From Sorangium cellulosum (GTDB lineage: Bacteria; Myxococcota_A; Polyangia; Polyangiales; Polyangiaceae), in assembly GCA_020720045.1 (NCBI GenBank), contig DYPH01000028.1:1-51653 (forward strand): a stretch of 51,653 bases of DNA. The letters run 5' to 3'. Of the stretch, positions 1-51,653 are shown piece after piece. The notes under the pieces are model-generated. The model worked only from the letters and a program-made list of their open reading frames with translations. It searched no databases and was not told the DNA's origin. A program made the position numbers and the translations under genes. Each line of letters begins with the position of its first letter. Positions within the stretch are counted from its first letter, which is position 1.

Positions 1-2118
1 CGCGAGGACGTGTCGCACTCCGAAAAGGAGATTCCGAGCAGCTACCTAGGGCTGGCACACGGTCGGGGGCCGTTCGCGAGTCCTCTTGGCGCCGGAACAG
101 AAACGGCGCGGCATGGGGATGCACCGAGAGACCGAGCGCGTTCGCCGCCGTCCAGACGCGCGCGACGATCCGCCCCCCGTTCAGCCACGTTTCGGGGGCG
201 TTCTCGTCGCCGAGGTCCCCTTCCAGCACCGCGAAGGCATCACTCGCGACAAGATCGTCGGTGCTGCCTACGGCGAGCCCGAGGCCTCCGTCAACGGCGC
301 GGATGGCGTCGAGGTGGCGCCGGTGGACAAGCACGGCCAGGCCGGCCGCATCGGCCGCGGAGAGCTCCAAACTTGCGAGTTCAAGCCCATCCCCGGTCGC
401 GATCGCGTCGTCGCGATCGCGTCGAAGTTCTTTCACAATTTCTTCGTGGAGCGACTCCTCAACCCACCGGCCGCGGTCCACGCGACCGAGGATCTCGCCG
501 AGGGTCCCCAGCGCCGACGGGTCGGTGAATAGCCGCAGCGAAGCCGGACCGGCCGCTTCCACGAGCGCTGCGTGCGCCCCGTCGGCGAGGGGCGTCCGCT
601 TCAGGCTCCGTCGCCGGTTCGTCGTCCGGGCAAGCGCCTTCTCGAAGGTGGCCGCGGCACCGGGCGGCACATCGCCGCGGGGGCCGAGCGAAACGCGAAC
701 GACGGCGTGATCGTCTGTATTTTCGAGAGAAACGGTCGCCCGGTAGCCGAGGGTAGCAGCCGCCAGAACTGCATTCTCCGCCGCTGCTCCCAGGGCGAGG
801 AAGCTCGGAAATCGGCCGTACGGCGCCATTCGCGCATCCCGCGAGCGATCGTGGTGAATGCAAAGTGCATTCATTTCACCGGTAAACCACCACGGTTGCG
901 CGTTCCCCGCGGACGGCGCCCGGTGGGCCGCTTCCGCGAGAAACCGAAGCTCGGATTTTGTGTCGCGAGCCCCTACAAGCGTTGGGCGATCGCGTTCGGG
1001 GTCGACCACCGCTTGCGCTGGCGTCCCAGGGGCCCGTCCGCCAGGCAGCGGTGTCGGAGGTTCTTCGGCGACGTCATTTTCCGCCGCCACAATCTTTCGA
1101 AGGTCGATGTAGAAGCGCCCGGAAGCTTCGAATTCATTGAGAAAAAACGTCGCACGGTGTCGGTCACGACGGCGCCGCCAAGAACGACCGCCGAGGCGAG
1201 TTGAGGCCAGGACGAGATCGTCGAGTCGATGTCAATCAGGCTCGCCGCCATGCGTGACGTCATTCGTTCTGGGGGCACAATCCGCAAGAAGAGCGGGACC
1301 TTCTCCTTGCTCGTAAGCCGGTCGAGTGTCTTCGAGTCGATGCCATCCGTGCGTCCGTGGAAAATCGGTCTCTCCGGCTCCCGATCGAAGCGTTCGACGT
1401 CGAGCATGCCCGCGTCGCTCGTCTCCATCACTACCGGGATCCGCCGCGCGCGGGCCGCTTCGCGCAATCGCAGTTTGAGTCCCAACGAGTCGCACTCCTC
1501 CACCAGCAGGTCGACGCCGTCGAGGAAGTGATCGAGGTTCCCGTCGGTCACCCCTTCCGGAAGGAGGATCACCGCCGCAAAGGGGTCAATTTCCCAGATC
1601 TTTCGAGCGGCGATCGTTGTCTTTGGGAGGCCTACCCAGGCGAGCGGCGCCTGGAGGCGATTGAGATTGGACACGGCGAGCGTATCGAAATCGGCGAGCA
1701 CGAAATGGCCCCCCACCCCTTCCTGGGCGAGCGTCGTAGCGACGGCGAGACCGACGGAGAGTCCTGCAATCGCAACCTTTTTCGACGCGAGAATCGCCTG
1801 CTCTCGCCGGGTGATCTTGTTCCGATTGCGGTCGCAGCGAAGCTCGCGGAAGGCCGCCTCCGGGAGGAGTCGCACGAGGTGACGGCTCCACGGGAAGTAC
1901 ACGTACGACCCGAACTCGGTTCGGGGGAGTCCTCCGAGGATCCTATCAATGGCCTCTACTCGTCCGCGTTCATCATTTTTCAAACGTGGAAAAAGGGCTG
2001 TGACCCAGTCGTGTAGTTGCTCTTCGAGGGTGTCGACGAAGGTGACCGTCGGATCCAAACGAAGCGCTTCAAGCTCGTCGGATTGCACCGAGGCTTCGAA
2101 AACAACAGGTTTTTCCAT
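1..2118 (-). CDS. ThiF/E1-like adenylyltransferase fused to a nitroreductase-like domain; apparent -1 frameshift; 3' end outside window
   Basis: The N-terminal part (2118 down to about 1141, 326 residues) is an E1/ThiF-like NAD/ATP-binding fold: a dinucleotide loop around VAIAGLSVGLA and the family motif DFDTLAVSNLNRL. The zero frame then stops at 973 after an unconvincing Arg-rich tail. The -1 frame from 1141 continues as convincing protein to base 2, including the flavin nitroreductase signature APSAGNAQPWWF. This domain order (ThiF then nitroreductase, about 700 residues) is that of the mycobacterial Rv1355c/MoeY-type proteins. The frames join at six Ts on the coding strand, read T|TTT|TTC, a classic slippery heptamer; an indel would look the same. 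The start at 2118 has a GGGAGGGAG ribosome site just upstream, 28 bp after the PilZ gene, so the two may be cotranscribed. The substrate is unknown. Confidence 0.82.
1141..1149 (-). other. Putative -1 frameshift site U_UUU_UUC
   Basis: On the coding (minus) strand the codons CGT TTT TTC occur where the ThiF-domain frame ends. Re-pairing one base back gives CTC AAT GAA TTC and enters the frame that encodes the nitroreductase domain. The heptamer has the X|XXY|YYZ form in the correct register. The alternative is a lost base in a 7-T run, by sequencing error or mutation. Confidence 0.5.
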
Positions 2119-2146
2119 GACTCCCTCCCAAAGGTGTACCCGGTCG

Positions 2147-4498
2147 CTAGGGGCCCAACAGATGCTGCAAGAAGAAGCGGAGGTGATCTCGGCGGACCGT
2201 GAACGACCAGCTCCGGCGGTCGGAATGGCGCGAAAGGTAGGGAAGGCGCTCGACCAGCGGCGTCGGGACGAGACCGAAGAGGAACGGTCGGCCCGCCTCC
2301 CGCACGCGGGCAAGCATCGGTGTCAGGAGCGCGCGAACGATCGCGTCGTCGCCTTCCCGGTCGCGGTTCTCAAAGAGGAACAACCGGAACGTCGTGAACC
2401 CCTCGAACAAATTGATTCCCGGCGACGACCACTCCAGAAGCGCCGCCCCGACGGCAACCCCGTCGCGGTGGGCGACGAACACGATGCGCCTCCGCTCGAG
2501 GCCAATCGCTGAGAAACGCTCATGAATCGGTCCTAGGCGAAGCCACCGGGCGCCAAGATCTTCTGAGCGCAACAGGAGGCCGCGCTCGGTCGCGAGGACG
2601 TGGCGCTCAACCCGTTCCAGGTCGCCATCGTTCGCCTCACGAACGTCAACCCCCGCCGACGGACGTATTTCGGTCTCGCGCGGCAAGACGACGTGGGCGA
2701 AAACGCGTAGGTCGATCGCGTTTGGATCGTGGTCTTTTCGCGCAAAGTCGCCGAAACGACTCTCTGGAAAGGCGTTCCCAACGAAGAAGAACGCGCGGAT
2801 GTATTCGTAGTCGGACTGCCCTTCGAGATACTGAAGAATACCTGATTGAACGCGCCGACCAAAGCCGCGTCCGGGGAGTGCGGCATGATGCTGCATGACG
2901 AGCGTTCGCCGATAGCCACGCACCAAGCTGATGTAGGCGAGAATCTCCGCTTCTCCGCGAAAAGCGGCAGCGCGAAAGAGATCGGCTGGGGCGTGTCTGA
3001 GCGCTTCATGGGTTCGCTCGGACTGTGGCATCAACGGGGCGATCAGCGTTTCCATCTGCTCAGAAAGAAAATGGGACCCTCGGAACAAATCGAGAAGATT
3101 CTCGAAGGTCACCATTGAACCGTCAACGATACCGGGGACGGCGAGGCGAGCGAATAGTGCCGGTAGTGCCGCACTCGATGCACGATCTGGCTCGAAAGAC
3201 AAACCGAGAAGTGTGCCGCCGTCTGAGGGGGCATCATCGTCGTCAACTGCGAGGTTTCTGAGGATGGCCCGGCCGCGAAGGGTGGCACCATCGATTCGCA
3301 GCGAAACGCGATCAAATACAGTTCCGATTGGAATCGGCATGCCATTCGGGACCGACCACCGCATGCGGAAACCGTTCGCTCCGACGTCGACCACCCGCCC
3401 GGAGGCCTTCTCGAGAAACAGCGGTGATTGGAGCTCCGCAGAGCTCTCAGCGAGCGACGCCGTTTCATGGCGCACCGTGCGCCGCGCATCGACCTCTTCA
3501 ATCAGGGAAGGCAGCTTCAGAAGTAGCCCGGCCCGCTCTCCGCGTTCTCTTTGTAGAACGAGCGTTGTAAAACGCGATAAGCACTCTCGAAATCGGAAGC
3601 TCACAACGACGGGGGTTAGCGCTTCAAACGGGAGATCCCCCGAAAAATGCAGCTCAACTTCATTGCATGTTACGCGAGACGCAGCGACGACCACCGGCGC
3701 TCGATGTTCGTGTCCGTCCCCCTCCGCCGTCACCGTCAGCGCCTCTCCGCGTGTGAGCGCGCCGCGCAACAGTGCGAGGCAGCGCCACCCGAGGACTTGC
3801 CGTTGCCAGGGCGGTGGGGCGGCCGGGCCCCGTGGGCGGTCGAAGCTTGCGGTAATTCGGTAGCGGCCGTCGTCGAGGTAGACAGTTCGGACTTGCAGTG
3901 AAAGATCGACGACCGCTTCTGAGCCATCCTTCGCGACGACGACGGACGCTGGTTCGAGAATCGAACCGACGAGGAAACGCTCCATGTCGTCGCCGGTTTC
4001 CGCGAAGAAGGAGATCTCGTCCGTCGAGATTTCTGCGACGGCGTGGGTTCCCGGGAAGCCATCTGCATCCGTTGCCGGGAGCACCAAACGCAGCATGCGC
4101 GCGTCGCGGCGTGGCAGGCGGTGGTGGGGCTTCGCGAGGGTCGAGAGAAGCGTCGTGAGCTCGCGGAGGTCGGCCGTGTGCTCGAAGGGCGCTCCGCGGC
4201 TCGCCTCGAGAAGCTCTTCGTCGGCGAGGTGAGGGCCGACGAAGATCACCAGCAGGCCACGCCGAAGTCGCTGTAATTTTGTATAAAGTCCCGGTCGAAA
4301 CCGGGCGATCGCAACCTCTGCCTCTAGGAGCGGGCTGTCGCCAAGCTCGTCGACCGTCATCGTCCCAGCGAGCGCGAGACCGACGAGCCGCGGATCGCCG
4401 CCGTTGGTCGCTTGCGCGAGAAATGCCGTGTACGGGTCGTCTGGCTCAAGCAGCGACAGGATTCGAAGCGCGGGCGGCGGAAGGGAGGAGACCACCAT
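2147..4498 (-). CDS. PilZ-like domain protein with C-terminal GNAT-like domain
   Basis: A 783-residue cytosolic protein with no signal peptide or membrane segment. Residues about 330-450 look like a PilZ domain (c-di-GMP binding family), with an RxxxR-type motif (ARRTVRHE) followed by VDVGANGFRM, where the usual D/NxSxxG serine is replaced. Residues about 615-780 resemble an acetyltransferase fold, with VREANDGDLERVERH and then FVAHRDGVAVGAALLEW. The first 300 residues are not recognised. The start at MVVSSLPPP is chosen because the open frame upstream has shadow-like composition; no clear ribosome site decides it. The gene lies between EamA and the ThiF gene on the same strand. PilZ regulation of a GNAT-like activity is inference. 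Confidence 0.68.
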   Translation of the reverse strand: MVVSSLPPPALRILSLLEPDDPYTAFLAQATNGGDPRLVGLALAGTMTVDELGDSPLLEAEVAIARFRPGLYTKLQRLRRGLLVIFVGPHLADEELLEASRGAPFEHTADLRELTTLLSTLAKPHHRLPRRDARMLRLVLPATDADGFPGTHAVAEISTDEISFFAETGDDMERFLVGSILEPASVVVAKDGSEAVVDLSLQVRTVYLDDGRYRITASFDRPRGPAAPPPWQRQVLGWRCLALLRGALTRGEALTVTAEGDGHEHRAPVVVAASRVTCNEVELHFSGDLPFEALTPVVVSFRFRECLSRFTTLVLQRERGERAGLLLKLPSLIEEVDARRTVRHETASLAESSAELQSPLFLEKASGRVVDVGANGFRMRWSVPNGMPIPIGTVFDRVSLRIDGATLRGRAILRNLAVDDDDAPSDGGTLLGLSFEPDRASSAALPALFARLAVPGIVDGSMVTFENLLDLFRGSHFLSEQMETLIAPLMPQSERTHEALRHAPADLFRAAAFRGEAEILAYISLVRGYRRTLVMQHHAALPGRGFGRRVQSGILQYLEGQSDYEYIRAFFFVGNAFPESRFGDFARKDHDPNAIDLRVFAHVVLPRETEIRPSAGVDVREANDGDLERVERHVLATERGLLLRSEDLGARWLRLGPIHERFSAIGLERRRIVFVAHRDGVAVGAALLEWSSPGINLFEGFTTFRLFLFENRDREGDDAIVRALLTPMLARVREAGRPFLFGLVPTPLVERLPYLSRHSDRRSWSFTVRRDHLRFFLQHLLGP

Positions 4499-4650
4499 GG
4501 CGTTCGAACGACGATACGTGGCCGTCCCGAGCCGTCTTGGAAAATCGAACAAATGTACGTTCAATTCGGAGGCTTGGTCGCAGCTTCGCGCACACTGGTC
4601 CAGGCATGTCGCGCGGGCATCGGTGCGCAAGTCCCTGAAAATCCTGATCG

Positions 4651-5679
4651 CTACGGCGGCTCGGTTCCCCCTGTCGACGGTTCCGTCGCGCCCCCGACGC
4701 GCGAGGGGGCATCCCCCAGCTCGTTGCCCGCGGTGCGGCCGAGTGCCGAAGCCAAACTCTGAAGCGCCACCGCACTGACGATCACTCCCCCTCCGAAAAG
4801 GGCAGACTTTCCGGGAATTTCTGCCTGAAAAAGGAAGAGCCAGAGGGGGGTCAGCAACGGTTCCACCGTTGCAAGGAGCGAGCTTTCGACGGCCCGCAGG
4901 TGGCGCACAGCGATGCCGTAGAGAATGTAAGGTACACCGATTTGGAAGGTCCCGAGCAGGAAGAGGATGCCCAGATCTCCGCCCGACGGGCGATGGGACG
5001 CGACGGCGGGGACACAAATCAATGCAGCAATAGCATTTCCCAACGTCATCGATACAATGGGGGCAACTGTCGTTTCGGCCAAAGATATCGAGGTGCCCTC
5101 AGTGGAGCCTGCCGGGCGATCGCGGAGAGCTCGCTCCTCCGCCAGCATGAACAGCGGGAGGCCCGCAAATCCGAAGCTTGAGAGGACGGCAAACGCGTTC
5201 CCGGCCAATTCCCCTGGTGCGAGCTTGCCACCGAAAAAGATTGCCAGGCCGAGTAGGCAGCCGACGATCGCGAAACCATCCGCAAAACGAAGTTTCTCGT
5301 GGAGGATCGGCCAAGCGAAGATGGCTACGTAAATTGGACCAGAATACTGGATAAGAATCGCATTTGATGGTGATCCAATCTTTGCGGAAATGACGAACGT
5401 CACCACCATGAGCGCGTAAGAGAGAGCAGCGCCCCACACCCGCCACCGTCGGAACAGAGGGGCCAGGCGGGCCCGGTTGCGACGGGCCCGAAGGACGGCG
5501 TCGAGCGCCATCACCGGAATCGCAAAGAGCGCGCGATAGCCGGCGATGGCGAGGGGAGGGAGATCGATGCTCTTCACGCCGATGCCGCCGCCGCTCCACA
5601 GAACCGCCGCAGCGATCACCAGGACGACTCCCAGCAACCGTCTTTGCGACCCAGCCCCGCCCTTCGCTTCCGATTCCAC
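4651..5679 (-). CDS. EamA/DMT-superfamily transporter
   Basis: A 342-residue integral membrane protein with about ten hydrophobic segments and the internal duplication typical of EamA (drug/metabolite transporter) proteins. It starts LLGVVLVIAAAVLWSGGGIGVK, and the second half has the conserved pattern ending LRAVESSLLATVEPLLTPLW. Family members export metabolites or amino acids across the inner membrane; the substrate cannot be read from sequence. It diverges from the ElyC-like gene across a 104-bp gap and lies 152 bp upstream of the PilZ gene. The hydrophilic tail is rich in Gly, Thr and Pro. Confidence 0.87.
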   Translation of the reverse strand: MESEAKGGAGSQRRLLGVVLVIAAAVLWSGGGIGVKSIDLPPLAIAGYRALFAIPVMALDAVLRARRNRARLAPLFRRWRVWGAALSYALMVVTFVISAKIGSPSNAILIQYSGPIYVAIFAWPILHEKLRFADGFAIVGCLLGLAIFFGGKLAPGELAGNAFAVLSSFGFAGLPLFMLAEERALRDRPAGSTEGTSISLAETTVAPIVSMTLGNAIAALICVPAVASHRPSGGDLGILFLLGTFQIGVPYILYGIAVRHLRAVESSLLATVEPLLTPLWLFLFQAEIPGKSALFGGGVIVSAVALQSLASALGRTAGNELGDAPSRVGGATEPSTGGTEPP

Positions 5680-5783
5680 GCGGCGCGTCTACTCGGTTTT
5701 CTTGCTTTCGGGGCGGCCCGAGCGCACGTCGGCGTCGGCGTGTCGAGGTGTCGTGCTAGAAACCGCTTCGGAGAATCCTGACA

Positions 5784-6557
5784 GTGTTCTATTTTCTTTC
5801 GAAGACCCTTGATCTCTTGATTAGTCCGCTGTGCTGGGTCCTTGTACTGATCGCAGCCGGATTCTTTCGTCGATTTGAAGCGCATCGAAAGAAGTTTCTC
5901 GCATCTTCAATTGCCATTATATGGATATTTGGCCTTGAGCCGGTTGCCAATGGCATGTGGCGCCTTCTCGAGAGCGACGCCGGACCACCGCCGCCACCCG
6001 AGGCACGCTGGGAGGCGGTTGTGCTCCTCGGCGGAGTGGTCGATCCGGCGGCCGATCCCTCAGTCGTTGCCGCCAATGGTGCATCCTACAACGATAACGT
6101 GGAGCGGTTGCTTCGAACCTTTGAGCTCCTTCGGAGTGATCGGGCGAAGGTCGCCATTCTCTCCGGATCGATGGGGGATCGAGACCCGGATTCTGAGGCC
6201 CACCGCCTTGGACGCCAGCTGGAAGCATGGGGGATTGCACGCGAGCGTATCGTGATTGAACCCCGCGCGATGAATACCCGGGAAAATGCCGTTTTCTCGG
6301 CTGAAATTCTTAAGGCGCGGGGTATTGAGAGATTCGTGATCGTGACTTCTGCGTTTCATATGGAGCGAAGTCGCGAGTGTTTCTCAGCCGTCGGCCTCCA
6401 TCCCGACACCTATCCCGTCGACATCCGAACGCACCCATTTGGCGTCACGTTCGCCTCGTTCGCGCCGCGGGCGAGCGCGTTTGAGGTGAGTTCCGCCGCG
6501 CTTCGCGAGGGGTTCGGTCGGTGGGTGTATCGTGCACGGGGTTACGCAAAGCGTTAA
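5784..6557 (+). CDS. YdcF/ElyC family (DUF218) membrane protein
   Basis: A 257-residue protein with two N-terminal membrane helices (residues about 8-30 and 40-56), followed by the DUF218 fold. Motifs are VVLLGG, an AILSGS strand, the EPRAMNTRENA motif and VTSAFHMERS, all typical of YdcF/SanA/ElyC proteins linked to envelope biogenesis and lipid-carrier metabolism in other bacteria. The GTG start is supported by GGAGA about ten bases upstream. The first half is less GC-rich than its neighbours. It is followed 78 bp later by the phosphoesterase gene on the same strand. Confidence 0.83.
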   Translation: MFYFLSKTLDLLISPLCWVLVLIAAGFFRRFEAHRKKFLASSIAIIWIFGLEPVANGMWRLLESDAGPPPPPEARWEAVVLLGGVVDPAADPSVVAANGASYNDNVERLLRTFELLRSDRAKVAILSGSMGDRDPDSEAHRLGRQLEAWGIARERIVIEPRAMNTRENAVFSAEILKARGIERFVIVTSAFHMERSRECFSAVGLHPDTYPVDIRTHPFGVTFASFAPRASAFEVSSAALREGFGRWVYRARGYAKR

Positions 6558-6635
6558 GTGTGGCGGGGAGATTTGGCGGAATTTCCGACCAAATCGTCGC
6601 GAAATCGCGAGCCCGTTTCCGCTAGCTTGCTTTGC

Positions 6636-8201
6636 ATGCGGCCCCTAGCTCTCGCGTTCTCGCCCCGTCTTCGCCTCGCCCTTGCTCCGCTGCTTGCCGC
6701 GGTCGCCTTCGCCGCCTGCGCCAAAGACGACGGCCCGGTCGCCTACTCCCCGGTGCTCCTCCCACCGTTGACCGGTGTGAAGACGACGACGGAAGTTTTC
6801 AAGCGCCCGAAGACCGAACGCAAGAGCTTCAAGGACACCCTCAACCCTGCGGGACCGGAAGCGCTCGACGACTACCTCGCGAAGGGCTGGGGGGACGAGG
6901 TCGAGGAGCCGGGAGAGCCCTACGACGTACGCAGCCTTGATGGCTCGACGCCGCCGGCGCCCGGCGCAAATGCTAAGCGAATCCTGAAGTTTGCGCACAT
7001 GCCCGATCTCCAGCTCATGGACGACGAGTCGCCGACGCGCGTGACCGAACTCGACAGCGCCGGCGCGACGAGCTCAGCCCTTCGCCCGCAAGACGGCGAG
7101 ATTTGTCGCATGGTCAACGCGTCGGTCCGCACCTTGAATGTTCTCCACGCGAAGGACCCCTTCAATTTCCTCCTCCTTGGGGGCGACAATGCCGATAACG
7201 CTCAGCAAAACGAGGTCGGTTGGGTTCTGGATATTCTTGGGGGAAACCCGAACGTCAAATGTGATTCTGGCGACGCAGATGACCCCGTTTCTGGTCCAAA
7301 CAATGACGGAAAAGACCCTTTCGTCGCGCCGGGTCTGGCCTTCCCTTTCAAGTGGGTGAACGGCAACCACGACATCAACATGGTTGGGACCTTCGCCCTC
7401 GACGATACCTACAAGAAGCAGGTACTCGGTGCGAGCGCACCTTCAGGGACTCGTAACTATAAAGAAAAAGGGGCACCTTCTCAGAGTGGCGATTTCGTCG
7501 TCCCCGATGCGCGCCGCAAACACCTCGATCGCCCCGAAGTGATGGCCCAGGTGAAAGCGCACGGCGACGGGCACGGGATCGGTGAAGCGCAAGTAAAGTC
7601 GGGGAAAGCAATTTATTCCTTTGATATCGAAGGAACGAACGTCCGTTTCGTGATTCTCGATACCGCCGCAGAGACGGGTGGAGCGGAAGGAATTATCCAC
7701 AAAGCTGACGTTGATGCCTACATCAAGCCTGCGCTCGACGACGCGAAGGCGAAGGGGAAGTGGGTATTCCTTGCCTCCCACCACGCCGTCTCCAGCCTCT
7801 CGACGAACGGCGGGACCTTCGGCAAAGAGGCCCCCGACGCGCTGAAGCCTGAGGAGTGGGAGACGTTCGTCGGTGGCTACACGAACGTCGTGTTCAGCAT
7901 CGTCGGCCACTCCCACGAGCACCGCGTTCGCGGCTATCCGGCCAGTGGCTTTTGGGAGGTCATGACGTCGGCGATTGCCGATTATCCTCATGAATTCAGG
8001 GTTTTGGAGCTCTACGATCAGGACAATGGGTGGCTCATGCTCCGCGCCACCTGCGTCGATTTCTCCTTGGAGAACGACCCCGTCGCCGCCCTGGGGCGGA
8101 AGAAGGGGACCGTCGACGTCGTCTCCGGCTGGACGGCGAGCGACGGGCCTGGCACGAAGGCCGATCGGAACGTCGAGCTCTGGATCAAGAAGCCGAAGTG
8201 A
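6636..8201 (+). CDS. Lipoprotein metallophosphoesterase (calcineurin-like)
   Basis: A 521-residue lipoprotein: the signal peptide ends in the lipobox AFAAC (Cys28). The metallophosphoesterase signatures occur in order: FAHMPDLQLMDDE (a variant of the first D-x-H block), GGDNADN, GNHD, the ASHHAV block and GHSHEHR. These ligands build the two-metal site that hydrolyses phosphomono- or diesters, here on the periplasmic face. The ATG at 6636 is chosen because it gives the signal peptide directly; an upstream in-frame start would bury it. A strong hairpin terminator follows. The substrate is unknown; an N-terminal region of about 100 residues before the first motif is unassigned. Confidence 0.86.
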   Translation: MRPLALAFSPRLRLALAPLLAAVAFAACAKDDGPVAYSPVLLPPLTGVKTTTEVFKRPKTERKSFKDTLNPAGPEALDDYLAKGWGDEVEEPGEPYDVRSLDGSTPPAPGANAKRILKFAHMPDLQLMDDESPTRVTELDSAGATSSALRPQDGEICRMVNASVRTLNVLHAKDPFNFLLLGGDNADNAQQNEVGWVLDILGGNPNVKCDSGDADDPVSGPNNDGKDPFVAPGLAFPFKWVNGNHDINMVGTFALDDTYKKQVLGASAPSGTRNYKEKGAPSQSGDFVVPDARRKHLDRPEVMAQVKAHGDGHGIGEAQVKSGKAIYSFDIEGTNVRFVILDTAAETGGAEGIIHKADVDAYIKPALDDAKAKGKWVFLASHHAVSSLSTNGGTFGKEAPDALKPEEWETFVGGYTNVVFSIVGHSHEHRVRGYPASGFWEVMTSAIADYPHEFRVLELYDQDNGWLMLRATCVDFSLENDPVAALGRKKGTVDVVSGWTASDGPGTKADRNVELWIKKPK

Positions 8202-8229
8202 GTTGCTGAGACTGGCCATCAAATGAAGA

Positions 8230-8257
8230 AAGGTGCCCACAAACGGGGCACCTTTTC
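8230..8257. terminator. Bidirectional rho-independent terminator
   Basis: Nine-base-pair stem AAGGTGCCC / GGGCACCTT around a 7-base loop, with T-rich or A-rich flanks on both sides. It lies between the converging phosphoesterase and aminotransferase genes and can serve both. Confidence 0.85.
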
Positions 8258-8278
8258 TTGTTTGAACGAGCCGAGGAG

Positions 8279-9541
8279 CTAGGAATGAGCGGCGACGAGC
8301 TCTTCGAGGCGGAGAACGGCCTTTTCGAGGGTCTCGAGGGCCGGTCCAAAGGAGAAGCGGACGTGCTTCCGGAAGCGGCTCAGGCGGCGATCGCGGCGCT
8401 TGCCCGGATTGACGTCGAAGAAGTCACCGGGGACGACGATCACCTTTTTATCAAGGGCTGCGCGGAAGAGGCCCATTCCCGTGTTGAGGGGGGCCGGCAG
8501 CTGGGATACGTCCCCCCAGACGTAAAAGGTTCCGTCGGGGATACGGTCGAAACGGACGCCGAGCCGCTCAAGCTTCGAGAGCAGATAGTCCCGCTTCTCG
8601 CGGAAACAATTCTGGATGGCGATCGTTTCTGCGACCACGTGCTCCTCGCTCAATAGCGGGATCGCCGCACGCTGGAGCGGCTTCGAACCGCCGCCATCCA
8701 AGAAGGAACCGGCGCTCGCGAAGCTCTCCATGATCGCCTTCGGACCGAGCGCCCACGTCACGCGCCAGCCCGGGTAGCGCCAGTTCTTCGTGAGGCCGTC
8801 GAAGACCACGATCGGGTCCTTGTCGACGTCGTCGACGTAGCGCGCGGCGCTTTCGACGGGGAGCTGCCCCGGACGCCCGCGGTAGATGTAGTGGGAGTAG
8901 AACTCATCGAGCAAAATCAAGCAGTCGAGGTCGCGTGCTGCCGCTACCCAGGCGTCGAGTTCGGCGCCGGCAACGAGCTTGCCGGTCGGATTGCACGGGT
9001 TGGAGAGCAGCAGCGCCGAGAGGCCGCGCCCCTCAATTTCGCGCCGTAGATCGTCCGGCGTAAACGAGTAGCCGCGCTCCCCTTCGAGGAGGATCGGGAT
9101 TGGCGTGAAAGCCTTGAAGATATCGAGGAGCTCTTCGTAGGCGGTGTAGTCGGGGAGAAAATGGCCGAGGTTGATGCTCCCAAGGCTCGCCGCGGCGCGG
9201 GTCAGCGAGGCGCGGCCACCGCCGGAAACGCAGACGTTCTCCCAGGAGTACTTGGACGATTTATCTTTGCGATACAGGCGGTTGTACAGGTCTGCGATCG
9301 CGATTCGCAGCTCCATAAGCCCCGCGACTGGGGCGTACTCCTGGTCGTCGACGAGGACCGGGACCTCGCGCACCCGTGCGGGGGCACCGGCGATCTCTCC
9401 GGTGTCTGGCTGCCCCTGTCCGAGGTTACACCAGTCGGGGTCTTGCGGGGAAAACCCGGCCTTGACCGCTTCTGTGGTGACGAAAATCACGCCAGTCTTG
9501 GGGACCTGGCGAACCGCATGGAATTCCGTTTCGACGTGCAC
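8279..9541 (-). CDS. PLP-dependent aminotransferase class I/II
   Basis: About 420 residues with the fold-type I aminotransferase motifs: SNPCNPTGK (Asn184), LDEFYSHY (Asp212, Tyr215), the Schiff-base lysine in FDGLTKNWRYPGWR (Lys252) and a substrate-carboxylate Arg in VRFSFG. It transfers amino groups between amino and keto acids; substrate specificity is not readable. The open frame extends to 9634, but that extension crosses the hairpin at 9587-9619, so the start should be downstream. GTG 9541 is my choice because family members begin near FHAVRQVPKTGVI; TTG 9559 with an upstream GGGGAAG is an alternative. Confidence 0.85.
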   Translation of the reverse strand: MHVETEFHAVRQVPKTGVIFVTTEAVKAGFSPQDPDWCNLGQGQPDTGEIAGAPARVREVPVLVDDQEYAPVAGLMELRIAIADLYNRLYRKDKSSKYSWENVCVSGGGRASLTRAAASLGSINLGHFLPDYTAYEELLDIFKAFTPIPILLEGERGYSFTPDDLRREIEGRGLSALLLSNPCNPTGKLVAGAELDAWVAAARDLDCLILLDEFYSHYIYRGRPGQLPVESAARYVDDVDKDPIVVFDGLTKNWRYPGWRVTWALGPKAIMESFASAGSFLDGGGSKPLQRAAIPLLSEEHVVAETIAIQNCFREKRDYLLSKLERLGVRFDRIPDGTFYVWGDVSQLPAPLNTGMGLFRAALDKKVIVVPGDFFDVNPGKRRDRRLSRFRKHVRFSFGPALETLEKAVLRLEELVAAHS

Positions 9542-9586
9542 GCGGCGACCGTAGATCAACGCGCCGCGTCTTCCCCGACAAACGGC

Positions 9587-9619
9587 GGGCGCCCCCCGAG
9601 ATTTCCTCGGAGGGCGCCC
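9587..9619 (-). terminator. Hairpin terminator of the penicillin-acylase-like gene
   Basis: Arms GGGCGCCC...CCGAG and CTCGG...GGGCGCCC close on a 5-base loop with one internal mismatch, 46-78 bases past the stop at 9665. On the minus strand a short CGTTTG stretch follows, so the U-tract is weak. Confidence 0.65.
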
Positions 9620-9664
9620 GAATGCCACAAGCATGGCGTGGAGTGTCAGAACGTCACGGAACCC

Positions 9665-12481
9665 TCATTTCGGGTTGAACAGAACGCGACCGTTCTTGTT
9701 CTTTTCGTATTCGGCCTGTGCGCGCGGGAGAATCGTCGCCGTGTCAAAGGCGAGATCGGTCGTCTTGTTCTGCGTCCAAAGATCGAAAAGATCCTGGAAG
9801 TGGGGAGATTCTTTGTAGAAGACCTGGCCACCCGGAATAACGTTACGTGCGATGGGGCCTTTGTCCGGGTCGACTTCCGCGACGAACCGAATCGCAGCAC
9901 CCGAGGAATACGTATAGAGATCGTCGATCAAGCCGTGATTGCCGACGTCGACGGTACCGTCGCCGCCATGGCGAGCGATCGCCGGCATGTCGAGGCCGAC
10001 CGGGAAGGGGAACGTCGATGAGACCGTGTGGAGCTTGCCCCAACGCCAGTTGGCCGGGTCGGTCCCGAGGCTCGCCGTCTTGGTCACGAAACCTGCAGCG
10101 TCGAGGACGGCCTTCGCAGCGAGTTCACGGCGCGTTTCGGTCCGATTCGCCGTCGTCAGGTCGTCCCACAGCGCCTCTTTCGTCGCCAAGGTGTTCGGCG
10201 CCGTGATCAGCGTTCCGAGGAGCTTGAGCACCTGGGAGCCGCCGTAGGTCACGCCGAGGGCGGCGGTCTCGTCGCCGATGGTGAATTTCGCGAGGCGCGT
10301 CGTGTAGAGCGCCATGGCGAGTGTCGCCCGCGAGTCGGCGAGCTGTTGCGCAGTTTCGCCATTGTTCCCGGCCGGCGTGTCGAAGGTCCACTGTTTGACG
10401 GCATCACGAAGAGGCGTTAGAGCAGCGCGAGCCTCGGGCGTCGCCGTACCGAGCATCGTCGCAAGTTCGGGGTGCGTTCCGGGGGCCGCGATTTCCTCGA
10501 GGAGGGCATTGACGCCTTCGAGGAACGTTGGCGCAAGCGCCTGGCCCCACTCGGTGACTGCGTCGGCTTGGATCGCCTGCATATCGTTCAACGAGAGCTT
10601 CTTGCCGTCTTTCGTCCCCGCCTGAATGCGCTTCGTGATCCGGCCAATCCGCGTGCCGGGATCGTATTCGGAGCCGAGGTAGGTCGGCGAGCCGTCGACC
10701 TCAGGCTCGTTCGCGGGGTCGTTGTCGGCGGTCACGCCTAGCGGATCTGCATTGGCCGTCACGAGGTAGCCTTTTGCCGGATTCTTCGCAGCCGGAGCGA
10801 CCGTTGAATCGAAGTAGCCCAACCATTCTGCGCTCCCGTCGCCGGGGAGGACGAGCCAGGGCTTGGCCCCCTTCGGCCGCTTCGGAATCCGGATCGTCTG
10901 GGTCCACAGGATGCTTCCGCTGCGGTCGGCCATGACCCAGTTCTGGCCGCCGTACTTGAAGTTCGCGTCGAGGGCTGCGCGCCCCTCGTCGACGGTCTTC
11001 GCGGTGACGAGCCCGTAGATCGCGGCGAGCAGAGGTGCGGGTTCGTAACCCGTGTACTTCATGGAAAGTTCTTGGGCGCCAAGTGGCTCCGGGACGCCTC
11101 CGGCGCTCCGAACGATGATCGGGCCGTGCTGGGGCACGTCGTAGATCGTGATTTCTTTCGTCGACGAGATCGCTTCCGACGAGCCGATATTGAAAGTCTC
11201 TTTGCGTTCGACGAGCTTGACCTCGGCCCCCTTAAACACGACGCACTTGCCACCTCCGGTGGCGCAGTCCTTCACCGTCTCCGCGTAGACGTCGGTCACG
11301 TCGACGTAGTTCACCGTCGATCCCCAGGCCATATTCTTGTTCATTCCAAGAATGATCAACGGAATGCCTGCGAACTGAACGCCCATGGCGTCGACGTTCT
11401 CGTCGCTCGCAACAAAGTGATTGAGCCAGAACACCGACGGCTGCCCCAGCGACAAGTGCGTGTCGTTGGCGACCATCGCGTGGCCGCTGGCCGAAAGGCT
11501 CGGACCGACAACCCAATTGTTTGAGCCGCGATCGGGATCCCCCTTTCGATCAAGGCCGACAGCACGGACCTGCTTCTCATCGGAACGGAGGAGCGCAAGC
11601 ACGTTTTCGGGGAGCGCGTAGGGGCTCTTTCCTGCTTTTTTCTTACTCTTCGGGGAATTTTGGGCGACCTTCGCCTGGGCCCATCCGTCGACCGTGTACG
11701 TCGGATCAAACGGGGCAACTCGCGAATAGTCTGCGGAGAAACCGACCCGCGCCGCCTTCGCACTATCGGCAGAACCAGCGAACGTCTTGGCTTCCGCGGC
11801 AAGCATAGCGCTCCGCTCGATGTCGCCATCGGCGTCAAAAGCGAGGCTGAACGCCTGCAATTCTCCGAGGACCAGGCTGTCGACCTCGCTCCACGGTTTC
11901 ACGGCGGACGCTCGATAGGCGAGGGCGAGCTGGACGGGCAGTTCCTTTTTCCCGGCCGCGAGTTCTGCCTGCCAGGCATTCACACCTGCCGCGAAATTCT
12001 TCAGAATCTTGACGAGTTTCTGATCGGCGGGCGTCGTCGAAGCTTGCAGATTCGTCCACGTCGTCTCCGCGTTCTTACGCATGTGATGCGTCCGGTACGC
12101 GATATCTGTATCGATCAATCCCGCAGAAACATTCCCCAATACTTCGGCGAGGGTACCGCTCGCTTGCCGGCGACCGAGATCCATTTGAACCCAGCGATCG
12201 GAGGCCATCAAATAGCCTTGTGCGTAGGCAATATCCGGCAACGTCTTGCCGTACATGTGGGGGATCCCCGCGTCGTCGCGGACGACTTCCACCGGCGCCG
12301 ACAGGACTGTCGCCGTCAGCGTATCGGTCACGGGGACGGCGGCGAAGGGGCTCGGCGTCGGACCGGCGTCCGTGGTGCCAGCGTCGACAGGGGTAAGGGG
12401 ATTCGGCTCTTCGGACTTGCACGCAGCGGCGAGAAGCAAGAGCGGTAGGGCGTTGCGAAGAGGACGGAGAATGTTGCGCAT
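9665..12481 (-). CDS. Penicillin acylase family (Ntn hydrolase) lipoprotein
   Basis: A 938-residue precursor. The signal peptide ends LLLLAAAC (lipid Cys21), followed by a Thr/Asp/Pro linker. The family features are the alpha-chain motif RDDAGIPHMYGKT, an acidic-Ser junction at DRGSNNWVVGPS where autoproteolysis would expose Ser320 as the nucleophile of the beta chain, and downstream NDTHLSL and NYVDVTDVYAE blocks. Members hydrolyse amide bonds of penicillins, N-acyl homoserine lactones or other acyl amides; quorum-signal or lipopeptide turnover at the cell surface is possible but not shown. The start at 12481 gives the lipoprotein signal directly. Confidence 0.88.
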   Translation of the reverse strand: MRNILRPLRNALPLLLLAAACKSEEPNPLTPVDAGTTDAGPTPSPFAAVPVTDTLTATVLSAPVEVVRDDAGIPHMYGKTLPDIAYAQGYLMASDRWVQMDLGRRQASGTLAEVLGNVSAGLIDTDIAYRTHHMRKNAETTWTNLQASTTPADQKLVKILKNFAAGVNAWQAELAAGKKELPVQLALAYRASAVKPWSEVDSLVLGELQAFSLAFDADGDIERSAMLAAEAKTFAGSADSAKAARVGFSADYSRVAPFDPTYTVDGWAQAKVAQNSPKSKKKAGKSPYALPENVLALLRSDEKQVRAVGLDRKGDPDRGSNNWVVGPSLSASGHAMVANDTHLSLGQPSVFWLNHFVASDENVDAMGVQFAGIPLIILGMNKNMAWGSTVNYVDVTDVYAETVKDCATGGGKCVVFKGAEVKLVERKETFNIGSSEAISSTKEITIYDVPQHGPIIVRSAGGVPEPLGAQELSMKYTGYEPAPLLAAIYGLVTAKTVDEGRAALDANFKYGGQNWVMADRSGSILWTQTIRIPKRPKGAKPWLVLPGDGSAEWLGYFDSTVAPAAKNPAKGYLVTANADPLGVTADNDPANEPEVDGSPTYLGSEYDPGTRIGRITKRIQAGTKDGKKLSLNDMQAIQADAVTEWGQALAPTFLEGVNALLEEIAAPGTHPELATMLGTATPEARAALTPLRDAVKQWTFDTPAGNNGETAQQLADSRATLAMALYTTRLAKFTIGDETAALGVTYGGSQVLKLLGTLITAPNTLATKEALWDDLTTANRTETRRELAAKAVLDAAGFVTKTASLGTDPANWRWGKLHTVSSTFPFPVGLDMPAIARHGGDGTVDVGNHGLIDDLYTYSSGAAIRFVAEVDPDKGPIARNVIPGGQVFYKESPHFQDLFDLWTQNKTTDLAFDTATILPRAQAEYEKNKNGRVLFNPK

Positions 12482-12586
12482 CGCCCCAGTAGAGTCCAAT
12501 GCGCGGGCGTCGACCAGAGCCGCTTCGACGGACACCGGCGAAATTCGTTGGCGCAATGCGTTACGCCGCGCTCGGCGCCTGCGGAA

Positions 12587-13720
12587 CTAGAAGGTGCCGC
12601 CCCCCTCAAGCCCTGGGTCGGCCGTTCCATTGTCGCCCCGCGTCGGGGCGCTCGCGCCGCCGGCCTTCGTCGCCGCAAGCTGAGCGTCGACAAGCCGCAG
12701 AAGCACCGCCGCCGCCCGGTCGAGGAGGGCGCTCTCCGTCGGTCCGCCAACAAGGGACAACGGCCAATGGACGAAGACCCGCGGCGTCGTCCGGAAGTCC
12801 CCCTTCATCGTCGTTGGCACCGAATTCGGCTTTGAGGCAACCTTCGTCGATGACTGCAGAAGGTTGATGGTCTTCTTCGGAGAATCCATCAACAGCCCGA
12901 CCGTATACGTCACATTATTGCAAAGATAATCGTTAGAAGTCCGAGGGAATCCCGCATAGCGGACCCCCTCTACGATGTCGCCGAAGCCGGTGCTAGCCCC
13001 CTTGGCATCTCTCGATTGCGCCACGATTTCTGCTTCCAGTGCGCTTCGTACGGGCTTCCAAGAAAGAAGATTTCCTCGAGAAAATGGTGCGCCCGTGACC
13101 AGCGGAGCGGTGCCGGCCGCTGACGTTTTCGCCCCGACGTTCCCGGAGCCGTCGAGGTCTGCGCCCGCGCGATTCATTGCGCCGAGCTCAAGCCACAGCG
13201 GCTGCGTGGAGCCAGCGACGCCATTCATGACGACCAGCTCCGGCGAGAATGAATCGATTTCCTTGGCGACGAGAATCGCTGCAAGATCCCAATACACAGG
13301 CAAAATCATTCCGCAGAGATTTACCTTTGCGCCGCTCGGCAGCGTCACCAGGCTGGTGCCCACCGAGAGCTGCGGGCCCGGCGGATCGATGCTCCCTGCC
13401 GCTGGCGCGTCGGTGAGCGGGTAGGTCGCTGCCGGTACCGCGTGGCTCACCGTTCGGCCGGTGGCGTTGTCTGTGATGTACAGAAATCGCCCGTAGCCGC
13501 TCACAAGCACGCGGGGGTAGCGTGCATTTTGCACGCGACACCTGGGCTTGTAACTGTTGGCAAACGCTACATTTGCATCGTACTGGGCGCGCGCGACCGG
13601 TGATGACGTGTCGACTCGCACTTCGTCCTCCGCGCTGCCGCCCCCGTCGAGGTCACCGGTTTCGGCAGAACAGGCGGCCATCGCGATGGCGATCCCTACG
13701 GTAGCAATCCCGGTGCGCAT
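12587..13720 (-). CDS. Lipid-anchored pyroglutamyl-peptidase-like protein (peptidase C15 fold)
   Basis: A 377-residue lipoprotein with lipobox IAMAAC (Cys17). Three blocks match pyrrolidone-carboxylate peptidases in order. VLVSGYGRF (71-79) resembles the family's VLVTGFGPF. LWLELGAMN contains Glu178 at the position of the catalytic Glu. SNDYLCNNVTY contains Cys267 at the place of the nucleophile, and FVHWP holds His318. The full Glu/Cys/His triad therefore appears present. The family is normally cytosolic and about 210 residues; this one is secreted and longer, with an insertion between the Glu and Cys blocks. Assignment is by motif only. It reads divergently from uppP across 56 bp. Confidence 0.68.
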   Translation of the reverse strand: MRTGIATVGIAIAMAACSAETGDLDGGGSAEDEVRVDTSSPVARAQYDANVAFANSYKPRCRVQNARYPRVLVSGYGRFLYITDNATGRTVSHAVPAATYPLTDAPAAGSIDPPGPQLSVGTSLVTLPSGAKVNLCGMILPVYWDLAAILVAKEIDSFSPELVVMNGVAGSTQPLWLELGAMNRAGADLDGSGNVGAKTSAAGTAPLVTGAPFSRGNLLSWKPVRSALEAEIVAQSRDAKGASTGFGDIVEGVRYAGFPRTSNDYLCNNVTYTVGLLMDSPKKTINLLQSSTKVASKPNSVPTTMKGDFRTTPRVFVHWPLSLVGGPTESALLDRAAAVLLRLVDAQLAATKAGGASAPTRGDNGTADPGLEGGGTF

Positions 13721-13776
13721 CGCCCGAGACTGCCCGATCCGTTGCGCGGCCGGGAGATCCTTCCCGCGCGCCGACG

Positions 13777-14643
13777 ATGAATTCTCCACGCGCCTGCGTT
13801 ACGAGCGACGCCGTGCACCCGCTCCACGCGATTCTTCTCGGCATCGTTGAAGGCCTCACCGAGTACCTCCCGGTCTCGTCGACGGGCCATCTCACGCTCC
13901 TCTCCCGCGCGCTCGGCCTGGAGGGGGAGGCGGTCGACTCCTTTGATGTCGTGATCCAAGCGGGGGCCATCTTCGCGGTGGTCATCCAGTATCGAAAACT
14001 TCTTGTAGAGCGAATTCATGGGCTTACGAAGAAAGACCCGCGCGCGATCCGGCTCCTGTCGAACCTCGTCATCGCGTTTCTCCCGATGGCGGTCCTCGGG
14101 CTTCTGTTCCGAAAGGCGATCAAGGCCCACCTCTTTGGCCCGATCCCGGTCGTCGCCGCCCTTGGGTTCTATGGGGTCGTGATGCTCGTCACCGATGGGC
14201 CGCTTCGTCGCCGGGAGGCCCGACTCGCGGAAAAACATGCGCTCTGCACAGATCCCTCCGACCTGACCCCCAAGCAGGCGCTCGCCGTCGGCCTCGGCCA
14301 ATGCCTCGCCCTCGTGCCCGGCACGTCCCGAAGCATGGGGACGATCCTCTTCGGCCGCATCTTCGGCGTTTCTACCGGCGCAGCCGCCGAATTCTCCTTC
14401 CTCCTCGGCCTCCCCACGCTCTCTGCGGCGACGCTCCTTGAAGGGTGGAAATCCCGCGGCGTCCTTGCCCACGACGTCGGCGCCCTCAACCTCGTCCTCG
14501 GGTTTGGGGTCTCGTTCCTCGTCGCGTGGGCGGTCATTCGCGGTTTCGTCTCCTGGCTTTCAAAGCACGGGCTCGCCCCCTTCGGTGTATACCGCATCCT
14601 TCTGGCCGCCTTCACGTTCTGGTTCTTGGTCGTCCGCAAGTGA
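13777..14643 (+). CDS. uppP: Undecaprenyl-diphosphatase UppP (BacA)
   Basis: A 288-residue polytopic membrane protein. The first catalytic block EGLTEYLPVSSTGH is intact and the second reads PGTSRSMGTI, with Met where most members have Gly (PGTSRSG). The enzyme recycles undecaprenyl diphosphate to the monophosphate lipid carrier for peptidoglycan and other envelope polymers, and its overproduction gives bacitracin resistance in other bacteria. Length and helix count are usual. Its stop overlaps the start of the following MetX-like gene (GTGA), so the two are translationally coupled. A start a few codons downstream (VHPLHAILLG) is also possible. Confidence 0.93.
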   Translation: MNSPRACVTSDAVHPLHAILLGIVEGLTEYLPVSSTGHLTLLSRALGLEGEAVDSFDVVIQAGAIFAVVIQYRKLLVERIHGLTKKDPRAIRLLSNLVIAFLPMAVLGLLFRKAIKAHLFGPIPVVAALGFYGVVMLVTDGPLRRREARLAEKHALCTDPSDLTPKQALAVGLGQCLALVPGTSRSMGTILFGRIFGVSTGAAAEFSFLLGLPTLSAATLLEGWKSRGVLAHDVGALNLVLGFGVSFLVAWAVIRGFVSWLSKHGLAPFGVYRILLAAFTFWFLVVRK

Positions 14644-15818
14644 CCGTCGTCGCCGCTCCCCCGCGGGCTTTCTCCGTGCCGATCGGTGGACGGATCCTCG
14701 AAGGGGGGACTCCCCTTCCTGCAGGGAAATTAAGGGCTTGGATCTGGAGCTCGGAAGAAGACGTTGCCGAGTTGGATGCGTCATGCACGCTTTCTGCGCC
14801 GGCGACAACGGTCGTCTTTGTGCCGCCGCTTACCGGCTCCGCCGACGCTTCCGGGTACTGGAATCTCCTCCTCGGCCCGGGGCGACTTTTCCGCCCGTGG
14901 GCTCAGCGCCTGCTCGGCTTTGACCTGCTTGGGTCTGTGCATCATGCACCTTGTGTCGCCGGTCACGAGGCGCTCTGGCCGTCGGCGGTCGCCGAGGCGC
15001 CTGCCGCTTTTGCGCCGCTTCATCGCGGCAAATTGCTCCGTGAACGTGAGTGCTTGCCGGCGACAGTCACTCCCTGGGATCAGGCACGCGCCATTCGCGA
15101 CGCACTCGATAGCTTGCACGTTGCATCCATCTCCCTCGTGACCGGTGGGTCGCTCGGAGGGATGGTCGCCCAATGCTTGGCGGCGCTCCTCGGGGATCGG
15201 CTCGCTGCTGTCGCGCCGATCGCCGCTCCGCTCCACGGCACCGCCTGGATCCTCGGCTGGAACCACCTTGCCCGGGAGGCGATCCTTGGCGACCCGAGCT
15301 ACCCGGCGGCGGGCCCCGGTCTCTCCCTCGCCCGGCAAATCGCCAGGCTTTCCTATCGTTGTGAGGCCGGCCTCGCGGAGCGGCATGGTCGTGAACGGGC
15401 GGTCCCGCGGCACCAGAGGGTCGAAGTGGCGGATGGCCTCGACCCCCACGTGCCCTATCGCGTGGAGAGCTACTTCGCTCACACGGGCGAGAGCTTTCTC
15501 CAAAGCTGGTCTGGCGTCGATGCCGCCGCGCGCTACCTGGCGCTCCTTCGCGCGATGGATCATCACGATCTTGAGCGAATTCCGAAGGATGCGGCCCCGT
15601 TAGGTAGCTGGGCGCACGCCTTCCCGATCGGCATCGAGAGCGACCGCCTCGTGCCAGCCGCCGACGTCCTCGCCCTTCACGGATGGATGCAAAATGCAAG
15701 TATACCTTCGAAGGTGACGCTGCTTCCTAGCCCCCATGGCCACGACGGCTTCCTTCTGGAGGGGGCCACCCTTGCCCCCGCGCTCGGAGAAGCGCTCCGA
15801 CATGGCCGCAAACGGTGA
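14640..15818 (+). CDS. MetX-like homoserine O-acyltransferase family / alpha-beta hydrolase
   Basis: A 392-residue alpha/beta-hydrolase fold protein. The nucleophile elbow is TGGSLGGM (Ser171), the acid is in GIESDRLVP (Asp335), and the base is His368 in SPHGHDGF, arranged as in homoserine O-acetyl/succinyltransferases, which use GGSxGGM and GHDxFL. MetX makes O-acyl-homoserine for methionine synthesis. No other methionine gene is in the window and the N-terminal half is divergent, so a related acyltransferase or hydrolase is possible. The GTG start overlaps the uppP stop. Three exact TGCA-N3-TGCA motifs lie inside this gene. Confidence 0.72.
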   Translation: MTVVAAPPRAFSVPIGGRILEGGTPLPAGKLRAWIWSSEEDVAELDASCTLSAPATTVVFVPPLTGSADASGYWNLLLGPGRLFRPWAQRLLGFDLLGSVHHAPCVAGHEALWPSAVAEAPAAFAPLHRGKLLRERECLPATVTPWDQARAIRDALDSLHVASISLVTGGSLGGMVAQCLAALLGDRLAAVAPIAAPLHGTAWILGWNHLAREAILGDPSYPAAGPGLSLARQIARLSYRCEAGLAERHGRERAVPRHQRVEVADGLDPHVPYRVESYFAHTGESFLQSWSGVDAAARYLALLRAMDHHDLERIPKDAAPLGSWAHAFPIGIESDRLVPAADVLALHGWMQNASIPSKVTLLPSPHGHDGFLLEGATLAPALGEALRHGRKR

Positions 15819-15891
15819 GGCGCTTGCCCGCCCACCGTGCGCGAATTGCTCTATGACTCGTCACTCCTCATCGCCCGGAGATCTCATCGCC

Positions 15892-17685
15892 ATGCCCCGT
15901 CGCTCCGCTTCCGTCCTCGCCGTCGCCGCTCTGCCGCTCCTGGTCGCCTGTGGAGGCGCGACGCCGGCCCCTGTATCGCCGGTTGTCGTGGCGAAGGAAC
16001 CGGAGCCGGTCGTTGCCGTGAAGCCTCCGGCAGCGGCGCCCGTCGACCCCTTTGCGGTGCCGAAGAAGCTACGGACAGAGCCGGCACCTAAAGAAGTCGC
16101 CGTCCCCAGCATCCCGGAATATCTCGCCTATTCGGCGAAGACGCCGGCGCCCGCGTCGTGCACGAAGGTCGCCAAGGCGGGCAAGAAGACCTGCGGAAAG
16201 ACCCTCGCCGACGAGTTCGAGACCCTCCGCAAAGCCCTCGCCCAGAGCGATGTGGCAAAGCGGGACGCGGCGCTCGCCGGCCTGGAGGGGTGCACGATTT
16301 CCGACGCGTCGGTCCGCGCCATTCGTGCGGAATACATGGATGCATCCTGCAAAGATGCCGTCGTCGATCCCTACCTCGCTGCGCTCGCCAAGGACGGCTA
16401 CGACCTGCAGGAGGCGCCCAGCCTTACGCTCGCTCCGCGGAAGAAGGGGACCACTAAACATCGGGACGTCCAGCCGGAAGTGCTCCACGCCCTCGTCGGC
16501 TATGGCGTCGCGAGCAAGCTGAGTCGCCTTGGCGCCGGCGCCCCGAGCTACACCGGTTCCGGGGCTCGTGCCGACGTAAAAACCTTTATTGAAGGTCCCT
16601 ACAAGGGATGGCTCGTGGAGCAAGTTCGTGCCATTGATGAGGCGCAGGCGATCGCCTTCAAGCTAAGCGGCTACGGCCGTGGCGTCGCTGCATTGGCGAG
16701 TGGTCAGGCGAACTTACGTCTTGCCGAGACCTTCCGCGCCGCGCCGATTCCTCAGGATATTGCGAGCGATCCCGAGCTGAAAGAGACCTACGAACAATCT
16801 CTCGAAGGGGTCGTCGAACCGCGGAAGCGCCAGGGGCGTGATGCGTCGCTTGTTGCCCTGCAGACGCTCGCCGAAGACGGCGTCATTCGATCGCCGGAAG
16901 TCGACGCCGCCCGCGCCACGCTCGCACGCCTCTACGCGGGGCGGCGCATCGACGCCCTCGACGCGCTCCTGCTGCCGAAGCCCCCGGCGACGATCGCCCT
17001 TCATGGCGCCGTTTTTGGCCGCACCATGGTCGTGCGCCCGCCGACGAACCTCACCGGCATCTCCGATGCCCTCTCGCCGACGTTGAGCGCGGCGCTCCCG
17101 TCGCCGGGACCGACCCAGGACGCACTCACCGCCCAGCTCGGACTCACCGGGGCGCCCGGTCGCTTTGTCGCGTTTCCTCGCGCCGACCGCCACGATATCG
17201 TGCGGCCGTGGCTCCGAAGCTACGGGAATTTGCTGCTCGCGACGCACACATGGCGCAGCGTCGGCTACGACCAGGTGGTTGCAACCTACATCAGTCAGAC
17301 CAGCTTCGCCGACGACGAGACGCGGGAAACGGCGCGCTTCTACTTCGCCCTCGCCCTCACTCTCCGGAACGGGCCCGACTCGCCGGCTGAAATGATGAGC
17401 GCAAAGACGCCCGCCGATTTGAACCTCGGCCACGTGGAGGTGCTCGACGCCCTCGAAGGGGAGCACAATCGTTTCGCGGGGGAGGCGGTCTACGACGCCG
17501 CGCTGCTCCTTGAGACGGCACCGCCGGAGAAGGCTTCTGCAAGCTTTTTCAAGGGTCTCGCCGCGCGGTATCGGAAGGCGGAAGGGCTGCTGACCGCCGC
17601 CGACGCAAAGGCCAAAGCCCACGATCGCGCCGCCGCAATGGACGAACTGGCGAAGCAGGTGGCGACGATGACCGGAGGGAAGTGA
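15892..17685 (+). CDS. Lipoprotein of unknown function
   Basis: A 597-residue lipoprotein: signal peptide [20 protein letters not shown] with lipid Cys20, then a Pro/Val/Ala-rich linker to about residue 65, then a soluble, mainly helical region rich in Ala, Leu, Asp and Lys. I recognise no catalytic motif. Two Cys pairs near residues 90-150 ([14 protein letters not shown] and the GC/SC pair) could form disulphides. GGAG about 12 bases before the ATG at 15892 supports the start. Its stop overlaps the thyA start, so thyA is probably coupled to it. Confidence 0.8.
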
Positions 17686-18527
17686 TGGATGCCTACCTGG
17701 CGCTCCTCCAGCGGGTGCGCCTCGCCGGTCAGCAGAAGGGGGACCGGACCGGCGTCGGCACGCGCAGCGTCTTCGGCCACCAGTACCGCGTCGATCTGGC
17801 CGATGGGTTTCCCCTATTGACGACGAAGAAAGTACATTTCAAGTCGATCGTCGTCGAACTGCTCTGGTTTCTTCGTGGGGAGACCGATACCGCCTATTTG
17901 AAGCGGCACGGTGTAACGATCTGGGACGAGTGGGCTACGGCGGAACAAACGGGAAAGTTCGGCCGCTCCGAAGGGGATCTCGGTCCTGTCTACGGCCATC
18001 AATGGCGAAACTTTGGGGCGACGCAACTCCCCGACGGCACCTACGCCAACGATGGCAAGGATCAGATCTCCTGGGTCGTCGACGAAATCCGTCGAAATCC
18101 GAACAGCCGTCGCCTCCTCGTTTCCGGCTGGAATCCGAAGGAAGCGACAGCGGTTGCGCTCCCTCCGTGCCACACGCTCTTTCAGTTTCACGTCGCCGAC
18201 GGCGCGCTCTCCTGCCAGCTCTACCAGCGGAGCGGAGATGTCTTCCTGGGCGTCCCCTTCAATCTCGCAAGTTATGCCCTTCTTACCTGCATGATCGCGC
18301 AGGTCACCGGGCTCCGGCCGGGGACGTTCGTCCATACCTTTGGCGACGCGCACCTCTACGAGAACCACGTTGCGCAGGCCGATCTCCAGCTTTCCCGCGT
18401 CCCGCGTCCGCTCCCGCGCCTCGTCCTCGATCCCACCGTTACCGATCTATTCGCGTTTGAACCGCGGCACATTTTAGTCGAGAATTACGACCCCTATTCG
18501 GGGATCAAGGCGCCTGTCGCGATTTGA
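17685..18527 (+). CDS. thyA: Thymidylate synthase ThyA
   Basis: A 280-residue enzyme that methylates dUMP to dTMP using methylene-tetrahydrofolate and releases dihydrofolate. Conserved blocks are [43 protein letters not shown], the catalytic Cys162 in [11 protein letters not shown] and [17 protein letters not shown] 17685 overlaps the preceding stop (TGATG) and follows GGAGGGA; GTG 17682 one codon earlier is the alternative. folA lies 1.5 kb downstream on the same strand and would recycle the dihydrofolate. The 3' end overlaps the converging hydrolase gene by 23 bp. Confidence 0.97.
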
Positions 18528-19338
18528 GTGTCTCGTCCACCTCGTCGAGAAACGCCGTGATCTGTTGATGGACCGTAGGGGCATGCGTGATCGGCCCCAT
18601 GTGGCCGGCCCCCGGGATACGGACTGCGCGCCCTTCCGGCATCGCCGCCGCGATCCGGTCGGTCAGGGTGCGTGCAGCGATCGGGGAGTGCTCCCCGCCG
18701 AGCAAGAGCGCCGGAATGGAGAGCGTTGCGTAGGTGGCCGCGGGGGTGCGGTCGCCGAGCAAACACTGCACCTCATCAAACAATTTCATGCCGTTGGCGC
18801 GGAACGATGCCCTTCCCGTTTCCGGCATCGCCTCCCAGGCGCCGGGGACGTTCCAGTAATCGACGAAGCCGCGGAGCCACCCCTCAAGGTCGTCCACAGC
18901 GGCTACTGGGCGCGCCGGCGGTTCGTCCAAGATCCCAAAAAGCGGCGGCTCGTAGGCGACGATCGACGCGATGTTCCGGCGGTGGAACGCGGCGAGAAAG
19001 GCGATCGCTCCGCCGTACGAGTGCCCTACGAGGTGCACGGGGCCGCGCGGCCCACTCGGAGGGGGCGCTTCGAGCTCATCAAGCAGGCGCTCCAGTGCGA
19101 GGACCTCCAGCGACGCATGGAAGCGCTCGCCGGCCGGCCACGGCCCGCTTTCTCCGTAACCAAGAAAATCAGGGACGTATACCTCACGGGATTCACTCAG
19201 TTCGGCGGCGAATTTCCGCCACTGACGACCAGACATGCCGCCGCTGTGGAGGAGGACAACGGGGGACTTTCGCGCGGGCCCGACCGAGGTTGGTGCGAAG
19301 TGTTGGACGGCGAGGCGCGGGCGGCGATCCAGGGGCAT
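18505..19338 (-). CDS. Alpha/beta hydrolase
   Basis: A 277-residue alpha/beta-hydrolase fold protein: oxyanion region [11 protein letters not shown], nucleophile elbow GHSYGG (Ser107), a C-terminal acid in LLLGGEHS and base in GAGHMGP. There is no signal peptide, so it is cytosolic. The substrate is not identifiable. It diverges from a TetR-family gene with a perfect 18-bp palindrome between them, which suggests direct repression by that regulator. The start ATG 19338 fits the family; the longer open frame crosses the palindrome and is rejected. Its 3' end overlaps thyA by 23 bp on the opposite strand. Confidence 0.85.
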
Positions 19339-19352
19339 ACGTGAATCGAGGC

Positions 19353-19370
19353 TTAGGACGATCGTCCTAA
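19353..19370. promoter_or_regulatory. Candidate TetR operator, perfect 18-bp palindrome
   Basis: TTAGGACGATCGTCCTAA is identical to its reverse complement. It sits in the 59-bp gap between the divergent hydrolase (start 19338) and TetR gene (start 19398), 15 and 28 bases from the two starts. Length and symmetry are typical of TetR-family operators that control both directions. Confidence 0.8.
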
Positions 19371-19397
19371 AAGGCAACGGCGTGCTAGCGTCAGCGC

Positions 19398-19976
19398 ATG
19401 CGATTTCCCGGGGATCGGAAAGCACGCGGGCGCGCGGAGATTGTTGCAGCGGCGGGGCGCCTCTTTCGCGCTGACGGCTTCGCGGCGACCGGCGTCGACG
19501 GCCTCATGAAGGGGGCTGGGCGCACGGCAGGCACCTTCTATAGCTACTTTTCTTCGAAAAATTCGCTCTTTGGCGCAGTTGTCGCAGCCTCGATCGAAGA
19601 GACGCACTCCTCCCTTCTCGCCGGCCTCGAAGGGCTCTCTGGGGACGCGTGGGTTGCCGAAGTGGCGCGCCGCTACTTGAGCCGCGCCCATCGGGACGAT
19701 CCCGCCCAGGGGTGCGCGATGCCCGGTCTTGCTGCGGAAGTTGGGCGGGCCCCCGAAGAGACGCGCGCCATCTTCGAAGAGCATGTGAAGGCTTTCGTCG
19801 CCCGGCTTGCAGAAAACCTAGGTGAAACCGGCCCTTCCGCGCCGCTCAGCGCGGAAGACCGAGCCCTCGCCCTTGTCTCGTTGTTCGTCGGCGGGATCGT
19901 CCTTGCGCGCGCGGTGAAGAGCAAGGGGCTCTCCGACCGCATTCTCCTTGCGGCCCGGCGCTTCGCGACCCGATAA
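19398..19976 (+). CDS. TetR/AcrR-family transcriptional regulator
   Basis: A 192-residue protein. The N-terminal helix-turn-helix (residues about 10-55) reads RAEIVAAAGRLFRADGFAATGVDGL and then TAGTFYSYFSSKNSLF, the standard TetR recognition region. The C-terminal ligand domain contains AQGCAMPGLAAEVGR, a pattern seen in regulators of the DhaS/YxaF-type group. It most likely represses the divergent alpha/beta hydrolase and itself through the palindrome at 19353-19370. The ligand is unknown. folA begins seven bases after its stop and may be cotranscribed. Confidence 0.9.
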   Translation: MRFPGDRKARGRAEIVAAAGRLFRADGFAATGVDGLMKGAGRTAGTFYSYFSSKNSLFGAVVAASIEETHSSLLAGLEGLSGDAWVAEVARRYLSRAHRDDPAQGCAMPGLAAEVGRAPEETRAIFEEHVKAFVARLAENLGETGPSAPLSAEDRALALVSLFVGGIVLARAVKSKGLSDRILLAARRFATR

Positions 19977-19982
19977 GCGGGC

Positions 19983-20483
19983 GTGGACATTTCTCTCGTC
20001 GCGGCGATCGCGCAGAACGGCGTCATCGGTCACCGGGGGGCGATCCCCTGGCAGCTACCGGCCGATCTTAAGAAATTTCGAGCGATTACCATCGGTCACA
20101 CCGTGGTGATGGGGCGGCGAACGTGGGAGAGCCTTCTCGCGTCCCCCCTCGTCGGGCCGTTGCCGGGGCGCCAAAATCTGGTCGTCTCCTCCTCGGCTAT
20201 CTCGCATCCCGGCGTCTCCGTCGTACGATCGTTCGATGCCGCGATCGCGCTCGCCGAAGCATCGAAGGCCGCCGTGCTCTTTGCGATCGGCGGGGCGGCG
20301 ATCTATCGGGAGGCCCTTCCGCGGGTCACCGTCGCCCACATTACCGACGTCGCGGTCGAGCCGATGGGCGACGCTTGCTTCCCCGCTTGGGATCGCGCGT
20401 TGTTCGCGGTCACCGAGGAAATTTCCTGGCCTGGCACGGCGACGTCCCCCGCCGCTGTTTACCGGCGCTACGTGCGTCGTTAG
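19983..20483 (+). CDS. folA: Dihydrofolate reductase FolA
   Basis: A 166-residue enzyme that reduces dihydrofolate to tetrahydrofolate with NADPH. Family blocks are SLVAAIAQNGVIGHRGAIPW (Asn and Trp of the Met20-like loop), LPADLKKF (substrate Asp/Glu position), VVMGRRTWES, VVSSS and the FAIGGAAIYREAL cofactor loop, with typical length. The GTG start follows the TetR stop by six bases. Together with thyA it completes the thymidylate cycle. The last four bases overlap the converging dinB stop. Confidence 0.95.
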   Translation: MDISLVAAIAQNGVIGHRGAIPWQLPADLKKFRAITIGHTVVMGRRTWESLLASPLVGPLPGRQNLVVSSSAISHPGVSVVRSFDAAIALAEASKAAVLFAIGGAAIYREALPRVTVAHITDVAVEPMGDACFPAWDRALFAVTEEISWPGTATSPAAVYRRYVRR

Positions 20484-21697
20484 CGAGTCGGTCGCCGCTT
20501 TCGGCCGAGCAAGGTCGCCCGCGTGAGTGCTCCGTGCCCGTCGGGGCCGAGCTTGTCGCCGATCGCCTGGAGCGTCTTTTGGAGGCGGTCGCGGCGGAGC
20601 TTCTCGGCATCCTGGAAGAGCGTAGGACGAGCGTTCGACGGGGCGAGGTCGCTCACGTGGACGCCGACCAGACGGAACGCGCGCCCGTCGAGGGGGAGGC
20701 GGTCGAGGGCCTGCTCGGCGGCGCGGAAGAGGGTCGTCGTATCGCTCGCCGGCTCGCCGAGGGGCGTCTGCCGGGAAATGATCTCGAAGCGATCGGTCTT
20801 GAGCTTGATTGCGAGCGTCCGGCCGGCGAGCCCATTCCGGACGAGGCGTGCCGCAACCGTCTCCGAATGCTCCAAGAGCGCCCGGCCGACGTCTTCGCGG
20901 CCGCGGAGATCCTCTTCGTAGGTCGTCTCCGACCCGATCGACTTGGCCTCCCGCTCCGGGACGACCGGCCGCCCATCGATGCCGCTCGCCAGAAGCTTGT
21001 AGTGCACACCTACTTCTCCGATGGTCTTTCGGAGCCACTCGTCGGGGGCCTCCTGAAAATCGCCAAACGTCCGTAATCCTAGCGCTTCTAGGCGCGGCAG
21101 CGACTTCCCGCCAACCCCCCAGAGGCGCGTGGTCGGGAGTGGCGCCAGGCGCTCTTTGACGTTCTCTCGAAAGTCGACGAGCGCGTTCGGCTTTTCCAAA
21201 TCGGAGGCGATCTTGGCGACGAATTTCGTGGGGGCGACGCCCGCCGAGGCGACAAGACCGAGTTCGTCGCGGATGGCGTCACGAATCTGGTGGGCAATCG
21301 CGACCCCGTCGCCGAAGAGGGCACGACTCGCAGTGACATCCAGGAACGCTTCGTCGAGGGAGAGGCCTTGAACGAGCGGCGTGAATCGATGGAAGATCTC
21401 GAAAACCTTTGAAGAAACTTCCGCGTAGCGCCGCATGCGGACCGGCAGGAGGATCGCCTGCGGGCACCGTCGGATCGCTTCTGCCATCGGCATCGCCGAG
21501 CGAACGCCGAAGCGCCGCGCCTCGTAGCTCGCCGCGCAGACGACGCCGCGCCCGCTCACCCGCTCGCCGCCGCCCGCTGCCGGTTCGACGACCTTGTACC
21601 CGCCGACAATCACTGGTTTTCCGGCCAGAAAGGGCTGATCGGCGATCTCGACGCTCGCGTAAAACGCGTCCATGTCGATGTGAAGGATCTCGCGCAT
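20480..21697 (-). CDS. dinB: DNA polymerase IV (Y-family)
   Basis: A 405-residue translesion polymerase. The catalytic acidic residues are in LHIDMDAFYASVE and SLDEAFLDVT, followed by a helix-hairpin-helix thumb (WGVGGKSLPRLEALGLRTFGD) and a little-finger domain containing AIKLKTDRFEII. The C-terminal tail is basic and lacks an obvious beta-clamp motif. It inserts opposite damaged bases. I see no confident LexA box in the 115-bp gap to the divergent MBL gene. Confidence 0.95.
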   Translation of the reverse strand: MREILHIDMDAFYASVEIADQPFLAGKPVIVGGYKVVEPAAGGGERVSGRGVVCAASYEARRFGVRSAMPMAEAIRRCPQAILLPVRMRRYAEVSSKVFEIFHRFTPLVQGLSLDEAFLDVTASRALFGDGVAIAHQIRDAIRDELGLVASAGVAPTKFVAKIASDLEKPNALVDFRENVKERLAPLPTTRLWGVGGKSLPRLEALGLRTFGDFQEAPDEWLRKTIGEVGVHYKLLASGIDGRPVVPEREAKSIGSETTYEEDLRGREDVGRALLEHSETVAARLVRNGLAGRTLAIKLKTDRFEIISRQTPLGEPASDTTTLFRAAEQALDRLPLDGRAFRLVGVHVSDLAPSNARPTLFQDAEKLRRDRLQKTLQAIGDKLGPDGHGALTRATLLGRKRRPTR

Positions 21698-21812
21698 CGC
21701 TCTCCGGCCGCCGGAACCGGCCCCGTCCCAAGGAGACTCCTAGCGGAAGTTCTCCGAGAAATGCGGCAAGATGAGTGGTCGCGCGGCTCTCCGGCGGCTA
21801 TTACCGGCCGCC

Positions 21813-22718
21813 ATGCGACTCCGATCGATCGAAGGGAACCGGCAGCGGCTGGACGGTGGGGCGATGTTCGGCAATGCACCGAAGCCGCTCTGGGAACGGT
21901 GGATCCCCGCCGACGAGAAGAACCGAATTCCCCTCGCGTGTCGCGCACTCCTCATTCAGGATTCTTTTCCGGATGGTCGTCCAAGAAACGTCCTTTTGGA
22001 GGCGGGCATCGGCGTCTTCTTTGACCCGAAGTCCCGCGAGCGTTTCGGCGTCGAGGAGGAGGCCCATGTCCTGCTGGCGTCCCTCGCGGCGGCCGGAGTC
22101 GCTCCGGAAGCGATCGATGTCGTTGTCCTCTCCCACTTGCACTTTGACCACGCTGGCGGCCTGCTGACCGCCTTCGAAGCAGGAAGAGCGCCGTCGCTGG
22201 TGTTCCCAAACGCGCGCTACGTGGTCGGCGAGGAGGCGTGGACGCGTGCGAAACATCCGCATTTTCGGGACAAAGCGAGCTTCATTCCCGAGCTCCCCGG
22301 GTTGATGGAGGCGAGCGTCGGCGGCCTGGAGGTGATTGTGCCCGGCGGCATAAGCGCCACGCTCGGTGCAAACTACACGTTTACGATTTCTCAGGGGCAC
22401 ACCCCCGGTCTGCTCCTCACGCGAGTCGCAGTTCCCCGTGGAAGTGGGCCCGCAGAAGGGGACCGTCCGGCGACCGCCATCACCTTCCTGGGGGACCTCG
22501 TGCCCGGCGCCCCGTGGGTCCATCTTCCGATTACGATGGGGTATGATCGTTTTCCTGAACTGCTGATTGAAGAGAAGCAGAAGCTCCTCGATGGCGTCAT
22601 TGAGAGGGACGAATGGCTCTTCTTCACCCACGACCCGCGCTTCGCCGCCGCGCGAGCTACCCGCGACGAAAAGGGGAAATACAGCGCCGTCGCCCCCGTC
22701 GAAGCGCTCGATTGGTGA
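21813..22718 (+). CDS. MBL-fold metallo-hydrolase
   Basis: A 301-residue metallo-beta-lactamase-fold protein with the metal motif [10 protein letters not shown] (His108, His110, Asp112, His113), further ligands in GHTPG and FLGDLVPG, and a final FFTHDPR. Family members cleave lactones, thioesters or phosphodiesters; the layout resembles the lactonase and flavodiiron-like subgroups, but a substrate cannot be assigned. There is no signal peptide. ATG 21813 is chosen over 21771. The stop is followed 17 bases later by a 45-bp tandem repeat. Confidence 0.88.
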
Positions 22719-22735
22719 CCGGCACTTTCATGCAA

Positions 22736-22835
22736 ACGCGTTTGGTGAGAACTCCGCGCCGTCTCCCGCTTCGCGAACGGACGCGTTTGGTGAGAACTCC
22801 GCGCCGTCTCCCGCTTCGCGGACGGACGCGTTCGG
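22736..22835. repeat. 45-bp tandem repeat, two full copies plus a partial third (REP-like)
   Basis: Units begin ACGCGTT at 22736, 22781 and 22826, and the two full copies differ by one base. Read on the minus strand, each contains GTCCGTTCGCGA (GTCCGTCCGCGA in the second copy) followed by GGAGACGGCGCGG, the arms of an imperfect hairpin. The same core occurs in the 57-bp array at 36241. The unit length (15 codons) keeps a forward frame open (DAFGENSAPSPASRT), but no gene starts there, so it is taken as intergenic. Confidence 0.85.
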
Positions 22836-22868
22836 GGAACCGGCGTCTCGCCGGGCGGCGACAATCGC

Positions 22869-23211
22869 GTGGCCGGTGACGGTAAGCACTTGAAAGCGCT
22901 CCCCTCTTCGACGCTTGTGTCTGCGCTCGCCGCCGCCGTGGTTCACGGGGCGCTCGTCGCAGCGCTTTTGCGTTTGCCGCCCCACCGCGCAATTGCCCCG
23001 CCGGCTTTCGAACCTGCCGAAATCCTCGTCGACGTGGAGCCACCTGCCGCCAAGGAAGCCTTGGCGAACGAGCGGGAGGGCTCTGGCTCGGCGTCGATGA
23101 CCGGTATCGCGCTCAGGAATCGGCATCGGAGGGACGTTCAGTCCCGAGAACATCGGTCGCCGTCCGAATCGCATGGTGCATACACGGATTGTTTCCAGCG
23201 TCGCGGATTGA
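22869..23211 (+). pseudogene. TonB-like N-terminal fragment, probably decayed
   Basis: From GTG 22869 about 75 residues look real: a short basic start, one membrane helix (LVSALAAAVVHGALVAALL) and the sequence FEPAEILVDVEPPAAKE, as at the N-terminus of TonB-family energy transducers. The same frame then becomes low-quality sequence, while another forward frame gives plausible protein (GIGGTFSPENIGRR...) up to a stop near 23211. This suggests at least one frameshift. The nominal open frame continues into the following TetR gene, which argues against an intact protein. TonB identity rests only on the N-terminal architecture. Confidence 0.45.
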
Positions 23212-23280
23212 CAGCGACCGCGGAGAATCAAGGACATTCGCCTTCCTGTGTGCTTACGTCCGTGCGGGATCCAGATTGTC

Positions 23281-23991
23281 ATGGCGCGAGCAAAGACCGG
23301 CCTCGGAGCGCATTCTTCGGAAGACACCCGCCTTGCACTCATTCGGGCGGCAGAGCGCTTGTTTGCGGAGCGAGGCATTGACGCCATCTCTCTGCGCGAG
23401 GTGAGCGCAGAGGCAGGGCAGGGGAATAACTCTGCGGTTTCCTATCATTTTCAGTCACGCGAAGGGCTCATCGACGCCATTCTTGAGCGTCACTCCATTC
23501 CGATTCACAACCGGTGGGACGCCCAGCTAGACCTCCTTGAGCGCCAAAACGCGGTCACCCTTCGTCTGCTCGTGGAGATGTTGACGCTCCCGATCGTCGC
23601 AAAGCTCGACGACCCCGATGGCGGCTGGGCGTACCTTTCGATCGCTGCCCAGCTCTCCGTGAATCCGCGGATGCCGCTCGTCCACCGCCCCGTCGGGATG
23701 CGTCCTCCGGTCCTCCGCCTGATCGGCAGCATGATGCCCTTCACGAAGGCCCCCTTCGAGCTTCTCGCCTACCGCTTCGAGCGGGTCTCTTCGACGATCT
23801 ACACCAGTGCCGTGATTTTTCACCGAATTGCGGTCGAGTCGGGCTCTGCATTTCCACGAGCAGCCTTTGAGAGCGACCTCGTAGACGCCCTCACGCTCGC
23901 GATCGAGATGCCGTCCTCATCGTCGACGCTGGCCGCGCTTGCGGGCGCGTATGGCATCGCGCCGCCGGCGCCGCCGATGCCGGTCCCCTAG
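23281..23991 (+). CDS. TetR-family transcriptional regulator
   Basis: A 236-residue protein with an N-terminal TetR helix-turn-helix: ALIRAAERLFAERGIDAISL and then NNSAVSYHFQSREGLIDAI. The GNNSAVSYHF form is common in regulators beside lipid and fatty-acid genes. The C-terminal domain ends in a Pro-rich stretch (APPAPPMPVP). The gene is followed 132 bp later on the same strand by phaZ, so control of PHB mobilisation is a reasonable inference. No palindrome is visible upstream of it. ATG 23281 is preferred over an in-frame ATG 33 bases earlier. Confidence 0.88.
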   Translation: MARAKTGLGAHSSEDTRLALIRAAERLFAERGIDAISLREVSAEAGQGNNSAVSYHFQSREGLIDAILERHSIPIHNRWDAQLDLLERQNAVTLRLLVEMLTLPIVAKLDDPDGGWAYLSIAAQLSVNPRMPLVHRPVGMRPPVLRLIGSMMPFTKAPFELLAYRFERVSSTIYTSAVIFHRIAVESGSAFPRAAFESDLVDALTLAIEMPSSSSTLAALAGAYGIAPPAPPMPVP

Positions 23992-24107
23992 GATTTCACC
24001 CCCCGCCGGAAGCAGCCGTCGTGCGTCCGGCGGACTTTTGTGCGCTGCAACACGAGGTTTCCGGAAATCGTCCGTGGTTGGCTTGTTTTCTCGGAGAATC
24101 GGTCATA

Positions 24108-24118
24108 TTGCATTGCAA
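24108..24118. promoter_or_regulatory. Candidate operator upstream of phaZ
   Basis: TTGCA-T-TGCAA is an 11-bp inverted repeat that ends five bases before the phaZ start, where it would overlap the ribosome-binding region. Regulators of PHB genes such as PhaR are known to bind TGC-rich symmetric sites. Whether this is such a site is inference. Confidence 0.35.
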
Positions 24119-24123
24119 CATTC

Positions 24124-25467
24124 ATGGGCACCCCGATCCTCTCCACCGTCGCCCAGGCCCTCCGGCCGCCGATGATCTATAGCCTTCACGAGTTCCAGCG
24201 CCGCCTGCTGGAGCCGCTCGCCGAGTACGCGGATGTCTCCGCGCGCACGCTCCGCGATCCCAAGAACCCGCTAGCAAAACTCCCGCAACTTCGGCTGCTT
24301 GGGGCGAGCAACGCGCTCTTGCATCGCCTCACGAAGCGGTACAAGAAGCTGCCCTGGGGGATCGACGAGGTGCTTGCCCACGGGAAGCCGGTGTCGGTCG
24401 CCGAAGAGACGATCCTCGATGAGCCCTTCTGCAAGTTGGTTCGTTTTGTGCGCCGCAGCGAAGACGGCGACGTCGCCCGCCGCCTCGGGAACGACCCCAA
24501 AGTTCTCGTCTGCGCGCCGCTCTCCGGTCACCACGCGACGCTCCTTCGCGACACCATCCGGACGCTCCTCCAAGACCACGACGTTTATGTGACCGACTGG
24601 AACGATGCGCGCGACGTCCCGCTTACCGAAGGGGACTTTCATCTCGACGACTACGTCCACACGATCATGCGATTCATTCGCACGCTCGGCGCCGACCAAC
24701 TCCATATGGTCTCCGTCTGCCAGCCGACGGTCCCCGTCCTTGGTGCCGTCTCGTTGCTCGCGCAAGCTGGTGAAAAGACTCCGCGTTCGCTGACGTTGAT
24801 GGGTGGTCCTATCGACGCACGGAAGAGTCCCACGTCGGTGAATCTTCTCGCGACCCAGCATTCCTACGACTGGTTCGAGAAGAACATGATTCACAAAGTT
24901 CCCCGCGGCTATGCGGGTAAGGGGCGCCGCGTCTATCCCGGCTTCTTGCAGCTTACTGCCTTCGTGATGATGAATCCGAAGAATCACTTTAAGGCCTACG
25001 TCCGCTACTGGGTCGATTCCCTCAAAGGTGAATCGGGCGAGTCGGCGAGGATTACTCACGAGCGCTTCTACGACGAGTACAACTCGGTACTCGACATGGA
25101 TGCCGCCTATTATTTGGAGACGGTCCGCGTCGTCTTTCAGGATTTCGCCCTCGCTTCAGGGACCTGGAACGTCCGTGGCGTGCGCGTGCGCCCTTTGGCG
25201 ATCACCGAAACGGCGATCTTCACCGTCGAGGGCGAGAAGGACGACATCTCCGGCGCCGGTCAGACGGAAGCGGCCCACGATCTCTGCGCGAACGTCCCTG
25301 ACGACAAGCGGAAGCACTACATCGCTGTCGGAGCCGGCCATTACGGGATTTTCTCGGGTCGCAAGTGGCGCGAGGGCGTCTATCCGCAGATCCGCGACTT
25401 TATTCGTCAACACGGCGGCGCGACGAAAGCGATCGCGGCGTCGAACGGCAGCGCCCACGCCAGCTGA
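24124..25467 (+). CDS. phaZ: Intracellular polyhydroxybutyrate depolymerase
   Basis: A 447-residue protein of the intracellular PHB depolymerase family (PHB_depo_C). The N-terminus MIYSLHEFQRRLLEPL is characteristic, and the lipase-like box has Cys instead of Ser (VSVCQPTVP, Cys199), the known nucleophile in this family. Further blocks are YVTDWNDAR, the late acid region TVEGEKDDI and the base in GAGHYGIFSGRKW. It releases 3-hydroxybutyrate from storage granules in the cytosol. The next gene is a 3-hydroxybutyrate dehydrogenase 11 bp downstream, so the pair forms a degradation operon. The start is either 24124 or MIYSLHEF at 24172. Confidence 0.93.
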   Translation: MGTPILSTVAQALRPPMIYSLHEFQRRLLEPLAEYADVSARTLRDPKNPLAKLPQLRLLGASNALLHRLTKRYKKLPWGIDEVLAHGKPVSVAEETILDEPFCKLVRFVRRSEDGDVARRLGNDPKVLVCAPLSGHHATLLRDTIRTLLQDHDVYVTDWNDARDVPLTEGDFHLDDYVHTIMRFIRTLGADQLHMVSVCQPTVPVLGAVSLLAQAGEKTPRSLTLMGGPIDARKSPTSVNLLATQHSYDWFEKNMIHKVPRGYAGKGRRVYPGFLQLTAFVMMNPKNHFKAYVRYWVDSLKGESGESARITHERFYDEYNSVLDMDAAYYLETVRVVFQDFALASGTWNVRGVRVRPLAITETAIFTVEGEKDDISGAGQTEAAHDLCANVPDDKRKHYIAVGAGHYGIFSGRKWREGVYPQIRDFIRQHGGATKAIAASNGSAHAS

Positions 25468-25478
25468 GGATTGTTCCG

Positions 25479-26267
25479 ATGTTTCAAGGCAAGACGGCAC
25501 TCGTTACGGGGTCGACCAGTGGCATCGGGCTCGCGATCGCAGAAGCGCTCGCAGCCCAAGGGGCGAACGTTATCCTCAACGGCTTTGGCGACAGCGCCGG
25601 GCCTCGCGCTACCGTTGAGGCCGCTGCGGCGGCCGCTGGCCTTGGTGGGCGCGTCGGCTTTCACGACGCCGATATGAGCGTCGCTTCTCGTATTGAGCAA
25701 CTCGTTGAGTATGCCAATGCAGAGTTTGATGGGATCGACATCCTTGTCAACAATGCTGGCATTCAGCATGTTGCCAACGTGGAAGACTTCCCCGTCGAGA
25801 AGTGGGACGCGATCCTTGCGATCAACCTTACTTCTGCCTTCCATACGACTCGACTCACGCTTCCCCGAATGAAGGAGAAGAACTTCGGGCGCATCGTGAA
25901 TGTCGCTTCGGTGCACGGCCTCGTCGCGAGCGTCGGGAAGGCGGCCTACGTCGCCGCCAAGCACGGGCTCGTCGGCTTTACGAAGGTGACCGCCCTCGAA
26001 ACGGCCCGAACGAACGTCACCTGCAACGCGATCTGCCCCGGCTGGGTGCTCACGCCGCTCGTCCAGAAGCAGATCGACGACCGGGCCGCTCGCGACGGGA
26101 TGACGGTAGAAGCAGCCAAGATTGCTCTTCTTTCGGAGAAGCAGCCCTCCGCAGAATTTGTCACGCCCGCCCAGCTCGCCGCGCTCGTGGTCTTCCTCTG
26201 CAGCGAGGCCGGCTCCCAGATTCGTGGCGTAGCCTGGAACATGGACGGCGGCTGGACCGCCCAGTAA
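25479..26267 (+). CDS. bdhA: 3-hydroxybutyrate dehydrogenase (SDR)
   Basis: A 262-residue short-chain dehydrogenase: cofactor loop VTGSTSGIG, VNNAGIQHVANVEDFPVEKW, catalytic Ser in NVASVHGLVAS, YVAAKHG (Tyr/Lys), and ICPGWVLTPLVQKQI, which is characteristic of bacterial D-beta-hydroxybutyrate dehydrogenases. It oxidises 3-hydroxybutyrate to acetoacetate with NAD, the step after PhaZ. ATG 25479 is preceded by GAGGA at 25466. A 38-bp near-perfect palindrome begins three bases after its stop. Confidence 0.92.
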   Translation: MFQGKTALVTGSTSGIGLAIAEALAAQGANVILNGFGDSAGPRATVEAAAAAAGLGGRVGFHDADMSVASRIEQLVEYANAEFDGIDILVNNAGIQHVANVEDFPVEKWDAILAINLTSAFHTTRLTLPRMKEKNFGRIVNVASVHGLVASVGKAAYVAAKHGLVGFTKVTALETARTNVTCNAICPGWVLTPLVQKQIDDRAARDGMTVEAAKIALLSEKQPSAEFVTPAQLAALVVFLCSEAGSQIRGVAWNMDGGWTAQ

Positions 26268-26269
26268 GT

Positions 26270-26307
26270 AACAAGTGTAGGATGCATTAATGTATCCTGC
26301 ACTTGTT
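26270..26307. terminator. 38-bp palindrome after bdhA built from two inverted TGTA-N3-TGCA motifs
   Basis: Outer arms AACAAGTG and CACTTGTT pair exactly. The inner arms are TGTAGGATGCA (26276-26286) and TGTATCCTGCA (26291-26301), leaving only two T/C mismatched positions that become G-U pairs in RNA. It starts three bases after the stop, so it could terminate transcription, although no T-run follows. Paired signal motifs used as terminators are known for DNA-uptake sequences in Neisseria and Haemophilus. Confidence 0.7.
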
Positions 26308-26365
26308 CTCCCGAAGTTGTCTGGTTTGGACAACGGGGCGGCGACGCGGCGCATCCCAACGGACC

Positions 26366-26845
26366 ATGGCTCGTTACCTCGCCCGCGTTGCGACACCTCT
26401 GTCCGTCGAGACCACCTTCGACAAGCTCGCCGATCTGTCGCGTTTTTCGGAGTGGGATCCTGGCGTTCTTCACGGGCGCTGCATCCGACAAACGGCAGAC
26501 GGCGTCGGGTCGATCTATGAGCTCCTGCTCGATGCACCCTTTGGGCGCCCGTGCCTTCGCTACACGGTCGATCGCTTCGAGCGCGCGCCGCAGCACTGTG
26601 TCATCGGGTTTTCCGGCGCCATCAACGGCCTGAAATCTGTCGATGAGATCCGCGTCGCCACGGAGGCCGACGGGACCGTTGTTACCTACGACGCGACGCT
26701 CATGACCCACTTTGCCTGGGGGCTCGGTGACCGTCTGTTGAATGTGTATTTTCGAAGACTTGGCGACCGCGCCGCCGTCGGCCTTCGCCGCTTTCTCGGA
26801 GGATCCGCGGTCGTTGGGGATGCCCGCGAACGGGGCCGCTCATGA
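26366..26845 (+). CDS. SRPBCC (START/Bet v1-like) superfamily protein
   Basis: A 159-residue protein with the polyketide-cyclase/START-like pattern: ARVATPLSVETTFDKLADLSRFSEWDPGV at the start, a central strand region, and a C-terminal long helix (GLGDRLLNVYFRRLGDRAAVGL). Members bind hydrophobic ligands or act as cyclases; no ligand is evident. Its ATG lies 58 bp after the palindrome, and the end overlaps the next SDR gene by four bases (ATGA), so the two are coupled and probably act on the same compound. Confidence 0.75.
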   Translation: MARYLARVATPLSVETTFDKLADLSRFSEWDPGVLHGRCIRQTADGVGSIYELLLDAPFGRPCLRYTVDRFERAPQHCVIGFSGAINGLKSVDEIRVATEADGTVVTYDATLMTHFAWGLGDRLLNVYFRRLGDRAAVGLRRFLGGSAVVGDARERGRS

Positions 26846-27909
26846 GCCTCCTCGATCGCGCTCTTGAAGCGAGCGTCGTCGGCAGTTTTACGACGGTCGG
26901 CTACCGCCTGCGCCACCGCGCCGAGCGGCGTTTTTCCGTGCAAGATGCACCGATGATCGGGAAAGTCGTTGTCGTCACCGGCGCGACGTCGGGGATTGGG
27001 CGGGCTGTTGCGGAAGGGCTCGCGCGGCGTGGGGCGACCGTCGTACTCGTCGGCAGGGACAAGACTCGTGGGGAGGAAGCGCTGCAGGCGATCCGGGCCG
27101 CGACGGGAAATGCCCGTCTTTCCCTAGAGTTGGCCGACCTGACCGACCTCCGCGCGGTGGCCGATCTTGCGATGCGTTTGCGGACGAACCATCCGACGAT
27201 TTTCGGATTGGTGCATAATGCAGGGGCTCTCTACGATCGCTTTCAACAGGTGCCCGTCTGTTCGCAACCGCCAGCGAAATTACTGGGTGCCGCGTCGCGA
27301 GAGAAGGTGGGCCCAACTCAACAAGGGCCTGTCCTTGAAGTGACCGCCGCTGGCCAGCTTGTTGGCCCCTACCTCCTGACGAAGCTCCTCTCGTCGGCCC
27401 TTGCCGGCGGACGCATCGTCTGGGTCTCCTCGGGGGGAATGTACACGGAGCCGCTCAATGTTTCGAAAATTCGAGACGTTCGCGCCGGCGAGTACCAGGG
27501 CGTCGTCGCCTACGCGCGCGTCAAACGGGCTCAGGTCGTGCTCAGCGAGGAACTCGCCATACAGATGCATGATGCAGGTATTTCCGTTCATGCCATGCAC
27601 CCGGGGTGGGTGGAGACGCCGGGCGTCGCCAGCGCCCTCCCGGTCTTCCGAGCGGTGGTCGGGCCCCTGCTGCGCACGCCTGCCCAGGGGGCCGATACGA
27701 TCGTCTGGTTGCTCGCGACCGCAGACTCGGAAGTTACCGGAACGTCAGGAAAATTCTGGCTCGATCGGCGCGCCCGCACGACGCACCGTCTCGCCAAGAC
27801 CCGCCGAAGCGACACCCCCGCCGAGCGGAAGGCGCTTCTTGCGTGGCTCGAGGAAGTGACCGCCCCCTACGGCCCCGTCGGCGCGATCGAAATGCTGCCC
27901 GCGCCGTAG
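26842..27909 (+). CDS. Short-chain dehydrogenase/reductase with a repeat-derived internal insertion
   Basis: A 355-residue SDR resembling the retinol dehydrogenase/DHRS12-like group: VVVTGATSGIGRAVAEGLA, VHNAGALYDRF, SSGGMYTEPL (catalytic Ser) and YARVKRA (Tyr/Lys), then MHPGWVETPGV. Between NAGALYDRF and TQQGPVLEVT there are about 22 extra residues (around 135-158) whose DNA resembles the REP-like repeat at 36241. They lie in a loop region where family members have only a few residues, so activity may survive. Three exact TGCA-N3-TGCA motifs lie inside. The 3' end overlaps the converging lipoprotein gene by 43 bp. Confidence 0.85.
   Translation: MSLLDRALEASVVGSFTTVGYRLRHRAERRFSVQDAPMIGKVVVVTGATSGIGRAVAEGLARRGATVVLVGRDKTRGEEALQAIRAATGNARLSLELADLTDLRAVADLAMRLRTNHPTIFGLVHNAGALYDRFQQVPVCSQPPAKLLGAASREKVGPTQQGPVLEVTAAGQLVGPYLLTKLLSSALAGGRIVWVSSGGMYTEPLNVSKIRDVRAGEYQGVVAYARVKRAQVVLSEELAIQMHDAGISVHAMHPGWVETPGVASALPVFRAVVGPLLRTPAQGADTIVWLLATADSEVTGTSGKFWLDRRARTTHRLAKTRRSDTPAERKALLAWLEEVTAPYGPVGAIEMLPAP
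27247..27330 (+). repeat. REP-like repeat copy inside the SDR coding sequence
   Basis: Aligned by eye with the 36241 unit. The left arm (GCCCGTCTGTTCGC...CCAGC) matches about 21 of 26 positions, and the right arm GTCGCGAGAGAAGGTGGGCC matches 18 of 20. A trailing GGGCCTGTCC matches the start of the next unit. A 17-base extra loop separates the arms. The insertion keeps the reading frame. Confidence 0.65.
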
Positions 27910-28847
27910 AAGGTGGGCTGGTCGGGGAAGGGGAGCCGTTGAGAAACGACGGCGTTCGCGCCAAAATTGAGGCGGAAGACGGCGCCGACCCCCGAGAATC
28001 CGTAGAGCACGTTGCCCCAATAGGTGAGGCCGTACACCTCCGGGTAGCCGACATCTCCCCAGTTCTTGACGAAGGCGCCCGTGCGCCCGTCGAACTCGAT
28101 CAGGCAGTCGTGTTGGGTGCAGGCGACCTCCTGGCTGGTCCCTCGGACGGTCACGAAGCCGCGGCCGTCGGTAAGCACGACGAGGTCCCCCGACGATTCA
28201 AGCGCGCCCGGGAGCGCCGCGCCGCGGACCGTCGTTACGGTGCCGGTGTCGGTGTCGATCGCGATGTAGTTGGCTCCGTTGAAGCCGACCATCACTTCTC
28301 GATCGGCCGCGAGGATCCCCTTTGGGGCGAAGGCGAGTGAATTGGGATAATTTCCGCGCGGACCGACGAGGGTACAGTCGCCAGTTCGTTTGTCGATGCG
28401 GAAAAGTCTTGTAAATCCGAAAGAGATTCCACTCTGGGAGACGCCGTACATCTGCGAAGTTTCGTCGATAGCGATATCGAGGATTGCGCCATTACAGCCA
28501 TTGAAATCAGCGACAACCCCGATTCGTTGGGTGTCGAGATCAAGCTTGTAGAGCGTGCCAGCCGTCTGTCCGAACACGACCGGTGCGAAGTCGTCAGGGT
28601 TCGCGTCGGGACCGGCATCGATCCGGGGGACACCGACGTCTTCTCCGCCGTCCTGCGCGGCATCGTCCACGACGACGTCGGGGCTGGCGTCGCGGCCAGC
28701 GTCGACCGCCACCGAGCCGTCGTAGACGGGAAAGTCCGGTTCCGGGGGGAAGTCGTCCACGAGGGCGCTCCGCGACCCGCAGGCCCCCGCGAGCAGGAAA
28801 AAGCCGACGCCAGTGACGCGTCGAACGCGGCGGAATGAGCGACTCAT
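27867..28847 (-). CDS. Lipoprotein with beta-propeller-like C-terminal region
   Basis: A 326-residue lipoprotein with lipobox LLAGAC (Cys23). A linker of about 65 residues rich in Asp, Ala and Pro follows. The rest contains repeating strand patterns ([44 protein letters not shown]), as in six- or seven-bladed propellers. No catalytic residues are recognised; this style of surface protein is abundant in myxobacteria. Its ATG overlaps the transaldolase stop (28844-28847), so the two are translationally coupled. The 3' end overlaps the SDR gene on the other strand by 43 bp. Confidence 0.8.
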
Positions 28848-29824
28848 CCGAGGACGGCGAGCCGCGCGGTGAGTTTCCCTTCGAGCTCGACGAGCGCCTT
28901 GGAGAAGCCGTCGATCCCTTCGGAGAGCTTCTCGTTCGCCATCGCGTCGGCGGCGTGCATCGCGCGGAACGTCGCCTCATCCATGGTGATTTTGGCTTCT
29001 GCTTTGGAAGCAGCTGTGGCCGGGTCGAGCTTCCGCGGGAGTGGCCCGGTCGCCGCTTGAAGTTCGCTGAGGAGCTTCGGTGCGATGGTCAGAAGGTCGC
29101 AACCGGCGAGCTCGACGATCTCGCCGGTGTTCCGGAAGCTCGCCCCCATGACTTCCGTCTTGTGGCCGTACGCTTTGTAATAATTGTAGATTCGGGTGAC
29201 GGAGATGACGCCCGGGTCCTCCGCGCCGACGAAATCGCGACCGTGGGTCTTCTTGTGCCAGTCGAGAATGCGGCCGACGAAGGGGCTGATCAGCGTGACC
29301 TTCGCCTCCGCGCAGGCGACCGCCTGGTGGAACCCGAAGAGGAGCGTGAGATTGCAGTGAATGTCCTCGCGCTCCAGCTTTTCTGCGGCGACGATCCCCT
29401 CCCAGGTCGACGCGATCTTCACGAGGACCCGCTCCTTGGCGACCCCCGCCGCTTCGTAGGCGGCGATGATCTCCTTCGCTTTCGTGTAGGTTGCATCGGT
29501 ATCGTAGGAGAGCCGCGCATCGACCTCCGTCGACACGCGCCCCGGCACGATCTTCAGGATTCGGAGGCCGAATTCGACCGCAAGGCGATCGGTGGCGATC
29601 CCCACGACGGTGGCCGGCGCCGCCTCCGGTCCGGCGGCGTTTTTTGCGAAGCGGAGCGCTTCGTCGACGACATCCGCATAGGCCGGCATGGCCGCCGCGG
29701 CGGTAATCAGCGACGGATTGGTCGTCGCGTCACGCGGCACGAACTGCTCGATCGACTGGATATCTCCAGTGTCGGCCACAATCGTCGTCATCGTCTTCAG
29801 GGCGTCGAGGAGGGTTCCGCTCAT
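28844..29824 (-). CDS. tal: Transaldolase
   Basis: A 326-residue TalB-type transaldolase. Motifs are DATTNPSLI near residues 32-40, the Schiff-base lysine in [11 protein letters not shown] (Lys136), [17 protein letters not shown] and [11 protein letters not shown]. It moves a dihydroxyacetone unit between sugar phosphates in the non-oxidative pentose phosphate pathway. The start at 29824 gives the normal family length; a much longer open frame upstream is a shadow of the secreted-protein gene on the other strand. The surface lipoprotein gene overlaps its stop. Confidence 0.95.
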
Positions 29825-29903
29825 AGGGCAATGTCGTACACCACCCTCCCGATCAGCGCTCCGAATTTGGCCGTGCATTGACTGGCCCGATAGCCCTTGC
29901 AGC

Positions 29904-30401
29904 GTGCCGAAACCTTCGCTGCCGTTCGCTGCACTCTTGGCCGCTATCCTCCCAGGATCGCTCTTTTTTCTTCCTGCGCTCGCCGCCGCCGACCCAACGC
30001 TGCCCGCGGCGCCGGTAGCGGTCGGTGCTGTGAAATGTCCCGGCGTTGTCGCCAAGGACCCGGCCAAGGAGACGACGACGGAGGCGACGTCGCGTGCATC
30101 CTGCACGGATGAGGCGAAGGCGGGGATCGCCGCCGGCCTGGCGGCACTCCCGGCACCAAAGGCGGGACTTGAGGTTTCGGCAAACGTCGAAAAGGCGGGG
30201 GTCAAAGGCGGTGAGGGGACCGCCCAAGTTGCCCTTCTCGTGAAAGAGAAGTCCTCGCAGAAGCTAGTTGCCGTCGTCCATGCGACGGCATCGGTGCGTG
30301 GCGGCACCGGAAAAGACTCGGATTTGCTGCGTGTTGCGATTCGTCGGGCCGCGGAATCGGCGGTGAAGCGGAGCGCGCCGGTGCTCGACAAGAAGCGTTG
30401 A
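29904..30401 (+). CDS. Small secreted protein of unknown function
   Basis: 165 residues. An N-terminal signal peptide ([22 protein letters not shown]) has a likely Ala-type cleavage site and no lipobox Cys. The mature part has two Cys (KCPG and ASCT), then an alternating strand/helix region, [24 protein letters not shown] and [19 protein letters not shown]. No family is recognised. The GTG start lies 79 bp from the divergent transaldolase start. The stop overlaps the open frame of the kinase gene, and the kinase start I prefer is 90 bp further on. Confidence 0.7.
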
Positions 30402-30490
30402 CGGTCGTCGTCGCCGGCCCCGCGACAGCCTTCATCCCCGAGTGCAAACGATCTCACCGCCTTCGGAAAGACTCTGGTAGTCGGAGTTCC

Positions 30491-31831
30491 GTGACGCGCG
30501 AACCGTCGCACACGCTCTTCCCGAACTCCCTCGACGCGTCCCGCACGCGTGCGAAGCCGTTCGGCAATTTTCATGTGCTGATCAAGCTCGCCGAGGGGGC
30601 GATGGGGGTCGTTTGGGTCGCCGCGCCCTGGGATCGCCTGACGCCGGAGTCACTTGTCGTCGTGAAGACGCTTCGCGCCGATGTCGCCGCCGGGCCCGAG
30701 GCCGAGGCGTTTCGGGACATGTTCCTTGCGGAAGCGAGGCTCGCGATGCGCCTCGAGCATCGGCACATCGTTCGTACCTTCGAAGCCGGATTCGTTAGTG
30801 GATCCGGATATTTCGCCATGGAGTACCTGCGCGGGCAGACGCTCCATCGCCTGCGGAGCAAGCTTCGCAAACACGGTTCCCTCCCCCTCGATGCCGAGGT
30901 CCGCATTCTCGCGGATACCGTCGCTGGGTTGCACTATGCACATACCCTGTGGGATGCGGATGGCGCGCCGCTTGGGGTCGTTCATCGCGACGTCGCCGCG
31001 CAAAACATCTTCGTCCCCTACGCGGGCGAGACGAAGCTCCTCGACTTCGGCGTTGCACGCGCTTCGGCGACCGCGGAGGCTCACGGCGGACCGATCGCCT
31101 TAGCTGGGCGCGTTCGCTACATGGCCCCCGAGCAGGCCCGTCGCGAGCGGAGCGATCCCCGTGGCGACATCTTCGCTGCGGGGCTGCTCCTTGCCGAGGC
31201 GATCACCGGCGATCGCTTCTGGAAGGACGGCTCCGACGACGCGATCCTCGAAGCGCTTCGTGAGAATCGCATCCCAGACCCTTTCCACGCCGACCACGAC
31301 CCCGCCCTCGTGAAGATCGTCCGCGCCGCGATCCAGGCCGACCCCGACGCGCGCCCGCAGACGATTCATGCACTCCGCACTGACCTCGAAAGCTGGCTAA
31401 ACCGCCGGCCGACCCGCGGCGATCTCGCACCGCTCCGCGGGACGATGGCGACGTTTTTTGCCGAGGAACGAGGCAAGGCGGAGAGGACGCTCGCGACTCT
31501 TCTCGAGGAGCTTGCGGGGACGGCCCCCAGTGCGCCGGCCCCCTCCGAGCACCGGATCCTCGCGGCAAAACCCCGGGAGGCACCGGTGTATCCTGCATCG
31601 GTCCCGCCGGCGACTTCTGTGCGTTCCACCGGCGAGCAGGCCGGAACTGGCGACGCCGCCCCGGCCCTCGAACTCGAAGGCCCGGCGCCGAGCGATGACT
31701 CGGCAAAACACGCGACCCCCGCCGTCGCTCCTCCCGAACCGCTGAAACAAAAGTCAACGTTTCCGGTACCTTTGGCCGCCGTTGCTCTGCTTGTCCTCGC
31801 GGCGCTCGGGTGGTTTCTCGCCCACCGGTGA
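30491..31831 (+). CDS. Membrane-anchored Ser/Thr protein kinase (PknB-like)
   Basis: A 446-residue eukaryotic-type kinase. The Gly loop is [13 protein letters not shown] lysine Lys59 (VVVKTL), Glu81, catalytic loop HRDVAAQN (Asp167, Asn172), DFG at 185-187 and MAPEQ. The HRDLKPEN lysine is absent; myxobacterial kinases often read HRDVSPQN, so this is probably functional. Residues about 330-425 are an Ala/Pro/Ser-rich linker, and a C-terminal membrane helix ([18 protein letters not shown]) ends the protein with no periplasmic domain. GTG 30491 has GGAG six bases upstream; the frame is open from 30398. Confidence 0.88.
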
Positions 31832-32165
31832 CGGCCCTGTCCGTTCGCGACCGCCCGCGAATGGGGCCCCAACGGCGTCGCGGTCGTCGGCGCGCCCAGA
31901 AATTCAGGGGCCCAACGAGAACGTGCCAACCGGCACCGACGACCAGGGATTTCCCGGTAGGAATCTGGTACTCGCGCCCCTAAGAGGCACTGCGTCAAGC
32001 AGCGTCTATCCCGGATTCTGACGGTCCCCGCCACTCCACCACCGCGGAAACGCGAACGGCGAGGTCCCCCGAATTCATTACAAGGTTGGCGGTTCTCCGC
32101 GTCGGTCGCGGGGCTCGCGCCGGCCGTCACGCCGAGTTCGCTCGGCGCCGCGAGGGAACCCACCG
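31832..32165. other. Intergenic region upstream of acnA, with a REP-like relic
   Basis: 334 bp with no convincing gene. At 31834-31869 it contains GTCCGTTCGCGAC flanked by GGCCC and GGGGCCC, a hairpin sharing a 13-base core with the 36241 repeat; this is probably a degenerate single copy. The 3' end carries a leader hairpin and the acnA ribosome site GAGGGA (32152-32157). I see no reliable -35/-10 pair. Confidence 0.6.
32130..32147 (+). promoter_or_regulatory. UUCG-loop hairpin in the acnA leader
   Basis: CGCCGAG-TTCG-CTCGGCG forms a 7-bp perfect stem with a UUCG loop, ending four bases before the ribosome-binding GAGGGA. It could affect translation or mRNA stability of acnA. Closure is G-C around the loop rather than the extra-stable C(UUCG)G form. 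Confidence 0.45.
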
Positions 32166-34904
<2,739 letters not shown>

Positions 34905-34925
34905 TTCAAAAAATCGCCGAATCGG

Positions 34926-34960
34926 AACCCCCTAGCCCCGCAAGGAGCTAGGGGTTTCTT
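34926..34960. terminator. Bidirectional terminator between acnA and the Sir2 gene
   Basis: Stem CCCCTAGC / GCTAGGGG, extended by AA/TT pairs, with TTTCTT after it on the plus strand and a matching A-rich side for the minus strand. It lies 22 bases past the acnA stop and directly after the Sir2 stop on the other strand. Confidence 0.85.
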
Positions 34961-34963
34961 CCG

Positions 34964-35731
34964 TCAAATGCCCAATAGGGCCGGGACGATCTCGGTGGCG
35001 CGGCCGAGGTGGAGTTCGTCGAAGGAATCGGCGTTCTCGGGGCGCTCGAGGCCGACGTAGACGGAGCGGACCGCCTCCCCCTGGGATTGCCGGTAACGAA
35101 TCTCGCGGACGAGGCCGGCGGCCGGGTAGACGGCGCCGGAACTTCCGATCGTTACAAACAGGCTACAGGCCTGCACGCGCCGCTTGATGGTGTGCATCTC
35201 AAAGGGGATTTCTCCGAACCATACAATGCGTGGTCGCTGGAGGCTCCCGCAGGGACAGCGTGGCAAGTCATCGAAATCGCAGCGCTCATCGTAGAAGGGG
35301 GCTTCGGTGCAGGCCTCTCGCGAGCAACGTGTTTTGAAGAGTTCGCCGTGCATGGCGCAAATGATCGACGTTGAAGCGCCGCGCAGTCGACGGTCAGTTT
35401 GCGCCTCCTCGGCCGCCTTCTGGTGGAGCGGATCGACGTTCTGGGTCGCCAGGAAGAGGCGATCGCCGAGGCGCGTTCCAACCTGCGCGAGGGCGCGGTG
35501 GGCGGCGTTCGGAGTGACGGCAAGCGCCGCCTTGCGACGGGCCGCATAGAAGCGCCAGACGAGTTCGGGGTTCGCCGCGAACCCGTCTGGGGAAGCGACC
35601 TCCTCGACCTTGTGATTCTCCCAGAGCCCTCCGGCGTCACGGAACGTAGCGATCCCACTTTCGGCACTAATTCCAGCACCGGTGAGGACGAAGAGCTGGG
35701 TGTGATCGTCGATCGGGAGCGGGGCGGTCAT
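34964..35731 (-). CDS. Sir2-family NAD-dependent protein deacylase
   Basis: A 255-residue sirtuin: GAGISAESGIATFRD (NAD loop), TQNVDPLH, catalytic His128 in AMHGELFKTRC, a zinc site of Cys136/Cys141/Cys159/Cys161, and GSSGAVYPAA. The pair Tyr62/Arg65 in FYAARR matches the YxxR signature of CobB/SIRT5-type enzymes that remove succinyl and malonyl groups as well as acetyl. It acts in the cytosol, probably on metabolic enzymes such as those of the TCA cycle; its position beside aconitase is suggestive only. Confidence 0.92.
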   Translation of the reverse strand: MTAPLPIDDHTQLFVLTGAGISAESGIATFRDAGGLWENHKVEEVASPDGFAANPELVWRFYAARRKAALAVTPNAAHRALAQVGTRLGDRLFLATQNVDPLHQKAAEEAQTDRRLRGASTSIICAMHGELFKTRCSREACTEAPFYDERCDFDDLPRCPCGSLQRPRIVWFGEIPFEMHTIKRRVQACSLFVTIGSSGAVYPAAGLVREIRYRQSQGEAVRSVYVGLERPENADSFDELHLGRATEIVPALLGI

Positions 35732-35903
35732 CGCTTGAGCCTACGTGAGCATGCGGAAACGTGCATGTTCCCCTCGACGGCCGCCCGCTGGTGGCGTGCG
35801 TGGCGGTTCCATGATTGAAGCCGTCGGGAGTCGGCGGCAGGTTCCGCCGGCACACTCAACGGCCGCGCGTCGCCGTGGCCCTGAAATCGGGAGATCCAGC
35901 GTT

Positions 35904-36230
35904 ATGAGCCAGCTTCAGATCGACGTGCTTCGTGAAGGGACCGGGGAAGAGGCGAAGGCCGGGCACGCCGTAAGCGTGCACTATACAGGCACCCTGACCG
36001 ACGGGAAGAAGTTCGACAGCTCCCACGATCGCAAGGAGCCCTTCACCTTCGCCCTCGGCAAGCGCCAGGTGATCGAAGGCTGGGACAAGGGGGTTGCCGG
36101 CATGAAAGTCGGCGAAAAGCGCAAGCTTACGATCCCCTCGACGATGGCCTACGGCCCCGGCGGCATCCCCGGCGTGATCCCGCCGAACGCCACCCTCGTG
36201 TTTGAAGTCGAGCTCCTCGGCGTCAAGTGA
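35904..36230 (+). CDS. FKBP-type peptidyl-prolyl isomerase
   Basis: A single FKBP domain of 108 residues without a signal peptide. It has the standard order [46 protein letters not shown] and [19 protein letters not shown]. It catalyses cis-trans isomerisation of prolyl bonds in the cytosol. The ATG follows GGGAG by ten bases. The longest frame for the following gene begins on its stop (GTGA), but the repeat array there makes a later start more likely. Confidence 0.95.
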
Positions 36231-36240
36231 GCGCGAAAGG

Positions 36241-36410
36241 CCCGTCCGTTCGCGACGACCAGCGTCGCGAGAGACGGCGGGCCTACTTTGACCCGGGCCC
36301 GTCCGTTCGCGACGACCAGCGTCGCGAGAGACGGCGGGCCTACTTTGACCCGGGCCCGTCCGTTCGCGACGACCAGCGTCGCGAGAGACGGCGGGCCCAC
36401 AAGGACAGGG
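36241..36410. repeat. 57-bp tandem repeat array, three units (REP-like palindromes)
   Basis: Units begin CCCGTCCGTTCGCGAC at 36241, 36298 and 36355, with identical copies until the third diverges after GGCGGGCC. Each unit holds a hairpin with arms GCCCGTCCGTTCGCGAC and GTCGCGAGAGACGGCGGGC around GACCAGC, then a spacer (TACTTTGACC). The period is 19 codons, so one forward frame stays open as GPSVRDDQRRERRRAYFDP repeats. It lies between FKBP and the hydrolase and overlaps the latter only if the earliest start is used. Confidence 0.92.
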
Positions 36411-36418
36411 GCCGGCCC

Positions 36419-37219
36419 GTGATCTTCGCCCTGGTCGCGTTGGTCGCGGTGTACGGCCTCTACGCCGCTTTCGTGGCGCGCAATCAGAACCGCGCCGTCT
36501 TCCCGGGGGCGTTTCAGGCGCCTCCCGGTGGGCAAATCGTTGGCGGTTCGCGACGCCCCTCGAAAGCGCCGGGGGCGCTCGTCTTCGAGCCGTCGGGCGC
36601 GCCTAGCGAAGCCGTCGCCTTCCTGTTTCACGGCAACTTTGAGCGCGCGGCTGGCGATGAGGCTGCCGTTCGCTTCTATCTCCAGCAGGGGTATGCCGTC
36701 GTCGCCATCGAGTATCCGGGCTATGAAAGTCCTGGAAATAACGACGTATTTGCGCTCTCCCCCGCCTACCCGCAGGCGGTGATCGACGACGCCTTCGCGA
36801 CGGTTCGCGCCCTGCGCCGCACGCGTACGCTTCTCGATGGGCGGTCGATCGGTGGCTTCGTTGCCGTCGCCGTCGCGCGCAAGCTCCTCGCCGAGCAGCC
36901 ATCCGCCGCGCCCGTCGAGGCGCTCGTCCTTCGGTCGACGGGAGCACGGCTGTGCGATCGTGCGTGGTCGGTCGGACTCCCACCCTTCCTCTGCCGCGTC
37001 CCCTACGACAATCGCGAAATCCCCGGCGAATTTCCGGTATTCGTCGTTCACGGGACGGCCGATGAGATCTTCCCGGTCGCCGAGGCGCGGCGCATCACGC
37101 CGCCGAATCCGCGCGGGGAGGTTCTCGAAGTTGCTGGGGGAACGCACAACACAACGCGCTTCTCCGCCGAGGAACTCGCGCGGTTCCTCGCAAAGAACGG
37201 CCTTCATCGTCCTCAATAA
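36419..37219 (+). CDS. Membrane-anchored alpha/beta hydrolase
   Basis: 266 residues from GTG 36419. One N-terminal membrane helix (VIFALVALVAVYGLYAAFVA) precedes an alpha/beta-hydrolase domain with FLFHGN (oxyanion), GRSIGGFVA (nucleophile Ser), VVHGTADEIFP (acid) and AGGTHN (base). It resembles ABHD13/BEM46-type hydrolases; the substrate is unknown. The frame is open from GTG 36227, overlapping the FKBP stop, which would add 64 Arg-rich residues encoded by the repeat array. The later start puts the helix at the N-terminus as in relatives and has AAGGACAGGGG upstream, so I prefer it. Confidence 0.8.
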   Translation: MIFALVALVAVYGLYAAFVARNQNRAVFPGAFQAPPGGQIVGGSRRPSKAPGALVFEPSGAPSEAVAFLFHGNFERAAGDEAAVRFYLQQGYAVVAIEYPGYESPGNNDVFALSPAYPQAVIDDAFATVRALRRTRTLLDGRSIGGFVAVAVARKLLAEQPSAAPVEALVLRSTGARLCDRAWSVGLPPFLCRVPYDNREIPGEFPVFVVHGTADEIFPVAEARRITPPNPRGEVLEVAGGTHNTTRFSAEELARFLAKNGLHRPQ

Positions 37220-37243
37220 TTACTGATTGAAGAGAGTGAGGAT

Positions 37244-37798
37244 CTAGCGTGCGGCAGGGTACTTCCCGAGCTTCCTCTGGAGGGACCGCCGGTGGAGGCC
37301 GAGTGCCTTGGCGGCTTGGCTCACGTTGTGGTCGCAGGCGACGAGAACCCGCTGGATGTGCTCCCACTCGACGCGCGCCAGCGATGGGACCCCGTGGAGG
37401 TCGTCCTCGGCTTCCGTGGCTGCGTCCGATGGCTTTTTGCCGAGCAGCGCGGCCTCGATCTGATCGGCATCTGCTGGTTTTTGCAGGTAATCGACGGCGC
37501 CCGCCCGGAGGGCATCGAGGGCGGTCGCGATGCTCCCCCAGCCGGTGAGGACGACGATCCGTGTGGACGAGTCGAGCGCGTGCAGGTGACGGACGACCTC
37601 CAGGCCTGACCCATCGGGCATGCGTAGATCGACGACGGCGAACTCGGGACTTTCGCTGATCGCGCGCGCTTCGCCAACGCCGCCCGCCTCGATCACTTCC
37701 CAGCCGCGCTTTCGGAACGCTTGCGCAAGGCGCGGCCGAAAGACGCCGTCGTCGTCGACGAGGAGGCTTCGGAGGAGATCTTTCTCGGGGGCGGTCAT
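37244..37798 (-). CDS. RegA/PrrA/ActR-type response regulator
   Basis: 184 residues. The receiver domain has an acidic pocket at DDD (15-17), phosphoacceptor Asp57 (VVDLRMPDGSG), VLTGWGSI and the Lys in YLQKPA. The C-terminal Fis-type helix-turn-helix is NVSQAAKALGLHRRSLQRKL. This matches the RegA/PrrA/ActR redox regulators that control respiration and carbon metabolism in proteobacteria; the usual proline-rich linker is not evident. It follows the histidine kinase gene by four bases in the same operon. Confidence 0.9.
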   Translation of the reverse strand: MTAPEKDLLRSLLVDDDGVFRPRLAQAFRKRGWEVIEAGGVGEARAISESPEFAVVDLRMPDGSGLEVVRHLHALDSSTRIVVLTGWGSIATALDALRAGAVDYLQKPADADQIEAALLGKKPSDAATEAEDDLHGVPSLARVEWEHIQRVLVACDHNVSQAAKALGLHRRSLQRKLGKYPAAR

Positions 37799-37802
37799 CG
37801 CA

Positions 37803-38654
37803 TCAAACTCCAGTCGTTCCGGGGATTTCTAGCGTTGCGGTGGTGCCGCGCGGCCTCCGTTCCTCCAGCGAAAAGCTGCCTCCGAGGTGGTCGGCGAGCG
37901 ACTGTACGAGGAAGAGCCCGAGGCCCATGCCCGGCAAGGCCCCCTCGTCGGGGCCGCCTTTCGTCGTCACAAAGGGCTCGCCGAGCTCCTTCGCGACGAC
38001 GGCAATCGTCGCCAGTGGCGTGCCTAACTCGTGGGCGGCCCCGGCCGCAAGTTGCCCCAATGCCAGAAGTTTCCCTTGGCGCGAGGCGCGTTCGCGGAGG
38101 AGTTCGAGGTCGGCCTCCTTCGCCGCCAGCGCCGCAAGGGCGCGAACGAGGAAGTAGGCGACGAGCGCAGCCGAAAGAGCGTACGCGAGCCACATCCCGA
38201 CGAGGTGGCCGACGAAGCCGCCCGCATGGTGAATCGCGTGAAGGCCACGCGCCTCCGTGAGAGGGAACAGCGAGCCGTACGCGACCGTCGTCACGACCGC
38301 AAAACCGGCCGCCCACCGCCCGCCGAGGGCGAGCGCTGCCGAAGAGACGTAAACGAGATAGAGGACCGAAAACGGATTGGAAGGCCCGCCGGTCGCCGCC
38401 AAAGCGACGGTAAACAGGGAAACCTGGACGCCGAGGAAAAGTCCGACGTTTCGAGGGGTTGTGAGGGTGCGCGTGCCCAGCAGCGGAGCGTGTGCAAGGG
38501 CCATCCCGACGAAGCAGGCGGCGGCCGTGCCGTAGGCGTAAGGCAGCGCCCCGATGTGGGCCCCGGCAAGCGCCAACGCTTGGACGCCAACCGAAGCGAG
38601 CGACACGCGAAGCAACCACGGAACCGCGGACGGCAACGGATCCCGGGAACTCAT
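37803..38654 (-). CDS. RegB/PrrB-like sensor histidine kinase lacking the N/D-box segment
   Basis: 283 residues with six membrane helices. The RegB quinone-binding motif GGPSNPF is at 89-95, followed by the H-box GQLAAGAAHELGTPL with His208. The sequence then jumps from AVVAKEL to GEPFVTTKGG and the G2 box GMGLGLFLVQSLADHLGG. The expected second dimerisation helix, N-box and first G-box, roughly 100-150 residues in RegB proteins, are missing while the frame stays intact. The protein should sense and dimerise, but ATP binding looks impossible without the N-box Asn. It may be a decayed kinase or a regulatory pseudokinase; a collapsed assembly is also possible. Confidence 0.83.
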   Translation of the reverse strand: MSSRDPLPSAVPWLLRVSLASVGVQALALAGAHIGALPYAYGTAAACFVGMALAHAPLLGTRTLTTPRNVGLFLGVQVSLFTVALAATGGPSNPFSVLYLVYVSSAALALGGRWAAGFAVVTTVAYGSLFPLTEARGLHAIHHAGGFVGHLVGMWLAYALSAALVAYFLVRALAALAAKEADLELLRERASRQGKLLALGQLAAGAAHELGTPLATIAVVAKELGEPFVTTKGGPDEGALPGMGLGLFLVQSLADHLGGSFSLEERRPRGTTATLEIPGTTGV

Positions 38655-38826
38655 CGACGGACCGCGCGATTGTCGAGGAAAATAGGCCTGTTTGGCGAAA
38701 GGGCGTTGAGCGTATACGCCGTCACAATAGCGCGGTTTCTAGGAGAGATTTCTTTCAGCGTCCCGCGACAAATCGTCGCGGCGGCGCTTGAGATTCCGTC
38801 GCCGCGGCCCGTACAGTCGGCGGTTC

Positions 38827-39507
38827 ATGAACCGATGTTCCCCCGTCCTTGCGGCCCCCTTCGCCGCCTCTACGCTCCTTGCGCTGGTCGCCTGCACGAC
38901 GGCGTCGTCAAGCTCCCCGGCCGATGCAGGCAAAGTGACCTCGTCGGGCACCGCCACCTCCGGCGGAACCGCATCGGGCGGCACTTCGGGCGGCAATCCG
39001 CCGAGCTGCACGCCGGCGGCGGAGGCGGGGGAAGTCTACGCGCTCGGCGCAAATGACCTTGGCGGTGATCCGGTCTCGATGTGCAACTTTCGTGGGAAAG
39101 TCATGCTCATCTTTAATGGCGCTTCCCAGTGCGGTTACACCCCCCAGTACAAGCCGCTCGAAACGCTCTATCAGACCTACAAAAGTCGTGGTTTTGAGGC
39201 GCTAGGGTTCCCCTGCAATCAGTTCGGTGGCCAGGAGCCGGGGAGTTCCAAAGAGATCTCCACGTTTTGCACCACCGAGTACCACATCACATTCTCCATG
39301 TTTGAGAAGATCGATGTGAATGGGGCGAGCGCACACCCCATTTATCAATGGCTCAAAGTCCAACCGGGCGGCGCCGGAGACATCACCTGGAACTTCGAGA
39401 AGTTCGTGATCAGCCGGACCGGTAAGCTCGTAAAGCGCTTCCCGCCATCGACAGAGCCGGACGCCCCGGAACTCGTAGCGACCATCGAGGCGGAACTCGC
39501 AAAATAA
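38827..39507 (+). CDS. Glutathione peroxidase-family lipoprotein
   Basis: 226 residues with lipobox LLALVAC (Cys23) and a Ser/Thr/Gly-rich linker to about residue 65. The glutathione peroxidase domain has peroxidatic Cys102 in NGASQCGYTPQYKPLETLY, then GFPCNQFGGQEPG (Cys130) and WNFEKFVISRTGKLVKRF. Cys-type members usually use thioredoxin to reduce peroxides. Lipid anchoring places it in the periplasm, unlike most bacterial homologues. It starts 172 bp from the divergent kinase gene. The next gene, a GST, converges 10 bp away with no visible terminator between them. Confidence 0.9.
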   Translation: MNRCSPVLAAPFAASTLLALVACTTASSSSPADAGKVTSSGTATSGGTASGGTSGGNPPSCTPAAEAGEVYALGANDLGGDPVSMCNFRGKVMLIFNGASQCGYTPQYKPLETLYQTYKSRGFEALGFPCNQFGGQEPGSSKEISTFCTTEYHITFSMFEKIDVNGASAHPIYQWLKVQPGGAGDITWNFEKFVISRTGKLVKRFPPSTEPDAPELVATIEAELAK

Positions 39508-39517
39508 CGGATTTTGC

Positions 39518-40291
39518 TCAGAAACTGGCGATTCGTCGGCTGCGCTCTTCCCGGTAGATGCGGAGGACGAGGGCCCCCGAGGGGCCCGCGCGAACCGCTT
39601 CCACGTTCGGGAGGAGTCCGCGTGGGAGGTCGGCGTCGGTGCCATAAATCGGCGCGAGCTCGCTCGGAAACGCGAGGGGGGCGGCGAGCGCCGCCAGCGT
39701 GAGATCGGCGGCGGTGAAGCGGTCACCGGTGAGGTACCGTCGCCCGTCGGCGAGGAGGGCATCGAACGCATCCAAGGTGGCGTCGAGCGTTGCCTGGGAG
39801 CGTTCTGCGCGTGCGCGATCGATTCCAACTCCTTTGCGAATTCCAAACGCAAGAAGCGGCTGACAGAACGCCGCCAGCCGCGCTTCGTAGCCCTTGGCGT
39901 TGCGAGCAATGAGCGTCGCGAGTGCCTTACGGTCGGGGAGCAAGTGGAAATAGGCGATGCGCCGCGTCGCCGGCCCGATTTTCTCGTCGGCAAGAGCGAC
40001 CAAGCGCTCCACCTCGCTCGCGATTCTGGCGTCGTCGGGGAAGAGGCGATCCGCCTCCGCAAGCCGCTGATCGGCGTGGCGGAGGATCGTCGTCGAATCG
40101 GGGACGACGGTGCCGTCGGTCACCAAGATCGGCACCTGCCGCGTCCCGCCGGCGCGTCGTACGGCAGCGGCGTGGAAGAAGGGGAGGTGGGGCTTCTCGA
40201 CGAAAGGGACGCCGGCCCGTTCAAGAGCCCAGCGCGCCTTCTCGCAGTAGTGGCTGAACGGAATCGTGACGAGAGTGGCCGGCGCGTACAT
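39518..40291 (-). CDS. Glutathione S-transferase family protein
   Basis: 257 residues. The N-terminal thioredoxin-like domain begins TLVTIPFSHYCEKARWALERAG, with Ser/Cys of the glutathione-activating motif, then RQVPILVTDGTVVPDSTTIL, which includes the cis-Pro and the DS pair that contacts glutathione. A C-terminal helical domain ends in YLTGDRFTAADLTLAALAAPL, the GST N-capping box. The substrate is unknown. ATG 40291 is preferred to the longer frame because the family starts just before TLVTIPFS. Confidence 0.88.
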   Translation of the reverse strand: MYAPATLVTIPFSHYCEKARWALERAGVPFVEKPHLPFFHAAAVRRAGGTRQVPILVTDGTVVPDSTTILRHADQRLAEADRLFPDDARIASEVERLVALADEKIGPATRRIAYFHLLPDRKALATLIARNAKGYEARLAAFCQPLLAFGIRKGVGIDRARAERSQATLDATLDAFDALLADGRRYLTGDRFTAADLTLAALAAPLAFPSELAPIYGTDADLPRGLLPNVEAVRAGPSGALVLRIYREERSRRIASF

Positions 40292-40362
40292 GCGCGTAAC
40301 GTAGCCGATCGTGGGGTTTGGCGTCCCACCGTCGCGCCCGTCGGTTAGGATGCGCACCCCTT

Positions 40363-41865
40363 ATGGATTTTGAGAACCTCGTCGAGCTCTCCGCACGCCG
40401 CTACGGCGGCTTCGTCCTCTACGCCAATGACGATTTCTTTGCGTCAAAGGACAACCTCCTCAAACCGGAAACTCCCATCTTCATTGATGGAAAGTACACC
40501 GAGCGCGGCAAATGGATGGACGGCTGGGAGTCTCGCCGTCGTCGTGTCCCCGGCCACGACTTCGCGATTCTTCGGCTCGGGCTCCCGGGCGTCATTCGTG
40601 GGCTCGTCATTGATACCGCATTTTTTCGCGGCAATTTTCCTCAGGCCGCGAGCCTCGAGGGGGTGAATCTCCCCGGGCAGCCGACCGTCGAGGAGCTGCT
40701 CGACGAAAGCCTCGTCTGGGAGCCGATCCTCGCAAAGAGCGACCTCAAGGGCGACTCGAAGAATGTCTTTGAGGTGGCTTCGGAAACCCGATTCACCCAC
40801 GTCCGTTTCCATATTTATCCGGACGGCGGCGTCGCCCGTTTGAAGATCTATGGGGACGTGATCGCCGACCCGCGCTGGCTCGGACTTCCTGGGCGCGAGC
40901 AGGAAGTCGACCTCGCCGCCGTCGAGTGCGGTGCACTCGTAACCGATTGCAATGACAGCTTTTTCGGCTCTCGTCACAACCTGATCGGCCCCGGTCGCGC
41001 GGCGAATATGGGGGATGGCTGGGAGACGAAACGATCCCGCAAGGAGGCGCCCGACTGGGTCGTCGTCCAGCTTGCTGCCCTCGGGACCATCGAACGCGTC
41101 GTGCTCGATACTCAGCACTTTCGTGGGAATTTTCCCGAAAGTGCGGCACTTTACACGCAGGCGGTGCCGCCCGGCGTCGACCCGATGGCCCAGCCCGAAG
41201 AGGCCTGGACGGAGATCCTCCCGCGGACGAAGCTCCAGGCGCATACCGCCCACCGCTATGAAGAGGAGCTTCGCCCCCATGCGCCGGCGACTCACGTTCG
41301 CATGCGTATTTGGCCCGACGGCGGTGTCAGTCGGTTGCGCCTCTACGGCGTCGTCGCACCGCCCGGAAAGGAAGCGCAGACGCTCCGTTACGTGAACGCG
41401 CTCCCCCAGGGCTCCCGTGCGGAGCTCCTCAAGAAGTGGTGCGGTTCGACGGCATGGGCGACTGCGCTTGCGGCGAAGGCGCCCTTCGCCAGTGTTACTG
41501 CCCTTATCGCCGCCGGCGCAGAGGTTTGGGAAGGTCTGACCGCCGCCGACTGGCTTGAAGCGTTCGCCGCCCATCCGCGCATTGGCGAGAAAAAGTACAA
41601 CAAAATGGCGATGGGGGAGCAGGCGAAGGTCGCGGAGGCGTCGTCGGACACCCTCGCAAAGCTCGCCGCCATCAACGCCGCCTACGAGGCGAAGTTCGGC
41701 CGCGTCTACCTCGTGTTTGCCAGCGGGAAGAGCGCGGAGGAAATGCTCGCGATCGCCGAGGCCCGAATTCAAAACTCGCCGGACGAGGAATTGATTCATG
41801 CCAAGAATGAACAATGGAAGATCACGGAGAAGCGTTTGAATAGCTTCTTCCGGAGGACGCCGTGA
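40363..41865 (+). CDS. Allantoicase fused to OHCU decarboxylase
   Basis: 500 residues. Residues about 1-335 are allantoicase: two internally repeated beta domains with matching blocks (DDFFASKDNLL / DSFFGSRHNLI, WESRRRR / WETKRSR, RGNFPQAA / RGNFPESA, YPDGGVARLKIYG / WPDGGVSRLRLYG). Allantoicase splits allantoate to ureidoglycolate and urea. Residues about 345-500 are 2-oxo-4-hydroxy-4-carboxy-5-ureidoimidazoline (OHCU) decarboxylase, with catalytic His404 in AAHPRIGEKK and SDTLAKLAAINAAYEAKFGRVYLV. The pathway runs urate, HIU, OHCU, allantoin, allantoate. The next gene, HIU hydrolase, overlaps by four bases. The two fused steps are not consecutive, which is notable. Confidence 0.94.
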   Translation: MDFENLVELSARRYGGFVLYANDDFFASKDNLLKPETPIFIDGKYTERGKWMDGWESRRRRVPGHDFAILRLGLPGVIRGLVIDTAFFRGNFPQAASLEGVNLPGQPTVEELLDESLVWEPILAKSDLKGDSKNVFEVASETRFTHVRFHIYPDGGVARLKIYGDVIADPRWLGLPGREQEVDLAAVECGALVTDCNDSFFGSRHNLIGPGRAANMGDGWETKRSRKEAPDWVVVQLAALGTIERVVLDTQHFRGNFPESAALYTQAVPPGVDPMAQPEEAWTEILPRTKLQAHTAHRYEEELRPHAPATHVRMRIWPDGGVSRLRLYGVVAPPGKEAQTLRYVNALPQGSRAELLKKWCGSTAWATALAAKAPFASVTALIAAGAEVWEGLTAADWLEAFAAHPRIGEKKYNKMAMGEQAKVAEASSDTLAKLAAINAAYEAKFGRVYLVFASGKSAEEMLAIAEARIQNSPDEELIHAKNEQWKITEKRLNSFFRRTP

Positions 41866-42197
41866 ACAGCATCACGACCCACGTTCTTGATACGGCGAAG
41901 GGGAAGCCTGCCGCTGGCGTTCCGGTGCTGCTTGAGTTTCAGCAGACGGACGGTGCCTTCCACGAACTCGGTCGCGGCGTCACCGACGACGACGGTCGTT
42001 TGCGGACGCTCCTCGGCGGAAAGCCTGTAGAACCTGGCGTTTATCGAATCACCTTCGACACGACCGTCTACTTTGGCGACGCCGAGACCTTCTTCCCGTG
42101 GGTGACGTTCGTCTTCCGCGTGAAGGACGCGACGAGCCACTACCACGTACCGCTCCTCCTCGCCCCCTACGGGATCTCCACCTATCGCGGCTCCTGA
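41862..42197 (+). CDS. uraH: 5-hydroxyisourate hydrolase (transthyretin-like)
   Basis: 111 residues ending in the family's C-terminal signature YRGS. It has the N-terminal ITTHVLDTAKGKPAAGVPVLLE, a central Arg/Asp region (GRLRTLL) and HYHVPLLLAPYGISTYRGS, with the catalytic His residues present. It hydrolyses 5-hydroxyisourate to OHCU, the substrate of the decarboxylase domain encoded immediately upstream. The GTG start overlaps the fusion gene's stop. A strong terminator follows. Confidence 0.95.
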   Translation: MNSITTHVLDTAKGKPAAGVPVLLEFQQTDGAFHELGRGVTDDDGRLRTLLGGKPVEPGVYRITFDTTVYFGDAETFFPWVTFVFRVKDATSHYHVPLLLAPYGISTYRGS

Positions 42198-42218
42198 GAG
42201 CGCCGTATTCAAAAAGAG

Positions 42219-42255
42219 AAAGAGCGCTCGACGCAAGGTCGAGCGCTCTTTTTCG
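42219..42255. terminator. Strong bidirectional terminator after uraH
   Basis: A 14-bp perfect stem, AAAGAGCGCTCGAC / GTCGAGCGCTCTTT, around GCAAG, with a run of T after it on the plus strand and A residues before it. It separates the ureide genes from the converging surface-protein gene. Confidence 0.93.
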
Positions 42256-42273
42256 TTTACGACTCTTCGAAAC

Positions 42274-44574
42274 TCAGACGGTCTTGTTTGCCTTGCGACG
42301 GCGGAGGCCGAGGAGCGCGAGGAGGCCGCCGAGGGCGAACGGCGTCGAGGCGACACTCGCAGCTTCGCCCATCGAGCAGGAGAGGCCGCCCCCTTCGAGG
42401 GTGGTTGCACCGACGGTGTCGCCCGTGCCACCGGTACCGGCATCGGACCCCGCGCCGCTGTCTGTGCCTGCGTCACCACCGGTGGCGCCTTCGAGGTAGT
42501 CCTTGATATTGTTGTTGTTGGCGTCGCTGTTCTCGGCGCCGTCGAGGATGCCGTCGCCGTCCGAGTCGGTGTCGAGCCAGTTCTTCTTGCCGTCGCCGTC
42601 GACGTCGTCGCTCACCTTGGCCGCGGTCGCATCGGCGATTTCGTCCTTGGTGAGGATGCCGTCATTGTCGTCGTCGGTGTCGAGGGCGTCGATCTTGCCG
42701 TCGCCGTCGGTGTCGATCGGCTTCGTCGAATCGCTGCCGACTTCCACGCCGTCCTTGATTCCGTCGCCATCGCTGTCGGCGTTCTTCGGATCGGTCCCGA
42801 GCTTCGTCTCGACGGAGTCGGTGAGGCCGTCGGTGTCGCTGTCGGTGTCGCAGGTCTTGCTCGTCGCATCGCAGGCAAGGGCGCCTCGGCACGGGTCGTT
42901 CGCCGGGTTCGGCGTGCACGCTTCTCCGACGATGAGGCCGCACTTCTTGTCGCTACCGCATGCGTTGCTGCGGCACTCGGCGGCGAGCGTGCAAGATACA
43001 CCTTCCGTCAACCCGCACTTCGAGTCGGTCTTGTCGCAAACGCCGCTTGCGCAGGTCACGACCGACACGCGCGGCTCGGCCCCTTCCGAGACGCACTTTT
43101 CTCCGTTGAGGGTGCTGTCGCCATTCTTCGCTTTTGCCGAGCAAGAACCAGCGCTTGCGCCTGCCGTCAGGCAGATGGGGGCCGCTTCCGTCGGGCAGGA
43201 ATCGGCGAAGCCCTTTCCGGGCGGCGGCACGAAGTCGCTGCCGCAGGCGCTGCAGATTCCGACCGCCCCCTGGACGACGCAGAAGGGCTTGGTCGCGACG
43301 CCGCAATGGGCGGCGGCCGGGAGCGCCGCGTTCGTCCGGTTGGCGCCCGCTTCCGCCGGGTCGCTGTCGGGGAGGCAGTCATTGTCCGAGTCGAGGTCGA
43401 GGTAGTCGGGGACGCCGTCGTTGTCGCTGTCGATGGTGCAGTCGTCTTCGACATCGTCGAGGACGGTGTCGCCGTCGGTATCGTTCGGCGCGATTTTCGC
43501 CGTCGTCTGGAAGACGAGGGCGGTAAGCCCCTGGTTTGAGTCGTTGGTACGGAATTCGTACTTCACGTTGGTGTCGCCGTCGGCGATCTGGCCGACAAGA
43601 TTGTACAATTCGTCGTCGCGACGGCCGTTCGAGCCGCTCGTCGTGAGGCTGTCCCCCTTGAGGCCGACGGCGACCGCGTTGTCGGTGGCGCCGAGGCTTC
43701 CACCGGTCCACGCCTGCGCTTGCACATCGGCGGCACCGTCGTCGGAACCGCCCGCTTTCGTCGTCAGAATCGTTTCACCGGCGCCCGGGCTAATCACGAT
43801 CCGGTTCAGCGCGGCCGCATTCGCGAGCTCGGAATCGAGCTCCCAGGCGACGGAGGCGGAAAGCGGGAACACTTCCGCTTTCGGGTTGTTGGCCGGGCAA
43901 CGGTTCGCGACTTCTTTCGCGAAATTCAGCGTCCCCGTCTCGTTGCTGCCGACGGAACCGAGGTAAATTCCGACATTTCGGAGCGGGGCCGACGGAAGAT
44001 CGTAGGCGACGACCAGGGTGTGCCCGGTGATCTTCGGCACATCGAGGTTCGTGTCGAAATTCTCGCGACCGACGTCGCCGCGCTCCTTGATCGGGATTTG
44101 AACGACGCCGCCCGGAGCGACGGGGAGGAGCACCTTCATGGCCGCGGTCACATCGGTGACGAACGACGCGTAGGAGGTGTCGGTCGCGCCACGCGCATCC
44201 GGGTTCCCCTGGAGCGTGCGGGTCGGGTTCGCGCCGTCTCCGAGGATGACGACGCGCGACGGCGTTCCTGCCGGCGGGGCAGGGACCGCGCCGGCGCCGT
44301 AATCGGTAACGCCCGACACGAGGTACGCCTTGCGGACCGTCGCCCCCTTCGGAAGCTGGATCGAAAGCGATCCGACGGCGAAGTCGGTCGGCGTGCTGGA
44401 GCCGGCCCAGGCATCGACGACAACGCCGCCGCGGAAGGACTCGGAAAGCGTCTGCGTGAGTGCGGCGTCGGCGCGAACGGGGGTCGCGAGAACGGCGCCA
44501 GCGGCGGCAGAAGCGAGGATGGCGGCGAGGCCGGTGCGCGAGAGAAGGGAGCGGAAGGAGCGGGGGGTTTCCAT
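42274..44574 (-). CDS. Secreted surface protein with calcium-type repeats and MYXO-CTERM-like tail
   Basis: 766 residues. The signal peptide ends around ATPVRADA. Residues about 25-370 form an unassigned adhesin-like beta region (ESFRGGVVVDAWAGSS, with IKERGDVGRENFDTNLDV). Next come two thrombospondin type-3-like acidic repeat regions (DTDGDTVLDDVEDDC near 390; DTDGDGKIDALDTDDDNDG near 670), which bind calcium in known families, flanking a Cys-rich block of short EGF-like spacing. The C-terminus has GGGLSCSMGEA, a hydrophobic helix and RRRKANK, the tripartite layout of MYXO-CTERM sorting tails. It is likely anchored on the outer surface. Confidence 0.85.
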   Translation of the reverse strand: METPRSFRSLLSRTGLAAILASAAAGAVLATPVRADAALTQTLSESFRGGVVVDAWAGSSTPTDFAVGSLSIQLPKGATVRKAYLVSGVTDYGAGAVPAPPAGTPSRVVILGDGANPTRTLQGNPDARGATDTSYASFVTDVTAAMKVLLPVAPGGVVQIPIKERGDVGRENFDTNLDVPKITGHTLVVAYDLPSAPLRNVGIYLGSVGSNETGTLNFAKEVANRCPANNPKAEVFPLSASVAWELDSELANAAALNRIVISPGAGETILTTKAGGSDDGAADVQAQAWTGGSLGATDNAVAVGLKGDSLTTSGSNGRRDDELYNLVGQIADGDTNVKYEFRTNDSNQGLTALVFQTTAKIAPNDTDGDTVLDDVEDDCTIDSDNDGVPDYLDLDSDNDCLPDSDPAEAGANRTNAALPAAAHCGVATKPFCVVQGAVGICSACGSDFVPPPGKGFADSCPTEAAPICLTAGASAGSCSAKAKNGDSTLNGEKCVSEGAEPRVSVVTCASGVCDKTDSKCGLTEGVSCTLAAECRSNACGSDKKCGLIVGEACTPNPANDPCRGALACDATSKTCDTDSDTDGLTDSVETKLGTDPKNADSDGDGIKDGVEVGSDSTKPIDTDGDGKIDALDTDDDNDGILTKDEIADATAAKVSDDVDGDGKKNWLDTDSDGDGILDGAENSDANNNNIKDYLEGATGGDAGTDSGAGSDAGTGGTGDTVGATTLEGGGLSCSMGEAASVASTPFALGGLLALLGLRRRKANKTV

Positions 44575-44735
44575 CGCGTTCCGCTCTAGCTCAATCACCT
44601 ATCTCCGCAACGAGGGACCGGTCCGCGCACAGCAAAAATGCGTCTCAGGGGCGCAGGCTCGCCGAGATGAGGCCTCCAGTATACAGCGATCGATGCCGCC
44701 AGGCTGCATTGTTCGTAATCTTCGGTCGTCGCGCG

Positions 44736-46025
44736 TTACGTGCGGCTCCCGCGCCCCGAAGCGTCGCCGAAACGCTGGCGGGTTTCTTCGAGGAGCGGGT
44801 CGTCGTCGACGATCCCAAGGGCGGCCGCCCGAACGAAGAACTGAAGGAGACCGCGCCCGGTCGCGGCATCGTCAAACTCGGCACCGACGCGACTCGCCCG
44901 CGCCTCCCCTTCGAGGAACCGTGAGAGGCGGCTCCGCGCGCCAGGCAGCGCCTCGACGAAGAACTGAGTCTGTGCAACCCGGTGGGAAATGAGCTGCATC
45001 GGGTGAAGGACCCAGCTCTCATAAATGCCAAAGCGGAGTGCATGGGCGACGTCGCTCGCGTGCTGACGAAAGGCAGCGGCGACGACCTGTGCATTTTGCA
45101 TGCGTTCGTCGTCGGAGTTCGGCTGCTTGTAAGGGGCGATCGGAAGCGTTGTTGTCGCCCCATCGGAAAGCTCGACGTCACTGCCGCCGAAGGCGAGTGC
45201 GAGGAGTGTGCGGGCGTGGTCGAGGATCGGATGGTCGGGCCGCTGCGCCACAAACGGAATCCCGGCACCGGCGGTCAGATCGTAGGAGCCGAGGTGGACG
45301 GCAATCGGCCGCGCACGCGCAGTCGCTGCCGCCGCGATCGCGTGAAGTTGTGGAATTCCTTCTGAGAAAAAGGCAGGAGTCTCTGCCATCAGCTCGAGGA
45401 CGCAGCTGTGTTCCGGGAGGCCGAAGGACTGCTCCAATGCCGCGAGGAGTGCCGCCGCGGCCGCCGCTTCCTCGACGGTCTCGACTTTGGGAATGGTGAC
45501 GCGGACCGGCACCTTCGCCGCGTCGAAAAAGCGGTGGAGCGTGCGTACTGCACGCAATCCGCTGCCGCCGGCTAGACGTTTGCATCGTACACCGATCAAG
45601 CGATCGCCGAGTCGCCCGGCGGCGACGAGCGCAGCAACCGCCGCCCCGGCGGCCGAGGCGTGGGCATCCTCCTCCTCGTCGCTTCGAGGGCCATAGCCAT
45701 CTTCAAAGTCGATGCGGCAATCGGCGACTGGCTGACGGCGGAGCTGGGCGTCGACCCGTCGGTGGATCTCCTCCGCGTGCGATGGAGTGACGCCAAATAC
45801 GGTGGCAAGCGCGTTGCCGTCGGGCAGGTAGGTTGCGAAACCGTTTCGGGAAAGTTGTTCTAATTTATCAATAGTTTGTGCGCTGAAAAGGTGCGCGCCC
45901 CCGTACACGACATGGCTCGGCGCCGGGCGCCGTTCGCGAGCAGCCTCCCGGAGCGATGTCGCGTCGGACGTGGGGAGCTTCTTCAGGGTCTCTGCCCACG
46001 CAACCTCGGAAAATGCGCTTTCCAT
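44736..46025 (-). CDS. DUF6986-like aldolase/citrate-lyase-beta family protein
   Basis: 429 residues. A TIM-barrel of the HpcH/HpaI-CitE superfamily is indicated by CRIDFEDGYGPRSDEEED (metal-binding acidic block), VRVTIPKVETVEEA (barrel Lys/Glu), LELMAETPAFFSE and HLGSYDLTAGAGIP, then SWVLHPMQLISHRV. This subgroup is often found beside allantoicase genes in other bacteria, so a role late in ureide or glyoxylate metabolism is plausible here, 4 kb from the allantoicase fusion; its reaction is not established. The start at 46025 fits MESAFSEVAWAETL. It diverges from the dehydrogenase gene across 37 bp. Confidence 0.78.
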   Translation of the reverse strand: MESAFSEVAWAETLKKLPTSDATSLREAARERRPAPSHVVYGGAHLFSAQTIDKLEQLSRNGFATYLPDGNALATVFGVTPSHAEEIHRRVDAQLRRQPVADCRIDFEDGYGPRSDEEEDAHASAAGAAVAALVAAGRLGDRLIGVRCKRLAGGSGLRAVRTLHRFFDAAKVPVRVTIPKVETVEEAAAAAALLAALEQSFGLPEHSCVLELMAETPAFFSEGIPQLHAIAAAATARARPIAVHLGSYDLTAGAGIPFVAQRPDHPILDHARTLLALAFGGSDVELSDGATTTLPIAPYKQPNSDDERMQNAQVVAAAFRQHASDVAHALRFGIYESWVLHPMQLISHRVAQTQFFVEALPGARSRLSRFLEGEARASRVGAEFDDAATGRGLLQFFVRAAALGIVDDDPLLEETRQRFGDASGRGSRT

Positions 46026-46062
46026 CGCAGCCGACTTACCGCGAAAGCGCTAGATCGTCCCC

Positions 46063-48189
46063 GTGCATCGCCCCCATATTCTGCTGTTTGCCGCCCTCGC
46101 GCTCCCCGTCGGGATCCCGTTCCTTGCCTGCGGAACGGTCGGCGACGCGCCGGCGGCGCTCGAGGATGCATCCTCCCCGCGACCCTGCCTATTCCCGAAT
46201 GCGCCGGCAAGTGGCGCCCCCTTCGTGCGCACCGATGTGTTTGGCGAGCTGGGGATCGCGCAGCCGCTCGGCCTCTACGAGCCGATTGCTGGAATGATGT
46301 TCCTTCAAGAACGCGGGGGAAAACTTCGAAAGTTTCCGAAGAATCAGCCGACTGTTGCAACGACGAAAACCGTCTTTGAGATCCCCGCCACGCGCATCGA
46401 CCTCCGCGGGGAAGGCGGCTTTCTCGGCGTCGCCTTTCATCCGGACTTTCCGACGACACCGAGGATTTATGTAAGTTACACATATAGCGTCGATGGGGGC
46501 CAAATGCGCAGCGCCGTCGACGAAGTGAGCTCCACCGATGGCGGCGAAACGTTCCCCTACGCGAGCCGCCGTGCGCTAATTGATTTTGCACAGCCGTTCA
46601 CCAATCACAACGGCGGCGCGCTCCTTTTTGGGGCCGACCGGCGCCTGTATATCGCCTTTGGCGATGGGGGATCGGGGGGCGATCCCCAGGGGAATGGGCA
46701 AAATACAAACGTGCTTCTTGGTAAGATTCTTCGGATCGATCCGGCGCCATCTGGCGGAAATCCTTATACGATTCCTGCCGACAATCCGTTCGTCGGTCGC
46801 GCCGGATTTCGCCCGGAGATCTTTGCCCTTGGACTCCGCAACCCCTGGCGATTTACCCGGGATCGCGAAACAGGGGCGATCTTCGCCGGAGACGTCGGCC
46901 AGAATGCCTGGGAAGAGATCGATCGGATCGTTTCCGGCGGAAATTATGGATGGAACACGCGCGAAGGGCGCCATTGTTACGGAAGCGATCCGTGCGACGC
47001 TGGCGGCCCCTTCGAAGCGCCGCTTGTCGAACATCCGCGTTCGGAAGCGCGCAGCATTACCGGTGGGTACGTTTATCGCGGGGCTGCCATCCCCCAGTTA
47101 CGGGGAAGATACATCTACGGCGACTACGTGACGGGCAACCTCTTCGGGTTTGATCCCGCGGCAGGTACGGCTGCGACCCCCGAACTTCTCTCGACGGTTC
47201 CCGGCGGCGATGTGGCGGGATTTGCAGAAGATCGCGACGGGGAACTCTACGTGCTCCGGCTTGCCGCTTCGCGGATCGAGAAGCTTACTCTCACCCCTCC
47301 TGCGGCGGTCGCCGACCCCTTCCCGGCGCGTCTCTCGGAGACCGGGTGCGTCGTCGTCGACGGGCGCGGCGCGACGCCAATCCCCGCGCCGGCACTCGTG
47401 CGCTATACACCGATCGCCCCGTTCTGGTCGGACGGCGCCGACAAGGACCGCGCTTTCACCGCGCCAGCGCCTCTCACCGTCGACGCCGACGGCGACTATC
47501 GTTTTCCCGCCCTTGGCGTGGCGATGAAGACCTTCCGCGATCCCGCCGACCAGCGCCCCCTCGAAACGCGGTTTTTCGTCCGCCACGCCGACGGAACCCA
47601 TGCGGGATACACCTATTTGTGGCGTCCTGACGGTCACGAGGCCGATCTCGCACGGGGCGGCGAAGCGGTCCGAGGAACCAGTGTGCAATACACGCTTCCC
47701 AGCCGTGGTGACTGCATGACGTGTCACCAGGAAGCGGCGGGCTACTTCCTAGGGCTTGAGGCGGCGCAGCTAACGACGCCCGTGCGAAAATCAATGGAAG
47801 ATCAGGGCATTGTCGCCGCGGTTTCCGCCGTCCCGCGGACCTTGGTCCCCCCCTTTGGCGACGGCGACCTCGCGCTCCAGGCCGCCTCCTACCTTCATAG
47901 CAACTGCGCCGGTTGCCACCGCCCCGGCGGTTCCGGTCGCGGAGACCTCGACCTTCGCGCAGAAGCAACACTCGCCGCAAAAGGGTGTGACCGGCGCCCA
48001 GAGACGAGCGATCTCGGCGTCGCCGATGCCCGTGTGATCGCTCCGGGGGCCCCCGAACGCTCGGTGCTTGCGCTTCGCATGCGACGGGCTGACGTCCGCA
48101 TGCCTCCGCTCGGAGCGCGGACGACCGACGCTACCGGGATCGCGCTCGTCGAACGCTGGATCGCGAGCCTTGCGCGGTGCTCGAACTAG
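46063..48189 (+). CDS. PQQ-type sugar dehydrogenase fused to a diheme cytochrome c domain
   Basis: 708-residue lipoprotein with lipobox GIPFLACG (Cys23). Residues about 50-420 match soluble glucose dehydrogenase/HIP-like six-bladed propellers: GGFLGVAFHPDF, NHNGGALLFGADRRLYIAFGDGG, GLRNPWRFTRD, AGDVGQNAWEEID and GGNYGWNTREG. Residues about 430-708 match the SO2930-type diheme c cytochrome family, with heme motifs CMTCH (551-555) and CAGCH (615-619). The fusion would oxidise a sugar or alcohol in the periplasm and pass electrons directly to heme. The substrate is unknown, and no PQQ synthesis genes are in the window. Confidence 0.88.
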   Translation: MHRPHILLFAALALPVGIPFLACGTVGDAPAALEDASSPRPCLFPNAPASGAPFVRTDVFGELGIAQPLGLYEPIAGMMFLQERGGKLRKFPKNQPTVATTKTVFEIPATRIDLRGEGGFLGVAFHPDFPTTPRIYVSYTYSVDGGQMRSAVDEVSSTDGGETFPYASRRALIDFAQPFTNHNGGALLFGADRRLYIAFGDGGSGGDPQGNGQNTNVLLGKILRIDPAPSGGNPYTIPADNPFVGRAGFRPEIFALGLRNPWRFTRDRETGAIFAGDVGQNAWEEIDRIVSGGNYGWNTREGRHCYGSDPCDAGGPFEAPLVEHPRSEARSITGGYVYRGAAIPQLRGRYIYGDYVTGNLFGFDPAAGTAATPELLSTVPGGDVAGFAEDRDGELYVLRLAASRIEKLTLTPPAAVADPFPARLSETGCVVVDGRGATPIPAPALVRYTPIAPFWSDGADKDRAFTAPAPLTVDADGDYRFPALGVAMKTFRDPADQRPLETRFFVRHADGTHAGYTYLWRPDGHEADLARGGEAVRGTSVQYTLPSRGDCMTCHQEAAGYFLGLEAAQLTTPVRKSMEDQGIVAAVSAVPRTLVPPFGDGDLALQAASYLHSNCAGCHRPGGSGRGDLDLRAEATLAAKGCDRRPETSDLGVADARVIAPGAPERSVLALRMRRADVRMPPLGARTTDATGIALVERWIASLARCSN

Positions 48190-49943
48190 TCGGTTTGGCC
48201 GACGACCACGGCCGGTAGCGCCCCGGAGATACGCTCGAGTTCCTGAAAGAAATCGGCGAAGTCGGCGCGTCCGCGAAGCGGGGCCTCGATGGCCGCATAG
48301 ATGGCGCGGAGGCGCTGTTCGATCGCTTCGAGCTTCTCATTCTGGAGCTGAATCGTCTCGACGAGCTTCGAGCGCTCCCCCTCGATTTGCATCGCCATTT
48401 GGTTCGATGCGTTCCGGAGCGCGGTGACCTGGAAGTCGATGTCGGAAACCGTGTAGTTTGCAGCAAGCATTCGGGCGCGTGCCTCTTCCAGGTGCACTTT
48501 CGTTTCCCGCCAGGCTTCGACCAGATCGCCGGCGGCGTGGTAGGCCTCAACAAGCTCCGTGTGCGGGTGGGCGAAGGCGGCTCGGCCCTCCCAGTCGACG
48601 ACGTGCTTGTGGTGCGCGACGTAGGCGAGCCGCGCCTCCTCGACGTAGCGCTCCAGCTCGGCGACCGCGTTCTCTGCCGAGCGATGATCGTCGCGGGCAC
48701 GAGAGGCGTCCCCGCCGAGGTTGTTCATCGCTACGCCGAAGCGATTTCTCGCCTCTAAGTAGCGCTGATCTACATCCCGAATTTGTGTTTCAGTGGCGAA
48801 AATATGCTGTTTGAGTGCCTGCATATCCAGTGCCACCGTACGGGCCTCGGCGAGATCACCTGCCACGCTCGCGGGGACGTTGTCCGCGGCCCCGAAGGCG
48901 CTTACGAGGAGCTGACCAAAGGCCTCGACGCGGCGGGTCCAGCCTTCGACGCGCCCGTTCGTTTCGGGGGCGTCGAGCGTCTCCGGTTCGATGACCGTCT
49001 CTGGCGGCATCGAGAAGTCCTCGTCCTGGGCGAGGGCGGCGAGTTCCGCGTGAATCCGGTGGGCATCGACGGGGCGCTGCTTGGGATCTTTGGCGAGCAT
49101 TTGAAGGATCAAATTCACCAAAGGAACCGGAAGCTTCGGGTTCAGCGCGAGCGGGTTTCGCGGCGCCTCGGAGAGGTGCTTTAGGAAGAAGCTCGCGACG
49201 TCCTTCGCTTGAAACGGAAGGTGGCCCGTAGAGACCTCAAAGAAGACGACGCCGAGGGCGTAGATGTCGTCGGCGGCCGTCGTGTCTTTCCCGCTGATCC
49301 GCTCGGGGGACATGTACTGGGGCGTCCCAAAGAGCTCCCCCTGATTGGTGAGGCGCGTGTCGGCCATCGATCGGGCGATGCCGAAGTCGAGGAGCTTCAC
49401 GACCTCGCTGTCGTCCTTCTGGGGACAAAGGAAGATGTTCTCCGGCTTCAAATCGCGATGAATGACTTCGAAGTCGTGAGCACGGGCGATCCCCCGCGCG
49501 CATTGAATCATCACAGCGAGCGCGCGATCGATCGGAAGCGGGCCTCGCGCGACGACCTCTGCAAGCGTCTCCCCTTCGAGATGCTCCATGACGATGAAGG
49601 GGCACCCCTCTTCGGTCTCCCCCTGCTCGTAGATGGTGATGATGTTCGGATGGGCGAGCTTTTGGGCCGACCGCGCCTCCCGCCGAAAGCGCTCGATGGT
49701 GATCTTGTCGCCGGTGAGCTGCGCGTTCATCAGCTTGATCGCGACCTTACGGGCCGAGTGCTTCTGGGAGGCGAGGTAGACGGTCGCCATGCCCCCCTCG
49801 CCGATGACGTCTTCGATGACGTAGCGGCCGGCGATGGTCTGCCCGATTCGCATGTCCGCGATACCACTTAGATTTTCGCCATCCAAGAAACAGGTCTGCG
49901 CCTCGTTCGGGTAGCGCATGGCACATTTCGGGCAGGTCTTCAT
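48186..49943 (-). CDS. Cytosolic Ser/Thr protein kinase with zinc-ribbon and coiled-coil
   Basis: 585 residues with no membrane helix. The N-terminal zinc-ribbon-like segment CPKCAMRYPNEAQTC is followed by a kinase domain (about 41-310) with Gly loop IGEGGMATVY, Lys70, Glu89, HRDLKPEN (Asp164), DFG at 186-188, GTPQYMSPE and all canonical residues. Residues about 375-585 are long charged helices predicted to coil, for example LERYVEEARLAYVAHHKHV and ERSKLVETIQLQNEKLEAIEQRL. It is probably a signalling hub acting through coiled-coil partners; targets are unknown. The stop overlaps the converging dehydrogenase gene by four bases. Confidence 0.92.
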   Translation of the reverse strand: MKTCPKCAMRYPNEAQTCFLDGENLSGIADMRIGQTIAGRYVIEDVIGEGGMATVYLASQKHSARKVAIKLMNAQLTGDKITIERFRREARSAQKLAHPNIITIYEQGETEEGCPFIVMEHLEGETLAEVVARGPLPIDRALAVMIQCARGIARAHDFEVIHRDLKPENIFLCPQKDDSEVVKLLDFGIARSMADTRLTNQGELFGTPQYMSPERISGKDTTAADDIYALGVVFFEVSTGHLPFQAKDVASFFLKHLSEAPRNPLALNPKLPVPLVNLILQMLAKDPKQRPVDAHRIHAELAALAQDEDFSMPPETVIEPETLDAPETNGRVEGWTRRVEAFGQLLVSAFGAADNVPASVAGDLAEARTVALDMQALKQHIFATETQIRDVDQRYLEARNRFGVAMNNLGGDASRARDDHRSAENAVAELERYVEEARLAYVAHHKHVVDWEGRAAFAHPHTELVEAYHAAGDLVEAWRETKVHLEEARARMLAANYTVSDIDFQVTALRNASNQMAMQIEGERSKLVETIQLQNEKLEAIEQRLRAIYAAIEAPLRGRADFADFFQELERISGALPAVVVGQTD

Positions 49944-50073
49944 CGCGGCGGTGACTCTACCCCGATCGGGACTTGGCCACGTGCTAGGGAATCGTAGATA
50001 CTTGAGATGCCTGCGGCGCGCGCCTCTTGCGCGGGCCGTGAATAGGCGTTTCGCCTGCGGCGTTCCCCCTCCC

Positions 50074-51606
50074 ATGCGCTCTATGGTCCGTCTTCGCCCC
50101 GTTGTCGCCTCCGTTGCCCTGCTTGCCGCCTTTGGTTTCGTCGCGGTCGCTGCCTTCGGGGCCGCTCCGCAGACCCAATGGGCTGGGCGCGTTGCCGTCG
50201 CGGGCGTCCCCGTCGCGAGCGAGAGTGAGGCCTCCGCCGAGGTTGAGCGTCGGAGTGACGCCCTCAAAAAGACTGAAATTCGCTTCCGAATTGCCGGACG
50301 CGACGCGCCGATCGCGACCGCCGATGCTGGCAGCCTCGGCATCACGGTCGATCGCGCGGCGACCATGCGCGCAGCCACGAGTGCCGCTTCGGGGCTCACG
50401 CTCCCCCAGCGGTTTTCGTCGTCGCCGCGCCAAGAGATTCCGATCGCCTACACACTCGACGACGCGTCGTTGCTCCCCTTCGTCGGGCGCATCAAGGAGG
50501 CGGTCGACGAACCGGCAACCCCGGCGCGCCTCGACCTCGACGCCCACACCGTGGTTGCCGATAAGAACGGCAGATCGGTCGACGCCTACGCGCTTGCCGA
50601 ATCGCTGCGGCAGGCGCTCGCCGAGGCTTCCGGAACGGATGCCATCGACGTCGCGATCCCCTTCGTCTCCTACCCGCCGCGTCTCACCGCCGCTGTCGTC
50701 AAAGCGCTCGATATTTCAACGGTTGTCGCCGAATACGAGACCCACTTTTCCCGGGGTGGCGACCAGTCGAACCGCGGTCAGAACATCGACCGCGCCGCCG
50801 CCCGCCTCGACGGCCTGATCCTTGGCGCCAATCAGGTCATCAGCTTCAACGACGTCGTCGGCGATCGAAGCGAAGCGAACGGCTTCAAGCGCTCCTGGGA
50901 GATCTTCAAAGGGGAGATGGTCGAAGGGATCGGCGGCGGCACCTGCCAAGTCGCATCGACCTTCTACGCGGCCAGCTTTTTTGGCGGTCTGGACGTCGTC
51001 GAGCACTTCCCCCACTCGCGCCCCAGCGCCTACATGCCGATGGGCTTGGACGCGACGGTCGTCTTCCCGTCGGTCGACCTCAAGCTCCGAAATCCACACC
51101 CGTTTCCCGTCGTCGTCCACACGAAGACAACCGCGAACAGCCTGAAAGTCGAGCTCCTCGGAAAGGAGCGTCCGGTGACCGTTGCGTTTGGTCGCGACGT
51201 GAAGGACTCAATCCCGTTTCCTCGAAAAGTGACGGAAGATCCGTCGCTTAGCGGCAACAAGGTCGTCCGCAAGCAACATGGCATCAAGGGGTATCACTTG
51301 GACCTGGTGCGTACGCTTCGGTACACAAGCGGGAGCGAACGGGTCGAGCGCACGCGCGGCTTCTACCCGCCGACGACGGAGATTTGGCTCGTCCCCCCCG
51401 GTTTCGACGTCGCCAAGCTGCCGGCGCTCCCGACGGAGACCGAGGAAAACGCCACGACGCCGGAGGCGAGCCCGTCCGCCGATGGCGCGCCGACGGCGGC
51501 GAACGGACTCCCCGATCCCGAACTCGTCATTGTCGAGGGGCGCGGAACCCACGCCCCCTCGGCTCTTCAGCGAAATCCTGGCAAGCGCTTCGCGATCACG
51601 CGCTAG
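50074..51606 (+). CDS. VanW family protein, secreted or membrane-anchored
   Basis: 510 residues. An N-terminal hydrophobic signal/anchor (VVASVALLAAFGFVAVAAFGAA) is followed by a putative peptidoglycan-binding-like region (DUF4585/PG_binding_4-type) and then the VanW domain: FSRGGDQSNRGQNIDRAA, VISFNDVVGDRSEANGF and GIGGGTCQVASTFYAASFFGG, with the family Cys and HFPHSRPSAYMPMGLDATVVFP. VanW proteins accompany some glycopeptide-resistance clusters but are widespread, with an undefined cell-wall role. An Ala/Thr/Pro tail follows. The start at 50074 is preferred because upstream codons lack protein character. A near-motif TGCAATTTACA lies 16 bases after the stop. Confidence 0.87.
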   Translation: MRSMVRLRPVVASVALLAAFGFVAVAAFGAAPQTQWAGRVAVAGVPVASESEASAEVERRSDALKKTEIRFRIAGRDAPIATADAGSLGITVDRAATMRAATSAASGLTLPQRFSSSPRQEIPIAYTLDDASLLPFVGRIKEAVDEPATPARLDLDAHTVVADKNGRSVDAYALAESLRQALAEASGTDAIDVAIPFVSYPPRLTAAVVKALDISTVVAEYETHFSRGGDQSNRGQNIDRAAARLDGLILGANQVISFNDVVGDRSEANGFKRSWEIFKGEMVEGIGGGTCQVASTFYAASFFGGLDVVEHFPHSRPSAYMPMGLDATVVFPSVDLKLRNPHPFPVVVHTKTTANSLKVELLGKERPVTVAFGRDVKDSIPFPRKVTEDPSLSGNKVVRKQHGIKGYHLDLVRTLRYTSGSERVERTRGFYPPTTEIWLVPPGFDVAKLPALPTETEENATTPEASPSADGAPTAANGLPDPELVIVEGRGTHAPSALQRNPGKRFAITR

Positions 51607-51653
51607 GTAGCTGCTCGGAATTGCAATTTACACGGGATGTGATCAAAGCAATG

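Follow-up and report, generated by a model that had tools for sequence, protein, structure and literature searches.

Inverted pairs of a dispersed motif at transcript ends are best described in Neisseria and the Pasteurellaceae, where the motifs are linked to DNA uptake. The uptake sequences of these bacteria (DUS/USS; Kingsford et al. 2007, PMC1852404) occur in more than 1,000 dispersed copies, mostly in genes; they show an excess of close pairs with peaks in the spacing, the pairs concentrate behind stop codons and in the gaps of convergent genes, and A/T-rich flanks give the hairpin arms A- and T-rich ends. The highly iterated palindromes (HIP1) of cyanobacteria (PMC4390886) are frequent throughout the genome and restricted to a lineage. 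Rho-independent terminators form a stable sense-strand hairpin with a small loop right after the stop codon at the end of an operon. These properties are shared by the motif and the hairpin described here, which were found in a 51,653-nucleotide stretch of Sorangium cellulosum DNA (the window, i.e., the whole stretch analysed).

The hairpin follows the genes phaZ and bdhA (Table 1). The gap between the two genes is 11 bp, and they are therefore likely part of the same operon. The next gene begins 98 bp past the bdhA stop, and the genes that follow share the orientation of bdhA; all gene boundaries are our own hexamer-based calls, not annotation. The best relatives of BdhA in the species collection are mostly from Burkholderiales, with identities of up to 73%, and a close copy is absent from 12 of the 15 family members searched; horizontal transfer of bdhA is possible.

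Table 1. Features at the end of the phaZ-bdhA locus, with positions in the window.
Feature	Position	Strand	Basis
phaZ, intracellular polyhydroxyalkanoate depolymerase	24124..25467	+	TIGR01849 545 bits
bdhA, 3-hydroxybutyrate dehydrogenase	25479..26267	+	TIGR01963 348.6 bits (cut-off 307); NF009093 360.4 (cut-off 258)
Palindrome/17-pair hairpin, probable 3' end/terminator hairpin of phaZ-bdhA	26270..26307	+	fold, sister species
First motif copy, TGYA-N3-TRCA, TGTAGGATGCA	26276..26286	+	sequence
Second motif copy, TGTATCCTGCA on + strand, offset 15 bp from first	26291..26301	-	sequence
First copy, extended 23-bp form	26270..26292	+	A/T-rich at -6..-4 and +14..+16, per genome-wide logo
Second copy, extended 23-bp form, overlaps first	26285..26307	-	logo vs sequence
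Second, weaker hairpin, GTTGTC-TGGTTTG-GACAAC	26316..26334	+	also in sister species
Next gene, SRPBCC/polyketide cyclase-like protein	26366..26845	+	PF10604 30 bits

An earlier note on this DNA had reported a 38-bp palindrome, made of two inverted motif copies inside perfect arms, three bases after the bdhA stop. The palindrome, AACAAGTGTAGGATGCATTAATGTATCCTGCACTTGTT, is real; it begins two bases, not three, after the TAA (26265-26267), and the perfect match holds for the outer arms, AACAAGTG and CACTTGTT. The inner motif copies are two positions off the exact inverse, and both of these positions become G-U pairs in the + strand RNA, which folds into an unbroken stem of 17 pairs, these two included, closed by a 4-nt UUAA loop. 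The predicted fold has -25.9 kcal/mol and a z of -7.75, with none of 200 shuffles as good; the fold of the antisense (-) strand is weaker, at -20.8. Perfect stems of at least 17 pairs were absent from all eight Markov-shuffled windows, and the real window has one besides the palindrome. This other perfect 17-pair hairpin (42216-42254) has A-rich and T-rich arms and no motif, and lies between convergent genes (stops at 42197, +, and 42274, -) in the manner of an ordinary bidirectional terminator.

The palindrome escaped repeat finding, as its mismatches interrupt the 9-base seed. Tandem repeats are present elsewhere in the window (36239-36420, three copies at 57-bp spacing; 22736-22825, two copies of a 45-bp unit). 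A simple terminator scan did not list the palindrome, and Rfam covariance models, applied at the gathering threshold to the whole window, gave no match. As a stable sense-strand hairpin located just downstream of a stop codon, the palindrome has one of the features expected of a terminator. In contrast to Rho-independent terminators, it has no U-tract after the stem (the bases directly 3' are CTCCCG), its outer stem is A/T-rich, and it contains the two G-U pairs; its T-rich stretch sits within the 3' arm (CTTGTT).

The first copy is a variant of the palindromic motif TGYA-N3-TRCA, for which the whole genome has 1,553 sites versus 74 for the reversed pattern, used as control. In 825 kb of the genome, 307 sites have a spacer of 3, versus 8-27 for each of the other spacers tested (0-2 and 4-11). 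The motif is dispersed beyond chance; the earlier note, which had taken it as dispersed, had read it too narrowly. The symmetry of the logo extends past the core: beside the core stands G/C, and an A/T stretch follows 4-6 bp out, in which T excludes G on one side and A excludes C on the other. The extended consensus, WWT-N2-S-TGYA-N3-TRCA-S-N2-AWW, spans 23 bp (extended-site form, TGCAGGATGCA). Core and flanks being symmetric, the orientation of a site is given by the N3 alone. A two-fold symmetric consensus with a fixed centre (spacer 3 only) is what a site for a dimeric protein should look like. Since the arms (AACAAG...CTTGTT) fit the flanks of the logo, the 38 bp can be read as the union of two overlapping extended sites, 15 bp apart. 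HIP1 (PMC4390886) differs from the motif described here, which is bipartite with an N3 centre, has degenerate Y/R positions and A/T flanks, and forms phased pairs. In small samples, the favoured N3 seems to depend on the genus, like a dialect: GGA/GAA/GAG in the genome under study, GAC/GTC in G012, and TAA in G025.

Motif sites occur in genes in proportion to the coding DNA: 66 of 579 sampled sites are intergenic, as is 9% of the DNA. A promoter or operator role for all sites is not favoured, given this lack of intergenic enrichment. Within genes, reading phases 1 and 2 are used about equally and phase 0 rarely, and the sites are found on either strand relative to the gene, which rules out a coding repeat as the origin of the motif. 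In the sister species, 92 of 102 sites are intact; the identity is 94-100% at core positions, 86-90% in the N3, and on average about 89% in the flanks. The use of two reading phases and the conservation of the core point to selection or drive on the DNA, not on the protein. One region of the genome (G000:C170:177-412) harbors six motif copies (TGTAGGGTGCA) in a 45-bp tandem repeat.

We counted 43 pairs with 1-30 bp between the cores (including a few tandem arrays), compared to about 11 expected for random placement of all sites, an excess of 3.8 times (P ~7e-13). At a spacing of 25-55 bp the excess is gone, except for tandem repeats. Offsets of 15-16, 21-25, and 27-28 bp dominate, and none are found at 12-14 or 17-20; the 15-bp offset within the palindrome is one of the preferred ones. 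With the offset classes fixed on the first genome, we tested them on five other genera: the offsets 15-16 and 21-25 recur, and 3 of 52 pairs have offsets of 12-14 or 17-20, where half of the pairs would be expected. The preferred offsets would fit occupancy by proteins bound side by side. The spacing peaks in Haemophilus were ascribed to preservation of the extended motif (PMC1852404). Reasoning from the logo speaks, short of proof, against flank preservation as the sole cause here: offsets of 19-20 would suit the flanks and are not seen. Most close pairs are inside genes (27 of 40 sampled). Longer arrays occur as well. Four copies at 21-bp spacing are present at L212 685-758 (G000:C92), possibly within a repeat-bearing gene, and are found alike in the sister species (G001:C57). 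Arrays of three to five evenly spaced copies lie between convergent genes at L287 2682-2784 (G012, 23 bp) and L290 3204-3248 (G025, 17 bp), and several evenly spaced arrays in other genera are direct rather than inverted.

The sequence sampled for gene ends amounts to 1.44 Mb; part of it was chosen for holding pairs, not for their position relative to genes. In this sample, the 60 bp that follow a stop codon contain 9 of the 33 close pairs, versus 14 of the 518 single sites (Fisher p 1.5e-6). Single sites in this zone (2.7%) are about as frequent as the zone's share of the DNA (2.4%), and a tie of single sites to transcript ends is not supported. Among the gene-end pairs, C240 lies 21 bp past the stop and has a long stem followed by CTTTTTT; C345, about 33 bp past the stop, is followed by TTTTTC (this pair, which overlaps only a low-scoring ORF, was assigned to the class by hand, and the convergent pair C121 was counted apart). 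Further examples are C104 and C61. In 8 of the 9 gene-end pairs the sense strand gives the stronger hairpin, a weak sign because 13 of 19 in-gene pairs show the same bias. The two N3 centres of a pair complement each other in 5 of the 9 pairs at gene ends, versus 2 of the 19 in genes. In other genera, where genes were called with a model trained on the genome under study, 17 of 33 pairs fall into the same post-stop zone, many between convergent genes.

Gene ends often carry ordinary hairpins: after 471 gene ends we found 108 strong hairpins. The best-scoring ones also have A-rich and T-rich arm ends, and several carry, like the palindrome, a T-rich stretch in the 3' arm. Since only 4 of the 108 hold two motifs, the genome does not depend on motif pairs for termination. 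This share of about 4% sets the genome apart from Pasteurellaceae/Neisseria, where 17-55% of the gene-end hairpins contain uptake-sequence pairs (PMC1852404). The motif described here further differs from those of Neisseria/Pasteurellaceae in its palindromic core with a free 3-bp centre, in having many of its pairs in genes, and in belonging to a different bacterial group. Dispersed copies on both strands, mostly in coding sequence, are found here as for a DUS/USS. A DUS/USS would also have a core of about 9-12 bp that is asymmetric, and its inverted pairs would supply many of the terminators; neither is the case here. The palindrome appears to function as uptake-sequence pairs do when they serve as terminators, but cannot be classed with them because of the missing core asymmetry and the small terminator share.

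Taken as a whole, the interpretation in the earlier note was thus partly supported. Its expectation that other inverted pairs would be found near stops in this genome was borne out, as was a DNA-level role of the motif. The proposed tie between motif and transcript ends may apply to the pairs, two of which (C240 and C345) are followed by T-runs, and is not supported for the single sites. The arrangement known from Neisseria and Haemophilus recurs in that pairs are found at gene ends, albeit in a far smaller share of the hairpins; the likeness to uptake sequences as such found little or no support, the motif being palindromic and most close pairs lying in genes.

In the sister species, the only other congener compared, the corresponding position is occupied by AACGAGTGCAGGATGCATTGATGTGTCCTGCATTTGTT; the BdhA encoded before it is 98% identical. 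Four stem positions are changed, and a fifth change is in the loop. The stem changes (A-U to G-U, G-C to G-U, U-G to C-G, and U-A to U-G) are all one-sided, and 17 of 17 + strand pairs are kept through gain or loss of G-U; a two-sided compensatory change was not seen in the palindrome in this two-species comparison. The sister hairpin folds with -25.1 on the sense strand and with -16.5 (z -1.7) on the antisense strand. Maintenance of the sense-strand hairpin is suggestive of an RNA-level element at the end of phaZ-bdhA, but is not proof: the two-species evidence is modest, because four random transitions would preserve all + strand pairs 13% of the time. Elsewhere in the family, the more distant bdhA loci of G025 and G002 do not show the element directly after the stop, and this particular hairpin was found in the two species only. 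A stretch of about 25 additional bases, GATCCGGCGCTTCGCCGGGCGGAGA, separates the palindrome from CGAAGTTGTC in the sister (near window position 26311); this stretch is itself a GC-rich hairpin.

Strong enrichment of the motif is seen in at least nine of the family's roughly 70 genera (g1, g5, g12, g20, g25, g26, g29, g57, and g68) and weak enrichment in several; all others are at or below the control. No comparable enrichment was detected in other families of the order and phylum. Outside the family, TGYA-N3-TRCA exceeded the control 2-3 fold with more than 200 sites in G144 (310/103), G230 (268/117), and G236 (209/103). ComEC, the one competence gene checked, is present in the genome under study, and equally in motif-rich and motif-poor family members. 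Literal text matching in the open-access literature, which is weak evidence for novelty, retrieved neither the consensus strings of the motif nor a paper linking the DNA uptake sequence to myxobacteria. The hairpin is of a familiar kind; on this weak evidence, the motif matches no motif described in the literature searched.

The palindrome is most likely the 3'-end hairpin of the phaZ-bdhA message. We consider it probable that two overlapping motif copies form a sense hairpin acting as terminator or 3'-end protector, and that the motif is mainly a DNA site for a dimeric protein, whose pairs were co-opted. Two extended copies of the genome-wide motif, placed 15 bp apart, make up the palindrome; as the tail of the message it folds into the 17-pair hairpin two bases past the stop, and this hairpin would end the transcript in the manner of an intrinsic terminator and/or protect the 3' end of the mRNA. 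Because no U-tract follows the stem, protection may be part of its function. That the hairpin does no more than shield the bdhA message from 3' exonucleases, without terminating, is possible but doubtful: the bare stem end, the second hairpin that follows, and the proximity of same-direction genes would agree with such a role, but other gene-end hairpins of the genome also have a T-rich 3' arm, and other motif pairs carry T-runs. The pair could instead be purely a DNA-level operator: a regulatory or nucleoid-associated protein would bind as two adjacent, phased dimers that block or organise transcription at the gene end, as roadblock or insulator, and the hairpin would be a by-product of symmetry. 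The symmetric 23-bp logo, the excess of in-gene pairs at the same preferred offsets, and the evenly spaced arrays between convergent genes in other genera, several of them direct, are in its favour; however, the stem changes in the sister all keep the + strand RNA pairs and spoil those of the - strand, and N3 arms are complementary at gene ends and not in genes, so that we judge it rather improbable.

For the motif itself, the primary job would be at the DNA level, and most likely that of a binding site for a dimeric protein, our first choice because of symmetry and phasing. The main role should lie elsewhere than at gene ends, because most copies are single and inside genes. An uptake sequence is the second choice, on account of copy number, coding location, and gene-end pairs. 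In its full form, this reading would make the bacterium naturally competent, the motif its DNA uptake sequence, and the palindrome an inverted pair of the usual kind, serving as terminator; we hold this unlikely. The 1,553 copies on both strands with their A/T flanks, the close-pair excess, the spacing peaks, and the gene-end pairs do resemble Neisseria/Pasteurellaceae (PMC1852404), and ComEC is present; but the core is palindromic, unlike the asymmetric GCCGTCTGAA of Neisseria and AAGTGCGGT of Haemophilus, ComEC occurs in every family member tested whether motif-rich or not, motif pairs are rare in terminators, and the text search linked no uptake sequence to myxobacteria. A REP/MITE-like mobile repeat, which a short palindrome in an intergenic gap might bring to mind, is hardly credible: the 38-bp unit is single-copy in the genome, which refutes a mobile element for the whole unit, and only the 11-bp core is dispersed, with N3 and flanks varying from site to site.

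Under the dimeric-protein reading, pairs that arise near gene ends would be co-opted as hairpins, as are uptake-sequence pairs in Neisseria and Haemophilus. More broadly, the chances seem about even that a palindromic site in 1,000-2,000 copies marks the chromosomes of some genera in one family, that an unknown dimeric protein binds it cooperatively (or that it is a symmetric uptake sequence), and that its phased pairs double as gene-end elements. Co-option of the same kind in an unrelated lineage, and of a motif that is different and symmetric, suggests that terminator evolution may be fed by any motif that is both abundant and self-complementary. It also draws attention to a genome-wide motif that needs an explanation, and whose cognate protein could be isolated directly.
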